Shown piece after piece: positions 1 through 64,000 of a stretch of DNA of 64,000 bases (positions are counted from its first letter, which is position 1; each line of letters begins with the position of its first letter). The stretch lies in the NCBI GenBank assembly GCA_025766275.1, contig JAFKAC010000004.1, positions 1,364,001 to 1,428,000 on the forward strand, written 5' to 3'. Under the pieces are notes generated by a model. It was not told the origin of the DNA, did no database searches, and worked only from the letters and a program-made list of their open reading frames with translations. The translations under genes were made by a program, and so were the position numbers. The DNA is from Lactarius indigo. Its lineage: Eukaryota; Basidiomycota; Agaricomycetes; Russulales; Russulaceae.

Positions 1-139
1 AGACGTGCTTTCCATTGAAGGGAATAGCCGTGTCCCAAATCCTAGTGTCTGCGTACATCTAGATCTGCCTTCGAGCCATACGCCTTTGCGCGTGATCAGC
101 TAAGTCACCAAAGTCGCCTTACATCGAGCTCAAGTCGAG
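1..139. other. 3' flank of G1 pol, possible LTR end
   Basis: No gene is visible. From about 105 to 157 the sequence resembles the last 50 bases of the LTR ending at 7,853: a short inverted repeat, then a CGTTACA end matching AGCGTAACA there. This suggests an LTR ending near 157, overlapping the last pol codons. It does not match the U3 end of the G1 5' LTR, so assignment to G1 is open. Confidence 0.35.
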
Positions 140-3100
140 CTAACGTCGTGACGGCGTTACATCGTCTGACATGACTTGTGGCATAGCCCCTGGGAGACTG
201 TCCAGGTACACAGGCTCTCCATAGACAGGCTGACCTCTACCCATACAGCCCTTCACATCTTGATGGTTACCAGTGTAGGCGATGTACTTGGCCAGGACTT
301 TAGTACCATCAGGTTGGTTGATATAGAGAGGGTGGAAGCGAGCTGAGGTTTCTGTATTTGGGAAGAAGGGGAGGCCTGGGTGGTCATCATCTTCGTCTGG
401 TTCATCGTTGGCAGTGGCAGCTACACGCTCATAGTTGATAGGGGCATCCTCCAGTGGAGGCATTGATGAGTGGGAAATCACAGAGACCGGGGGAGAGTCA
501 GGAGGAGGGGTGGAAGGAGGGAGTGGAGGAGGAGTGGCGGTCGGTTCAGGAGGGGGAGACAAGGAGGACCTTGGGACTAAGTTGGGATGCCCATTGAAGG
601 TTTCCAACAGCGCAACCAGTGCTGGGTTGACATCCATGGTGGTCTGTTGTTCTGGGGTTGGGGGTCGAGAGAAGAACCCTCGTTCTATGGAGCGTTCAAC
701 AAGGGCTTCAACAGAGGAGGAGCGAGAAGGCATTGTGTGCGAAGATGTAAGAATAGAGGAGTGGGGGTCTTTTCCTTCCAACCTTGTACTTCTTATATGT
801 GAGGCGGGCGCTCCTTCGGCATTCGGGTGTAGCCGGAAGAAGTCTTGAATTGCTTCAGGGGCCGATACATTTTCCTCCGGTTCCCATGAGTTGTCACTGT
901 CAGGGAAGCCCTTCCATTTGATGAGGTAATGGAGTTTACGTCGTCGTCCCTTCTTGGCAGAGTCTAGAACTTTCTCTACTTCCCATTCTTCTTCTCCGTT
1001 TATTATGTCAGGTGGGGGTCGTGGGAAGTTTTCTCCATGGAGCGGTGTTTCCCTATATGGTGTAAGTAGGTTGGCGTGGAACACAGGGTGGATCTTCCAT
1101 TGCAGGGGTAGGGCGAGTTCATAGTTGACCGGTGACAGGACTTTGGTAATCCTGAAGGGTCCATGTCGTTTTGGAGCTAGTTTGGCAGTTGGATGACTAG
1201 TCCTTATGTTTGTTCCTTCTAGCCACACCATTTCTCCTTCTTTGTATGGTTCAAACTTGGAGGGTCGCCGTGCTAGGGAATCTTGTGCTTTCTTTAGGTT
1301 GTCCTGAGCTTCCTTCCTCTTGTTCTTCAGTTCTTCAAGACGTTGTCCTACACTTGGAACTGGGGAGGGTTTTGGCGTCCATGTGGTGCGTGGGAGTTTT
1401 CCCATGATTAGTTCAAATGGGGGAATTCGGGTTGTAGCATTGGGCCAGGAGTTATGAGCAAATTCTGCCATTGGTAACCAGGTTACCCAATCATCCTGTC
1501 TTGCATTACACCAAAACCTTAGGTATTGTTCTAACCATTGGTTTGTTCGTTCTGACTGTCCATCTGTTTGTGGGTGGTATGCTGTTGAGATGTTCTGTTT
1601 GATGTCTAAGGCTTTGCAGAGGGCTCTTGCAAACATTGATGTGAATCGTGGGTCTCGATCAGAAATGACCTTCTTGGGAAGGCCATAGTGGCGGTAGATG
1701 TGTTGTAAATAGAGTTGTGCGACTCCGGCTGCATCTATTGTTTCGTTGCAAGGGATGAATAATGCTGCTTTTGAACAATCGTGATCTGTGACTGTGAGGA
1801 TTGTGTCATAGCCTTTTGACTTGGGTAATTTGACGATGAAATCCATGCTGACAGTTTCAAATGGTTCTGTCATCTGTCCAAAAATGGGTGAGAGGCTTGG
1901 CTTCTTTGGGTGGGTGTTGACTTTATTGGCTTGGCATGCTGCGCATCCTTTGACATATTCTTCCACATCTTTCTTCATGCCAGGCCACCAGTAGTCTCGT
2001 GTTATCAGAGCCATTGTGTTTGAAATTCCAGGGTGTCCAGCGCTTGGAAGGTCATGAAAAGCGTGAATTACCCCCCTCTTAAGGTCGTTGTTCCCTGCAA
2101 CAACCAAGCGCTCATCTTTCCAGTGGAGCCCTGAGTGTTCTTTTAGGTTGTGGGTATCTATCCAGGTTTTGATACGTTCCTGGTCTAGGTTCTGTGTGAC
2201 ATAAGCCCATAGTTCTTGTTCCTGTGGCAGTTCCCTTGTAGCTTTGACAAATAGTTCTTCCGGAAGGACTGTTACATCTGAGTTGTCATGGGAACCATCA
2301 TCATAGTCTGGTCTTCTTGACAGGGCATCTGCCCGGGCGTTCTTGGAGCCGGCAATGTGGTGGAGCTCTATATCAAATTCGGAGAGTTCCAGGACTTCTT
2401 GTGCTACCCGTCGGCTGATCTTGTGTGGTTCTTTCCAATATTGGAGGTTTGCATGGTCTGTGTACACCACTACCTTGTGAGGGGAGCCTGCTAGATATGC
2501 CCGCCAGTGTCGTAGAGCCCGCACAATGGCTAGCAATTCTTGATCATAGATGTCATAATTTCGTTCTGCTGGTCCAAATGTCTGGGAGTAGTAGGCCACT
2601 GGGTGGCGAATTCCTTGGTTATCCTTTTGGTAAAGCACCCCTCCGTTGGCAAATCGGGATGCATCCACTTCCAATTCAAATTGTTTTTCCAAATCCGGTT
2701 GAATGAGCACAGGTTCCTTTCCAAGCAGGGTCTTGAGTGTGTCAAATGCCTTTTGACAGTCTTCCGTCCATTCCCATTTGGTGTCCTTTTTGAGTAGGTT
2801 GTTAAGGGGACGGGCAATCATGGAGAATCCTCGGATGAAGCGGCGATAGAAATTTGCAAATCCTTGAAAGGCACGGACTTCTTTGGTTGTTGTTGGAGTG
2901 GGCCAGTCACGTACCCCCTGAACCTTAATCGGGTCCATTCGGACCCTCCCTTTTTCCAATATGACACCCAGGTACTCTATAGACCTAACCTCAAAGGCGC
3001 ATTTCTCCGGTTTTAGGTAGAGATCATGTTCCTCTAGGCGTTCTAGAACTTGATGGACCACCTTGCGGTGTCTTTCCAGGTCATCAATAGTGGCAATAAG

Positions 3101-4345
3101 GATGTCATCCATGTAGATTATGACTTCTCCAGTTAGGAGCATGTCACGGAATATTACGTTCATCATGGTCTGAAATGTGCTTGGCGAGTTGGTGAGTCCA
3201 AAGAACATGACACGTGGTTCAAACAGCCCCTGATTGGTTTTGAAGGCCGCCTTCCATTCATCTCCTTCTTTGATCCGGATGTTGTTATAACCCCATCGGA
3301 TATCAAATTTGGTAAATAACGCCGCATCCCGGACCTTGTCAATCAATTCTGGGATTAAGGGGAGTGGGTATCGATTCTTGACAGTGTACTGGTTGATCCG
3401 TCGGTAGTCTTGGACAGGGCGAAGCTTTCCATCTTTCTTTTTGATGAAGAAGAAGGGAGACGAGTATGGGGATTTAGAGGGCTGGATATATCCCTTTTCA
3501 AGGTGTTCATTGAGGAATTTGGTAAGGGCTTCATTTTCATCACGTGTTAGAGGGTATATTTTGCAATCAATAGTGGCTGGAGCATTTGGAGTGAGGTCAA
3601 TGGCGTGATCCCATGATCTGGTTGGTGGGAATCGGTGGGAGTTCTCTTCACTGAAGACCTTCTGATGTTGTAGGTATTCCTTGGGGACCATCTCCTCTAG
3701 CGTTCTTTCAGTTTGATCTCGTGCCTTTTGCGCCAATTCTGAGGCCACTGTGGTTTTGCCAATGACCTCATCTTGGGTAAATCTGAGATAGAGTTCATCT
3801 CCTTCCTCATACCCGCACTCTTCCAGGAACGTGCTCCACATTTTCCGGATGTGGATCTTTGGTTTGGGGGTGTCTTGTTTTTGGAGTCCTTGGGTAGTGA
3901 TGATGACAGGGAGGTGACTGGTGTCGATGGTGGAGTCCTTCCAGTTGCATTGGGGTTCAAAGGCAGCAAGCCAGGGGTATCCCAGGATCATTCGTTCTTC
4001 CCCTAGATTTGTCACCAGGAACCTCATGGGTAGTTTCTTGGATCCTGATTGGACATCTAGCATGGAGTATGCCGTTAGTTCTCCTGCCTTATTAAGGGTT
4101 CCGTCGATATTCCAGATCTTTTTTGGGTTTGACAGGGGTATCGTCCCTATCCCCATTTGCTTCAGGAGTCTGGGGTCTATGAAATTGTCCGTAGCTCCAG
4201 AGTCTACTAGGACATCTTGATCGGCCGTTTTGTGTGCAGTTTCCAGGTGTACAGGGACTTTCAAGGATCTATATTGACTATATTGTACACTGGAAATGTT
4301 TAAAGCTCTAGCCCAGGCCGCCGGGTTCGAGCCTACGAAAAATCC
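140..4345 (-). CDS. Pol polyprotein of G1 (PR-RT-RNase H-IN-chromodomain)
   Basis: Polyprotein that would copy and integrate the element. The long frame runs 4,264-140 (1,374 codons). It also stays open upstream to 4,345 in the -1 frame relative to gag, and a peptide NPAAWARAL there is shared with G3, so Pol is probably made as a Gag-Pol fusion by -1 frameshifting. Residues counted from 4,264: aspartic protease DSGATDN at about 21-27; RT with YMDD at about 382; RNase H with VDAS (about 532), QELLA (about 573) and TDHANL (about 600); integrase HHCC zinc region (about 735-770) and D,D,E core (SMDF about 806, DRDPRF about 870, QSE about 904); chromodomain YLIKWKGFPDSDNSWEPEENV about 1,095-1,145; then a Pro/Ser-rich tail. 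All catalytic residues checked are present and no internal stop is seen. Confidence 0.95.
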   Translation of the reverse strand, partial: GFFVGSNPAAWARALNISSVQYSQYRSLKVPVHLETAHKTADQDVLVDSGATDNFIDPRLLKQMGIGTIPLSNPKKIWNIDGTLNKAGELTAYSMLDVQSGSKKLPMRFLVTNLGEERMILGYPWLAAFEPQCNWKDSTIDTSHLPVIITTQGLQKQDTPKPKIHIRKMWSTFLEECGYEEGDELYLRFTQDEVIGKTTVASELAQKARDQTERTLEEMVPKEYLQHQKVFSEENSHRFPPTRSWDHAIDLTPNAPATIDCKIYPLTRDENEALTKFLNEHLEKGYIQPSKSPYSSPFFFIKKKDGKLRPVQDYRRINQYTVKNRYPLPLIPELIDKVRDAALFTKFDIRWGYNNIRIKEGDEWKAAFKTNQGLFEPRVMFFGLTNSPSTFQTMMNVIFRDMLLTGEVIIYMDDILIATIDDLERHRKVVHQVLERLEEHDLYLKPEKCAFEVRSIEYLGVILEKGRVRMDPIKVQGVRDWPTPTTTKEVRAFQGFANFYRRFIRGFSMIARPLNNLLKKDTKWEWTEDCQKAFDTLKTLLGKEPVLIQPDLEKQFELEVDASRFANGGVLYQKDNQGIRHPVAYYSQTFGPAERNYDIYDQELLAIVRALRHWRAYLAGSPHKVVVYTDHANLQYWKEPHKISRRVAQEVLELSEFDIELHHIAGSKNARADALSRRPDYDDGSHDNSDVTVLPEELFVKATRELPQEQELWAYVTQNLDQERIKTWIDTHNLKEHSGLHWKDERLVVAGNNDLKRGVIHAFHDLPSAGHPGISNTMALITRDYWWPGMKKDVEEYVKGCAACQANKVNTHPKKPSLSPIFGQMTEPFETVSMDFIVKLPKSKGYDTILTVTDHDCSKAALFIPCNETIDAAGVAQLYLQHIYRHYGLPKKVISDRDPRFTSMFARALCKALDIKQNISTAYHPQTDGQSERTNQWLEQYLRFWCNARQDDWVTWLPMAEFAHNSWPNATTRIPPFELIMGKLPRTTWTPKPSPVPSVGQRLEELKNKRKEAQDNLKKAQDSLARRPSKFEPYKEGEMVWLEGTNIRTSHPTAKLAPKRHGPFRITKVLSPVNYELALPLQWKIHPVFHANLLTPYRETPLHGENFPRPPPDIINGEEEWEVEKVLDSAKKGRRRKLHYLIKWKGFPDSDNSWEPEENVSAPEAIQDFFRLHPNAEGAPASHIRSTRLEGKDPHSSILTSSHTMPSRSSSVEALVERSIERGFFSRPPTPEQQTTMDVNPALVALLETFNGHPNLVPRSSLSPPPEPTATPPPLPPSTPPPDSPPVSVISHSSMPPLEDAPINYERVAATANDEPDEDDDHPGLPFFPNTETSARFHPLYINQPDGTKVLAKYIAYTGNHQDVKGCMGRGQPVYGEPVYLDSLPGAMPQVMSDDVTPSRR

Positions 4346-4347
4346 TT
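4333..4347 (-). promoter_or_regulatory. Putative -1 ribosomal frameshift site, gag to pol
   Basis: Gag ends AAG GAT TTT TCG TAG. The pol frame (GGA TTT TTC GTA) is -1 to gag and open across this point. G3 has the same AAGGATTTT at about 12,549-12,557, and both elements share the -1-frame peptide NPAAWARAL just after it. It is not a perfect X XXY YYZ heptamer, so the exact slip codon is inferred. Confidence 0.55.
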
Positions 4348-5907
4348 CTCAGCAAAGGCTTTCTCTACGAGCAGTGCTCGCACTTCCTCACTCTGTGCCA
4401 TCAGAGTCCCCCACATCTCATTTGCTAGTTCCTCTTTGGTTTTTGTGGTGGATGGTGCAGAGGGTGTAGTTGATGCTTCTGCGAGTTTGGCTGGTTTGTC
4501 AGGGCAGTTTCGCGATATGTGCCCCTGTTTCTTGCAACGGAAACAGCGCCCTTCTGCTTGGAGCTTCTGTTTTTCAGTTTCAGTGAGGGCTGCTCTTCCT
4601 GCAGCTCCTCTTTGAGTTCTTCCTATGTCCATCGCATTTGGGTCACGTGGTTTGACTTTAAAGGCATTGTTCCATTGCCCTTTTGTGAATCCGGCTTTAG
4701 TTTCCTTTTTGATTCCAAAGCGATTTTGGAGATTGATGAAGTCTTGATGGTGCTTTCTGGCTGATTGGGTCCATTCTTTCCAGTCATCTGGGTGGTCGAA
4801 CTGTATGATGTTCCTGACCAGTTTTTCAGGTAGACCCCGTGAGAAAATATCCAGGGTTCCTTCTTCATCTGCACCATATCCTGCCTTCTTTGCAAGGGCA
4901 GCGAACTGAGCAATATAGGTATCAAGGTCTCCATTCTCCATTTTGACTGCTTGGAGTGCCTTCTGTGCCTTCTGCTTTTCTGCAACGTCTGTGTAAGCAG
5001 CCTGGAAGCGATCTAGGATGGTGATCCACAGGTCTTCTTCTGTTGTGGCCCGTCCTCCAGCAAGTTCATCAGTAAGCCAGTCACTTTGTTCCATAACCCA
5101 GTCATCAACCAAGTCTCCTCGTATTAGGGAGAGGAAGACAATGCATCTGAGATAGGGGTTTCTCATTTGCTCGATTGATCCATTGAGGGCCCGGTAGAAG
5201 GTGAACTCTTTTAGGAATTTCTTGCTGTGGGCTCGGTCTCCAGTGAATTCTTTTGGTGGTAGGCCTGTTAATTTATCTCCGGCAGGAGGGGGGGCTAAAG
5301 GTGGGGCTCTTCCAGCAGGGATTCCTCCACCGCCTCCACCTCCACCTCCACCTCCGCCTCCACCTCCACCTCCACCTCCGCCTTTGCTACTGCCACCTCC
5401 ACTAGGGGTGTGGGTGATTGAGGTGTTGATTTGTGTGGCTGTGCTTGTCATTCTAATGCTTGAGTTTGTTGGTGTGCGAGCACCTGAATCTATGGGTTCT
5501 TGTGGGGCTAAAGAGGGGGCACCTGACGTAGCTTCCACTGATGCAACAGGGGATTGATGTTGATCCGAATCCTGAGCAGGTTCTTCTGTATCTGAGTCGA
5601 CAACTATGCCAACTGGGTTGTTTCTATATGGACCAAGTCCGAATTCTAGTGGTACTGGTTTGACAGAGAACCACTTGTGGTCTTTGGTTGATTGTGCGAT
5701 GACTACCCAGAGTCGTTTGTCTTCTATGTATTCAATAGGAATATATCCGTTGTCTTCTTTGCTCCAAACGTAATATCCTTCAGTTTCGTCGTAGGTTTTC
5801 CAGATGGCTACTCCCTTGATGTTGTCAGAGAGATCGTCTTCTGTTCTTCTGGTGATGAATTCTGGTTTGAACTGGGAACGGCTCCTGCTTCCTAGTTTTG
5901 AAGCCAG
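4333..5907 (-). CDS. Gag of G1
   Basis: Structural protein that packages element RNA. The frame is open from next to the primer site to TAG at 4,333. Features are an N-terminal region with EYIEDKRLW and KPVPLEFGLGP, conserved in G3 Gag; a poly-glycine tract near 5,323-5,384; the Gypsy capsid-like region (PKEFTGDRAHSKKFL onward); and one CCHC knuckle CFRCKKQGHISRNC. No in-frame ATG occurs in the conserved N-terminal part; the first lies about 450 nt in. I set the start at CTG 5,905-5,907 because it sits in an ACC-nTG-GCT context that aligns with GTG 14,907-14,909 in G3. The true start could instead be another near-cognate codon or a lost ATG. Confidence 0.85.
   Translation of the reverse strand: MASKLGSRSRSQFKPEFITRRTEDDLSDNIKGVAIWKTYDETEGYYVWSKEDNGYIPIEYIEDKRLWVVIAQSTKDHKWFSVKPVPLEFGLGPYRNNPVGIVVDSDTEEPAQDSDQHQSPVASVEATSGAPSLAPQEPIDSGARTPTNSSIRMTSTATQINTSITHTPSGGGSSKGGGGGGGGGGGGGGGGGGGGIPAGRAPPLAPPPAGDKLTGLPPKEFTGDRAHSKKFLKEFTFYRALNGSIEQMRNPYLRCIVFLSLIRGDLVDDWVMEQSDWLTDELAGGRATTEEDLWITILDRFQAAYTDVAEKQKAQKALQAVKMENGDLDTYIAQFAALAKKAGYGADEEGTLDIFSRGLPEKLVRNIIQFDHPDDWKEWTQSARKHHQDFINLQNRFGIKKETKAGFTKGQWNNAFKVKPRDPNAMDIGRTQRGAAGRAALTETEKQKLQAEGRCFRCKKQGHISRNCPDKPAKLAEASTTPSAPSTTKTKEELANEMWGTLMAQSEEVRALLVEKAFAEKDFS
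5323..5384 (-). repeat. GGN microsatellite coding poly-glycine in Gag
   Basis: Near-perfect trinucleotide repeat (CCN on plus strand) giving more than 20 consecutive glycines in G1 Gag. G3 Gag has a shorter Gly/Ala-rich tract at the same place (about 14,250-14,350), so the linker is conserved while its length drifts. Confidence 0.9.
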
Positions 5908-5914
5908 GGTGGAG

Positions 5915-5925
5915 AGACTCGACTT
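5915..5925 (-). promoter_or_regulatory. Self-complementary primer-binding site of G1
   Basis: Minus-strand AAGTCGAGTCT, two bases inside the 5' LTR. It is the exact reverse complement of AGACTCGACTT at 6,157-6,167, the predicted 5' end of the element RNA. It does not begin with the TGG usual for tRNA-primed elements. This is the arrangement known from Tf1-type elements, where the 5' end of the RNA primes its own reverse transcription. Confidence 0.8.
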
Positions 5926-6194
5926 AATGTAACGTTACAGTAGGAACGTTCAGCTCGGCGTGAGCAAGTCTGGTCTTTCTATGTCAACGAGCGAGGGTTC
6001 AGCCGATAATGGCAAGGTTTAAGTGGTTAACAAGGATCTCAGAGTATGACACAATACTCAAGATGTGAGAGGAGTTCAGGGGTTCAAGAGGTTCGACGGT
6101 TCAGCAGAGAGTTACCCCAAGGGAATGGGAAAACAATGTATACTGTGATGGTAAAGAAGTCGAGTCTAAGGATACAAGCTACCTAGGGCCACGA

Positions 6195-6203
6195 CTTATA
6201 TAG
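6195..6203 (-). promoter_or_regulatory. TATA box of G1 LTR promoter
   Basis: Minus-strand CTATATAAG. The predicted transcript start AGACTCGACTT at 6,167 lies about 30 bp downstream and is the same 11-mer that pairs with the primer-binding site, which supports the start. Confidence 0.65.
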
Positions 6204-6235
6204 AAAAAGGTTTGTTTGTGCGGAACAAACAAATG

Positions 6236-6368
6236 GCGCAATCCGCAGCAAGCGTGAGAAGTAACACAGCAATCCGCAGTAAGCGTGAGAAGAAAGTACA
6301 GCAATCCGCAGCAGGCACGGGAAAAAGAAGAAAGTGTGCACAGCTATCCGCAGTAAGTGTGAGAAGAA
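6236..6368 (-). repeat. Four tandem 31-42 bp repeats in U3 of the G1 LTR
   Basis: The core ATCCGCAG followed by an AGCGTGAGAAG-like segment starts at 6,241, 6,272, 6,304 and 6,346. The array ends just upstream of the TATA box in element orientation, a position typical of LTR enhancer repeats. Function is inferred. Confidence 0.75.
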
Positions 6369-6643
6369 ACAAGGATATAAAAGGCAAGTGAGACATGTCT
6401 CAGTTTTAACAAAAGTGAGACACCTGCCATAAAAGGGTGCATTTAGCCCAAGTATAGTAGTAATAAAGACTTATAAGGACAATGAGTGTCTCATTGTCTC
6501 ACTTTGCACTAGGAGAGAATCTTAAGGCTCCTAGTGCGCAGCAAGTCCAAGAAAGGGAAAGCCAAGAAAGGAAAGACTTTCCCGCGAACGCAAGTGTAAG
6601 TAAGAAACTAATAGTAAAGTCAAAACAAGTCCAGTCCGTAACA

Positions 6644-7197
6644 CTAGTGGGGGGAAATCGTTGGGATGCTTCTTCGCTGAAGAGCTTCTGATAGGCATGA
6701 TAGACTGCCGGCAGCTCTACGGGTTTTTCTTCTGCCTTTGCCCGAATGGCCAATTCTGTAGATGTAGTTGCCTGCAAGTACGTGTCTTCTTTGTTCAGTT
6801 TGAGGATTATTGCCTCCTTTTGGTCATTAGTGAGAGCAGCCATGATAACAGTATGACGATCTGGACTGTCCTGCGTGCTAATTATGACCAGCATAACTTC
6901 TTCGTGTATGACCGCATCTTGCCAGTTGATGGTTGGTTCATAAGTTGCCAGCCAGGGATATCCTAGGATGATCTCTTCACTCCCAAGGTTTGTGATAAGG
7001 AATCGCATGGTCCTGTGGTACCCTTTGGCGTATACATCAAGGTTGGTGAAATGAGTGATAGACCCAGCTTTATTCTCTGTACTGTCTATGTTCCAAACTT
7101 TCCTTGGCTTGGCTAGTAACTGGGTTCCAATGCCCAGTTTTTTGACAAAATTCAGATGTAAGAAATTGTCAGTGGCTCCAGAGTCCACCAATGCTTT
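6644..7197 (-). pseudogene. Fragment of an older Gypsy pol (protease region) hosting G1
   Basis: Minus-strand open stretch encoding ALVDSGATDNF (protease active site), VWNIDSTENKAG, FLITNLGSEEIILGYPWLATYEP and KLFSEEASQRFPPTS. These match G1 Pol (VWNIDGTLNKAG, FLVTNLGEERMILGYPWLAAFEP) and G3 Pol in order. The fragment stops abruptly on both sides: at FPPTS it meets the G1 LTR (6,643), and before ALVDSG it meets the LTR starting at 7,198. The rest of this element is not seen. It is a broken remnant caught between two insertions. Confidence 0.85.
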
Positions 7198-7853
7198 TGT
7201 TACGCTACGTACTCTTACCTCTCGTTCCTTCTCGATTGTTCTCCATATTTCTAAACATCCTTCCAACTTGTTGACTCGCACTTTCTGTATGATTTGAAGG
7301 ACGTTCTCGTAGCTTCTATATGACTCGTACCAGTAGTACTTAAGTGTTACGGTACGGACTTGATGACTCATTACACACAACTCATGACCGGTTATGACTA
7401 CGGTCCAGTATCAGCATTAGTCATGGACTCTTACTTCGTATCAGTCAGCATAGTAGTTTACATGTGATTGTGACTCATGTATGACTCATTCCTAGGATAG
7501 CGGTACTAGGGTTCGAGCTAGTTACGCTATTGGTTACGTACTATTCGAGCGGCGCTTCAAAGCCCGTGTGTATCTGTATAAGTAGTCGGCTCGGAAGACC
7601 AAGAGTCCCCATCTTGGTCTTCTTCAATCCACCATCTGATTCGTCTCTTGTCTGCCTTAGTTCTCGAACTAAGCGTGCCTCCGCTTGTATCTACCAAGGA
7701 TACTCTCTCTTATCCCTTTCGCTGCAGTGTGTGCCAGTGAGCCCCTGTTCAGCTTGCGTTGGGTTGACACGCGTTCCCCATTCGCCTAACTTTCGCTAAG
7801 TCGATTACGCCCTTCACGAGTCCAAGTCGGACTAACGCTGGTGGAGCGTAACA
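7198..7853 (+). repeat. 656-bp LTR with 9-bp perfect inverted ends, orphan or solo
   Basis: Starts TGTTACGCT and ends AGCGTAACA, a perfect 9-bp inverted pair. A TATA-like TGTATAAG near 7,577 followed by a C/T-rich R-U5-like stretch suggests plus orientation, opposite to the pol genes on both sides. Flanking pentamers differ (GCTTT left, CCATC right), so no target duplication supports a simple solo LTR. It abuts the end of G3 pol where a 3' LTR should lie, yet it does not resemble the G3 5' LTR at 14,937. Confidence 0.6.
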
Positions 7854-10800
7854 CCATCGTTCCCACTACCTCGGTGAATCCCTTGCGATAGTAAATATAC
7901 TTCGCAGTGTTGGATCCACCATCAGGTAGTGGGATCTGTAGTGGGTAGAACTTCGGGGTACCCTGTACGTTTGGGAAGAAGGGGGCACCGGGGTCATCAG
8001 TGTCTTTGGGGGGAGAGTCAGGTCGGTTGTAATTGATGGGGGTGTGGATGCGAACAGGGGTGAAAGGTTCGAGTGGTGGTGGTGGGGTAGAAGGTGAGGA
8101 TGATGGTGGTGATGGTGCGGGTGGTTCGGGTGGAGGAGTGGATGGTTGGCAAGGAGGAGGTGTGGGGGAGTATTGTCCTTCCTCTGGCGTTGATGGGGTG
8201 AGTTCTCCCGGTTCTCATTCTGGAGTTTGGGGTATGATAGGGACGGGGTCGATAGTCATGGTGGATCAGGGGGATTGGGGAATGGACGGTGGTGGTGATA
8301 GGCGCGGGATGTCGGTGATGTCAATGGTAACAATCCCTTGTTTGAGGGCAGCTTCAAGTTGGGGGTTGCTGAGAATGTTGATAAGGGTGGTGTCGGATAC
8401 TGGAGTGTCTGTCATTGTGTTGTTGCTGGGGGAGTTCGGTCGGAGGGTCTTTTTCTTATACCTTTCGTCCAGCCCCTTCGGCGGATGGGTATAGTCGGTA
8501 GTAGTCTCTGATTGCGTCTCTGGCATGTATCAGGTTGGTCGTGGGTTCCCATGTATTGTCGCTCGTGGGGAATCCCTTCCACTTAACCAGGAAGTGAAGT
8601 TTACGCCCTCGTCCTCATGCCTGGGCGTCTTCAATATGCTCCACTTCATACTCCTCTTCTCTGTTGATAAGGTCAGGTGGAGGTCGGGTGAAGTTTGCTC
8701 CATGTATTTCCGTCTCCTTATATGGTGTGAGAAGATTCGCATGGAATACAGGGTGGATCTTCCATGTTGCGGGGAGTTGGAGTTCGTAGGAAACGTCTGA
8801 TAGAACCTTTGTTATCTTGAACGGTCCATACCTCTTTGGGGCGAGTTTGCTTGTGGGGTAGAAGGTGCGGAGGTTCATTCCTTCTAGCCATACCTGGTCT
8901 CCTTGTTGATAAGGTGTGAATTTCGTCTTGCCTTGTTGTTGTTGAGACGCGACTGTTAAAGTCACATGTCTCGTGGGATCTGATTGAGTCAGCCCACATA
9001 CTATATACGGTATCTGTCCCTTATGGACTTATGGACACTCCGGACTCATATGGACCGCTTTTGTTTATCTTTATTGTTAGAGCCATATATGGTTCTTATT
9101 GTTCTTTCTATTGTTAAGATACCGGTATTGTCTGCTTTAGGCAGTTATTGTTCTCAGCCATCCAATGGCGTTTCTCCCTCTGGCGCACAGACCACCTGTA
9201 TTGTGTTTGGGTCACCAGTGCGCACAGACCATTATTATCTAAGTGTCCTGTATATAAGGACTGCTGTTTTCGTCTCTACACTTCAGAGTTCCCTTCACCT
9301 CTGAAGTGTAAGTCCCCTTCTCTTTACTTCTCTTATTACCTTTACTCATAGGCGTTGCTTCTTTATAGTAACTTGTCCTACTAGGTATGCAGTTGTAATA
9401 GAGTTCCCTTCACCTCTGAAGTTAACTTGTCCTACTAGCTGTCCAAGCTTATCACCTTGCTTGTTAGTTCTGCGCTTCAACAGTTGTGTCATGAGGTGTT
9501 GTGCATGCTTAATGCTGTCCTGGGCGTGCTGTCTAAGAACCAGTAGTTCTTCCAATCGTTGGTCTACTGCTGGGCAGCTCGACGGTTTGGGACTCCAGGT
9601 TGTTCATGGTTCCCATCCCATAAGGAGCAAGAATGGGGAGTGTTTGGTCATGGCATTTGTCCAGGAATTGTGCGTGAATTGTGCCATAGGCAGAACTTCC
9701 GTCCAATTGTCTTGCCTCACGTTGCACCAGTGTCATAAATATTGTTCCAGCCATTGGTTGGTGCGTTCTGACTGGCCGTCGGTCTGGGGGTGATATGCCG
9801 ATGATATGTTTTGTTGTATCCCTAGGGTGTTACACAACTGCCTCATGAAGGTGGATGCGAATCTAGGGTCTCAATTGGATATAATCTTTTGGGGTAGGCC
9901 ATAATGGGGGTATACATGTTGGAGATAAAGTTTGGCCACTCCTTCTGACGTTATGGTTTCGTTGCAAGGGATGAATATTGCTGCCTTCGAGCAGTCGTGA
10001 TCGGTGATGGTGAGAATTGAGTCGAATCTGTTTGATATCGGGAGTTTGACTATAAAGTCCATTGCCACTACTTCAAAGGGTTCGGCTGATGGATCTGTGG
10101 TGATGGGGAATAGATGTGGCTTTTGTCAATGGGGGTTGACTTTGTTACTTTGGCATGTGGCACATCCTTTGATGTATGCTTCCACATCCTTTCGCATGTT
10201 TGGCCACCAGAAGTCGCGTCATACTAGTTCCAGGGTATTTGCGATTCCTGGGTGTCCTGTGCTTGGGGTATCGCGGAAAAAGGTGATTACCCCCTGCTTA
10301 AGATCGTTGTTTCCCACAACAACGAGGGCGTCGTTTTTCCACCATAAGCCATCGTGCTTTTTTAGGTTGTGGGGTTTGACCCATGGGAGTACCGCACTTT
10401 CTTCCATGTTCTGCGTGATCTGGGTCCATATGTCCATGTCGTGCATGGACGTCTGGGTGACTTTCAGGAATACCTCTTCTGGTAGTACTACGACTTGATC
10501 ATTATCTGTTGTCCCATCATCATAGTCAGGACGTCTTGATAGGGAGTCCGCCTGAGTGTTTTTGGTACCAGGGATATGTTTGAGTACGAAATTGTACTCA
10601 GAAAGCTCCTGGAATTCTTGCGCTACGCGTCGACTGATCTTCCTTGGTTCTTTCCAGTACTGAAGATTGGCATGGTCTGTGTGGATGGTTATTAAGTGGG
10701 GGGAACCAATCAGGTACGTGCGCCAAGTTCGCAGGGCCTTGACAATGGCCAGCAGTTCTCTGTCATAGATATCATAATTGCATTCTGTTTCTGTTAATGA

Positions 10801-12585
10801 TTCGGAATAGAACGCAATCAGATGCATTTTCTGGTCTTCCCCTTTTTGGTTTAACACCGCTCCCAAAGTGTAGCTGGAAGCATCCACTTTGATTTTGAAG
10901 GGTTGGTCTAACCTCGGGAATAGGAGTACTGGTTCAGAACTGATTCGTTCTTTGATAGTATCGAAGGCCTTTTGTCTGGCATCTGTCCATTCCCAAGGTA
11001 TGTCCTTCCTTGTAAGGTTGTGGAGTGGTCTTGCTATCGTAGAGAACCCTCTTATAAATTGTCGATAGAAATTGCAGAAGCCTAAAAAGGCTCGTACTTC
11101 TTTCAGGGACTTCAGTGGCTTCCAGTCTCATATTCCTTGTACTTTTACGGGGTCCATTCGCAACTTGTCATGTCCAATGATCAGCCCTAGGTATTCCACC
11201 TCATAGACCTCGAACACGCATTTCTCTGGTTTGATGTACAAGTCGTGTTTATTGCAGAGGTCTAGGACGTGGTGTAGTACTTGTCTGTGGTGGGCGCGAT
11301 TGTCTGCGGTGGTGATTAAGATGTTGTCCATATAGACGATGACTTCTCCGGTCAACACCAGTTCCCGGAATATGGTGTCCATCATGGTTTGGAAGGTACT
11401 GGGGGAATTGGTGAGGCCAAAGAACATGACCCATGGTTTGAATAGTCCCTGATTAGTCTTGAACGCCGCTTTCCATTCGTCACCTGGTTTAATTTGAATG
11501 TTATTGTATCCCCATCGTATGTCTAGCTTAGAATAAAGCCGCGCTTCTCAGATCCGATTGATGAGTTCAGGAATCAGAGGAAGCGGATAGTGGTTCTTTA
11601 TGGTGAGTTCATTGAGTCGGCAGTAATCTTGTACTGGATGTAATTTCCCATCCTTTTTCTTGATGAAGAAAAAGGGGGATGCGTAAGGGGATTTCAATGG
11701 TTGTATGTACTTTTTGTCCAGGTGTTCAGTTACAAATTCTGATAACTTCTCGGTTTCGGGGACTGTGAGTGGATACACTTTACAATCCATAGTTTCGGGG
11801 GCGTTCGGGACAAGATCTATGGTGTGGTCCCAAGTTCGTGATGGAGGGAAGCGCTGGGAAGCTTCTTCACTGAACACCTTGCAATGTCTCCTGTACTCCT
11901 TGGGGACCATTTCCTCGAAGGTCTTTTGAGGCTTTTTGGCAGCTTCTTGTTGTGCTAGCTCTGACGCCATTGTCGTCTTTCACAGTCAGATATGCGGAGT
12001 TTCTTCCTTCTCTAGTTGTTCCCAGGCCCACTCGTCAAGTTGATACGTCTCCAATGCCTTAATGGTAGCTTCCGTGGGCATGGCTTCGTCTGACAAGTTA
12101 AGGCTAGTGACTACCACTGGTTGGAATTCCTCATCCAAAGTGGCGTCTCACCAGTGGAACTTCAGTTCAAAGGCAGTGAACCAGGGATACCCAAGGATGA
12201 CTTCATCATTTCCTAGGTCAGTGATAAGGAACCGGAGATTTTGAGTTTTTCCTCCAGTCTTGATGGTTAGGTCAGTGAAGGAGGTAATTTCTCCTCCTTG
12301 GTTGTGGGTTCCATCCACGTTCCATATTTTGATAGGTCTTTCTGTGGCTAACCAGGCAATCTTCAATCGTTTTAAAAGGTTTGCGCTTATAAAATTGTCG
12401 GTCACTCCAGAGTCGATAAGGACATTTCATTCGGCCGTCACATGTGCAGATTTGAAAAGTACTGGAATTCACATAGATCGAAACCTGCTATTGTACATGC
12501 TAAGTTTTAATGCTCTAGCCCAGGCCGCTGGGTTTAAGTGTTCAGAAAATCCTTTTTCTGTCCAAACAGTTTGTCCACCATGAGT
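7854..12585 (-). pseudogene. Pol pseudogene of G3
   Basis: Identifiable pieces in G1 order: protease TDNFISANLLKRLKIAW (12,148-12,405); RT finger SEEASQRFPPSRTWDHTIDLVPNAPET and FFIKKKDGKLHPVQDYCRLNE (11,548-11,970); palm with IVYMDNILITT (11,128-11,427), where YMDD has become YMDN; RNase H VDASSYTLGAVLNQ, DRELLAIVKALRTW and HTDHANLQYW (10,219-10,887); integrase MDFIVKLPISNRFDSILTITDHDCSKA (9,871-10,068); the C-terminal QGDQVWLEGMNLRTF and KIHPVFHANLLTPY region (8,615-8,965). In-frame TGA stops lie at 12,148, 11,548, 11,128, 10,219, 10,135, 9,871, 9,733, 9,604 and 8,615 (lowest coordinate of each). The frame is split by a solo LTR at 8,937-9,454. Confidence 0.85.
8937..9454 (+). repeat. Solo LTR (518 bp) inside G3 integrase, with target duplication
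   Basis: Begins TGTTGTTGAG and ends AGCTTATCA, flanked by CCTTG at 8,931-8,935 and 9,455-9,459 (one extra T at the left join). Deleting it with one repeat copy restores the G3 frame through NKQGKTKFTPYQQGDQVW, aligned with G1 RRPSKFEPYKEGEMVW. TATATAAGG near 9,250 gives plus orientation. About 30 bp further on is a 9-bp-stem hairpin (ACTTCAGAG / CTCTGAAGT), and part of that segment is repeated near 9,400. Confidence 0.75.
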
Positions 12586-12590
12586 TCACG

Positions 12591-13329
12591 TGTCACGCCT
12601 CTGCGGGGGCGCGGTCTTCTGTAATGGCTTCCTGTCACGTGGCAGTCGACAGCCAAGTTGGATCGGCACTGCGTGCAACGACTCCTAAGGTCCTCTGTAA
12701 CAGCTCCTACACTGAGGTAGCTGAGTCTGTGGCGATCCCCCTATGCTGAGGTGGGAAGGTCCTTCTGTAACAGCCCCTTGTGCTAAGGTGACTGAGCCTG
12801 TAGCAATGGACGAGCTTGGTGGCCTAAGTCCAAAGGTCACGTGTCACTGGGCTGACCAGTAAGGCAGGAAGAGGATGGGAGCGAAGTTAAGAGGAAGCCT
12901 GCACAGAGGCTGAGAGGGGAATGACCCAAAGAGGATAAGGGTCAAGGGTCAGAGGTTCTGGGTCAAGGGCTTGAGTGCTGAAGGGACTGAGGCACTCAAG
13001 GAGCCAATGGAGATACAACGCAGATAGTTGATTAAGCCAAAGCTAAGGAGCTAAGGTGCACTGCAGGGTTCCTTATATAGTACAGGATTGCGCCTGAGCG
13101 CATAGTGCTACTGGTTGCTATAGATAGAATAATGTGCTGGCAAGATGGTGTTAACATCGTGCAAGATGGTGTCATGCCAGCAAGGCAGAAGAAGGGTGGA
13201 CGAGAATAGCACAGAAGGTGCTAGAACGATCGGATAAAGGGGAAGCATAGGTCCAAGAAAGGTAACAGTCAGGAAAGGAGATGGATCAGATAAGGACAAG
13301 AAGGGAAAAGTAGTAGGTGGTTCGTGACA
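12591..13329 (-). repeat. Solo LTR (739 bp) near the gag end of G3, with TCACG target duplication
   Basis: Begins TGTCACGCC and ends TTCGTGACA on the plus strand, flanked by TCACG at 12,586-12,590 and 13,330-13,334. Removing it rejoins G3 Gag: AQSPEVR upstream and ELMVDKLFGQKKDF downstream match G1 AQSEEVRALLVEKAFAEKDF. CTATATAAGG on the minus strand near 13,072 suggests minus orientation. The ends TGTCACG/CGTGACA resemble those of the BTB element LTR, but the interior differs. Confidence 0.85.
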
Positions 13330-13334
13330 TCACG

Positions 13335-14909
13335 GACTTCAGGGCTTTGAGCGAAAAGGGCAGCCACCTGCACCTCAGCTTGTTCTTCGTTGGAGAGGGG
13401 TTGTGAGGCTGTCATGGAAATTGTGGCTGTCGTTGGAGTAGTGGTGGTATCCGCAACTCTGGCTGTTGTCGCAGGCTTTTGTGGGCAGAAGCGGGAGATG
13501 TGGCCTTGTCCCCGGCAACGGAAGCACCTTCCTTCCTTTTGGAGCTGTTTCTTTTCGTCATCTGTCATTGTGGCGTGGGCTCGAGTGCGGCTGATGTCCA
13601 TGGCATTCAGGTCCCTATTCTTGTTTAGGGTGGACAGCCACTGATCGTGAGAGGCTCCCCCTCTTTTGTCATTCTTCCCCTTGGTGAGTTTGTCTTTGAG
13701 GAGAAGGTATTCAGCTTGTTGAAGGGTGACTGCCGCCTTCCAATCATCCCATGTTATTGGGTGATGGAATTTGATTGCATTGACCACGAGGGTGTTTGGT
13801 AAGCCTTTTTGGAATATTTCCAGGGTTGTGGCCTCGTCTTTGTTATACCCCGCTTTATTTGCCAGATTGGAGAATTTGGCGATATACGTGTTGATGTCTT
13901 CTTTTTCCATCCTAAGAGTTTGGATGGCATGTCATGCTTTCTGCTGTTGCGTAGTGTCAGTGTATGCTTGAATGAAGCGTGTTTCAATAGTGTTCCAGAG
14001 GTTTTCTGCATTCATGGCCACCCCACCCGCTAATTGGTCTATGAGCCATTGGATTTGTTCTTCTACCCAGTTGTCCACAAGTGGTCCTCGTATGTAAGAG
14101 AGCAAGGTCATTGCCTGAGAATAAGGAAGAGTAAGTTGTTGGATGTTTGGGTTCATTCCCCTGTAGAGGGAGAAGGCGTTGAGGAATGCTTGGCTGGTTT
14201 TGCAGTCTCCGGTGAATTCTGGGGGAGGGTTTCCTCCAAGGCATCCGTTTGGGGCTCCTCCGATGGCTGCGCCTCCAGCACCTGCTCCACCTCCAGGCGC
14301 ACCGCCTCCACCTCCAGGTGCACCGCCTCCATGATGGCCTCCTGCACTTCCCGCAGGGCCTCCTCTGCCTGTCGGCAGACTTCCTCCCAGAGGATGTCCT
14401 CCACTACCTGCAGGATTCGCTGACGAGGTTCCTGCAGGTTGGGAACTTCCCGTGGGTTGGGTGGTGGTAAGGGTGGTGGAGAGTTGGGTTGTGGACATGT
14501 TGGCATATGATGCGAAGTCGACCGGTCTTTGGATGGTGGGCATAAGAGTGGGGTTGTTTTCAGATTTGGAGTCTGGTTCTGATGCAGGTTCTTCAACGTC
14601 CGAATCGGCATCGATGGCTTGGATATGCCCCTTTCCTGGTCCTAGTCCAAGGTGGGCAGGGACTGGCTTATACGAGTACCAGGAACGTTTGGAATCGGAA
14701 TAGGCGACGTAGGCCCAGATATGCTGATCTTCAATGTATTCGATCGGCTCGTAGGAGAGCTTGTCAGGATCATAGACATAATATCCTTCATCGTGTGGGG
14801 TGTTCCTCCAAAGAGCCATTCCTTTGATGGAGGGTCGGAGGTCGTCGTGTGGGTGTCATTCCAAGTATTCCTGGACAAACTGAGTTCAGCTTCGGCTGGT
14901 GAGAGCCAC
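13335..14909 (-). pseudogene. Gag pseudogene of G3
   Basis: Minus strand. N-terminal EGYYVYDPDKLSYEPIEYIED and KPVPAHLGLGP match G1 Gag. A Gly/Ala-rich linker follows (about 14,250-14,420), then the capsid-like region PPEFTGDCKTSQAFLNAFSLYR, and one CCHC knuckle CFRCRGQGHISRFC (about 13,480-13,530). In-frame TGA codons at 14,886, 14,856 and 13,932 (lowest coordinates) break it. The frame upstream of the first ATG (KGMALW) still aligns with G1, and GTG at 14,907-14,909 sits in the same ACC-nTG-GCT context as the G1 CTG. The last Gag residues lie beyond the solo LTR, ending in TAA near 12,536. Confidence 0.85.
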
Positions 14910-14923
14910 GGTGTGCAGCTGAG

Positions 14924-14934
14924 AGACTAGACTT
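14924..14934 (-). promoter_or_regulatory. Self-complementary primer-binding site of G3
   Basis: Minus-strand AAGTCTAGTCT, two bases inside the LTR, is exactly complementary to AGACTAGACTT at 15,170-15,180 in the LTR. Compared with G1, one base has changed in both partners (CTCGAC versus CTAGAC), so pairing is kept by a compensatory change. Confidence 0.8.
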
Positions 14935-14936
14935 AA

Positions 14937-15260
14937 TGTTACGCCACTACAGGGGCATAGGGTACAACCTGTACCAAGTCAGTTGAATCACGGGAGTGCA
15001 AGCTCTGAGGCTCGGCTTCAGTAGGATGATGCACAAGGATCACAAGGACGTTAATCACTTGGATCATAGAGGAAGGCTAAGACTCGAAGGTCTAGCAGAG
15101 ACAAGGGATCCTTGAGACAGGGAGAGAGCACAAAGGCTTCCGCATTAGACGAGTGTAGTATTACACAAGAAGTCTAGTCTACCATACAAGCTAGGTATGA
15201 CTAGGGTTAAATAGAGGCTGCGCTGTATGGTCTTCACAAATAGATGGCGCCATCGCCAGG
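14937..15260 (-). repeat. 5' LTR of G3, right boundary unresolved
   Basis: Starts TGTTACGCC next to the primer site. In element orientation a TATA-like TATTTAAC lies at about 15,206-15,215, R starts at 15,180 and U5 runs to 14,937. Short blocks around the TATA box resemble the G1 LTR. I could not fix the right end; it may run to about 15,722 (TAGTAACA) or be cut by another insertion. Confidence 0.6.
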
Positions 15261-16392
15261 TTAGGGAACAAAGGGGTAGGCATAAAGAGAACAAGGCATA
15301 TGTCATGGACGCTCCATTTTTACCTCATTTTTCCGTATTTTTGCAGATTTATTTGGTGAAGATACGAACATCCAACGTTGCGTCAAATATCCAAGTCCTT
15401 ATCATTAGATATGATAAGATGGTTAGTCACGTGATGCCAACATGTGCACCCACACGCACGTGACCCTGGGATAGTAACTTCCTTATCAGGAGTTGCCTCT
15501 TTAGGTCATTTTCCTCATTAGTATAGAAGTTTCTCATTGGACGATAAACAGGGAATGTTCTAGATAGTTCTAGACTACATTGTTATAGGGTTATAGATAA
15601 GGACACGTCATTGTTCTGTCAGCGTTGATGACTGTGCATCAGTCAGCACAATAGATAACGCTATTATTAGACACGACGCGTCAGCGTCTGACTCATTACT
15701 ATTACTCATACCTTTAGTAACAAGGTTCTATAGTAATTCGAACTCAGCCGCAGCATAGTATATAAACCCTCATGTAGCGTCCTGAGTGGAACCAACTTGT
15801 CCTCTTGGTTCTCCACTCAGGTGCGTATCATCTCTTGTACTTCCCTTACTTCACCAATGTTAACTTGTCCTCTTGGTTCTCCACTCAGCGTGCCACAGCG
15901 TGATCACCTGACCTTTGGACTTGTATAAAGTCCTCAAGTGTGTCCACTCTCCGCTGTGCCTGTATGTTCGGCGCGTGACTTGTCTCTGCACTAGGCTTGG
16001 GTGTGCTACTAGTTCAGTTCACTAACTTTTACCTTGGTCTAGTTGTAAGCGATAAGTCATACCGCTACAGCATAGATATATCAAGAATAAGGGGAATCAC
16101 GTGGAGTCGCGTGTGGATGGGAACGAGTCGGAAACTAGCACATGTCAAACTTTATCAGAAGAGGACATTGATAAGTAGGGCGCGCAATAGGAACCAGATA
16201 ATTGTAAAGTCTGTGTTATCGTACAGGGCTCGTATGGTATGGGGAAAGGAACAGTGAGATGTGAAAGAACGAGTCCAAAGAAAGTTGTAACAGTGGGAGA
16301 ACAACGGTGGGGTATGGCCCTGGACCCGAAACGTCGTAGCAAATGCAGCTCTCAACGTCATGTAAAGTCGAAGGCTGATGCACGTTGAGACA
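15261..16392. other. Retroelement debris with an LTR-like promoter and a 27-bp direct repeat
   Basis: No gene is visible. A TATATAAA box near 15,750 is followed about 30 bp later by a 9-bp-stem hairpin (CCTGAGTGG / CCACTCAGG) at 15,781-15,821. A 27-nt exact repeat occurs at 15,794-15,820 and 15,862-15,888. The layout resembles the solo LTR at 8,937-9,454. Its outer boundaries and target duplication were not found. Confidence 0.5.
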
Positions 16393-16397
16393 ACCAG

Positions 16398-16835
16398 TGT
16401 CACGATCACGTGACATCACAGTCACCTGTCACGAGTCACGAATCGCCAGCGCAACCGCTGGCTCACAATTATGCCAAACCCCTTGCCCAATTGCCTCAGA
16501 ATAACACCTTCTTGTATCAGAATTGCGCTAGCACTTACACGTCTCTCAGCTAGCTGATGTGGCCTAGATAACAGACCCAAAAACCCCAGTATTGTATGAC
16601 TATAAGAGTTGTAGAGTAAACAAGTAGTTACCTTGTCTACTCTTAGTCCTTTGAAACCAATCTACAGTTGCCTTGTCTTCGCTTGCCCGAATCCCCCTCT
16701 CTCGTGCGATTGCCTTCGGCTTGAGCCACGATCACCCCGACTTCAACTTAGTCGTTGACTAAGTTCCGACACTACCTGCCCTTGCCTTGGGCCCGAACTC
16801 GAACGCGTCACGGACGGTCCGTTGGTACCGTGACA
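16398..16835 (+). repeat. 5' LTR of the BTB element (438 bp)
   Basis: TGTCACG...CGTGACA. TATA-like CTATAAGAG near 16,600; predicted transcript start GTCTACTCTTA at 16,635 about 30 bp downstream. Base-by-base reading against 23,126-23,563 found no difference. Confidence 0.95.
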
Positions 16836-16846
16836 TAAGAGTAGAC
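16836..16846 (+). promoter_or_regulatory. Self-complementary primer-binding site of the BTB element
   Basis: TAAGAGTAGAC directly abuts the LTR and is exactly complementary to GTCTACTCTTA at 16,635-16,645, the predicted RNA 5' end. A local hairpin AAGAGT/ACTCTT also spans 16,837-16,853. Confidence 0.85.
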
Positions 16847-16862
16847 CACTCTTACTCTGCCA

Positions 16863-17340
16863 CGAACGAGGCGCAAGTCGTTCCGAACGAACTACTGATT
16901 GAGACGCTCGATCTCTCCAGTAAGCCGACACCCTGAAAGTTGCTGCAGGAAAGGACGATAGATTCTCCCTGCACGCGCGAACCCTGGTTGCCGCAGAACG
17001 AGGCGAAAGGCGTTCCCTGAAACCAGAACCGTGCGCGTAACAGTCCCGAGCGGACGCGTAGCACACCGACACTCAGTACGATCGATACTGCGAGTCACCA
17101 ACGAAATCCGGAACCCTGCTGCCACTGGACGAGGCGTAACGCGTCCCCACGAAACCGAATCACGATGCATAGAACCGAAACTGCTGCCGATGGACGAGGC
17201 GAAACGCGTCCCCACGACACCACGACTTGTGCGCATGACAGTCCCCGCGCGGACGTGCAGCACCCAGAGCCAGGACACGCGACGAATAACCTTCGTCAAC
17301 ACCGAGGAAACGAAACTGTTGCTGCTAGACGAGGCGGAAA
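16863..17340 (+). repeat. Degenerate tandem repeats with conserved bulged hairpins in the 5' leader
   Basis: Five copies of a hairpin motif (outer stem such as GGAC/GTCC, a GAG bulge, then GCG-loop-CGC) start near 16,864, 16,997, 17,128, 17,192 and 17,320. Spacing is near multiples of 64 bp (about 133, 131, 64, 128). Stem bases differ but pair: GAAC/GTTC in two, GGAC/GTCC in two, GAC/GTC in one. Other blocks of the unit also recur (GAACCCTG, AACAGTCCC, GCGCGGACG-like). Confidence 0.65.
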
Positions 17341-20300
17341 GCGTCCCACGAACCGAGACACCACTAATGATCTGAGACAACACGAATATATTGAACCAGC
17401 TAGCGGACACGACGTAAAGTGTTCGACAGATAGAACAGCACCCTCAAACCGCGCCAAGTACTGCGCAAACGAACGACGTACCGATCAGAACCTGAACTAC
17501 CCACGGAAAGAGTCAGTGATACTCGAGCAACCCACGATGCCAGTGAACGAACACGGACGACTCACGGAGCAAGCGCGAAATAACGCGACGACACAGGACT
17601 TGAAGGACCCCACGCTCAACAAATCAAGCAAACCGGCACAGCCGTGCGCAAAACCTACGAGGGAACGCGTAATCGAACGACACAGCACAGTACCCGTGGA
17701 AACGCCGCCCAGAGATCACGACAGCCGAGTAGACGGATGTCAGCGGATAGAACACGACAGCCGTGAAGGAGAGCAACGTACGGACACACAGAGATCGATG
17801 AACGCCTCATCGATAACAAAGAATCATCTCCCATATGCGGACCCCGAACCACGATCAAGCGCTTCTCGAACGGAAGCACGATACGGAATCCCAGGACCTA
17901 ACGGCAAAACAGACCACGGCGTAGAGGAGGTCATTCGACTCCCGAACGAGGCTCGAGTGCCCAAAGAAAACGGACCGACGAAAACATTATTCAGAGACCA
18001 TACTGACTGTTGTCAGCTAGGGCACAACCGGACCGAGACAGAACCACGTACTCACGAACCGGCGAGGAAAGACCTACACGAACCCCGAGAGGAGTTGAGC
18101 AACAGCGACACGAATTTGGTCAATCGATATCAGCACGACAGAACCGGAATAGACTCGTGTATTGACATACACAACGCGACACGCTTAGTCAACGAAAGAG
18201 ATGGGAAATCAACGACATGGGATCACGCCCGATCCGCGAACTTCGAATCGCAATCGATCACTTCTCGGCCAGAAGTAGGACGGGGCCCTCGATCAGAGAT
18301 CCTGATAACAGATAGCGAGGCAAGGACTGAGAACCTCTACGACGACGAGTCAACGGAAGGCCCAGAAACATCGACAAACGAAGTGAGGTTACATGCCTGG
18401 CGAACAGACGTCAGCAACACAGATGATACGATAAGGAAGTATCTGCCAAACTTGTATGGCAGATACGTGGAAAACGACCAAGTCGAAGCCCGTGTAGAAT
18501 CACTACACGAGGAGACGCACCGAATGGCGTACACGAACCAGCTAAGTCGAAGCCCGTGTAAGACCGTTACACGCGGAGACGCACCAGATGACGCACATAC
18601 CAACCAGGTAAGGCGAAGCCCGTACCGACAGGACGTACGAGGAGACGCACTGAATGATCAAAGAATAAGCCGAAGCCCGTGTGATAGAAGCGCACGAGGA
18701 GACGCACCGGATGACCGAATCACTACGCCCGTCAAGGCGGTAAGAATGAATCGGAACGAATCACGTTTCGAGAGATTCGACAGCGAACTCCCGTTGAAAA
18801 CAGCGTCGCGATCCCCGCGAAACAGCCGGGGTAAGCCAGAGACAGCCAAAGAAGTCACCACGTTCCTACCAAGAAAACTCATGACACGAGAGACATCAGT
18901 ATACGAACAATTATCGACAGAACGGATCGCGACCGAAATTCAAAGAATGGACGCCACTGCGAGGCGGAAAATAATCGCGCGAATATTGAACGTCGACGAA
19001 CTCACACTGAAACAAATCGCGACCAAACTCCGAGGTGCGGACGTCAGCACGCGACGAAAGGTGGTATCACGACTCGAAGAAAGACTGGAAAACGAACGGA
19101 AGGATGAGAACGCCGAAAGCGATGAGGGTACGGCAGTAAAAGCACTCACAGTTCATATGCTCGTGAAAGAACACCACGACAAAGTTGCTAAACTCGCGCC
19201 GGAGACGTTGAACAACCCCGACAACCAAAGCGAAAAGAGAAATGAAACTCCGAACGAACGCATCAAAATCCACGAAAGTACGTCAACTAAAGTGATCGCG
19301 ACACACGGAGAAGAACATCGAGACGACGCGGTTGCAATGAGCGACTCGGGAACCTCGGGCAGGGTCACCAATCACAGAAGAAAGGGGGAATTGAACCTCG
19401 AACTGAAACTCCGCGAACTTCGCCCCAACGTCAGTACAAGCGAAGTATCGAACCAACGAGATAGCATAACCTTCACGCATCGAGAAAAGACCCATTGGAG
19501 GTCACCCTCCTATACTACGCCTCCATACGTTGAGGATATAAGAGGAACTCACCTGGCAATCAACCGAACCGACAAAGAAATACCAGAAGGGGAACGACAC
19601 ATCACGCTGCAACAAGGCACCAGGGTCGACACCGTCGCGCAGCAACGTCAGGAGAGAAAAAGAAGAAAGTCGTTGAGAGAGCGTTACGCAGACCAGACGA
19701 TAACGCCGTCGGGAGGAACCGAACGGAAATTCCCACCACAACGAAACGACGATTATGTGATCGCATCAGTACCCAGTAAACCAACAATCACATCAAACAA
19801 AATATACTCGCTAAACGAGTTCGAATGCTGGAACGGTTCTAACACGGAATGCCTTGTGAAGAGGTATCTTCGTAAACCTCGGTCACCCCTCTTCTGTTCA
19901 GGAGTGAAAGACGAAAAACGACACCTGAGATACAAACCGCTAAAACAATCGACGATATGGAACGCGTGTGCGATCCTACTAATTCCAGACGCTCTAGGTC
20001 AACTGACCGACAAGACGCGCTTTACCGCGTCTGATATACGTCAATTGTATGCCGCCACCTGGGGTCAGGATCGGAAACAACGCCAGATTACGACTAAAGG
20101 ACTAGCCGGACCAACGACCGTACCCTCTTGGTTGACCGATTCTCTGACGAACCTCCGAATGAATGTCGAACTACGTCTCCCATTTCGTACCTCAGATTTA
20201 TCCGACAAGACTGTTCGCTTCTTTGGGCAACATGGCGATCTCGATCATTCCCAGCTACGCGCGCCACACACTGCCCTGTGTCTTGATACGAACAAAGTGG

Positions 20301-23089
20301 ACTACTTCAGTCGACAAAGTCTAGCACGAGCACTCTCTATCATCGAACAGATTCGCTGTACCTTTGGGACTCTCGAACGTCAACAACTACTTACCCCACG
20401 ATACGCCGAACCTGCCCAACCTCTTATGCAAAAGACTAACCCCTTTTCATACGCAACGGAGTACGCTACAACGCTCGGCATCCCTCTCAACATTACCTGC
20501 TCGTACCACATACGCCGACCAGCAGGTGCCTTGTGGTGCGATACCAATGCCACCCTTACACAGTTCGACGGTCGGAAGGAAGCACCGACTATCGACCACT
20601 TTCCACCACTACCCTCCCCCATTGAATGTAACCACTGTGCGTACAATCGCGAACTCTTCGCGCTGATGAATGCTCTCGCACACTGGCGACATCTGATCGT
20701 CGACACACGGTACCCGGTCATCATCCTCGCCAATCTCCACCGCCCGGCACATGTCGCTGCTGAACTTCGGTCCTGCACCGACCATCTTGTGATCGCGGAC
20801 GATCCCCTTCTGAGGAGGGGGGTAATTCAGTCGCTTCACGACTCAATCACCATAAAACACCCAGACAAGAACAAAAAAACCCCCGCACACCTTTGTCGTC
20901 CGTCAAACCACGACGAGATGTACCCCATTCCAGTACGGTTGCTTGGGACTGCGATCCAGTCGCCCCGCAAAAATTCGCCCACCCTCCAACGACTTCCTGT
21001 AAAAACAGGAACCACCAAGCGTAATGCAAGGCGCCCGACATACCAAGGGAACGAAACATTTCCCAACAAAAGATGGACTTCCCACCTGTGCACTGATAGG
21101 CGAAAACAGCAAACCCGTCGATATCTCGGACGGTACTCACAAATCAGTCTTCAACAAAAGAAGCAAATACCACGATCGACAATCGCAAAAGACGCACTAC
21201 GTGTGTGGTCACCCGATACGACTAAAAAGGTTCTATCCGGGTCGCAGATAAGTCTCTCCCTCTCCACGCTCCAACCTACACAACATACTCCACCCCCTAC
21301 TATCGGTACACGATGGCACGAACTCGAACAAACCCAAAGCAACGCGCGATACGCAAGGAAACAAACACGACTCAGGAGACTCTGCTACCGGCCTTGTCAA
21401 CCGAAAGATAGCGGGTATCGACCATTAGAAGCGTGGAAAGACCACCAAGTGTTCCATACACGATTACTCACCCCTTATCAAAGAAACGATGCCATCAGAA
21501 ATCGAGAAACGCAACCCCCACCCCAATCGATCCTGAAAGAAATCGAAGGAAGGAGAAGACAGATTCCCAACCATCAAACACGAGTCAAGGAGAAGGCGCC
21601 GCTATATCAGATACGGCGGGAGACATACTCCACCGCGCACGATAACGCAAAACCCCTAGATAACGCCCATACACCGGCTCGACTCGCACAACATAAGAGG
21701 CGAGTACAGTCAAACATCGACCCCACCACCACGAATTCCTCGACAATGGACCAACATCCCCCACTAACCACAGCTATCACAGCTGACCAGCTCCCTGCCC
21801 AGTGGACGTTCGAGTCAGACGACAAACACACAGCCCCCGCCCCTCTCCATGTTGAGGAGAGTCGACACACTCACCCGACATCAACGCCATCGCCATTCCC
21901 TACCACTGAAGGCCCTGATAAACCAGGGCGACCCATCATCACTCAGGACCACGACAGCACGACCGAAAGCCGTATCCAGGGAAACACAGACGTCGACCAG
22001 GGCGAAGGATCACCCCATGTCAATTCAGAGACGAATGTCCATCGCCGACACCACCTATACGACCTAGTGAATGCAGACGCTACGTTCGAAACGAACGATT
22101 GCACATTTCGTGTTCACAGTTACTTCTTCACACGCGAATCACCTTATTTCCGACGACTTTGGAAAATCGCGGGATCTACGACAGAAACGCCCATCGATCT
22201 TAGTAACGATGGACCGATCCCAGTTGAGAACGACACCACCGCGGGACCATACTACGTCGCGCTCGACGAGGTAACGACCGAGGAATTCGAACTACTCCTA
22301 TGGGTCTTCTATAACTCGGATTACTCGGTGTATGAGGCGACTACTCGAGAATGGACGCTAATCCTTCGATTAGCACAAAGATGGGAGTTCCCCAGGGTCG
22401 AAGCCCTATGCTGGAGGGAACTTCTAAACATCGGCTTAGTCACTCATTCTCCGTTACAGGTCCCACGAGGTCATTCTTTGCGTACTAACAACGAGAACAC
22501 TCATCACCGACGCCACACACGAAACCAACACTGTTCGACCCCCAGTCGTGAACCCGTGACTGAGACAACACCGCGACGGCTGACCGTGACGAATCCTGAC
22601 CCAGATCACGACACATCTCTTGCTATACCACGAGATAGCACGCAACCAGCCACCTCAAACGAACCAGAACCCAAAGCGCGACAGCGTCTACCCGTCGTAA
22701 TCGACCTCGTCGGGAATCACAATCCAACGCCAACACGAGGACACCCTAACGACCGCCGAGGCACACGAACTAGTACCTATCATTGCTACTACTGCCACGG
22801 TGTCAGACACACCAAGATTTTCTGTCGCCAACCTCACGCTCGGTGTACCCCGCAGCGACGGTGTATCATTCCACCCCGCCACCCTCATTACGGTCCCCGC
22901 TGTCCGACTTCATCGACTAATGAACGCACCCACACATGGGTACGCGACTCGCTTTCTCCAACTCGAGCGATCCAACCAACCACACGCCCTCGATACCGTC
23001 GACACCGAGCCACCATTGACAACCAACCCGCAGACGACTATGAATACCCCTACGACGTTGACTGGGAAGCCGCCGATCGAAGCCCCTAG
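17165..23089 (+). CDS. Chimeric ORF: degenerate Gypsy Pol skeleton + BTB/POZ + CCHC knuckle (1,974 aa)
   Basis: One uninterrupted frame from ATG 17,165 to TAG; the frame stays open at least 100 nt upstream, so the start is uncertain. Residues 1 to about 830 are Arg/Glu/Asp/Thr-rich low complexity, with four SRSP..RGDA repeats near 440-520 and a duplicated helical motif (IATEIQRMDATARRKIIARI, then IATKLRGADVSTRRKVVSRL) near 580-640. About 1,050-1,490 align in order with Gypsy Pol relics: YNRELFALMNALAHWRHLI (RNase H, flanking Asp residues lost), DDPLLRRGVIQSLHD..KHP (integrase zinc region), WKDHQVFHTRLLTPY and ESRKEIEG-like chromodomain edge; RT and the IN core are missing. About 1,620-1,750 is a BTB/POZ domain (FRVHSYFFTRESPYFRRLW ... 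TTEEFELLLWVFYNSDYS ... LAQRWEFPRVEAL). About 1,870 is CYYCHGVRHTKIFC. The sense strand is A/C-rich and T-poor, which favours long ORFs, but these in-frame domains argue for selection on the protein. Confidence 0.85.
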   Translation: MHRTETAADGRGETRPHDTTTCAHDSPRADVQHPEPGHATNNLRQHRGNETVAARRGGKRPTNRDTTNDLRQHEYIEPASGHDVKCSTDRTAPSNRAKYCANERRTDQNLNYPRKESVILEQPTMPVNEHGRLTEQARNNATTQDLKDPTLNKSSKPAQPCAKPTRERVIERHSTVPVETPPRDHDSRVDGCQRIEHDSREGEQRTDTQRSMNASSITKNHLPYADPEPRSSASRTEARYGIPGPNGKTDHGVEEVIRLPNEARVPKENGPTKTLFRDHTDCCQLGHNRTETEPRTHEPARKDLHEPREELSNSDTNLVNRYQHDRTGIDSCIDIHNATRLVNERDGKSTTWDHARSANFESQSITSRPEVGRGPRSEILITDSEARTENLYDDESTEGPETSTNEVRLHAWRTDVSNTDDTIRKYLPNLYGRYVENDQVEARVESLHEETHRMAYTNQLSRSPCKTVTRGDAPDDAHTNQVRRSPYRQDVRGDALNDQRISRSPCDRSARGDAPDDRITTPVKAVRMNRNESRFERFDSELPLKTASRSPRNSRGKPETAKEVTTFLPRKLMTRETSVYEQLSTERIATEIQRMDATARRKIIARILNVDELTLKQIATKLRGADVSTRRKVVSRLEERLENERKDENAESDEGTAVKALTVHMLVKEHHDKVAKLAPETLNNPDNQSEKRNETPNERIKIHESTSTKVIATHGEEHRDDAVAMSDSGTSGRVTNHRRKGELNLELKLRELRPNVSTSEVSNQRDSITFTHREKTHWRSPSYTTPPYVEDIRGTHLAINRTDKEIPEGERHITLQQGTRVDTVAQQRQERKRRKSLRERYADQTITPSGGTERKFPPQRNDDYVIASVPSKPTITSNKIYSLNEFECWNGSNTECLVKRYLRKPRSPLFCSGVKDEKRHLRYKPLKQSTIWNACAILLIPDALGQLTDKTRFTASDIRQLYAATWGQDRKQRQITTKGLAGPTTVPSWLTDSLTNLRMNVELRLPFRTSDLSDKTVRFFGQHGDLDHSQLRAPHTALCLDTNKVDYFSRQSLARALSIIEQIRCTFGTLERQQLLTPRYAEPAQPLMQKTNPFSYATEYATTLGIPLNITCSYHIRRPAGALWCDTNATLTQFDGRKEAPTIDHFPPLPSPIECNHCAYNRELFALMNALAHWRHLIVDTRYPVIILANLHRPAHVAAELRSCTDHLVIADDPLLRRGVIQSLHDSITIKHPDKNKKTPAHLCRPSNHDEMYPIPVRLLGTAIQSPRKNSPTLQRLPVKTGTTKRNARRPTYQGNETFPNKRWTSHLCTDRRKQQTRRYLGRYSQISLQQKKQIPRSTIAKDALRVWSPDTTKKVLSGSQISLSLSTLQPTQHTPPPTIGTRWHELEQTQSNARYARKQTRLRRLCYRPCQPKDSGYRPLEAWKDHQVFHTRLLTPYQRNDAIRNRETQPPPQSILKEIEGRRRQIPNHQTRVKEKAPLYQIRRETYSTAHDNAKPLDNAHTPARLAQHKRRVQSNIDPTTTNSSTMDQHPPLTTAITADQLPAQWTFESDDKHTAPAPLHVEESRHTHPTSTPSPFPTTEGPDKPGRPIITQDHDSTTESRIQGNTDVDQGEGSPHVNSETNVHRRHHLYDLVNADATFETNDCTFRVHSYFFTRESPYFRRLWKIAGSTTETPIDLSNDGPIPVENDTTAGPYYVALDEVTTEEFELLLWVFYNSDYSVYEATTREWTLILRLAQRWEFPRVEALCWRELLNIGLVTHSPLQVPRGHSLRTNNENTHHRRHTRNQHCSTPSREPVTETTPRRLTVTNPDPDHDTSLAIPRDSTQPATSNEPEPKARQRLPVVIDLVGNHNPTPTRGHPNDRRGTRTSTYHCYYCHGVRHTKIFCRQPHARCTPQRRCIIPPRHPHYGPRCPTSSTNERTHTWVRDSLSPTRAIQPTTRPRYRRHRATIDNQPADDYEYPYDVDWEAADRSP
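18479..18720 (+). repeat. Four tandem ~60-bp repeats, each with a pairing-conserved hairpin
   Basis: Units begin at CGAAGCCCGT near 18,482, 18,548, 18,612 and 18,669 and code SRSP..TRGDAPDD-like peptides. Each has an inverted repeat just after the start: CGTGTAG/CTACACG, CGTGTAA/TTACACG, CGTAC/GTACG, CGTGTG/CGCACG. The stem sequence changes between copies while both arms stay complementary. Confidence 0.75.
22043..22435 (+). other. BTB/POZ domain segment inside the retroelement ORF
   Basis: Encodes about 130 residues with the order seen in agaricomycete BTB proteins: ATFETNDCTFRVHSYFFTRE, SPYFRRLW, then APIDL-like turn, VTTEEFELLLWVFYNSDYSVYEA and LRLAQRWEFPRVEALCWREL. In hosts such genes are usually stand-alone; here the segment is in frame between Pol relics and a CCHC knuckle. 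BTB domains mediate protein-protein contacts, often with cullin ligases; its role here is unknown. Confidence 0.85.
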
Positions 23090-23111
23090 ATCGTTCGCGG
23101 ACGAACGAACC

Positions 23112-23125
23112 TAGAAGGGGGGCTA
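23112..23125 (+). promoter_or_regulatory. Polypurine tract of the BTB element
   Basis: AGAAGGGGGGCTA ends immediately before the 3' LTR TGTCACG. The position and purine run fit the plus-strand primer of reverse transcription and confirm plus orientation. Confidence 0.85.
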
Positions 23126-23563
23126 TGTCACGATCACGTGACATCACAGTCACCTGTCACGAGTCACGAATCGCCAGCGCAACCGCTGGCTCACAATTAT
23201 GCCAAACCCCTTGCCCAATTGCCTCAGAATAACACCTTCTTGTATCAGAATTGCGCTAGCACTTACACGTCTCTCAGCTAGCTGATGTGGCCTAGATAAC
23301 AGACCCAAAAACCCCAGTATTGTATGACTATAAGAGTTGTAGAGTAAACAAGTAGTTACCTTGTCTACTCTTAGTCCTTTGAAACCAATCTACAGTTGCC
23401 TTGTCTTCGCTTGCCCGAATCCCCCTCTCTCGTGCGATTGCCTTCGGCTTGAGCCACGATCACCCCGACTTCAACTTAGTCGTTGACTAAGTTCCGACAC
23501 TACCTGCCCTTGCCTTGGGCCCGAACTCGAACGCGTCACGGACGGTCCGTTGGTACCGTGACA
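23126..23563 (+). repeat. 3' LTR of the BTB element (438 bp)
   Basis: Same length as, and read as identical to, the 5' LTR. It is followed directly by the ACCAG target duplication at 23,564-23,568. Confidence 0.95.
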
Positions 23564-23568
23564 ACCAG

Positions 23569-24600
23569 AGAAACGAGGTATCCAGGGGTCTTACTCACCT
23601 GCTGCCTCTCTCTCTCCGCTTCTCCGCGTTGTCACAGTTTGCCTCTACTTGGACCACCAATGGTGAGGAAGTGAGAGGGCGGTGGCGGTGGGTGAGGGGC
23701 AAGAGAGTGGGGCAGCAATGGGGCAAGTGGCAGAGTACGAGTGCGATGCGCTCTCACACTAAGGTGAAATCTTGTGCTGCAGGGCTGTGCGGCCCAGTAT
23801 GAACGCCCCACCACGACACACAAGGTGCGATGCATCGCTATTTACTATTTTATGTATGTAACATAAGGTTAGGTTTTGAGTATGTAAGTGTATTTGGGTC
23901 AAAAAAGGGTCGGTCTGTGCACGTGATCAGTCACGTGACGTGTTAGGGGTGGGGTTGAGGTAGGACAGTTGTGCAAACCCTACCGGGGTTGTTCAGAGAA
24001 GCCCTCGGCGTCTGCGACCTCGAGAAGTATTATGAATTTCTACTGGTCTCTCAAAAAACTGTGTTGCTACACTCGAACAGCCGAACGACCTTTACTTTGC
24101 TACCTCATGATTTTGTTCTCCGATACTGGTTCAGAGGCCAATGGGGCAACCAGGGTCACATGCCTCGTGCAGATGTGGAGCAGATCAGCATAGGAGCGGC
24201 CGACCCAGACACCTCAAGGGGTCAGCTATGATAGGACGAACATTCGCATATTTATGACATGTGCAGCAATGTAGATGATGGCTGTAGATGCGACTCGGAA
24301 CAGCGAGCCTGAGAAAGGCCGCTGTGTTTCAAGTCTCATAGTGGCACACGCTTGGTCCCGGTCACAATCAAAAAAAAAAAAAAGGTAACGGAACGAGCAG
24401 AAATTCGGCAGAATTGGTGTTTTACCTGGAAGACAGAGGAATGGGCGTATCAACGAATGAGACATTGACGGTTTTATACTATCACAACAGTTATCATGAA
24501 ATTACATGATTCCGGGGATATCCAGACTCTGAGTCAAAATACAAAACGCGATACCGTACGAAGAGATGGACGTGCGTCCAGATGCTATCTCAAACATGGC
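23569..24600. other. Intergenic, no gene recognised; holds part of a duplicated segment
   Basis: 23,569-23,960 shows nothing recognisable. About 23,985-24,230 is a diverged copy of about 35,805-36,310 (shared blocks such as CTCGAGAAGTA, CTGGTCTCTCAAAA, GATTTTGTTCTCCGATA). A 13-base A run lies at 24,369-24,381. From about 24,520 the sequence is shared with the regions below copies B and C (AATACAAAACGCG). Confidence 0.6.
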
Positions 24601-27600
24601 TTAGGATGATGAGAGCAAGGAACCACGGGTCTTCGTCAACGAGTTAGCAAAACCTTGGAATGTCGTTGTCAGTTCGATCTAATGAAATCGATGTCAATTT
24701 GAGAAGGTTCAACACATTCAACACATACCGTATCGAGGGCCTTTGTGAAGGAAGAAGCAATGACGTTGGTCAGGGAATTACGTGATGCGCTGTTCTCTAC
24801 TTCTTGTGCGATTTCCACCATCCTACGCAACACGTCCGAACGATGTTCGGGCCCAAAGGTAACGGCGTGGAAAGAAAGCGGCATCCTAGTTTTTATGCTA
24901 TAAGTCACCTGCAAGTGCAACCGAAGAGCGTCTAACCTGTGGCGTGCGGCATCGCGACAGATGTCATACATCGGTTTATCCTCAATGTGGCTCTGACCAT
25001 CGGACAAGAAAATAAGGACAGGCGCTCTATGATGTCAGTCAGTTCCCCGTGTGATTGGTGATAAACTTCCGCGCCGTCCACACCTTTCTGCACTCCAATG
25101 TGATGTCATGATGGCCTGTGCTTTCCGGATAGCGCGTGTGTAATTCTCGCTTTCATTAGGCTTATATCCCAAGCAATAAGTCAAGAGCTCATCGGGAGAG
25201 CTTGTGAAGTCGTGTTCAACACATATCAGCGGGTCTTTACTGAAAAATATGATGCTGTATGCATCTCTTCTGTATCCTCCTAATTGTGCATTATGGCTAA
25301 CGGCGGCCTGGCGTGCGATCCAGAAGCTGTAGAGAGACGAAAGTACAGCCCCAAGTCTGTTATTTGCAGTGGGGGTGATTAGTGGGGTCCCAGCAGCGTT
25401 AGGAAGTGGCTGTCGATCAGAACGTGACATGGATTTGGACCTTCATCACACGCATTAGCGAAATATCTGGGGTATTGCGGCCGACATACGTGTCAATAGC
25501 GAAGATTCTGCGACACGGCCTAGGTAAGTAAATTAGAAACCCTGCGGCGAACAACTCACACATGGAATGCTGCTTGCAGACGTCCGGGTTTCTTGCAAGC
25601 GAAGTGGTGGCCATCATTCGACACGTATCCCGGACCGGGAGGCACGTTTCCAGTGCTTATGGGCGTATGGAACAGTTCTAGTGTGCAGAGTGACGGCTGT
25701 GCATTGGCTCCACCCCCTCCCGTAGTATGTTCGGTACCTTCGGAAGTTATAGTTAACGCAGGGGATGAGGATAAGACAGAAAATAATTATTACCTGGGCA
25801 TATTGCATCGCTTGTGCGAACATCAGACAGCGCATTGTAAGAGCACCAAACCAGTTCACATACCACTTTGCGAAATTCGCTTGTTCTTCGCGAGAATACG
25901 GATCTGCGGTGGTAGATAAGATACATATTGGGTTGAGACCGTAATGCGTAGTCACCCTTGAACCCTGGTAATAACTGAAGCGAGGTCAGGCAAAACATCC
26001 ACATGACGGGCTTACCCATTCGGCGCCAGTGAAGAGCATGCGTGATCCAATCTTTGGCCCGATTTGGGTCCGGTGATATTCTTTTGTTGATGTGCTGTGT
26101 TTCGGAATTATGGGAGGTGGAACCGCGGCAAAAGTCAACATGGACATGTCTTCCCATCGACACGCACACCATATTGCACAGCATAGGGCCACCATCGTCG
26201 TTCGAGGCGAATGTGCGTCCGTCCAACTCGACGCCAGTATCATCGCCACCATCGACAACCCACCTTGTTTTCGACATGGATCCGTGGCTCGTCTCGTGTT
26301 CCTGTTGAGGATGGCCTGCGCTAATAATTAGTTGAGTACGACCAAACCGGGGGGTTAAAACTGAACCAGAACGAAGCGAGCACAGATAGCCGCAGTTCTC
26401 ACACCTAGAGCTAGTAAGGACCTGGGAGAAGCTGTGTTTGTACAAACTTACCGACTGTCGCAATAATGGAAGGGGCTCTTGTCGTTGCTATGAATGTGGG
26501 GACCTGGATGCTCGACCTCCCCGAGCTTGATTATCTTGGCGCAAGGGAGGCACTTAGCAACTGGAATGTCCTGCTGTCAGGGGGTGTTGTAAATGTTTCG
26601 AATAACATACCTTGCGTGTACTGGACACGTTTCTTGGTTATCAGTTCGGTCCCTCTATGAAGGTAGACTTACTTTCGTATACTGGAAGCTTCCGTGCCAG
26701 CCAGTAAACGTAGTTTCGATGGCCTGAGGTTTTGTTTGAATTTCGCATATACCTGCGGAGCACAAGGAGCCACAGGGATGCTCGTTTCTGCAGAATTTTC
26801 CATAGCATGTCACAGGAGGCGAGGATAGACGCACCCGCAGAGGTGTTTTTCGCGAGGATTCAACCCATGTAAGTGACCGCCGGCGCACATTCGGTTGCAT
26901 AATAGACAAGAAGCCGGACACGCTCTGTCCTCACATTCGTGATCTTCGTGTTCCTCGCCCCTAAACAACGCGAAACTTCCTAAGACATTATATCGCGAAG
27001 GGTTGCACGACTCACATCGGGACTCGACACGTCCCAGGACATTTAAACGCTTTTCGTTTGTTTGGCAGCTTCAAACCAGCCAAACGGCAGGGCTGTAAAG
27101 TCTGAATAAATCAAATCGCCACCCCGAAATTAAAAGACATACTTGGCCACACATATGGACCGAAGCTGAGCATAGGTGATTGTCTTCGTGCACAGTTGGC
27201 TAGGCGGGTTGACGCGTGAGATAATATGTAGTACCATTCTAGTTGAAGATCGGTGTGATTACCTTGATACACTTCTCCGTACAGCCTCGTTTTCCTGAGT
27301 GTTCGCATGGCTCTCCGCATAGGTGGGCGTCTACGTGACATCTATTGTGGGGGGCATAAAAATACTGGTAAGTATGATGGATTTTATGAATTTTCGGCTC
27401 ACATGTGATCTCCAGGGTGACCAGCACTAGGAAATTCGTGGTGTGTCAGGAACGTTGATAATGGGCGCGGACGAACGTACGATTGACCACAGGGTTGGAC
27501 GGGGAGAGCGTCCCGTTTACAGAAGGTACAGTCATGAATACATTTATGGTTCGTCAAGCAGTCGTGGCCGTCTCGATGCAAACGACCACCCCGTACACAA

Positions 27601-30600
27601 ACCAAGGTGCAGGAGTCACACTGCGACCGACAGAGTTCGACGCTGGCCCGTAGATCTATGACAGCATTGCCGAATGTTCGGCGTAACTCTTCGATACTCG
27701 CGTGACTGCCTTGGAATCTCTGTATGTTCGACTCGAGCCAGCTTTCAACATGAGCCACTCGTAGGTCTACGAGATGAGTTAAGTACTGCGCAAGCTCAGA
27801 GTGCCACGTAGAATCGTCGACGTGTTGCCTTCGATTGGCGAGATCCCAAGATTCACGTAGAGTCGCGAGTCGGCGTTCGTGGTCTGCAGCCGGGGTGTCT
27901 GACCTTGCCAGAATGAATCGCGCTTCGGTATCCTCCGCTTCGATTACAGAGTCTGCATCGAAGTTCTAAACTTCTTAGTCTGACGCAATGCCGCTTTGAT
28001 TCTAAGCGTACCTTCAGCGGGACTGGCTCGGGGTCGATCTCTGAAAATCCGGTCTCCAAGGCGCTAGGTAAAATCGCAAGAAGAGAATTTGCACGTTGCA
28101 TAGCCATAGTTTCTTAAACGGAGACATGAGAGGAGGATAGTCTGTTAAAACTCTGTGGACGCACGTGACATGGCTCCCCAATCATTTGCCTATCCGCAAT
28201 CGCGGGTCAGTGACCCGCTGAGACGTGTGTTAGCTTTAATCGAACCTTCAATTTGGCCATCAACGTCTTCAGTGTCAACAAGAATTCTCCTGCAGTGCGA
28301 TGGGACGTCGGCTGCTGGTCGAGAGCCTTTTTAACCTTGCTGAAAAATTTATAGAATTCCTTCGACTCGATCACCGGCCACGGGATGATATTCAACCTTC
28401 CTGCGTGAAGGCGAGTGATGAAATTAGAGTCTTGTTCATCCTCAACTATCCTCTGGAACCTGAGAGAAAATCTAGGCCTACGTCAGTGGAAGGAAGTCCA
28501 TGTGAGCTTTGAATCTTACTCTCTCGTCACTTCCGCCTCGTCTGAATCAATGACGTCCTAGCGAAGTATGGAAGCTAAGAGTACTGAAACCACTTATGAA
28601 TAAATTCACCTACTTTAATGATGACTAGAAGCGTGGACTGGAAGAGTGATGGATTGGATGCCGGATCAAAAATGGAGGTGCTTGACTGGAAAGACTGGAA
28701 GAGGCTAGTGATATCTCTGCCGAGGGTGAAGTTATTTCGGAATAGAACCTACCCGCGGCATACTCTCAGCCGACAACGAGAATCACGGGTCAAGAGGTTT
28801 ACTCACAAGATTCGATATAGCAGTGTTGAAAAGGACAAGAAGGGTATCCTCTTGTGCCGAACGCTCCAAACTGTGTACACCTGTCATCCGCCGTAATTCA
28901 GATAGCGCCGAACAACGGGCGACAGGTGGCATCAAGCCCACCTTCGAAATCCAGCGCAACTATAAGCGCGTCATCTGTAGGAGAAACGGACAACCAGACT
29001 CCCTCTAAAAAAGGTCGATTATCCTCTTTAGTCACTCACACTCCAAAACCAACCTGTTGTACGCATCGCACTCCCCGCAAATGAAGTGTCTACCAGATGG
29101 TTCAAGGTAAAGCTCTTCCCAACGGATTGTTCTCCCATTGAGGATACAACTTTCACTGGCTGGGAGTGCCGCAAAGATGGTCACGGCCATTCCTACAACT
29201 GCTATGCGAAGAACTCACCTTCGTGGCCCAATACGACTGAAAAATCGACTCATACCATCCAATCGACAGGCTATCTACGATTCTGTTGACCTCGGCTCCA
29301 AGCAAAGAGGTTTCTAGCTGTGCCGACAGAACGCCGTCCTTGAGTGGGACAAATCTGTTCTCATGAGTGACCGCGATATGGATTGGAATAAGACAGAGTA
29401 AGTCGGCCAACCATTCGCCAGCTCGGAAACGGGAGACTGGCCATTCCGGACTGGACAGGAACGCGTGTGCGAGTGAAGTGAAGGTCCTTGCGGAGACGGC
29501 GATACCTTTGAGTACATCGCCAGTCTGTTTACGTGACGATTTTGTGAATTTGCGAATCATATCTGAGAAGTAAGACGAAAATGGGTGCTGATCGTCGTCA
29601 GTGATGAACATCAGTGTCCTCCTCTGCCGTTCACTCGAAGACGTTATCGTACGCCGCTTCACTGCTGCTACCACAGGGAAACGTGTCCAGACCTCCGAAT
29701 GGCAGTCGATCAAGCAGTTATGCGCCGTCTCTTTTCCATGGCTCGTAGATGCCTTCGAACGTTGTTCTTGAAACGAGAACTCAGTCGCCTTGCACGTGAT
29801 ATCAAGGACGACAGACCGACAAGTCTGTGTGGTTACGTCGAGACTGATGAGATGAATGTTATTCCGATTCACGATCGATGTAAGAAGCGCCGCGTCGAGG
29901 TTTACAGGAAAATCAGGAAGTGTGATAGGGATCCCGTTAGTGGACGCGAATGTCGCCCAGTGGTAAGCTGTCACAGTGGATACACCTTCTTTTTCTTGAA
30001 CAACGAGCATGCATGATCCATCCGGGGAAGAGTAGATCGCGCGTGGTACCTGTGGTAGCTGTAGAGAGGCAGGTCTGCGATTGCGCGTCAGAAAACCCAC
30101 AGAGAGAATGTGGCTAGTCGCATGTACTTAGGCTGTAGCATCGTCATTGAGAAAATTCTCGCTTGAGCAGTGGAATCTACAAATACTATCTCTTCGCGAC
30201 CGTGAACGAAGCGCGCATGAACAATTGATTCTCCATTGTTGTAGAACGGAAGAAGGTCAATTGCGGATCCCATCCCCCGCAAGGACCCACGCTCATCCTC
30301 GAACGCGAAGATATGGAGCTGCATCTATCGGGTATGTATCAGTATAACAAAGAGGTTGTTATAACAAAAGACGTACCCTGGCGGACGAGGACGAATAGAC
30401 AGCTAACGTGCGCTTCGATTCGTCAAGGGCAAAAAGGCAAGTTTCGCCAATTTTGTCCCGGTGGAAGAGCTTTGAAAATGATTGCATTTGTATTGCGGCA
30501 TTGATACGACTTAAACTCTCTAGATAAATAGTGATATTTCCATGAGGGTCGACGAGGCACACGAGAATTCGACTTCCTTCAAGAAGATGGGCATATCTAA

Positions 30601-33496
30601 GTAGGGAGTGTAAGTGTGGGATAACAACGAAGAGCCGAGACCATACTTTACGACTGTAGATGAGGAGACACGGAACGAATGAGCAAGTCGTTCCTCGAGG
30701 ATAGGTGCCGGTATGTAGGATGGATCGAGTTGCACTTTTTGGCTCTCGTCTGCGCGCAAGCGTAAGAGATGAATACGATATTCTATCTCATCCTCTTGTA
30801 AAGACTCTTTACGGCCACTAATATAGAACGTCTCTGTTTGAGTGAATGAGACACCTCCAGGTTGGCGACAACTATTCAAACAAACCCCGGGAGAAGGATG
30901 GTTTCTTGACTTTGAAGTGGTCGAGATAGATAGTTGTGTGCCTGTGCAACGTTAGGTCGTCAGCCCATTCGAACACCATAAGGGACGTACGATGTGGAGC
31001 GCTGTGTAGATACGTCCTTGACTTGTCGTACGAAGTAGGACCACAGGCTCTGCACTTCTCCAGCCTCCCCGATTTTCACTTTTCGTTCGATTTGCTTTTC
31101 ATGTTCCTGTTTTTGCGCTGAAAGGACCTCCCGACTGATCACGGGCACCGTGGTGTCGACCTGCTTTTTGAGGAAATCGTATGCTGTCTCGATAACATCG
31201 GTAGCGGCGTCATGTAGGTAATGATCGAGAGGAATGGTCTTGAGCCCCAAAATGAACTGAGAGTCAGAGATCGACTTTGCGCGTTTTTTGGCGCTTTCCC
31301 ACAACCCTTCCTCTCCACTTGAAGGCCTAAAGAGGCCAGGTATCCGAGAAACGATGCCTTTGTCGTCCTTTCTAAATTTTTCAAGAATTTCCAAGATGCC
31401 CTTCTCGTTCTGATGGCTAAGGACGGCATCCGCTACGGACTGGCGGGTCGGGTCCGGACTTGGACCTTTCGCATCTTGCGAGGCCGAATTCAGAAGCTGA
31501 AGGAACGTCATACGCTTCTTCTTGAACTGAAATTCAGAGGCCTTCAAACATTTCTCGAAGTCGGCTCCACGTATCTTACCCAACAACTTCTGCTCCAGTC
31601 GTGGAAAAACGAGAAAAAGGTTGCGAAGGTAGTCTACAGCTTATGCAGTAAACCATCATTGGAAGACAGGAAAGAGGATAGACAATCTCACTTTCCTCGT
31701 TGTCAGAGTCACCTACGGGGTCCGCCGGGTTTGTAGAACTCGATTCAGGCAAAAACCTCTCACGCCGAAGTGACCTATATCATTGGTCATAATTGGACAG
31801 CGCTCCAAGGGGTAGTCAATGCTCACGGAAACGTCTTCAATAACTCGCTGACCACAGCTCTCTGTACTTTGACCTGTATGCCCTCAAAGTCTTGTTCGAT
31901 TCTCGCATGCGTCTCCTCTTTCTGCTTGGAAATGATCTGCTGGAATCGACGTTCAGCCTCGTTCTTGTTTCTCTCCCAAGCCTCGTACTCCTTCGGGAAT
32001 CGAGTCCTGAGGCTCAACGTCGTGACCAAAGACTTCAGTGACGCGCTGTCGAATTTCCTAGGAAGACATAACCCAACTTCTTCTCCCCTGACAAGGCCAT
32101 TACTAAGAGGTAGACCCGAAAGGCAAGAAAACTGACAAACGAAGTCGGATCTGGTCAGCGGTCTGATCGTCGTGAGAAAATGGCTCCTCGATCGTCCTTG
32201 CTGGCACGAGTGTGGTCGTCATGAAACCTTGCACCTTCTCCCCATGAAGAAGAGTTGGGTAGAAGACCTTTGAGTCGGTGTCTACCCCTGGTGGCGGAGC
32301 TCGATTAACAATAAGAGGAGAAGACATCTTGTGGAAAACAATAATCGGTGTTACCGCTTTAGGCGAATGGCATCGTCTTATGGTTGACGTACCGTGAATC
32401 CTGCTCGGACAACGACGTTCTCTCCTTGATCCTTTGTTTTTGCCACCTTGAAACGATAGAATCGGTTTGAATCTTCTTTCTCTGAGCTGGTCGACGTCCC
32501 ATCACTGTTGTCTTCGTCACTCTCCGTATCTGCTCCGTCATCGTCTTTACGCCACACAATTGCCTTTGTATTTTCACTCGAAAGCAAACAAATTAGTTGA
32601 TCGCATAGTTTGCTAAGATATCTAGATATATCCAAACGATTAGGAACGAGAGACAGTGAAGAAGTTGATTGTACCGCATGAATGTCACTCTGTTACGCTG
32701 GACGGACGAAGCCGCACGGTCATCCCAAGTGGTATCTTCTGGCCAGTAGACGACATAGGCCTGCTCTTCGGAGGTAGACAGGAATGAGCGCACAATATAT
32801 AGTCCCGATCTCAGAACTGGCTCAGAACTCCTAGCCGCCTGTTCATTCTGTGGAACGAGCAATTCGTGCGCGCTGTTCTCGGGTGTAAGGCTATCGAGAT
32901 ATGAAAAAGAAGTGAAATGTACGTGTTGTCGCCAATGGCCTTTATTTCACGGAGAAACCTCACGATCTCCTCTTTTGAACCATATATCCCGAATGGCTTG
33001 AGTACGACATTGTCTAGTGTTTTAAAATTGACTTTTGTAATGGAAGAATAAGCACCCGGTGAGAGCGCATTGATGAACCCTTGGAGAGATTGCTGAGCGA
33101 TGACAATCTTGTCGACTACAATGTTATGAGCGTAGGTAGGTACACTTGATATAAGAAACGGAATCACCGAGGCCGCTGCTGCCTTTTTCTGTGATTAGAT
33201 CGAGAAGCCGATACATCCCTTCTACTGGGAGAGACAAGTCCTTGCCAAGGTGAGCTGATTCCGTGGACTGCCCTTCGTTGAGACTGTCGGGCCCAGGGGT
33301 CTCAGACTGAGACTCCTGCTGAGGCTGGAGGAACCCTGCTGTCACAAAGGGAACAAGTAAATCTCCTATACAAGCACTGCAGTCTAGATAGTCTTACCAT
33401 CTACCGGATCTGAAGGCAGTGAGTCAGGCACTGCGCTCCAGCGACGCCATCGCCAGTGATAGCCCTCTTACCGTGTGTGTTGTGCGTGCCAGACAT
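24601..33496 (-). CDS. Giant GTPase - Cys-rich - vWFA protein, copy A (multi-exon)
   Basis: Spliced minus-strand gene; ATG at 33,494-33,496 (MSGTHNTH, split by GTAAGA), stop TAA at 24,601-24,603 (ending LLSSS). Main blocks 5' to 3': N-terminal helical exons (LLDLITEKGSSGL, VDKIVIAQQSLQGFINALSPGAYSSI; 32,900-33,345); RSGLYIVRSFLSTSEEQAYVVYWPEDTTWDD (32,680-32,860); acidic linker (32,390-32,620); coiled coil (31,823-32,080); helical segment (30,980-31,620); a region resembling a beta-propeller (29,170-30,870, RAIYSSPDGSCMLVVQEKEG); GTPase with GEQSVGKS at 29,112-29,135, DFEG near 28,945 and IIKD; linker with IIPWPVIESKEFYKFF (28,207-28,440); Cys/His-rich repeats (26,650-27,760, CGEPCEHSGKRGCTEKC); vWFA (24,601-25,510) with MIDAS DTSKS split by an intron and SDGQ. 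The DxEG style resembles GB1/RHD3 GTPases. Cellular role unknown. Confidence 0.75.
25441..25489 (-). other. Intron splitting the vWFA MIDAS motif (copy A)
   Basis: GTATGT...AG, 49 bp. The exons join ATT GAC AC with G TCC AAA TCC ATG, giving I-D-T-S-K-S-M, a complete DxSxS motif. The same intron is found in copy B (42,010 to about 42,058) and copy C (54,309-54,357), which supports all three gene models. Confidence 0.8.
29112..29135 (-). other. P-loop (G1) of copy A GTPase
   Basis: Codes GEQSVGKS (GxxxxGKS) followed by FTLNHLVDTSFAGSAMRTT, then a short intron and EGVWLSVSPTDDALIVALDFEG, where DFEG matches the DxEG G3 motif of GB1/RHD3-type GTPases. Confidence 0.85.
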
Positions 33497-35804
33497 GATA
33501 GATCCAGATTCTGTGTTCTGTGTTTCCTGACGAGGGCCTTTGTGGATACTACAGTTCAACGCAGTAAAGAGAACAGTGTTGTTGTCGAAAGAATAGCGCC
33601 GGAGGGTGTTGTCAATAGTACTATGGGACGCGCGTCAACTATATCGCCGACCAACTTGTCTTAAAGAACCGAGGAGCGCCGGGCAGTGACATCATTCTCA
33701 CACTCTGGGCTCATGATGGGAATGATGCATCTGCTCCGCAGCATTTCTTCACACCTTTTCTTGTCACAAGCAGGCAAGAGGGTGACACCTTCAGGGAACA
33801 ATAATGTTCCAGGAAGTCTCATTATCAGTCCCCCAATTTTTGTGACGTTATTCTTCTGATGGATATACCGTAGGAAGGGAACGTATGGGTACTGTAAGCA
33901 AGACTGTAAGTACTACATCCTTGCCGGGCTCACAAAGACGGATAGTTGACTGTTAATAGTATTCAAGTACTGAGGTTGTTATGTATACCTTATACGCGTA
34001 CGAAAATGAACATTCTCATTCATGCTTTTACCTTCGCTCGTCTGCGTCTGTCTGCTCCCGTGTTTCCTATCATCATCTCTCTTACTCCATCGGCGCTTCC
34101 CCTGAGGTCGAAGTCCATTACTCGCTACAGTACCTGGGAAGAGGCGCCGCGCCGCGTTTGGAGGAATGGGTGCCAAGAAGTGGCGTGCACCAACGAGGAC
34201 GATGTCGTTTGCTAGTACGTAGTACGTATTACGTACTGTAGTAGACATTGAGAGTTTCATTGACCCGAGGCTGCCTCGGTCAACTACTGTAGCAACGGAT
34301 TAGAGCCGGCAGTGGTCCTTTCAATACGGCCTGGGTACCACACCCTGATCTATTGAATACTTAAATTATGCACGTTACCTAAACTACTCAGTTCGATAGA
34401 CTCAAACGCTAAGTAACAGGCCAGTTATTTGAGAGAGAGCGTTTACCCTATCTTCACCGTGGTGGGTTGGTAGACGGGTGAACGCTGAATTAGTAGAATT
34501 TGAAAGTCCCGATCCTCCCGGTGTTAAAGGGGTGGACCCCGCAAGCAGACACTCTAGAAGAAACAGAAAAGAGGGTACCTCGTGGTTCTCGCGAGTCGCG
34601 AAAAAGGAATAGTGGTAGACAGACTCAGCAAAGCCCAGAAGTCATGGGGCCCGAACATAGTATCTGCGCAGTCGCAGTCTCCCGCAGTGAAATTCCATTT
34701 CCATATCAAACGGTGCAGTATCCCATCACTAGCCGCGTATCAATATTGCTCGTATTACTCGTGACTGACCTCACAACTTAAACAATATGGCACATTTAAC
34801 TGCAAATATTTATCTGGAAAAGCGCTCGTAGGGGTCGTCCGGTTGAAGGAGGTCCTCACTCAACATCTTAATCTGGAAGAAATTTGGAGGAAACCAAGAA
34901 GGGGCATCGGGTTGCGCTCACAGGTCATGTGTGAATCTTCGTCACCACCGCAGTGTCAAGCTGAGCGTAATTACCCTTTGTGGATTCATCTAAGCTCAAG
35001 CTTCTGTGCCTCGTGCAGGCCTCACGAATCAAAATGACAAATAAGAATTCAGGGTTCTCACGATTCAGAAGTCGCGTGTTGGTCGCGTAATCAGCGGAGA
35101 GATATCTGACAATTCTCTGGGATTGTAGGCACCTGGCGCCCGAGACAAAATATCTGATCAAGGGAACGAACGACCTACACGCACCATCTTTCTGTGTCCT
35201 GGGACCGTAACAATGCAGGGGGCTGGCACAACAACCAGCCCTTCAGAACTGTAGTCTGAAAATGTGTGAGCTCAGTTCAAATATACATGCCTCGTGATAG
35301 TTACTAAGGTGGTGTCTGACGGTGGATGTATTGTTGTCCCTGACCTGCGTTGCGCTTGACGCATCGCAATTAGATCGACCCACCATCTTCATACGTCTTT
35401 ACGCCAACTAGTAGTAATGTGAGCTCGGACTCGGGGCACGGATTGAACTCTCACTCCTGAATGTCGATGCCTCTGAGTTGCAGAGACGGTCCACGACGGG
35501 CGTGTGGCCCACTGGCCCACTTTGGATCATTGACGACGCAGTTCCCGGGACTGAGCTGTGCGCATGAGGACAAGTCGCAGAGGCGCTGAGTATGGTGGGG
35601 CGATCAACAGATTAAACACACACTTACCGTACTGTAAACGCGATATCAGCCGTCGAAGAGAGTGTAGTACTCTACACCAATAAAATCAAAATCGAAGATG
35701 AAGTACTAAACCACGTTCAGGGCACGCTTCGTTGATACATTTCTTTGGGGGAAGGAAGGCTCACCCTTGTGCCATAGATGCCGAGACTCGGGAGTGGTGC
35801 GTAA
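33497..35804. other. Upstream region of copy A, duplicated at 62.5-64.0 kb
   Basis: No gene is recognised. About 33,680-33,860 matches about 62,665-62,840 upstream of copy C (CTGGGCTCATGATGGGAATGA, GAGGGTGACACC, CAGTCCCCCAATTTT). About 34,600-35,270 matches about 63,260-63,970 (GAATAGTGGTAG, ATCTGCGCAGTCGC, AAGCTGAG). The short open frames here overlap on both strands and are not conserved as protein. Confidence 0.65.
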
Positions 35805-37907
35805 ACCGAGGTCGTTCTGAGGATGTCTAACTTGGGCGACTTCGAGAAGTACGACGAATTCCCACTGGCCTCTCAAAAGGCTACGTCACCATGCTTTGAG
35901 TGCCGATCGACTCGGCTTTGCTACCTCACGGTTTTGTGCTCCGATAGTCCAGAGAACTAGTGGGGCGATTAGGGTCGCACGATCTCGCGTCGTGTAGATG
36001 TGGGGCCGTGGGAAACGAATATGGGATGGTTGGACGCCAAAAAAGTCAAGCGAGTCGCAAATACCCTAATCAATCGGGAACCAGTTCCGCAGCGCGTGAA
36101 TGTGCACCAATGCGTCCTTTAAGGATAGTGTTGATTTGCCTTTGGTTCTGACTAGGTCAGTCTAAATAAAGAGAATCAAACGTAGGAATCAACAACAGAA
36201 AAAGCCGCATATAATTGAAGGTTAGGCGGCTGGCCTCTTGCAAGTACTATCCGTTGCTGGACTTTGCCTCAGGATGGCAGCGACCAAGGCACCCCGAGGG
36301 ATCAGCTAGTACGTTGTTGTGGGATGCCCCGCGATGTGTCGACGACAGGTTTGGCGGGAAAGGCCCTCACAAGAAACGGTAGCTAGTATGAGTGGCGCGG
36401 CCGCTGACTGGCTACTCGGAAAGACCTGGCGAGAGTGATTGAACGTACGTGTCGTAGTGCGAACACAAATGCCCCATCCCGCCGCAGTGTCCGGCTCAAC
36501 CAAGCGAAGGTACACACCAGCCATGCATTGTGCTTGATGCCATCGTGCGGGTTGGTGCCCAAAAGGCAAAAGCGCCAAATGCTTAAGTGTGATTCAGAAT
36601 GTGCGGTATAGCGGCGAATGTATGACGGCGAAGACTAAAGGTTGTACGAATCAGGCTAGGCTGACTGGTCGGAAGGGATACCAAGGCAGACATCTTTCCG
36701 GGAATGGAATACGTGATATCTCATTGAGGTAGAACCAACGTACTGTGGTTGGAAAATATAGTGACTGTCACTGAGTCAAGAAATGGGAGGCTGCGTTGTA
36801 ATCATAGGTGGACCTTGCTCGGACATGCGGAAGAAATAGAAAAGATTCTAGATGAGAAGGTGAGGGCGAAGAGGGATGACAGAACAGGGGAGAGCAGTCG
36901 GGACGTCCACGCATGGCAACAGAACGGAATGGGTGTGGCACGTTGTCGAAAGAGGGTTATCATGATCTAATGTAATCCAATATTTCCATGCAAGTCGAAA
37001 TATATGACATGTCTTATCGAGACTTGTAATATCTTGTGACAAATAATCTTTATAACTACCTTAAAAATTCATTATAAATCAATAGTCATTTCAATTTAAT
37101 AGATTATAAACTAGGCGTCGACCTTGCCGACTGTAACCTTGCTCGATGTTCTCAGTGTATGCACGTTGACCATTGGTTGCGGTCTGATCTTGTCTTGAAT
37201 TCCCCCCGAACGTGTTTCCGCCAAGTGTTGTCTATATGTGGACGATGAACGCTATTGGCGGTGTACCGTAAGCAAAAAAACGAGAAGCCAAAAGGAAATG
37301 TGAACGCATGTATGACACTATATTTCAAAGAAACGTGTACGGAGTAATTGGGAGCGTCTTGAGCGTCTTTATCAAGGCGTCGACTACAACAAGTTTCCAA
37401 ATGTCAAAGTGATCCGAAGGGCCATGAAGACTGTATAACCCAAGGTATAATCATTCTCTATGGGAAAAAAAACTCTTGGAAAAAACTTTGGCAAGGTCTC
37501 GTGTATCTATCGCTGTTTGAGGGCCTCAACGCATCCTATCTCTTCACTCTAAGGCCCACGGCCTAAGGTCTTGAAACACTGATGTCTTGACTCTCTGCCA
37601 TGTGCCCACGTAATAAGGGTCTTTGACTTTATATCTTTACGAGTCAGGACTCCGTGAACATCGGATACACATACTAACAGTGTGTTGCCATGCACTCTAC
37701 TACCCACAGCATTCGGGCATCGATCGCCGATTTTTGTTACTTCTTCGAACCATGGTATCCTGGCACGTTACTGCCATGTGGCACACCGCGGCCTTCTCAC
37801 GACGTTTTGAAGCAGACCACCGTAAAATAAATCTGTTGTCCCCATGTTTATCACTCTTATACGGCAGGTGTATTAGCCAGCAGTCGGCCGCGCTGAGCAC
37901 CATCACC
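35805..37907. other. Start of next duplication unit, then unique DNA before the S53 gene
   Basis: About 35,805-36,310 is the diverged copy of 23,985-24,230, marking the next tandem unit. 36,310-37,600 shows no convincing gene; a weak frame at 36,749-36,970 is not recognised. 36,960-37,110 is AT-rich. 37,600-37,907 would hold the S53 promoter; an upstream in-frame ATG at 37,623 is judged untranslated because a clean signal peptide starts at 37,908. Confidence 0.55.
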
Positions 37908-40238
37908 ATGCGCGTATCCGCACTTTTCGGCTCCCTCGTTGTGCTCGCCTTCGCCAGTGTCGCCTCCAGTGCTCCACGCGCTCTCACACTCAGACAGAGA
38001 ATTGCGCCCCCACGCAACTGGGTCGATCTAGGTCGCGCTCCATCCACCCACGTCATCCCGCTGCGCGTTGCCCTTCCCCAGTCGCGCTTCTCCGAGCTCG
38101 AGCAGCACCTTGCTGAGATCAGCAATCCATTTCATGAGCATTATGGAGAGCACCTTTCAAAAGAGGACGTCGAGGCGCTTGTGGCGCCGCATGCGAGCAG
38201 CGCCGGCGCCGTCTACGAGTGGCTAGAAAGTCATGGGATACAGAAGGAGGCGTGTCACTGGTCGCCTGCAGGTGATTGGGTCACGGTGCGCCTGCCTGTT
38301 GCGCTGGTGGAGAAGATGCTCGGAACGGTTGGTCTTGGTTACTACGCCCTGTTCGCGTCGAAGTACAACTCACCTCCCGCTCTAGGAGTTCCGTGTGTGG
38401 AAGCATACCCAGGACGGCGATGTTCTCGTACGCACGACAGAGTACAGCCTTCCTGCATACCTCGACAAGCACATTGAGCTCGTCCAGCCGACGACGGCAT
38501 TCAATCGTGCCAAGAAGCAGCGTATCAAGTTCCGCTTCTCTCCTGCTCCAGATGTGGCATCTTGTTCTCTCTCCTCGGGCAACAAGATCTCCGTACCCGG
38601 GTCAGGAGTGACCGTCGACGCGAGCTGCAACACAACGATTACGGTTTCGTGTCTCAAACAGCTATACAACGCGGTCGATTACGTCCCTAAGGCGACAGAC
38701 AAGAACGCGATCGCCCTCACGGGCTATTTGGAGGAGTTTGCCAACTTTGCTGATCTGCAGAAGTTCTACGCGGATCAAGTTCCAGCAGCAGTCGGTTCAT
38801 CCTTTGATGTCGTGCTCATCAACGGTATGTTACACTTAGTTACCTCTGCGTCCCCTCTCTTGGAAATCGGCTAATTGGTCCGAAGGTGGCCTGAATAATC
38901 AGACCTTGAAAGAGGCTGGACAAGAAGCCGATTTAGATGTGCAGTTTGGTCTTGGTATCTCGTTCCCAACTCCTGGAACATTCTATTCGACAGGTGGAAG
39001 CCCGTCATTCATTCCAGATGTGAACACCCCAACAGACGAGAACGAACCTTATTTGGACGTAAGCGGTTATACCCGAAACCGATTCCTGATACTAGTTGAT
39101 GGTTATATGTCAGTGGCTTGACTTCATTCTGGCGCAGGAAAAGGTCCCACAAGTTATTTCTACGAGTTACGGTGATGACGAGCAAACTGGTATGGATATG
39201 CTCCGTCATCCGCCCATCTTGTCGACTCACTTCTGTGACATATAGTCCCAGTGGACTACGCACGCCGTGTGTGCGGAGAGTTTGCTCAACTTGGTTCTCC
39301 ACTTCTCTACCCTCCACCACGTGATATCCTGAAGATAATTGATAGGAGCACGTGGTGTCTCACTGTTGTTTGCTTCGGGTGACGAGGGCGTTGGGGGTAA
39401 GACCTGCTTAACGAATGACGGCAAGAACCAGACCAAATTTATCACCATCTTCCCTGCGTCTTGTCCCTTGTAAGCTCGCATCCCTTTTTCTGTTCCTCCT
39501 ACGTTCGTAATTAATTCTCTGCTGGTACACAGCGTGACCGCCGTCGGTGGCACGACTCACATTCCAGAAGTCGCCGTTGACTATTCAGGAGGCGGCTTCA
39601 GTAACTATGTGTGCCTTGTTTTGTCCCTCACGTCCTCGCCCATCTGACAGATGCACAGTTCCTACGACCGACCTGGCAGCAGGCAGCAGTAGGCAAGTTC
39701 TTGGCATCTCTACCGAAAGGGACCTACGCGGGTCTCTTCAATCCCTTTGGACGCGTATGGGCCCTCCATTTCCCTGATTGAGTTTTGAACTTAATGCGTG
39801 AATGCCTTATTAACAGGCGATCCCGGATGTCTCAGCGCAGGCAAATTCCTTCCGGATCTTTTTTGGGGGGCGCGCGGGACTCGCTAACGGTACCTCAACA
39901 TCGGCACCATCGTTTGCTGCTTTCGTCGCCCTGCTGAACGATGCACGGATCGCCGCGGGAAAGCCCTCGCTCGGCTTCCTTAATCCGCTCATATATGCGT
40001 TGAATGGAGTAGGATTTAATGACATCAAGGCTGGGAACGCACCAGGATGCGGTACACCGGGGTTCAACGTGAGTGCATCCTCGCTCATCCGCGCCTGGCA
40101 TACGTATAGCCCTGAACGCGTGGTCAGGCGACAGCTGGGTGGGACCCCGTGACGGGATTCGGAACACCCGATTTCGGGAAACTGAAAGAGATTGTGTTGA
40201 AATGTGGAGGAAAGGATTTCGCGACCACCACGTACTGA
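37908..40238 (+). CDS. Secreted sedolisin / tripeptidyl-peptidase (S53), 10 exons
   Basis: Serine-carboxyl protease made as a secreted proenzyme. Exons: 37,908-38,327; 38,386-38,824; 38,886-39,058; 39,114-39,189; 39,246-39,293; 39,346-39,469; 39,533-39,600; 39,651-39,754; 39,817-40,068; 40,128-40,238. They total 1,815 nt = 604 codons plus stop, in frame throughout. Residues 1-22 are a signal peptide ([21 protein letters not shown]). A pro-kumamolisin domain follows ([18 protein letters not shown]). The catalytic domain has Glu300 and Asp304 (QEADLD), Asp398 (FASGDEG) and Ser511 ([10 protein letters not shown]), the S53 Glu-Asp-Ser set with the oxyanion Asp. [11 protein letters not shown] near the end is the usual S53 C-terminal motif. 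Introns are 50-63 bp; one donor is GTAACT. S53 enzymes act at acidic pH outside the cell on proteins and peptides. The gene appears intact and lies inside the GTPase array on the opposite strand. Confidence 0.93.
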
Positions 40239-41167
40239 CTTTTCCTAGTAACCACGGACAACCAGTGAAGCGACGGAGGTTGGACCACCACCCAGAAAAA
40301 ATACAACCAATTGACAAAGTAGAGTAGTATATATGCATGGCGATCGAGGTAATGAACTGAAATTTAACCCCAAGTCGTATCCTTCTGCATGAATCGCTGC
40401 GAGCTGAGCACGAGCGAGGTTGGCCAGCTCTTTCTCAAGAATACCGCGCTGTTCGTCTTACAGCACCCGCGGTCCCGCGCCGGCTGGTGTCTCTCATCGA
40501 ATAGTTCGAAGGACCGCGTAAACTCTTCATTTGGGGCAGCCACGTCTCCTTATCTTCTGCAAGCCAAGAAGTGGGAATCGAAGTGGTCCGCCATGACAGT
40601 GCGGGAGTTCGAATTGATCGTGCCCCGAGTTGGCCGCAGCTACGCGTTGTTTGAGAAGGTTCGCGCAGCAGTGTCGTCCCAGTCGATGACTGCAGTCGAT
40701 AGTCGAATCACTGGCACGTCTCCAGCAGCCAAGTATGATGATCAAATCGGTGACTGTAGCAAAATAAATTGAATTCTTGGGCGCTTGCCGTCATGGGAAT
40801 TGAGACCACCTCGCCTACGCGCCGCGCGGTCGCTTCCGATCGTTTCTACTGACCCGGTATAGTTCCGCGTAACCCTCGGGAATAGTCACCGAATTTGCTC
40901 CACTCGTCCGCGGCTTTAGTAATTCGATCATAATTCGATCACCGACGCGCCGTAGCTACCGCGGAGACTCTCACAACATCTCGCGCCACTGCACGCCTAC
41001 TTACGACGCTAAACACCCGCCTGGGCCTGCACATCTTGGACGCGTTCCCTAGTGGTCAAGATAGTTTAGGGTATCGCTAGTAAAATACAGGCTGTGATTC
41101 AAACTAAAAATACGCGATTCTACACGAAAAAATGAACGTGGATCACAGTACTCCCCACGACATGACT
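40239..41167. other. Intergenic, unrecognised
   Basis: An open frame at 40,389-40,772 (plus, 127 codons) has no recognised domain. On the minus strand about 40,640-40,700 reads TAVIDWDDTA, faintly like the Asp motif of aminoglycoside-phosphotransferase-like kinases, but the frame breaks on both sides. From about 41,075 the sequence is shared with DNA below copies A and C. Confidence 0.4.
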
Positions 41168-44100
41168 TTAAGAGGACGAATGCAGGGGACGCGCCTTCGT
41201 CAAAGAGTCAGAAAACCCTTGGAATGTTGCTGTCAATTCGACCTTATGAAGTCGATGTCAATGTCCGAAGGCTGAAAGGGTCCAACACTCACTGGGCGGA
41301 CGGCCCTGGTGAAAGAAGAGGCGATATTCTTGGTCGAGGAGTTACGTGATGCGCTTTTCTCTACTTCTTGCGCAATTTGCACCATCTTGCGCAACACGTT
41401 CGTGCGATTATCAGGCCCAAAAGAAATAGCATGGAAAGAAAGAGGCACCCTAGGGTTTATGCTGTCAGTCACCTGTGAATGCAGCCGAAGAACCACAAAC
41501 CCTCGGCTCAGGGCTGCGCGGCAGATATCGTAGACTGGCTTATCTTCAATGTGGGTCTGACCGTCAGTCAAGAAAATAAGGACGGGCGCCCTATGATACC
41601 AGTCAGTTTCCCATGTGGCTAATGTCAATATCCCTGCAGCGGAGGTCCACACCTTTCCGTACTCCAATGTGATGTCATGATGGTCTGTGCTTTCTCGATC
41701 GCGAGTGTGTAATTCTCGTTCTCACGAGCCTTATACCGCAAACAGGAAGTCAAGAGTTCATCGGGAGAGCTCTTTAAGTCGTTTTCGACACAGGTCGACG
41801 CGTCTTTATTGAAGAATACGACGCTGTATGCGTCTCTTCTACGTCCCCCTGACTGTGCGTTTTTTATAACGACAGCCTGACGTGCGGTCCAGAAGCTGTA
41901 GAGAGACGAAATTACAGTCCCAAATCTGTTATTTATGGTGAGAGCAATTCGTGGGGTCCCAGCAGCATTAGGAAGTGGCTGTATATCACCCCGCCCCATG
42001 GATTTGGACCTATATCACACGCGTCAGCGAATTATCAAGGAAATTATGGCAGACATACGCCTCAATAACAAAGATTCTGTGACACGGTCTAAGTAAGTTG
42101 ACTAGAAGCTCCGTGGAGAACAACTCACATATGGAAGGCCGCTTGTGGACGTCCAGGCTTCTTGCAAGTGAAGTGGTGGCCGTCGTTCGACACGTATCCG
42201 GGACCGCGGGGCGCGATTGCAGCGCTCATGGGCATATGAAATAGGGATAGCGTGCAGCCTGACGGTTGTGCATTGGTTCCACCCTTCTCCTTAGTATGCT
42301 CAGTGCCTTCGGGAGTTATGGTTAACGAGGGGGGAAATAGGGTGACAGAAGAGAATTTATTACCTGGGCACATTGCGTCGCTATCACACGAACATTAGAC
42401 AGAGCATTTCAAAAGTTCCAAACAAGTCCACTGTCTACGTACCACTCTGCGAAATCAGCCTGGTCTTTACGAGAATATGGATCTGCGGAGATATAGATGA
42501 GAAGTATATTAGGTAGGATCCGTAGTTACTGTACCCTTGAAACCTGGTAATCACTTGAGCGAGGTCAGATAAAACATTCACGTGATGAGCCTACCCATTC
42601 GGCGCCAATGAAGAGCATGCGTGATCCAGTCTTTGGGTTCATCGGGGTTTGGAGATATTCTCTGATCGATGTGTTGTGTTTCTGAATTATGGGAATCGGA
42701 ACCACGACAAATGTCGACATGAACATGTCTCCCCATCGACATGCACACCGTATGGCACAGCATAAGGCCGTCCTGGCCGTTCGAGAATTTGTGTCCCTTT
42801 AACTCGACACCAGTATCGCCAGAACCATCGACAATCCACCTTGTTTGCGACATGGATCCGTGGATCGTCTCGTGTTCCTTCTGAGGATGACCTGTGCCCA
42901 GATCAGTGGAGTGCAATTAAGTTAGAAGATTAGAAGCGAACCCGAAGGAAGCGTGCAAAAGTAGCCGCAATCCCCACACCTGGAACCGGTAAGGGCCCAC
43001 GAGAAGCGGAGTTCGTTCGAACTTACCGAGCATCGCAATAATGGAAGGGATTCTCGTCGTTGCTATGAATGTGAGGACCTGGATGCTTGTTCTTCCCGGG
43101 CTCGATTATTTTGACACAAGGGAGGCGCTTGGCAACTACCATGGCGTGCTGTTAGGGGGCAATAGTAGGGCTGCGGGAAACATACCTTGCGTGTACTAAA
43201 CGAGCTCGATTATCAGTGTGGTCGTTCTATGAATACGGACTCACTTTAGTATACTGGGGAGCAACATGCTTGTCAGTGGACGTAGGTTCGATGGCCTGAG
43301 GTTTTGTTTGAATTTGGCATATACCCCCTGAGCAGTCGGAACCACATGGGTGTTGGTTTCTGGAAAGCTTGTCTGTACTACGTCACAGGAAGTAAAGATA
43401 GACGTACGCGCAAAGGTGTTTTTCGCGAGGTTTCAACCCATGTAAGTGACCGCCGACGCACATTCGTTTGCATAATTGACAAGAAGCAGGGCACGCTCCG
43501 TCCTCACATTCGTGATTCTCGTGTTCTTTGCCCCTAAATAATGCGGCAATTCGTGAGACGTTATCTTGCGAGGGGTTGCGCGGCTCACATTGGGACACAA
43601 CATGTCCCAGGACATGTAAACACTTTCCCGTTTGCCAGCCCCAAACGGGTCAAACGGCACGGCTGTAGAAAACTTGAATCAATGAAATAGCCACCATGAA
43701 ATTGACGGACATACTTGGCTACACATATGGACCGGAGCAGAGCAAAGGTGATTGCCTTCGTGCGAGGTCGACTGAGGGAGAGTGGCGCGTAAGAATGTGT
43801 GTGTAGTTCTATTCGAAAGTCATGTGTCAGCACCTTGACACACTTCTCCGTACAGCCTCGTTTCCCGGAGTGCTCGCATGGCTCTCCGCATAGATGGTCA
43901 CCGACGAGGCATCTATTGTGAAAGCGTGTAAGAATACTATACGAGTAGGGAAAATTTGGAACTCGCATGTGATCTCCGGGATGGCCAGCACTGGGGAGTT
44001 GTGACAGGTTAGAAAGGTCGATGACGAATGCGGACGAACGTACGCTTGACCACAGAGTTGTGTAGGGAGAGCGTCCCGTTTACATAAGGCACAATCATGA

Positions 44101-47100
44101 ATACATTTATGGTTCGTCAGGCAGTCGTGACCGTCTCGATGCAAGCGACTACTCCTCACACAAACCAAATTACAGGAGTCACACCGCGACCAACAAAGTT
44201 CAACGCTCGCGCGTAGATCTATGACAGCATTGCCGAATGTTCGGCGTAACTCTTCAATACTTGCCTGATTGCCCTCGAAACGCTGGACGTTCGACTCGAG
44301 CCAGTTCTCGACATGAGCTACTCGCAGGTCGACGAGATGAGTTAAGTATTGCGCAAGATCGGCGTGCCACGTAGAGTCGTCGATGTGTTGCCTTTGTTCT
44401 GTCCGGTCCCAGGATTCACGCATGATCGCGAGTTGACGTTCGCGGTCAGAAACTGGAGTATCTGACCCTGCGAGAATGAATCGCGCTTCGCTATCCTTCG
44501 CTTCGATTATAGCGCCAATATCGATGTTCTAAACATTTCAGTCTAAAGCTAGGCCTTGTTTATTCCATGCGTACCTTTAGCGGGACTGGCTCGACGGCGA
44601 CCTCAGAAAATCCGGTCTCCAGGGCATTAGGCAATACCGCAAGAAGGGAGTTCGCGCGGTGCACGGCCATAGTTTCTGAATGGAGACATGAGAGGCAGGG
44701 AGTCTGTTAGAGCCAGGAACGTACGGGACATAGCTCCCCAATCATTTGCCTATTGAGCGCATCACGGGTCAGTGTTTCGCTTAGGCACGTAATTGCTTCA
44801 ATCGAACCTTTAACTTGGCCATCAACGTCTTCAGCGTTAACAAGAATTCTCCCGCAGTACGATGCGACGTCGGCTGCTGGTCGAGAGCCTTTTTAACCCT
44901 ACCAAAAAGCTTGTAGAATTCCTTCGACCCGATCACCGGCCACGGGATAATGCTCAACTTCCCCGCGTGAAGACGGGTAATGAAATTAGAATCCTGATTA
45001 TCCTCGACTATCTTTTGGAACTTGAGAGAAAATCTAGGGCTTCATTAGTGAGAAGAGGACTACGGTTGTTTTAAGACGTACTCTTTCGTCACTTCAGCCT
45101 CGTCTGAGTCGATGACATCCTAGAGACGTACAGAAGATAAGAGTAATGGTGTCATGTATGGCGGAGTTCACCTACTTTGATGATGACTAGAAGCGTGGAC
45201 TGGAAGAGTGACGGATTGGACGCTGGATCCAAGATCGAGGCGCTTGACTGAAAGGACTGAAACAGGCCAGTAATATCTCTATTCATGGCAAAATTATTTC
45301 GGAATAGAACCTGCCCCCAGCATACTCTCAGCACGAAAACGAGGGTCGCGGGTTAAGATGTTCGCTTACAAGATTCGAAATAGCAGTATTGAAGAGAACA
45401 AGAAGGGTATCCTCTTGCGCCGAACGCTCCAAGCTGTGTACACCTATCGTTTGTCGTAATTCAGATTGCGTCGAACAATGGGCGAAAGGTGACGTCAAGC
45501 ATACCTTCAAAATCCAGTGCTACTATAAGCGCGTCGTCTGTAGGAGAAACGGACAACCAGACTCCCTCTACGCAAGGTCGGTTATCATCTAAAATCACGA
45601 GCCCACCCTAAAAAAAAGAAGCCAACCTGTTGTACGCATCGCACTCCCCGCAAACGATGTGTCTACCAGATGATTCAGGGTAAAGCTCTTCCCAACGGAT
45701 TGTTCGCCCATTGAGGATACAACTTTCACTGGCTGGGATTGCCGCAAAGAGGGTCAGGATCACTCCTAGAACTACGATGTGAAGAACTCACTTTCGAGGC
45801 CCAATACGACTGAAATATCGACTCATACCATCCAATAGACAAGCTATCTACGATCCTGTCGACTTCCGCTCCAAGCAGCGAGATCTCCAGCTGCGCCGAC
45901 AGAACGCCGTCCTTGAGCGGGACAAATCTGTTCTCGTGTGTGATCGCGATGTGGATGGGAATGAGACAGAGTAAGTCCACCAGCCATTCGCCAGCTCGGA
46001 AATGGGAAGTCGGCCATTTCGGACTGGACAGGAACGCGCTTGCAAACGAAGGGAAGGACCGTGCGGAGACGTTGATACCTTTGAGTACATCGCCTGTCGG
46101 TTTACGTGACGTCTTTGTGAAATCGCGGACCATTTCCGAAAAGTAAAAAGCAAATGGGTACTGATCGTCGTCCGTGATGAACGTCAACGTCCTCTTCTGC
46201 CGCTGGCTCGAAGATGTTATCGTATGTCGTTTCACCGCTGCTACCACAGGGAAACGTGTCCAGACGTCAGAGTGGCAATCAATCAAGCAGTTATTAACCG
46301 TCTCTCTGCTATGACTCGTTGACCCCCTGGGGCGCTCCTCTTGAAATGTGAATTCGGTCGCCTTGCACGTGATATCAAGGATAACCGATCGACAGGTCTG
46401 TGCGGTTAGGTCGAGACCGATGAGATGGATGTTGTTCCGATTCACGATTGAGGTGAGAAGCGCCTCGTCGAGTTTGACAGGAAAATCAGGAAGTGTGATA
46501 GGAATTCCGTCTGTGGACGCAAATGTCGCCCAATGGTATGCCGTCATGGTGGAGATGCCATCTTTTTCTTGAACAACGAGCGCGCACGACCCATCAGGGG
46601 AAGAGTAGATCGCACGTGGAACCTGGGGTAGCTGTAGAGAGGCAGGTCTACGACAAAGCGTCAGATGAATCATAGAGAAAATGAGAAGTGTCGCATATAC
46701 TTAGGTTGAAGCATCGTCAGGGAGAAAATTCTCGCTTGAGCACTGGAATCCAGGAATAGTATCTCTTCATGACCATGAACGAAGCACGCGTGAAGAATGG
46801 ATTCTCCATTGTTGTAGAATGGAAGAAGGTCAATTGCAGGTCCCATCCCTCGCAAGGTCCCACGCTCGGCTTCGAACGCAAAGATATGGAGTTGCATCTG
46901 CCAAGTATTTGTTACACGAGAACGAAGAGAAACGGTCAGAACGATATACGTACCCTGGAGGATGAATATACAGCTAACATATACTTCGACTCGTCAAGAG
47001 CAAAAAGACATGTTTCGCCAATCTTGTCCTTGTGGAATAGCATTGCAAACGATCGCTTTTGTATGGCGGCATCGATGCGACTTAGACTTTCGATATATAT

Positions 47101-49999
47101 TACTATATTCCCCTGAGGATCGACGATGCCCAAGAGAATCCGACCTCCTTCAAGAAGGTGAACGTATCTAAGTAGTAAGGGTAAGTATAGGTAAACGAGA
47201 TTTGCTAAGACCATACTTTACGACATTCGATGGGGAGACATGGAACGAATGAGTGAATCGTTCTTCGATGACAGGTGTCGGTACGTAGGATGAGTCGAGT
47301 TGCACTTTATGTCTCTCGTCTGCGCGGAGGTGCAAGAGATAGATACGATATTCTGTCTCATCTTCTCGTGAATACTCTTGACGGCCACTGATATAATAAG
47401 TATCTGCTCAAGTATGAGATACGCCTAGATCGGAGAGCAATATTCAGACAAACTTTGGGAGAAGGTCGATTTCCTGACTTCGAAGTGGTCGAGATGGACA
47501 GTTATGCGCCTACGCCACGCTAGGTTGTCAACCAATTTTGAACACCATAGCAGACGTACGGTGTAGTATGTTGCTTGGACAAATCCTTGACTTGTTGGAG
47601 AAACTTGGACCACAAGACATGTACTGCTCGACTCTCTTCGGTGTCCACCTCTCGTTGAATCTGCTCGTAACATTCCTGTTTTTGCATCAATAGAACCTCC
47701 TGACCGATTCGGGATACCAATGCTTCGACCTGCTCAGTGAGGAGAGTATAAGCAGTGTCCTCAACGTCAACGGCAGCATTAAGTAGATAATCGTCGACGG
47801 GAATGGTCTGGAGCTCGGACAGGAACTGAGAATCAGATACCGACGATGCATGAGCCTTGGCATTTTCCCACAATCCCTCTTCTCCTCGAGAGAACCTGAA
47901 AAGACTTCGTAACCGAGAAAGGTTGCCCTTGTCGTCCTTTTCAAATGTGTCGAGAACTTCCAAGGTGCTACTTTCGTCCTGCTGACTAAGGACCGCATCA
48001 GCCACGGACCGGGTCAAGTCCGCACTTAGACTTTTCGCATTTTGCGAGTCCGAATTCAGGAACCGAAAGAACATCATACGCTTCTTCTTGAACTGAAATT
48101 TAGAGGCCGTCAAGCATCCCCCGAAGTCGGCTTCGCGTATATTATCCAAAAACATCTGCTCGATTTGAGGATGAAAGAGAAAAAGGTCGCGGAGCGAGTC
48201 TACGACTCATGTTATAATCATCTGCTGGGGGACAGGAAACATTCTTACTTTCCGCGTTGTTAGAGTCACCTTTGTGATCTGCCGGTTCGGCAGAACTCGA
48301 TCCAGGAAAAAACCTCTCACGGAGAAGTGACCTATCATCGGTTATGGGGGGATAGTGCTCCGAGGGTAGTCAAAGCTCACGGAAATGTCTCTAACAACTC
48401 GCTGACGACGGCTCTCTGTAATGCGACCAGTATGCCGTCGAAGTCCTTTTCGATGTTCGCATGCATCTCCTCTTTCCGCTGGGAAGAGATCTGTTGGAAT
48501 CGACGCTCCATCTCGTTCTCGCTTCTCTCCCAAGTTTCGTACTCCTTCGGGAATTGGGTCTTCAGGCCCAATGCCACATTCAAGGGCTTCAGGGACGTTT
48601 TGTCAAATTTCTCGGAAAGACATAACACAACTTTCCCCCTAATAAGCCAATTCCATTAAGATGTTGACCCGAAAGGTAAGAAAACTTACAACCGAAGCCT
48701 GATCTGGTCAGCAGTCTGATGATCGTGAGCAAATGGCTCAACGACCGTCCCCGCTGGCAAAAATGTAGTCGTCATGAACCCTTGCACCTTTTCTCCATGA
48801 AGAAGCGCTGGACAGAAGGCGCCTGGTGGCGAAGCTTGACTAACAAGGGGAGAAGACATCTTGTGACGAACAGGAATCAATGTTACTGTAGGGGTAGTGT
48901 CGTCATAAGGACAGCGTACCATGAAACCCTCTCGAATAACGACATTCTCTTCTTGGTCCTTTGTCTTCGCTACCTCGAATTGATAGAACCGGTTTGAGTC
49001 AGCTTTCTCTGAGTCGGTAAACGTGCCGTCACTGTCGTCGTCGCGATCCCCCCCGTTAGCTTCGTCGTCGTCCCGGCTCCACACTATTGCCTTTGAATGT
49101 TCACTCGAAAGCAAACAAATTAATTGATCGCACAGTTTGCTCAGGTATCTACGTAGATCCGGTCAATTAGGACTAGGAGACGGTGGGAAAGTTGACTATA
49201 CCGCATGAATGTCACCCTGTTACGCTGGATGTGTGAAGCCGCGCGGTCGTCCCAAGTGGTATCTTCAGGCCAGTAGACGACATAGGCTTGCTCTTCGGAG
49301 GTAGACAGGAATGAGCGCACGATATATAACCCAGATCTTAGAACCGGATCAGAGCTCCCTGCCGCAAGTCCATTCCGTGGTAGGAGGAGTTTCTGAGAGC
49401 TGTCTAGGGCGTTAACCCACCCAAATACCAAACATAAAAATAAAATAAAAAAACGACGTACGTGCTGTCATCTACTGCCTCGATTTCACGGAGAAATCTC
49501 ACGATCTCTTCTTTCGAACCATATATTCCGAAGGGCTTGAGAACAACGTTATCCAGTAGTTTGAAGTCGACTTCTGTGATAGAAGAATAGGCACCTGGGG
49601 AGAGTGTGTTGATGAATTCTTGGAGAGACTGTTGAGCGACGACAATCTTGTCGACTAAATTGTTGTGAGCGTAGGTATAACTGATTTTAACAACTGGATT
49701 ACCGAGGCCGCTGCTGCCTTGCTCTGTGATTAAATCGAGAAGAGGATACATCCCCTTTACTGCAAGAGACAGATCCTCCCCAAGCTGAACTGAAGTCGTG
49801 GACTCCACTTCGGTGAGACTATCGGGCTCGGGAGTCTGGGGTTGGTGGCGCCCCGCTGTCGCAAAGGCAGCAAATAAATCTCCAGTGCAAGCAGCGCACT
49901 GTAGAGGCTCATACCATTTACTGGATCTGAAGACAGCAAGTCAGGTACTACGCTCTGATGCCGTTGATAGTAGATTATCCTACCATGTGTGTTGGACAT
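41168..49999 (-). CDS. Giant GTPase - Cys-rich - vWFA protein, copy B (multi-exon)
   Basis: Paralogue of copy A with the same block order. ATG at 49,997-49,999 (MSNTH), stop TAA at 41,168-41,170. Recognisable blocks: N-terminal helices (49,404-49,880); acidic linker LSSEHSKAIVWSRDDDEANGGDRDD (48,686-49,114); coiled coil (48,377-48,628); helical segment (47,520-48,155); propeller-like region (45,770-47,390); GTPase GEQSVGKS at 45,685-45,708 and DFEG near 45,505; Cys/His-rich region (43,220-44,420, CGEPCEHSGKRGCTEKC); the HPQKEHETIHGSMSQTRWIVDG block (42,578-42,916); vWFA (41,168-42,070). Oddity: the first MIDAS residue is Glu, not Asp (GAG at 42,061-42,063; EASKS against DTSKS in A and DLSRS in C), which may weaken metal binding. 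Blocks looked open, but every splice junction was not checked. Confidence 0.7.
45685..45708 (-). other. P-loop (G1) of copy B GTPase
   Basis: Codes GEQSVGKS followed by FTLNHLVDTSF; same surrounding intron positions as copies A and C. Confidence 0.85.
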
Positions 50000-52900
50000 G
50001 ACGAATTGAGGTTCCTTCTTTCGACGAGGGTGTTATGGGTACTAGTAGCAATAGTGGTGTTGTCGTGGGAGGTGAAACCAAGGGTGAAACGTGACGAGCG
50101 TCAATGAAATCACCCAGAAATGAGGGCGGTGACATAATTTTCTAGGCACTAGGTCGAAAAGCCGCGCTTCACAGACTCCTTCCTGATTCGATGCTCGTGT
50201 AAGAGGCTCTTACAGTACTGTAATCACGTATTCTTCACCGTACCTTCCTTTTATATCAGCGCCTCGTTTTGCGTTACGTTACGGACACGTCGATGTGGGA
50301 AGAAACACGTGCATTACTTTGCATCGAGTCCTCCTTCCGTGCACCCTTGCATATCTTGTAGTAGATTGACCAGATTGTGCTTTAACCACACGGATCCCTT
50401 GCTGGGGCGTCAATAAAAACAATAAAACCCTCTCAGTCGGGAGAACCAAGATGGTGTTCTGACCACCTCATGGCATTGTTAAGTATTTGTTTCCTAACAG
50501 CACTGTCATCGGCAACACGCCTGTCTGTAGTATGACCTAGTGAGAGGTATTCCTAGCCGTCATTCATTGGTACCTTTCGCTATGTACGGTACTACCATCA
50601 TGTAAGTCTCGCCTAGTTTTTTTTTCTCTGGAAAGTACAGTAGAAGGGGGTGGTAACATAGATGCTATGGTCTAACCAGGGGAAAGGATCACAACATGAC
50701 GAAAACACAAAGGTGGTTCCCATACCAGTACAAAACCGGTGCAGCATATCATTGTGCCTATGGACCACTCGTACCACCGCAGGCGTCCCGCTTGGGGAAT
50801 GCAGGATAACCGCTTGCCGCCCATCAACCTAGTCATCGCTTTCCGAACAAGACTTCGTCCGAAAAGGATGTAGCCAACGCCAGGAACAATCACCAACTTT
50901 ATTTCATCATCTGCCGTCGTCAGAAATGCGTAGATCACGGTGCTTGCAGAAAAGGGATGTAGAACGCGCCACTGGCTCTCCATCCAAGAATGTAGGGCTC
51001 TGCGGAGGATCCAGGGAGTATGTTGTACTAAGAGGGGCAGCTCTGTGAAAAGATCAGCGGATGAGGGAAACCGCTACTGTAATATCACCGGACTTACACT
51101 CTGACGACATCCGGAGATGTGGTTGGTAACTCAGAGGATTCAGTCATTGGTGTCATAGATGTCGAGAATTGGGTGGGGAGTAGCGTCACGGTACAGTGGG
51201 GACAGCGGGATCGCAGGCAACAAAGAGGGCTTTATAATGAGACTTTTCGGATTGTGAGTACGAGCGAGATCAAGGCGACAGAGTGGTTGATGTATCATAA
51301 AAACCTCCGTCACTAGTCCAGAGATTTCTCCCATTCCAATCACCTTCGTTCATTTCCATGAGACAAGACCAGGTGTGACTTTAGAAGCGCAAGTAGCTTC
51401 TTCCTGAGAATCAAGTGCACGCAAGTGGCAGTCCGCCTCTCTGCATCATAAAAAACATGGCCACCACCGCAACAGCACTGTTCTCATCAGGGATGAGGCA
51501 CTACTCGCAAGTTCGATCACTAGAGTACCAGGAGTTGGGGATCCGCGGGACATTGATACTTGATGCAAATCTTGATCATGATGACAGAATGAAAAGACAG
51601 CAAAACCCCTTGATGATACTTCGGTAGATATTCCCACACTTATATTTTTTGCTGCGTGATTCGCTACACCATCTCGGTGACAGTGCTATATTGGTATGAA
51701 CCCGATGATAGGAGTTGGAACTTGGAGGCTGGAGCTCCGACCCCATAGACCGGTGATCGTACCCTTGATCGTACCGACACCACCGGAATACGCTATAGTT
51801 GTCTTGGTCACGTGAGTGTCGCAGCAGTATCGAGTTGAGTTGGTTGCCACGACATGAGTCTGGTTCACAAATACGCCCAACACCCGAAGCCTCTTAATGA
51901 CCGGTCCTCCAACATGCTCGTGGAGGCTCTTGTGTACAGATTATAGAGCATCCTGGTTGTTGAGGCCATTATTGGGATGCTTCCGCGCCTCAGCTAGCTC
52001 AACCCGTAGTTTGTTTGCGCAATCGTCAGTGACGGTAAGAATATATAAGGTGGATAATTGTGGAAGAGGACCATGATATCAGATCGCCATGGCAACTGTT
52101 GATACGTAAGAATGAAGCTACTTGAGGCAGCAGAGCGGAGAGCAGCAAACGATGGCTTCTTCAAATACTTTCGACTCGTCAGCGTTGGATCTGTGAAACC
52201 AGCACATTCCGTTCCTCGCCCTTGTTCCAGGTTTCCATTGCCTCCTCGAATCGACCTAAATTAGTTCAAGGGTGATGCAGTGATGAATTGAGTATCGCGT
52301 TCTGACAATATCTGCCCATCACAGCAAGACAAGTGCGCTGAATCGATAACGTTGGAGCAAAGGACGTGGACTTTTGCATTAATGACATTGCGCTGTGCAG
52401 TGTCACTAATGCAAAAGTGCGCTCTTGTATGCAAACAGGACAGAGGGGTACACACACGTCTTGCAAGGTATGCCCAGTCGCACAGGTGTTGGAGTCTGTT
52501 AGGCGTGCGCCATGCTGATTATCCATAGCCAACCATTCGCAAGACTGAGTCAGTGTCCATCAGGGAAATGAAAGGTGACTGCTGCTAGAGAGATTGGAGT
52601 GCACTAAAGCAACTACGACTCGGAGCTGCTAAGTAGAGACGATAAACGCCACCTAATCGCATGAAAATGAGTTCACTGAGCACTTTTCAACTTGAGAATA
52701 TCATAGCCAAGGTCGGTCAGTTCGTCAAGTTGTTGATCTCGTTAGTATACTCAAACGCGAGGAGGAATAGAGATAGATATTTCCGCTGTCAGTGGTCTGA
52801 ATTGAGTCGATTGTCGCGCCTGATAGCCTGCCAGTGTTCAGCGCACGTATTGTGACGTGCGGCACGAGGCAAAAATAAGAGAACGAAAACATGCAGCTGC

Positions 52901-53465
52901 GGGACCTGTGAGGGACACTGGCGACTTAAACCGTCGCTCCGTACTCGTCTCGGCGTCCCGCTATCGAGCACTTACACTGCACTTACTGTCCTCACTGTCC
53001 TCCTTTCATCGCCGTCTCAAATTGCTCACTGCGATCACCGACAACGCCAGTTCCCAACACTCTCAAAAATTTAAGCACAGTATTCGCGGGTGTCCATCCC
53101 GGATGCCCTTCTCACGACGAAACTTCTATGTAATATAAAAGTCTGAGTCGGCTACGGCACTCTTGGTCGCGCTCACTGGCCAGCTACTAATTTTTTTTCG
53201 GGACCAAGCGTTCTCTGGAATAGGTGCGGGAACAGTCCCTGTTATTCTGCGTGAACCCTCTCGGCTTGCCCAAGGTCGATTTCCAGGTGTCGACGCACGG
53301 GCCAATGCTGGGCGTATCAGCGAGGTAGCAATGTTTTGCTACACTGACAGCCGTTATCGTGGCATCACACTGTCTTTATGGTTCCGGTAAAATACAGGCT
53401 CTGAATCAAAATACAAAACGCGGTTCTGTACGACGAGATGGACTTTATACACCGCCAAGCATGAC
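50000..53465. other. Intergenic between copies B and C, mostly unrecognised
   Basis: 50,000-50,150 resembles the upstream regions of A and C only weakly. Short frames such as 50,672-50,983 (minus, 103 codons) have no recognisable domain. About 51,700-52,100 holds a possible Copia relic (separate entry). 52,560-53,390 shows nothing clear. From about 53,388 the sequence is the shared 3' flank of the GTPase genes. Confidence 0.5.
51690..52100 (-). pseudogene. Possible Ty1/Copia integrase relic
   Basis: Minus strand, broken frame: HGPLPQLSTLYILTVTDDCANKLRVEL, then ESVHKSLHEHVGGPVIKRLRV. This recalls the Copia integrase core pattern (a GP...YxLTxTDDxSR...V block followed by E...TG..VKRLRSD). The catalytic acidic residue after the RLR segment is not seen. 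Upstream (52,260-52,530) no HHCC region could be read with confidence. It may be chance similarity. Confidence 0.3.
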
Positions 53466-56400
53466 TTAAGAAGATGAAAGTAGGGAACCACGGGTCTTCG
53501 TCAAGGAGTTAGCAAACCCTTGGAATGTCGCTGTCAATTCCACCTAAAGAAGTCGACGTTAGTTTTCCGAAGGCCGAAAACGTTCAACACTTACAGTGTC
53601 GAGGGCCCTGGTGAAAGTAGAAGTGATAACATTGGTCAGGGCATGACGTGGTGCGGTGTTCTCTACTTCTCGCGCGAGTTGCACCATCCTACGCAACACG
53701 GCCGAACGATTTTCGGGCCCAAAGGAAACGGCATGGAAAGAAAGAGGCATCCTGGTGTTTATGCTGTAAGTCGCCTGTGAATACAACCGAAAAGCTACAG
53801 ACCCTCTGTTCACGGCAGAGCGGCAGATGTTATAGACCGGCTGATCCCCGATCTGGCTCTCACCGTCGGACAAGAAAATAAGGACAGGTGCTCTATGGTA
53901 CCAGTCAGCTCCCTATGTGGTCGGTGTCAAACTTCCATGCAAGGTGCACACCTTTCCGTACTCCAATTCGAGGTCATGATGGCTTGTGCTCTCTCAATCG
54001 CGAGTGCGTAATTCTCGTTTTCGAAAGGCTTATATCGCAAGCAAGAGGTCAAGAGCTCGTCAGGAGTGCTCGTGAAGTCGTTTTCGACACAGGTCATCGG
54101 AGTTTTACTGAAGAATATGATGCTGTATGCGTCTCTTCTATGTCCACCTAACTGCGCGTGTTGACCAACGGCAGCCTGGCGTGCGGTCCAGAAGCTGTAG
54201 AGAGACGAAATAACAGCCCCAAGTCTGTTATTTGCGATGGGGGTAATCATTGGGGTCCCAGCAGCATTAGGAAGTGGCCGTCGATCATTACGCGCCATTG
54301 ATCTGGACCTATATCACACGCGTCAGCGAATTATCTAGGGAATTATGGAAGACATACAAGTCAATGGCGAAGATTCTATAACGCGGTCTAAGTGAGTGGA
54401 TTAAAAACTCTGGGGGAGATGACTCACACATGGAAGGATGCTTGCAGACGTCCGGGATTCTTGCAAGCGAAGTGGTGGCCGTCGTTCGACACGTATCCGT
54501 GACCGGGAGGCGCGGTGCCGAGGGGCGCATGAAATAGTGGTAGCGTGCAGCCCGACGGCTGTGCATTGGCTCCACCCTTCTCCGTAGTATGTTCAGTACC
54601 TTTGGAAGGTATGTTTAGCGCGGAAGGGGCGCGACAGAAAACAATTTATACCTGGGCACAGTGCATCGCTATCGTGCGAGCGTTAGATACAGCATTTTAA
54701 GAGTTCCGAAGAAATCCACGGCCCACATACCACTTTGCGAAATTCGCCTGGTCTTCGCGAGAATAAGGGTCTGCGGAGATATAGGTGAGAAATACATTGA
54801 GTGGAACCGTAGTCCGTAGTTACCCTTGAAACCTGGTGATGACTTAAGCGAGGTCATATAAAACATTCACGTGATGAACCTACCCATTCGGCGCCAGTGA
54901 AGAGCATGCGTAATCCAGTCTTTGGGTTCATCAGGGTCTGGAGATATTCTCTTGTCGATGTGTTGAGTTTCGGAATTATGGGAGTCGGAGCCACGGCAAA
55001 AATCAACATGGACATGTCTTCCCATCGACTTGCACACCATATTGCACAGCATAGGGCCGCCTTCGTCATTCGAGGAGAATTTGCGCCCCTCTAACTCGAC
55101 GCTAGTATCGTCCGAGTCGGATTCGTCGAGGGCCCACCTTGTTTGCGACATGGATCCGTGGCTCGTCTCGTGTTCCTGCTGAGGATGCCCTGCGCAAATA
55201 ATTAATTAGGTACTACTAACCAGGGGATTAAAACCAAACCAGAAGGAAGCGTGCACAGATAGCTGCAGTTCTCGCACCTAGAACTAGTTAAGGGGATGCT
55301 AGAAGCAGAGTTTTCCCCAACTTACCGAGTGTTGCAATAATGGAAGGGCCTCTCGTCGTTGCTATGAATGTGTGGACCGGGATGACCGACCTCCCCTGGC
55401 TCGATTATCTTGGCACAAGGGAGGCGCTTGACAGCTGAAACGACGTATTTTTTCAGGGGGTAAGATCAAGGCTTCGAGCCACATACCTTGCGTGTACTGG
55501 AAAGATTTCTCGGTCGTCAGCCTAAGTACAGTAATTCTATGAACGCAAACTCACTTCCGTATACTGGAAACTTCCATGCCTTCCAGTGAACGTAGCTTCG
55601 ATGGCCTGAGGTTTTGTTTGAATTTCGCATATACCTGCGGAGCATAAGGAACCACAAGGGTGCTGGTTTCTAAAGAGTTTCTCTGTAGTATGTCACAAGA
55701 GGCAACGATATACGCACCCGCAAAGGTGGTTTTCGCCAGGATCCAATCCATGTAAGTGACCGCCGGCGCACATTCGGTTGCATAATTGACAAGAAGCAGG
55801 GCACTCTCTGTCCTCGCATTCGTGGTCTTCGTGTTCCTCGCCTCTGAAAGATGGGACGCTTAGTGAGACATTATCTCATGAGGGTTGCATAACTCACAGT
55901 GGGACGCGACACATCCCAGGACATGTGAACACTTTCCCGTTGGGCAGCCTCAAACTGGCCAAACGACACGGCTAGTATAACGTCCGGTTCAACAGAATAG
56001 ACGCCCTGAAATTAAAAGACATACCTGGCCACACCTATGGACCGGAGCAGAGCATAGATGATCGCCTCCGTGCTCAGGTGGCTAAGGGGGGCGGAACGTA
56101 AGAATGTGTGTGGCACTAGTTAAAAGTCAGGGTAATCACCTTAACACACTTCTCCGTACAGCCTCGCTTTCCGGAGTGCTCGCATGGCTCCGCGCATAAA
56201 TGGGCCCCTACCTGACATCTTTTGCGAAGTGCGTGAGAATGCCGGTAGGTATGATAAATTTTGAACCCACATGTGATCTCCAGGGTGGCCAGCACTAGGA
56301 AGTCGTGACAAGTCAGGAGCACTGATGAGGAATGCTGACGAACATACTTTTGGCCGCAGGGTTGTGTAGGGGCAGCGTCCCGTTCACAGAAGGTACAGTC

Positions 56401-59400
56401 ATGGATACATTCATGGTTCGTCATGCAGTCGTGGCCGTCTCCGTGCAAGCGACTACTTCGTACGCAAACCAAGTCGCAGGAACCACACTGCGACCGACAG
56501 AGTTCGACGCTGGCCCGTAGATCTATGACGGCGTTGCCGAATGTTCGACGTAACTCTTCGATACTTGCGTGACCACCTTCAAATCGCTGTATATTCGACT
56601 CGAGCCAGCTCTCGACATGAGTTACCCGCAGGTCGACGAGATACGTCAAGTACTGAGCAAGATCAGAGTGCCACGTAGAGTCATCGATGTGTTGCCTTTG
56701 ATCGGTTCCATCCCAGGATTCACGTAGGGCCGCGAGTCGGTATTCGTGGTCGGCAACGGGGGTATCTGGCCCTGCGAGAATGAATCGCGCTTCTGTATCC
56801 TCCGCTTCAATCACAGTGTCCGCATCAAAGTTCTAAACTTCTTAGTCTGACGCAGGACACCTTTGATTCTAAGCGCACCTTCAGTGGGACTGTCTCGGGA
56901 TCGACCTCAGAAAATCCGGTCTCCAAGGCATTAGACAAAATCGCACGAAGGGAATTCGCGCGGTGCATGGCCATGGTTTCTGAAATGGAGACATGAGGGA
57001 CGGTGAATCTATTACACCTATGCGAACGTACGTGACATGGCTCCCCAATCATTTGCCTATCGGGAATATCGCGTGTCAGTGATCCGCATGGGCATGCGGT
57101 TGCTTCAATCGAACCTTCAATTTGGCCATCAGCGTCTTCAGCCTAAGCAAGAATTCTCCAGCAGTATGATGCGACGTCAGCTGCTGGTCGAGAGTCTTTT
57201 TGACCTTACTAAACAGCTTGTAGAATTCCTTTGACTCTATCACAGGCCACGGGATAATCTTCAATTTTCCCGCGTGAAGTCGGGTGATAAAGTTAGAGTC
57301 TTGTTCATCCTGCACGATCTTCTGGAACTTGAGCCGAAATCTATGCCCCTATTAGTGGAAAGAGGATTACGCTTGCTTTGAGACATACTCTTTCGTCACT
57401 TCTGCCTCGTCTGAATCGATGACGTCCTAGAAAGGGACGGAATATAAGGGCGATGATTTCAACGCCGGAATCTACCTACTTTAATGATAACCAGTAGCGT
57501 GGACTGGAATAGTGACGGATTGGACGCCGGATCCAAAATGGAGGCGCTTGACTGGAAAGACTGAAACAGGCCAGTGATATCCCTACTGAGGGCGAAGTTG
57601 TTTCGGAATAGAACCTGCCCGCGGCGTACTTTCAGCTCGGTATCGAGGATCGCGGGTCAAAGTATTGACTTACGAGATTTGATATAGCAGTGTTGAAAAG
57701 AACAAGAAGAGTATCCTCTTGCGCCGAACGCTCCAAACTGTGTACACCTGTCGTTCGCCAGCCATACTTCAGATCGAGCCGAACAACGGGCGATAAGTGG
57801 AATCAAGCCCACCTTCGAAATCCAGCGCTACAATGAGCGCATCATCGGTAGGAGAAACGGACAACCAGACTCCCTCTACGCAAGGTAGGTTGTCATCTTA
57901 AATCACGAGCACTCCAAAAAAAAAACCAACCTGTTGTACGCATCGCACTCCCCGCAAACGAAGTGTCCAGGAGGTGGTTCAGGCTGAAGCTTTTCCCCAC
58001 GGATTGTTCGCCCATTGAGGATACAACTTTTACTGGCTGGGATTCGCAAGGAGGGTCAAAATGATTGTTAGAACCACGATACGGAAGACGTACTTTCGAG
58101 GCCCAATACGACTGAAATATCGACTCATACCATCCAATCGACAAGCTGTCTACGATCCTGTTGACCTCTGCTCCGAGCAACGAGGCCTCTAGTTGTGGCG
58201 ACAGCACGCCATCCTTGAGTGGGACAAATCTGTTATCGAGCGTGAGGGCAATGTGAATGGGAATAAGACAGAGTAAGTCCGCCAGCCATTCGCCAGCTCG
58301 GAAACGGGAGACTGGCCAGTCCGAAGTGGACAAGAACGCGTCTGCAAATGAGGTGAAGGTCCTTGAGGAGACAGCGATACCTTTGAGTACATCGCCGGTC
58401 GGTTTACGTGACGTCTTTGTAAAGTTGCGAACCATTTCGGAAAAATAAAAAGGTATTGGGCGCTGGTCATCGTCAGTGACGAACGTCAGCGTCCTCGGCT
58501 GCCGTTCGCTTGAAGATGTTATCGTACGCCGTTTCACTGCTGCTACCACCGGAAAACGAGTCCAGACGTCAGTGTGGCAATCAATCAAGCAGTTATGAGC
58601 TGTCTCTCTGCCACGGCTCGTCGATTCCTTGGAACGCTCCTCTTGGAATGTGAATTCGGTCGCCTTGCACGTGATATCAAGGACGATAGATCGACATGTC
58701 TGTGCAGTCACGTCGAGACCAATGAGGTGGATGTTGTTCCGGTTCACTATCGAGGTGAGAAACGCCCCGTCGAGGTTGACAGGAAAATCAGGAAGTGTGA
58801 TAGGGATTCCGTCTGTGGACGCGAATGTCGTCCAATGGTATGCCGTCACTGTGGAGACGCCATCTGTTTCTTGAACAACGAGCACGCATGACCCATCAGG
58901 GGAAGAGTAGATCGCGCGTGGCACTTGTGGCAGCTGTAGAGAGGCAGGTCTACGATTAAGGGTCAGAACAATCATAGAGGGAAGGTGATGTGTCGTAAAT
59001 ACTTTGGCTGTTGCATTGTCAAGGAGAAAATTCTCGCTTGAGCACTTGAATCCACGAATAGTATCTCTTCGTGTCCATGAACAAAGCACGCGTGAACTAT
59101 GGACTCTTCATTGTTGTAGAACTGACGAAGGTCAATCGCGGATCCCGTCCCGCGCAAGGACCCACCCTCGTCCTCGAACGTAAAGATGTGGAGCTGCATC
59201 TGTCGACCATATGATACATGAAGACGAAGGTGCCTTCCAGAATGAAATACGTACTCTGGTGGACGAATAGACGGCCAACGTGTGCTTCGACTCGTCAAGG
59301 GAAAAAAGGCAAGTTTCGCCAATCTTGTCTCGGTGCAAGAGCTTTGCGACCGAACGTCTTTGTATGGCGGCATCGACGCGACCTAGACTCTCGACATAGA

Positions 59401-62400
59401 TTGCGATATTCCCTTGAGGATCGACGAGGCCCAAGAGAACCCGACCTCCTTCAAGAAGGTGAGCATATCTGAGTAGAAAGGGTAAGTGTGGGACAAACGA
59501 GATTAACCGAGACCGTACTTTACTACGGTCGATGAGGAGACACGGAACGAATGAGAAAGTCGTTCCTCGAGGGTAGGTGTCGGTACGTAGGTAGGGTCGA
59601 GTTGGACTTTATGTCTCTCGTCTGCGCGCAGCTGCAGGAGATGAATACGGTGTTCTATCTCGGCTTCTTGCTGAGACTCTTGACGGCCACTGATAAAGTA
59701 AGTATCTGTTTGAGCGGATGAGACACGCCGATGTTGGAGAGAACTATTAAAACAAACCCCGTGAGTAGTAGGATGCTTTCCTGACCTCGAAGTGGTCGAT
59801 ATAGACAGTTGTGCGCCTGCGCAAGCTAGGTTGTCAGTCCGTTTCGAGCACCATTAGAGACGGCGTACGATACGGAGCGCTGTGTAGATATGTCCTTGAC
59901 TTGACGGACGAAGTTAGACCACGCGATCTCTACTTGCGCATCTTCCTCGATGTTCACTTCTAGTTGAACCTGTGTGTCGCGTTCCTTTTTTTGCATCGAA
60001 AGGAATTGCCGACTGATTGCGGACGCCGAGGTCTCGACCTGCTTTGTGAGTAAATCATAGGCTGTTTCCTCTATATCGACGAGAGCCCCATGTAGATAAT
60101 GACCGACGGGAATGGCCTTGATATCTGAAAGGAACTGGGAGTCGGGGATCAATCTTGCGCGTTTTCTCGCCCTTTGCCACAACTCTTCCTCTGAAGACCT
60201 AAAAAAGCCTAGTATCCGAGAAACGATGCCTTTGTCTAAGCCTTTGTCTTTCTTTTTAAATGTTTCGAGATATGCCAAGGTGCTCTCCTCGTCTTGCAGT
60301 CCAAGGACAGTATCTGCCACGGACCGTGTCAAGTCCGCGCTTGAACGTTTCGCATTCTCCGAATCCTCCGCACCCTCCGAGGCCTTCGCATCTTGTGCGC
60401 CCTTCGCATTTTGCGAGTCCTCCGTATCTTGCGAACCCTTCGCGCTTTGCGAGTCCTTTGCGTTTTGCGGGCCTGGGCCTAAAGTCAGAAGCCGGAGGAA
60501 CATCATACGTCTCTTCTTGAACTGAAATTCAGAGGCCTTCAAGCATTTCCCGAGGTCGGCTCCGTATATATTATTCCACAACGACTGCTCCAACTGTGGG
60601 AAAAGAGTAAATTGCTCGCGAAGCCAATCTACGGCTTATGTTATAACCACCCGTTGGAGGACAAGAAAGAGGATAGACATTCTTACTTTCCTCATCGTCG
60701 GACTCGGAGTCACTGGGGCTTGCATCGGGGTCGGCCGGGTCGGCCGAACTCAATTCGGGTAACAACTTTTCACGTTGAAGTGACCTATCGTCGGTCATGA
60801 CAGGATAGCGCTCCGAGGGGTAGTCAATGCTCACGGAAATGTCTTTAACAATTCGCTGATGACATGCCTCCGTGCTTTGGATAGTATGTCATCGGGGTCT
60901 TCTTCGACTTTCGCATGCATCTCCGCTTTCCGCTGTGCGCCGATGCGCCGGAACTGACGCTCTATCTCCTCCTTGCTTTTCTCCAAAGCTCCGTACTCTT
61001 CTGGGAATCTTTTCCTGAGGCCAAACGCCGTGGCCAAAGATCTCAGCGACGCGCCGCCGAATTTCTCCGGAAGACGTAACACAACGTCTTTCCTGACAAG
61101 GTGGTTCCATTAAGAGTCGACCCGAATGGCAACAAAACTTACATACGAAGCCTGATCTGGTCAGGGGTCTGATGATCGTGAGAAAATGGCTCAAGTATCG
61201 TCCTCTCTGGCATGAATGTGGTCGTCATGAAACCCTGCACCTTCTCCCCGTGAAGAAGCGCTGGACAGAAGGCCCTTGAGTCGACATCCGCCCCCGGTGG
61301 GGGAGCCTGATTTACAATAAGGGGAGAGGTCATCTGGTGGTGAACAGGAAACGCGGTTATTGTAGGGAAAGAGCACTGTCATATGGTCGGCGTACCATGA
61401 ATCCTTCTCGGACAACGACATTCTCTTCTTGATCCTTCGTCTTCGCCACCTCAAAATGATAGAATCGATTTGAGTCATCTTTCTCCGAGTTGGTTGATGC
61501 GCTGTCGCTGTCATCATCGTCGCCTTCCGTGTCTGTTCTGTCGTCGTCCTCGCCCCACGCAATTGCCCTTGTATGTTCCTTCGAAAGCAAGCAGACTAAT
61601 TGGTCGCATAGTTTGCTCAGGTATCTGGTCAACTCAACTGATTAGGTATGGAAGACGACTAGGAAGTGGGTCGTACCGCATGAATGTCACTCTGTTACGT
61701 TGAACGGGCGAAGCCGCACGGTCATCCCAAGTGGTATCTTCCGGCCAGTAGACGACATAGGCTTGCTCTTCGGAGGTAGACAAGAATGAGCGCACGATGT
61801 ATAACCCCGATCTTAGAACTGGCTCAGAGCTCCCAGCCGCGTGTTCATTCCGTTGCCCGAGCAAGTCCTGTGCGCTGTCCTCGAGACGTTAGCCTACACA
61901 GATACTAAGCAAAGCAAAAACGTACGTGCTGTCATCTACGGCCTTTATTTCACAGAGAAACCTCACGATCTCTTCTTTCGAACCATATATTCCGAATGGC
62001 TTGAGAACAAAGTTATCCAGTACTTTGAAATTGACTTTTGTGATAGAAGAATAAGCACCCGGGGAGAGGGCATTGATAAATCTTTGAAGAGATTGTTGAG
62101 CGACGACAATTTTGTCGACTAAAACGTTGTGAGCGTAGATACAACCAATATTTGAGAAAAAAAAAACGGATTACCGAGGCCGCTGCTGCCTTGCTCCGTG
62201 ATCAAATCGAGAAGCGGATACATCCCATTTACTGCGAGAGACAGGTCGTCTCTAGGCTGAGCGGATTCCATGGACTGTACTTCGCTGAGACTATCGGGCT
62301 CAGGAGTCGGAGGCTGGTAGGGCTCCGCTGTCACAAAGGTAGCAAATAAATGTCCCAAACAAGTGGCGCGCTGTAGGGGCTCTTACTGTCTACTGGATCT

Positions 62401-62492
62401 GAAGCTTCTGAAGACTGCAGGTCAGGCACTGCGCTCCGATGCCATTGATAGCAGCCCATCTTACCGTGTGTGTCATTTTCAGTGTCAGACAT
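53466..62492 (-). CDS. Giant GTPase - Cys-rich - vWFA protein, copy C (multi-exon)
   Basis: Third paralogue. ATG at 62,490-62,492 (MSDTENDTH, then GTAAGA), with an alternative in-frame ATG at 62,511-62,513; stop TAA at 53,466-53,468. Blocks: N-terminal helices (61,940-62,340); RSGLYIVRSFLSTSEEQAYVVYWPEDTTWDD (61,690-61,860); acidic linker (61,390-61,632); coiled coil (60,831-61,082); helical segment (59,826-60,593) that alone carries a seven-unit hexapeptide expansion; propeller-like region (58,090-59,720); GTPase GEQSVGKS at 57,989-58,012 with LNHLLDTSFAGSAMRTT; Cys/His-rich region (55,500-56,820); block SMSQTRWALDESDSDDTSVELEGRKF (54,867-55,151); vWFA (53,466-54,370) with MIDAS DLSRS and SDGE. 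It is closest in layout to copy A, and upstream DNA is shared with A. Confidence 0.72.
57989..58012 (-). other. P-loop (G1) of copy C GTPase
   Basis: Codes GEQSVGKS followed by FSLNHLLDTSFAGSAMRTT, then an intron with a short A run before EGVWLSVSP. Confidence 0.85.
60349..60474 (-). repeat. Seven 18-bp repeats coding hexapeptides, copy C only
   Basis: Seven consecutive 18-bp units (plus strand pattern TTCGCATTTTGCGAGTCC-like) code Gln/Glu/Asp-Asn/Asp-Ala-Lys-Asp/Gly-Ser peptides (AKDSQS, AKGSQD, TEDSQN and so on). Copies A (31,460-31,490) and B (48,020-48,060) have a single unit or so at this place, so the expansion arose after duplication and kept the frame. Confidence 0.9.
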
Positions 62493-62513
62493 GGTGGGGT
62501 CAGATTCGGTCAT

Positions 62514-64000
62514 CCCTGATGAAGGTTCTCGTGGATAGTACGGTAATTGAAAAAGAACACCGTACTGTTGTCGAAGGAAGAGAGTTGGAGGTGTTGTCGA
62601 TGCTATGGGACACGCGTCAACGATATCGCCCACAAAATTTTATCTTAAAGAACTGAGAAGCGCCAGGCAGTGACATTACATTCTCACATTCTGGGCTCAT
62701 GATGGGAATGACGCATCCGTCCGGTCTACTTTCACACCTCTCTCTGTCACCCGCAGGCGAGAGGGTGACACCCTCACAGAGAACAGCAACGTTCCAGAAA
62801 GACATTCTTATCAGTCCCCCAATTTTCGTGACGTTATGCACCTTTGAGGAATATAGGAAATGAACGGGTACCTGGGAAAAGGTGCTGCGTAGCGTTTGAG
62901 AGAAACAGGTGCCGAGTGGGCGTCCACCAATGAGGGTGTTGCTTACGTAGGTATTGAGAGCTCTATCTGCGATATATGATAGGCTGCGTCGGTCGACTCG
63001 GTATATTATTCGGACACAGACGGCCAGTACTATGATAAAAACAGATCAGAACGTGCCAGTGATGGTCGAGCCGCCTCCCTTCGATACTGTACCACAATGT
63101 AACCTATAGACTAGCATGACCCATTATTCGTTTCACCTATACAGTACTCCTCGATTCGACCGACATGTACTCTTGTACAATGACCTGAGAGTCTACTGAA
63201 GAGGAAGAACGGCGCCTGTGCCGGTGAGCGCTACTGAGGGACCATAGAGATTCCATAAAGGGAATAGTGGTAGGCTGACTCAGCAAAACCTGGAGTCACG
63301 AGGATCGGACATATATCTGCGCAGTCGCCAACTCACCGCTGACTCCCATCGATGTCATGTTGAAATTCCGTTTCCCTAACAAATGATTATTATCGCTAGC
63401 CGCGCGTATTCATGCTCGTATTATTCGCAACTGGCTCTTTGCTGTCAAGGTTGGCACCTTTGACAGTAGCTGTTTTTTGCTCGTCAAATCAAGCGTCTAG
63501 TACTCGCCGGAGACGTCAGGTTTCAACGTTTTATTCTGGAGGAAACTAAAATGGGACATCGGCTTGCGCTTGCAGCAGGTCATGTAGGTACCCTCGTCGT
63601 GGCCGCAGTACAAGCTGAGTGGGATATCCCCATGCAGACACATCTAAGCCCAAGCTTAGATGCCTCATTCACGAATCAACGATAAGAACCCTAGAATCAA
63701 TCCCAGAATCTCACGTCGTGTGTTGGTCGCGTGATCTGCGGAGCGCCATTAGCGGAGAGGTATCTGATCGCTTTCTGGGACTGTGGACATATGGCGGCCG
63801 AGACTAAAAATCCAATTAGGGGGATGACCCTACACGCGCATCGCATGCTCTGTGCCCCCTTTCCCCGTCCTGCCTGCTTCCATGAGGACAGAGTTCTGGG
63901 AGCGCAGCAATGCAGGGGGCGCAACAAGCTGCGGGCCTACAGCACTGTTATAGGAGAACGTGTGAGCTCTTCGGAACTTGCCGTTATCGCCGTTATCGCT
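62514..64000. other. Upstream region of copy C, duplicate of 33.6-35.3 kb
   Basis: No gene is recognised. Shares ordered blocks with the DNA upstream of copy A (see that entry), ending near 63,970 where the window stops. The next tandem unit may continue beyond the window. Confidence 0.6.

What the first reader, a model, noticed from the sequence alone, without database searches (positions are those of the whole stretch)
16398..23563. A young LTR retroelement has fused a BTB domain and a CCHC knuckle onto a dead Pol skeleton
Seen: 438-bp LTRs that read as identical, a perfect ACCAG duplication, and one 1,974-codon ORF with Pol landmarks in order but no protease, RT or integrase catalytic motifs, followed in frame by a BTB/POZ domain and CYYCHGVRHTKIFC. 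Known: non-autonomous LTR elements usually have no ORF, a gag, or a captured gene; BTB domains recruit partners such as cullin ligases. Inference: the element codes one protein that may act as a Gag-like RNA carrier with a host-interaction module, mobilised in trans. It may be a new family of domesticated-in-reverse element.
Basis: partly seen in the sequence, partly recalled or inferred. Interest (0 to 1): 0.93.

Follow-up and report, generated by a model that had tools for sequence, protein, structure and literature searches.

The report
Fungal retroelement with dead-polyprotein reading frame
A family of jumping elements in a milk-cap-like fungus has lost its copying enzymes but keeps their 900-codon wreck readable from end to end, apparently so that a host-derived BTB domain and a zinc-binding domain at the far end still get made.

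Summary
In detail: identical 438-bp LTRs, an ACCAG duplication, one 1,974-codon ORF, a decayed Pol, then BTB and a zinc domain. The element belongs to a family. Of 9 copies examined, 5 have an uninterrupted frame of 2,022-2,077 codons; the three measured against the window are only 57-63% identical to it. Coexisting autonomous Tf1/sushi-type chromoviruses show what was lost: the ORF is colinear with their PR-RT-RNaseH-IN-chromodomain, with YMDD gone in all 6 copies checked. They also show what was not gained: the terminal zinc domain is their own C-end. Only BTB is an addition, apparently captured once, nearest to Russulaceae host proteins. The new result is the selection pattern. In the Pol relic, substitutions fall evenly on codon positions 1, 2 and 3 (0 of 15 pairs above neutral), yet the 5 intact copies have no stops where 16-22 are expected. 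BTB (6 of 6 tested pairs) and the zinc end (9 of 9) are under purifying selection. So the relic looks like an open but unconstrained transit frame. The family shares its LTR end and self-priming site with autonomous elements, and carries its own covarying RNA hairpin array. Gag-like function and movement are not shown.

The parts
16393..16397 (+). 5' target-site duplication ACCAG
16398..16835 (+). 5' LTR, 438 bp, TG..CA, identical to the 3' LTR
16601..16605 (+). TATAA box candidate, 34 nt before the self-priming motif
   Evidence: LTR position 204
16635..16645 (+). GTCTACTCTTA, complementary to the primer-binding site; predicted 5' end of the RNA (Tf1-like self-priming, inferred)
16836..16846 (+). 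primer-binding site TAAGAGTAGAC directly after the 5' LTR
16861..17356 (+). leader (and start of ORF) with five GNACGAGGC..GCGTNC hairpin-like units
   Evidence: (D3)
17165..23089 (+). single ORF, 1,974 codons
18484..18706 (+). array of covarying RNA hairpin units CGAAGCCC-[17 nt]-GAGGAGACGCA (exact at 18484, 18614, 18671; a variant near 18548)
   Evidence: (D2)
19268..20884 (+). decayed protease-RT-RNase H (residues about 702-1240), open but without codon-position constraint
20885..21844 (+). decayed integrase and chromodomain (residues about 1241-1560), open but without codon-position constraint
22073..22423 (+). BTB/POZ domain (residues 1637-1753), purifying selection
22784..22903 (+). C-terminal zinc domain C-x2-C-x4-H-x4-C plus further invariant H/C (residues 1874-1913), homologous to the C-end of autonomous elements
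23033..23086 (+). near-invariant tail DDYEYPYDVDWEAADRSP
23113..23125 (+). polypurine tract AGAAGGGGGGCTA before the 3' LTR
23126..23563 (+). 3' LTR
23564..23568 (+). 3' target-site duplication ACCAG

Best explanation
This is a semi-autonomous Ty3/Gypsy element descended from a Tf1/sushi-type chromovirus. SHOWN: (1) It is colinear with coexisting autonomous elements that encode Gag-PR-RT-RNaseH-IN-chromodomain-extension-zinc domain in one ORF. (2) Its RT and integrase motifs are destroyed in all 6 copies checked. (3) Where the autonomous extension has another domain, it has one BTB domain whose nearest relatives are Russulaceae host BTB proteins. (4) BTB and the zinc end evolve under purifying selection, while the Pol relic before them evolves without regard to codon position, yet stays free of stops in 5 of 9 copies. 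(5) The LTR 3' end and the self-priming primer site are identical to those of many autonomous elements. INFERRED: The LTR-driven RNA is translated as one polyprotein. The relic is only a transit frame that must stay open so ribosomes reach the BTB-zinc module. That module acts with cis-preference as an adaptor: the zinc domain binds the element RNA (perhaps the hairpin array) or the particle, and BTB dimerises or recruits a host partner. Reverse transcription, packaging and integration come in trans from the autonomous elements.
For: Independent insertions: exact 5-bp duplications in 7 of 9 copies, LTR pairs 93-100% identical in the 8 copies where they aligned over most of their length. Frames of 2,022-2,068 codons in the window, L041, L043 and L044, and 2,077 in L047. 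Colinearity with the autonomous ORF in the ORF frame, up to autonomous residues 350-1594 in L040, E 2e-65. Zinc domain homologous to the autonomous C-end, E 7e-8, ligands kept in 6 of 6 copies. Codon-position shares with an identity filter: relic 641-1560 .307.361.332, 0 of 15 pairs above neutral; BTB .264.136.600, 6 of 6 tested pairs above; zinc end .192.186.622, 9 of 9 tested pairs above (of 15 pairs, those left out had under 25 differences). Positive control: autonomous L048 vs L049 Pol .156.084.760. Stops expected in 920 codons at 20-28% divergence 16-22; observed 0 in 5 copies, 1 in L040. Partner: the 18-nt junction of LTR end and PBS occurs 149 times (control 3), 47 exactly. Of the 47, 32 precede autonomous-type RT hits and 10 relic-type hits. 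Autonomous L048 has an unbroken ORF with RT, RNase H, integrase zinc, SH3 and chromodomain over cut-off and LTRs with 1 mismatch in 343. BTB tree: element clade (100/100) joined to Lactifluus proteins, 95/91.
Against: No expression, protein or mobility data. Subfamily B (L046 and, by equal frame length, five more copies) has a stop just before its 464-aa BTB-zinc ORF yet has multiplied, so an unbroken frame is not always needed. The N-part 1-560 shows weak constraint (4 of 15 pairs above neutral), and 1 of 13 pairs exceeds neutral in the sub-region 1201-1560. I fetched copies for their paired LTRs or strong BTB match, and used for the codon tests those with open or nearly open frames. Mosaicism between copies means the pairs are not independent. 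Two thirds of blastn indels inside the ORF are not multiples of 3 (107 of 161), which calls for compensating indels or alignment noise; the clearest out-of-frame segments lie in the tandem repeats, not in the relic. In L048 the integrase core (rve) and protease profiles score below their cut-offs; L049 has a changed protease motif and its 3' end was not captured.
Confidence: 0.68

Rival explanations
1. The open frame protects the genomic RNA (for instance from nonsense-mediated decay) or keeps ribosomes moving along it; the protein made from the relic and the delivery of BTB-zinc are secondary.
For: The relic shows no amino-acid constraint but no stops. A full-size RNA is kept: the four elements with mapped ends are 7,050-7,218 bp against about 7.1 kb for autonomous L048 (LTR coordinates).
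Against: BTB and the zinc end are under clear purifying selection, so a protein product matters. Subfamily B multiplied with a stop before BTB.
Confidence: 0.15
2. The relic is still a working structural protein (for instance an RT/IN-shaped scaffold that joins the partner's particle) with fast but real constraint.
For: It remains about 25% identical and colinear to the autonomous Pol over more than 1,000 residues in L040, L042, L044, L045 and L047.
Against: Even substitution at the three codon positions in the relic as a whole, 0 of 15 pairs above neutral, against a .76 third-position share in autonomous Pol. Catalytic motifs and zinc ligands lost, deletions differ between copies.
Confidence: 0.08
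3. Ordinary dead-on-arrival copies: a recently inactivated autonomous element whose frame simply has not yet collected stops.
For: Several copies are indeed broken (L039, L042, L045 of 9).
Against: Median divergence between the six codon-tested copies is 22-39% in the relic, with 16-22 stops expected at 20-28% and none seen in 5. All 6 copies checked lack YMDD and integrase CxxC, so enzyme loss is probably ancestral.
Confidence: 0.04
4. A domesticated host gene or an assembly artefact rather than a mobile element.
For: The long ORF contains a host-type BTB.
Against: At least 59 LTR matches in the genome, distinct 5-bp duplications at 7 of 9 copies, primer site in 8 of 9, LTR identities from 93 to 100%.
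Confidence: 0.02

Closest known systems
Wheat RLC_Angela non-autonomous subfamilies and barley BARE2 (PMC9744471, passages read)
   Different: Non-autonomous Angela elements have numerous frameshifts and in-frame stops and encode no functional protein; BARE2 has its GAG disrupted with the other genes intact. Here the enzymes are dead but the frame is kept open, and a new terminal module is selected.
Wheat RLG_Sabrina_SA and RLG_Sabrina_NA2-NA8 variants (PMC9744471, passages)
   Same: Semi-autonomous or non-autonomous elements that carry their own proteins, some apparently acquired, beside an autonomous partner judged by primer site and LTR ends.
   Different: There RT and INT are absent and short new proteins replace GAG-Pro. 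Here a colinear Pol relic stays in frame and the new domain sits near the C-end of the polyprotein.
Tf1/sushi chromoviruses (recalled, plus search listing)
   Same: The autonomous relative L048 has the Tf2-1-like SH3 and chromodomain; this family has 5-bp duplications and an 11-nt self-priming match.
   Different: This element lacks working enzymes and carries BTB.
Host proteins joining BTB to an integrase zinc-binding domain (vertebrate ZBTB11; PMC12062965, passages)
   Same: BTB next to retroelement-derived sequence.
   Different: Those are host genes that captured an element domain. This is a mobile element that captured a host domain.

Membership tests
LTR retrotransposon (Ty3/Gypsy) | paired LTRs with TG..CA ends, target-site duplication, primer site, polypurine tract | tested here: met
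LTR retrotransposon (Ty3/Gypsy) | PR-RT-RNaseH-IN order of Pol | tested here: met
   met as a colinear relic only: in the window, in copies
Tf1/sushi-type chromovirus lineage | chromodomain and Tf2-1-like SH3 in the related autonomous element | tested here: met
   for L048; in this family only a chromodomain relic. No RT tree was made
Tf1/sushi-type chromovirus lineage | self-priming: RNA 5' end complementary to the primer site | tested here: met
   11-nt match in 8 of 9 copies; L047 LTR not resolved. Sequence evidence only; the RNA start was not mapped
autonomous Gypsy element | intact RT and integrase active sites | tested here: not met
   YMDD 0 of 6, IN CxxC 0 of 6
semi-autonomous LTR element | no full enzyme set, own conserved protein, LTR end and primer site shared with an autonomous partner | tested here: met
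semi-autonomous LTR element | mobilisation in trans by the partner | not testable with these tools
   needs a transposition assay
Gag-only carrier element | recognisable Gag capsid region | tested here: not met
   N-part vs autonomous Gag hhalign probability 0.5; no Pfam gag hit in the window ORF or in L041, L043, L044. A Gag relic is seen only in subfamily B
BTB/POZ domain | profile match over curated cut-off | tested here: met
   window segment alone 29.1 bits vs 20.5; L046 29.7, L043 20.5, L044 21.2; L041 whole ORF 13.4, below
BTB/POZ domain | three-dimensional fold | tested here: inconclusive
   single-sequence model pLDDT 40.7; job with alignment not accepted, machine busy

The most novel reading that the evidence does not exclude
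A retroelement has turned its own dead polyprotein into a selected but sequence-free transit frame, and together with a captured host BTB domain, an inherited zinc domain and a private covarying RNA hairpin array has built its own RNA-recognition adaptor that lets its genome outcompete the autonomous element's RNA for shared machinery.
Probability: 0.3. Interest if true: 0.92.

Novelty: new variant of a known kind. Interest (0 to 1): 0.8.

Why it matters
It separates two things that usually go together: selection to keep a frame open and selection on what the frame encodes. Here about 900 codons appear to be kept only for passage. That gives a natural test system for how non-autonomous elements stay cis-selective, for why such elements keep long ORFs, and for how a host interaction domain can be recruited by a parasite of a parasite. 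Autonomous elements with the identical LTR end and primer site sit in the same genome, so the model can be tested directly.

Tried and rejected
Rejected: Gag-like N-part in this family. CCHC as a new fusion. An autonomous element with BTB: among the 132 PF00651 matches (150 of 214 candidates scored) none lies at a listed place of the autonomous C-end (compared by eye). Compensated frameshifts in the relic as an argument: most out-of-frame segments turned out to be the tandem repeats, so only the block at residues 126-177 against L040/L043 (67-68% identity), which lies in the N-part, remains a candidate. Known RNA families: none. Solved structures: only Kaiso BTB at E 0.11-0.13.

Led nowhere: the first pattern search (a poorly chosen pattern); protein search with the window tail and with the autonomous C-end, both without hits; single-sequence fold. 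Paper searches: BTB with LTR elements (3 papers, from the listing unrelated), non-autonomous LTR in basidiomycetes (0), fungal chromodomain Gypsy with additional domains (106, 15 listed), BTB/retrotransposon/Agaricomycetes (2), self-priming (15, 12 listed), nonautonomous ORF under selection (8), Lactarius Gypsy (0), BARE2/Morgane (9, 8 listed). That I found no such element in print rests on these and on the passages read only.

Full report
WHAT IS THERE. The window lies at contig C226:1364001-1428000 of an unnamed 90.3 Mb genome. The element at 16398-23563 has LTRs identical over 438 bases, TG..CA ends and the duplication ACCAG. A single frame of 1,974 codons fills it. The host is probably a Lactarius-like mushroom. 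This is an inference: the best protein matches to the element's C-part are Lactarius indigo gene models, P0001 at 80% identity over 29% of the query, and P0001 falls inside the element clade of the BTB tree.

A FAMILY. The LTR has at least 59 matches in the genome (only 40 of 145 candidates were scored). I fetched 8 further copies. Seven of 9 copies show their own exact 5-bp duplication; for L045 and L047 it was not determined. Stop-to-stop frames are 2,022 (window), 2,043 (L041), 2,068 (L043), 2,023 (L044) codons and 2,077 (L047, ORF 2,008 aa). L040 has one stop; L039, L042 and L045 are broken. LTR pairs are 100% identical in the window, L040 and L043, and down to 93.1% in L045; L047's aligned over only 91 bp. 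In one search the ORFs of L041, L043 and L044 are 57, 57 and 63% identical to the window's, the two pieces of L040 56 and 60%. Copies are mosaics: window and L044 have dS 0.11 in the N-part but 1.24 in BTB.

WHERE IT COMES FROM. Searching the genome with the RT/RNase H relic finds, beside family members, over 100 further matches at 30-41% identity, several in frames over 2,000 codons (150 of 1,094 candidates scored). One, L048, has an unbroken 2,078-codon ORF with gag, zinc knuckle, RT, RNase H, integrase zinc, Tf2-1 SH3 and chromodomain over the Pfam cut-offs, integrase core and protease below them, and no BTB. Its LTRs differ at 1 of 343 positions. The ORF runs on for some 500 residues after the chromodomain and ends in a zinc domain. 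The window ORF is colinear with it (ORF 702-1233 with 457-1068; 1307-1547 with 1313-1594; 1858-1964 with 1969-2064). In L040 the match covers autonomous residues 350-1594 in one frame, E 2e-65. The zinc domain is the shared C-end (hhalign probability 94.6, E 7e-8); its cysteines and histidines are kept in 6 of 6 copies and 7 of 7 sequences. YMDD, integrase CxxC and the last two RNase H aspartates are kept in 0 of 6. The autonomous C-end also has a middle domain (about residues 166-388 of the query) that our family lacks; BTB stands in its place. In a midpoint-rooted tree of 41 BTB sequences (34 of 36 database proteins; I left out P0002 and P0006, whose BTB is incomplete), the 7 element BTBs and P0001 form one clade (100/100). 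It is joined to Lactifluus volemus and L. subvellereus proteins and one unnamed protein with support 95/91. That suggests one capture, most likely from a Russulaceae host gene.

THE SELECTION PATTERN. With a local identity filter, differences among the window, L041, L043, L044, L047 and L040 fall on codon positions 1:2:3 as .307.361.332 in the Pol relic (residues 641-1560). 0 of 15 pairs exceed the 95% range of neutral simulations with stops forbidden (60 each). By sub-region it is 0 of 12, 0 of 6 and, for 1201-1560, 1 of 13. BTB gives .264.136.600 (6 of 6 tested pairs above), the zinc end .192.186.622 (9 of 9), the N-part .309.302.389 (4 of 15) (pairs with under 25 differences were not tested). 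Without the filter the same contrast is seen. As a positive control, Pol of autonomous L048 and L049 gives .156.084.760 and Gag .176.049.775. NG86 omega agrees: BTB 0.12-0.30, zinc end 0.09-0.25, relic parts 0.42-0.95 over 10 pairs. Despite this freedom the relic holds no stop in 5 copies and one in L040; simulation expects 8.7, 16.3 and 21.8 stops at 10, 20 and 28% divergence (40 runs each, lowest 2, 7 and 13), and the other two frames hold 25-40. Among blastn gaps, 54 of 161 in the ORF and 13 of 107 outside are multiples of three.

HOW IT COULD MOVE. Directly after the 5' LTR stands TAAGAGTAGAC, the reverse complement of GTCTACTCTTA inside the LTR, 34-35 nt after TATAA, in 8 of 9 copies. This is the layout of Tf1 self-priming (recalled knowledge). 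The 18-nt junction of LTR end and primer site occurs 149 times with up to 2 mismatches, against 3 for the reversed pattern, and 47 times exactly. Of the 47, 32 lie 1.5-5 kb before an autonomous-type RT hit, 10 before a relic-type hit and 5 before neither, judged against hits copied from the capped list. One of the five is L041 of this family, whose relic was not in that list. L048 has the same primer site with a 10-nt match in its LTR, 34 nt after TATA, and its first 28 LTR bases are 89% identical to the window's. So the partner's integrase and reverse transcriptase should see the same signals.

AN RNA FEATURE. Units CGAAGCCC-[17 nt]-GAGGAGACGCA repeat in the N-part (18484-18706). The genome holds 39 (control 0). 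They are absent from L048 and L049. Of the 39, 38 lie on contigs with matches to this family; the one on C14 has only a primer-site hit (compared by eye). In 25 distinct units (one longer unit left out) the arms pair in 125 of 150 cells, against a mean of 107.9 and a maximum of 118 when right halves are dealt anew, 0 of 2,000 reaching it; stems differ (for example GTGTAG/CTACAC, GTACC/GGTAC, GTGTCA/TGACAC) but fold alike. Units are read in two different frames within one ORF, so they seem conserved as RNA, not peptide. A packaging or recognition role is a guess.

RESULTS AGAINST. Subfamily B keeps BTB-zinc as a 464-aa ORF with a stop before it (L046); five more copies show the same 465-codon frame. 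So an unbroken long frame is not indispensable everywhere. L046 also keeps a Gag relic that I could not find in the window family. The copies are few, related and mosaic, and those in the codon tests were chosen for open or nearly open frames. L049, one half of the positive control, has a changed protease motif and an uncaptured 3' end. Nothing here shows transcription, translation or movement.

COMPARISON. [quoted passage not shown] The present family resembles both in way of life. It differs in keeping a dead polyprotein open and in adding a host BTB to the inherited C-end. The main text of a survey of fungal LTR elements does not use the word BTB (PMC3248453, term search), nor does that of a screen of fungal element co-option (PMC10799480, term search).

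Noticed in passing
window 140-5538 (- strand): Another Gypsy element with a chromodomain: Gag ORF (4333-5538) and Pol ORF (140-4264) with RT, RNase H, integrase, SH3 and chromodomain by Pfam.
   Followed up: partly
L046:3222-8833 (contig C267) and five copies on C269, C90, C250, C238, C268: Subfamily B: BTB-zinc as a separate 464-aa ORF after a stop, six copies with the same frame length, with a Gag relic in L046; the primer site can lie about 9 kb upstream (C90).
   Followed up: partly
genome contigs C218:271-409 kb and C259:1.87-2.16 Mb: Dense arrays of BTB-domain matches on two contigs, many in pairs of equal or near-equal score and frame length between them; could be two haplotypes or a duplication.
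   Followed up: no
window 16861-17356: Leader repeats GNACGAGGC..GCGTNC that look like small hairpins, five in the window copy and 0-4 found in the other copies by the same pattern.
   Followed up: partly
L048:1642-7878 C-end and contigs: Autonomous elements share a domain plus zinc domain after the chromodomain; in a second group the zinc end is 49-69% identical while the domain before it is mostly 35-43%. No relative found in the protein database.
   Followed up: partly
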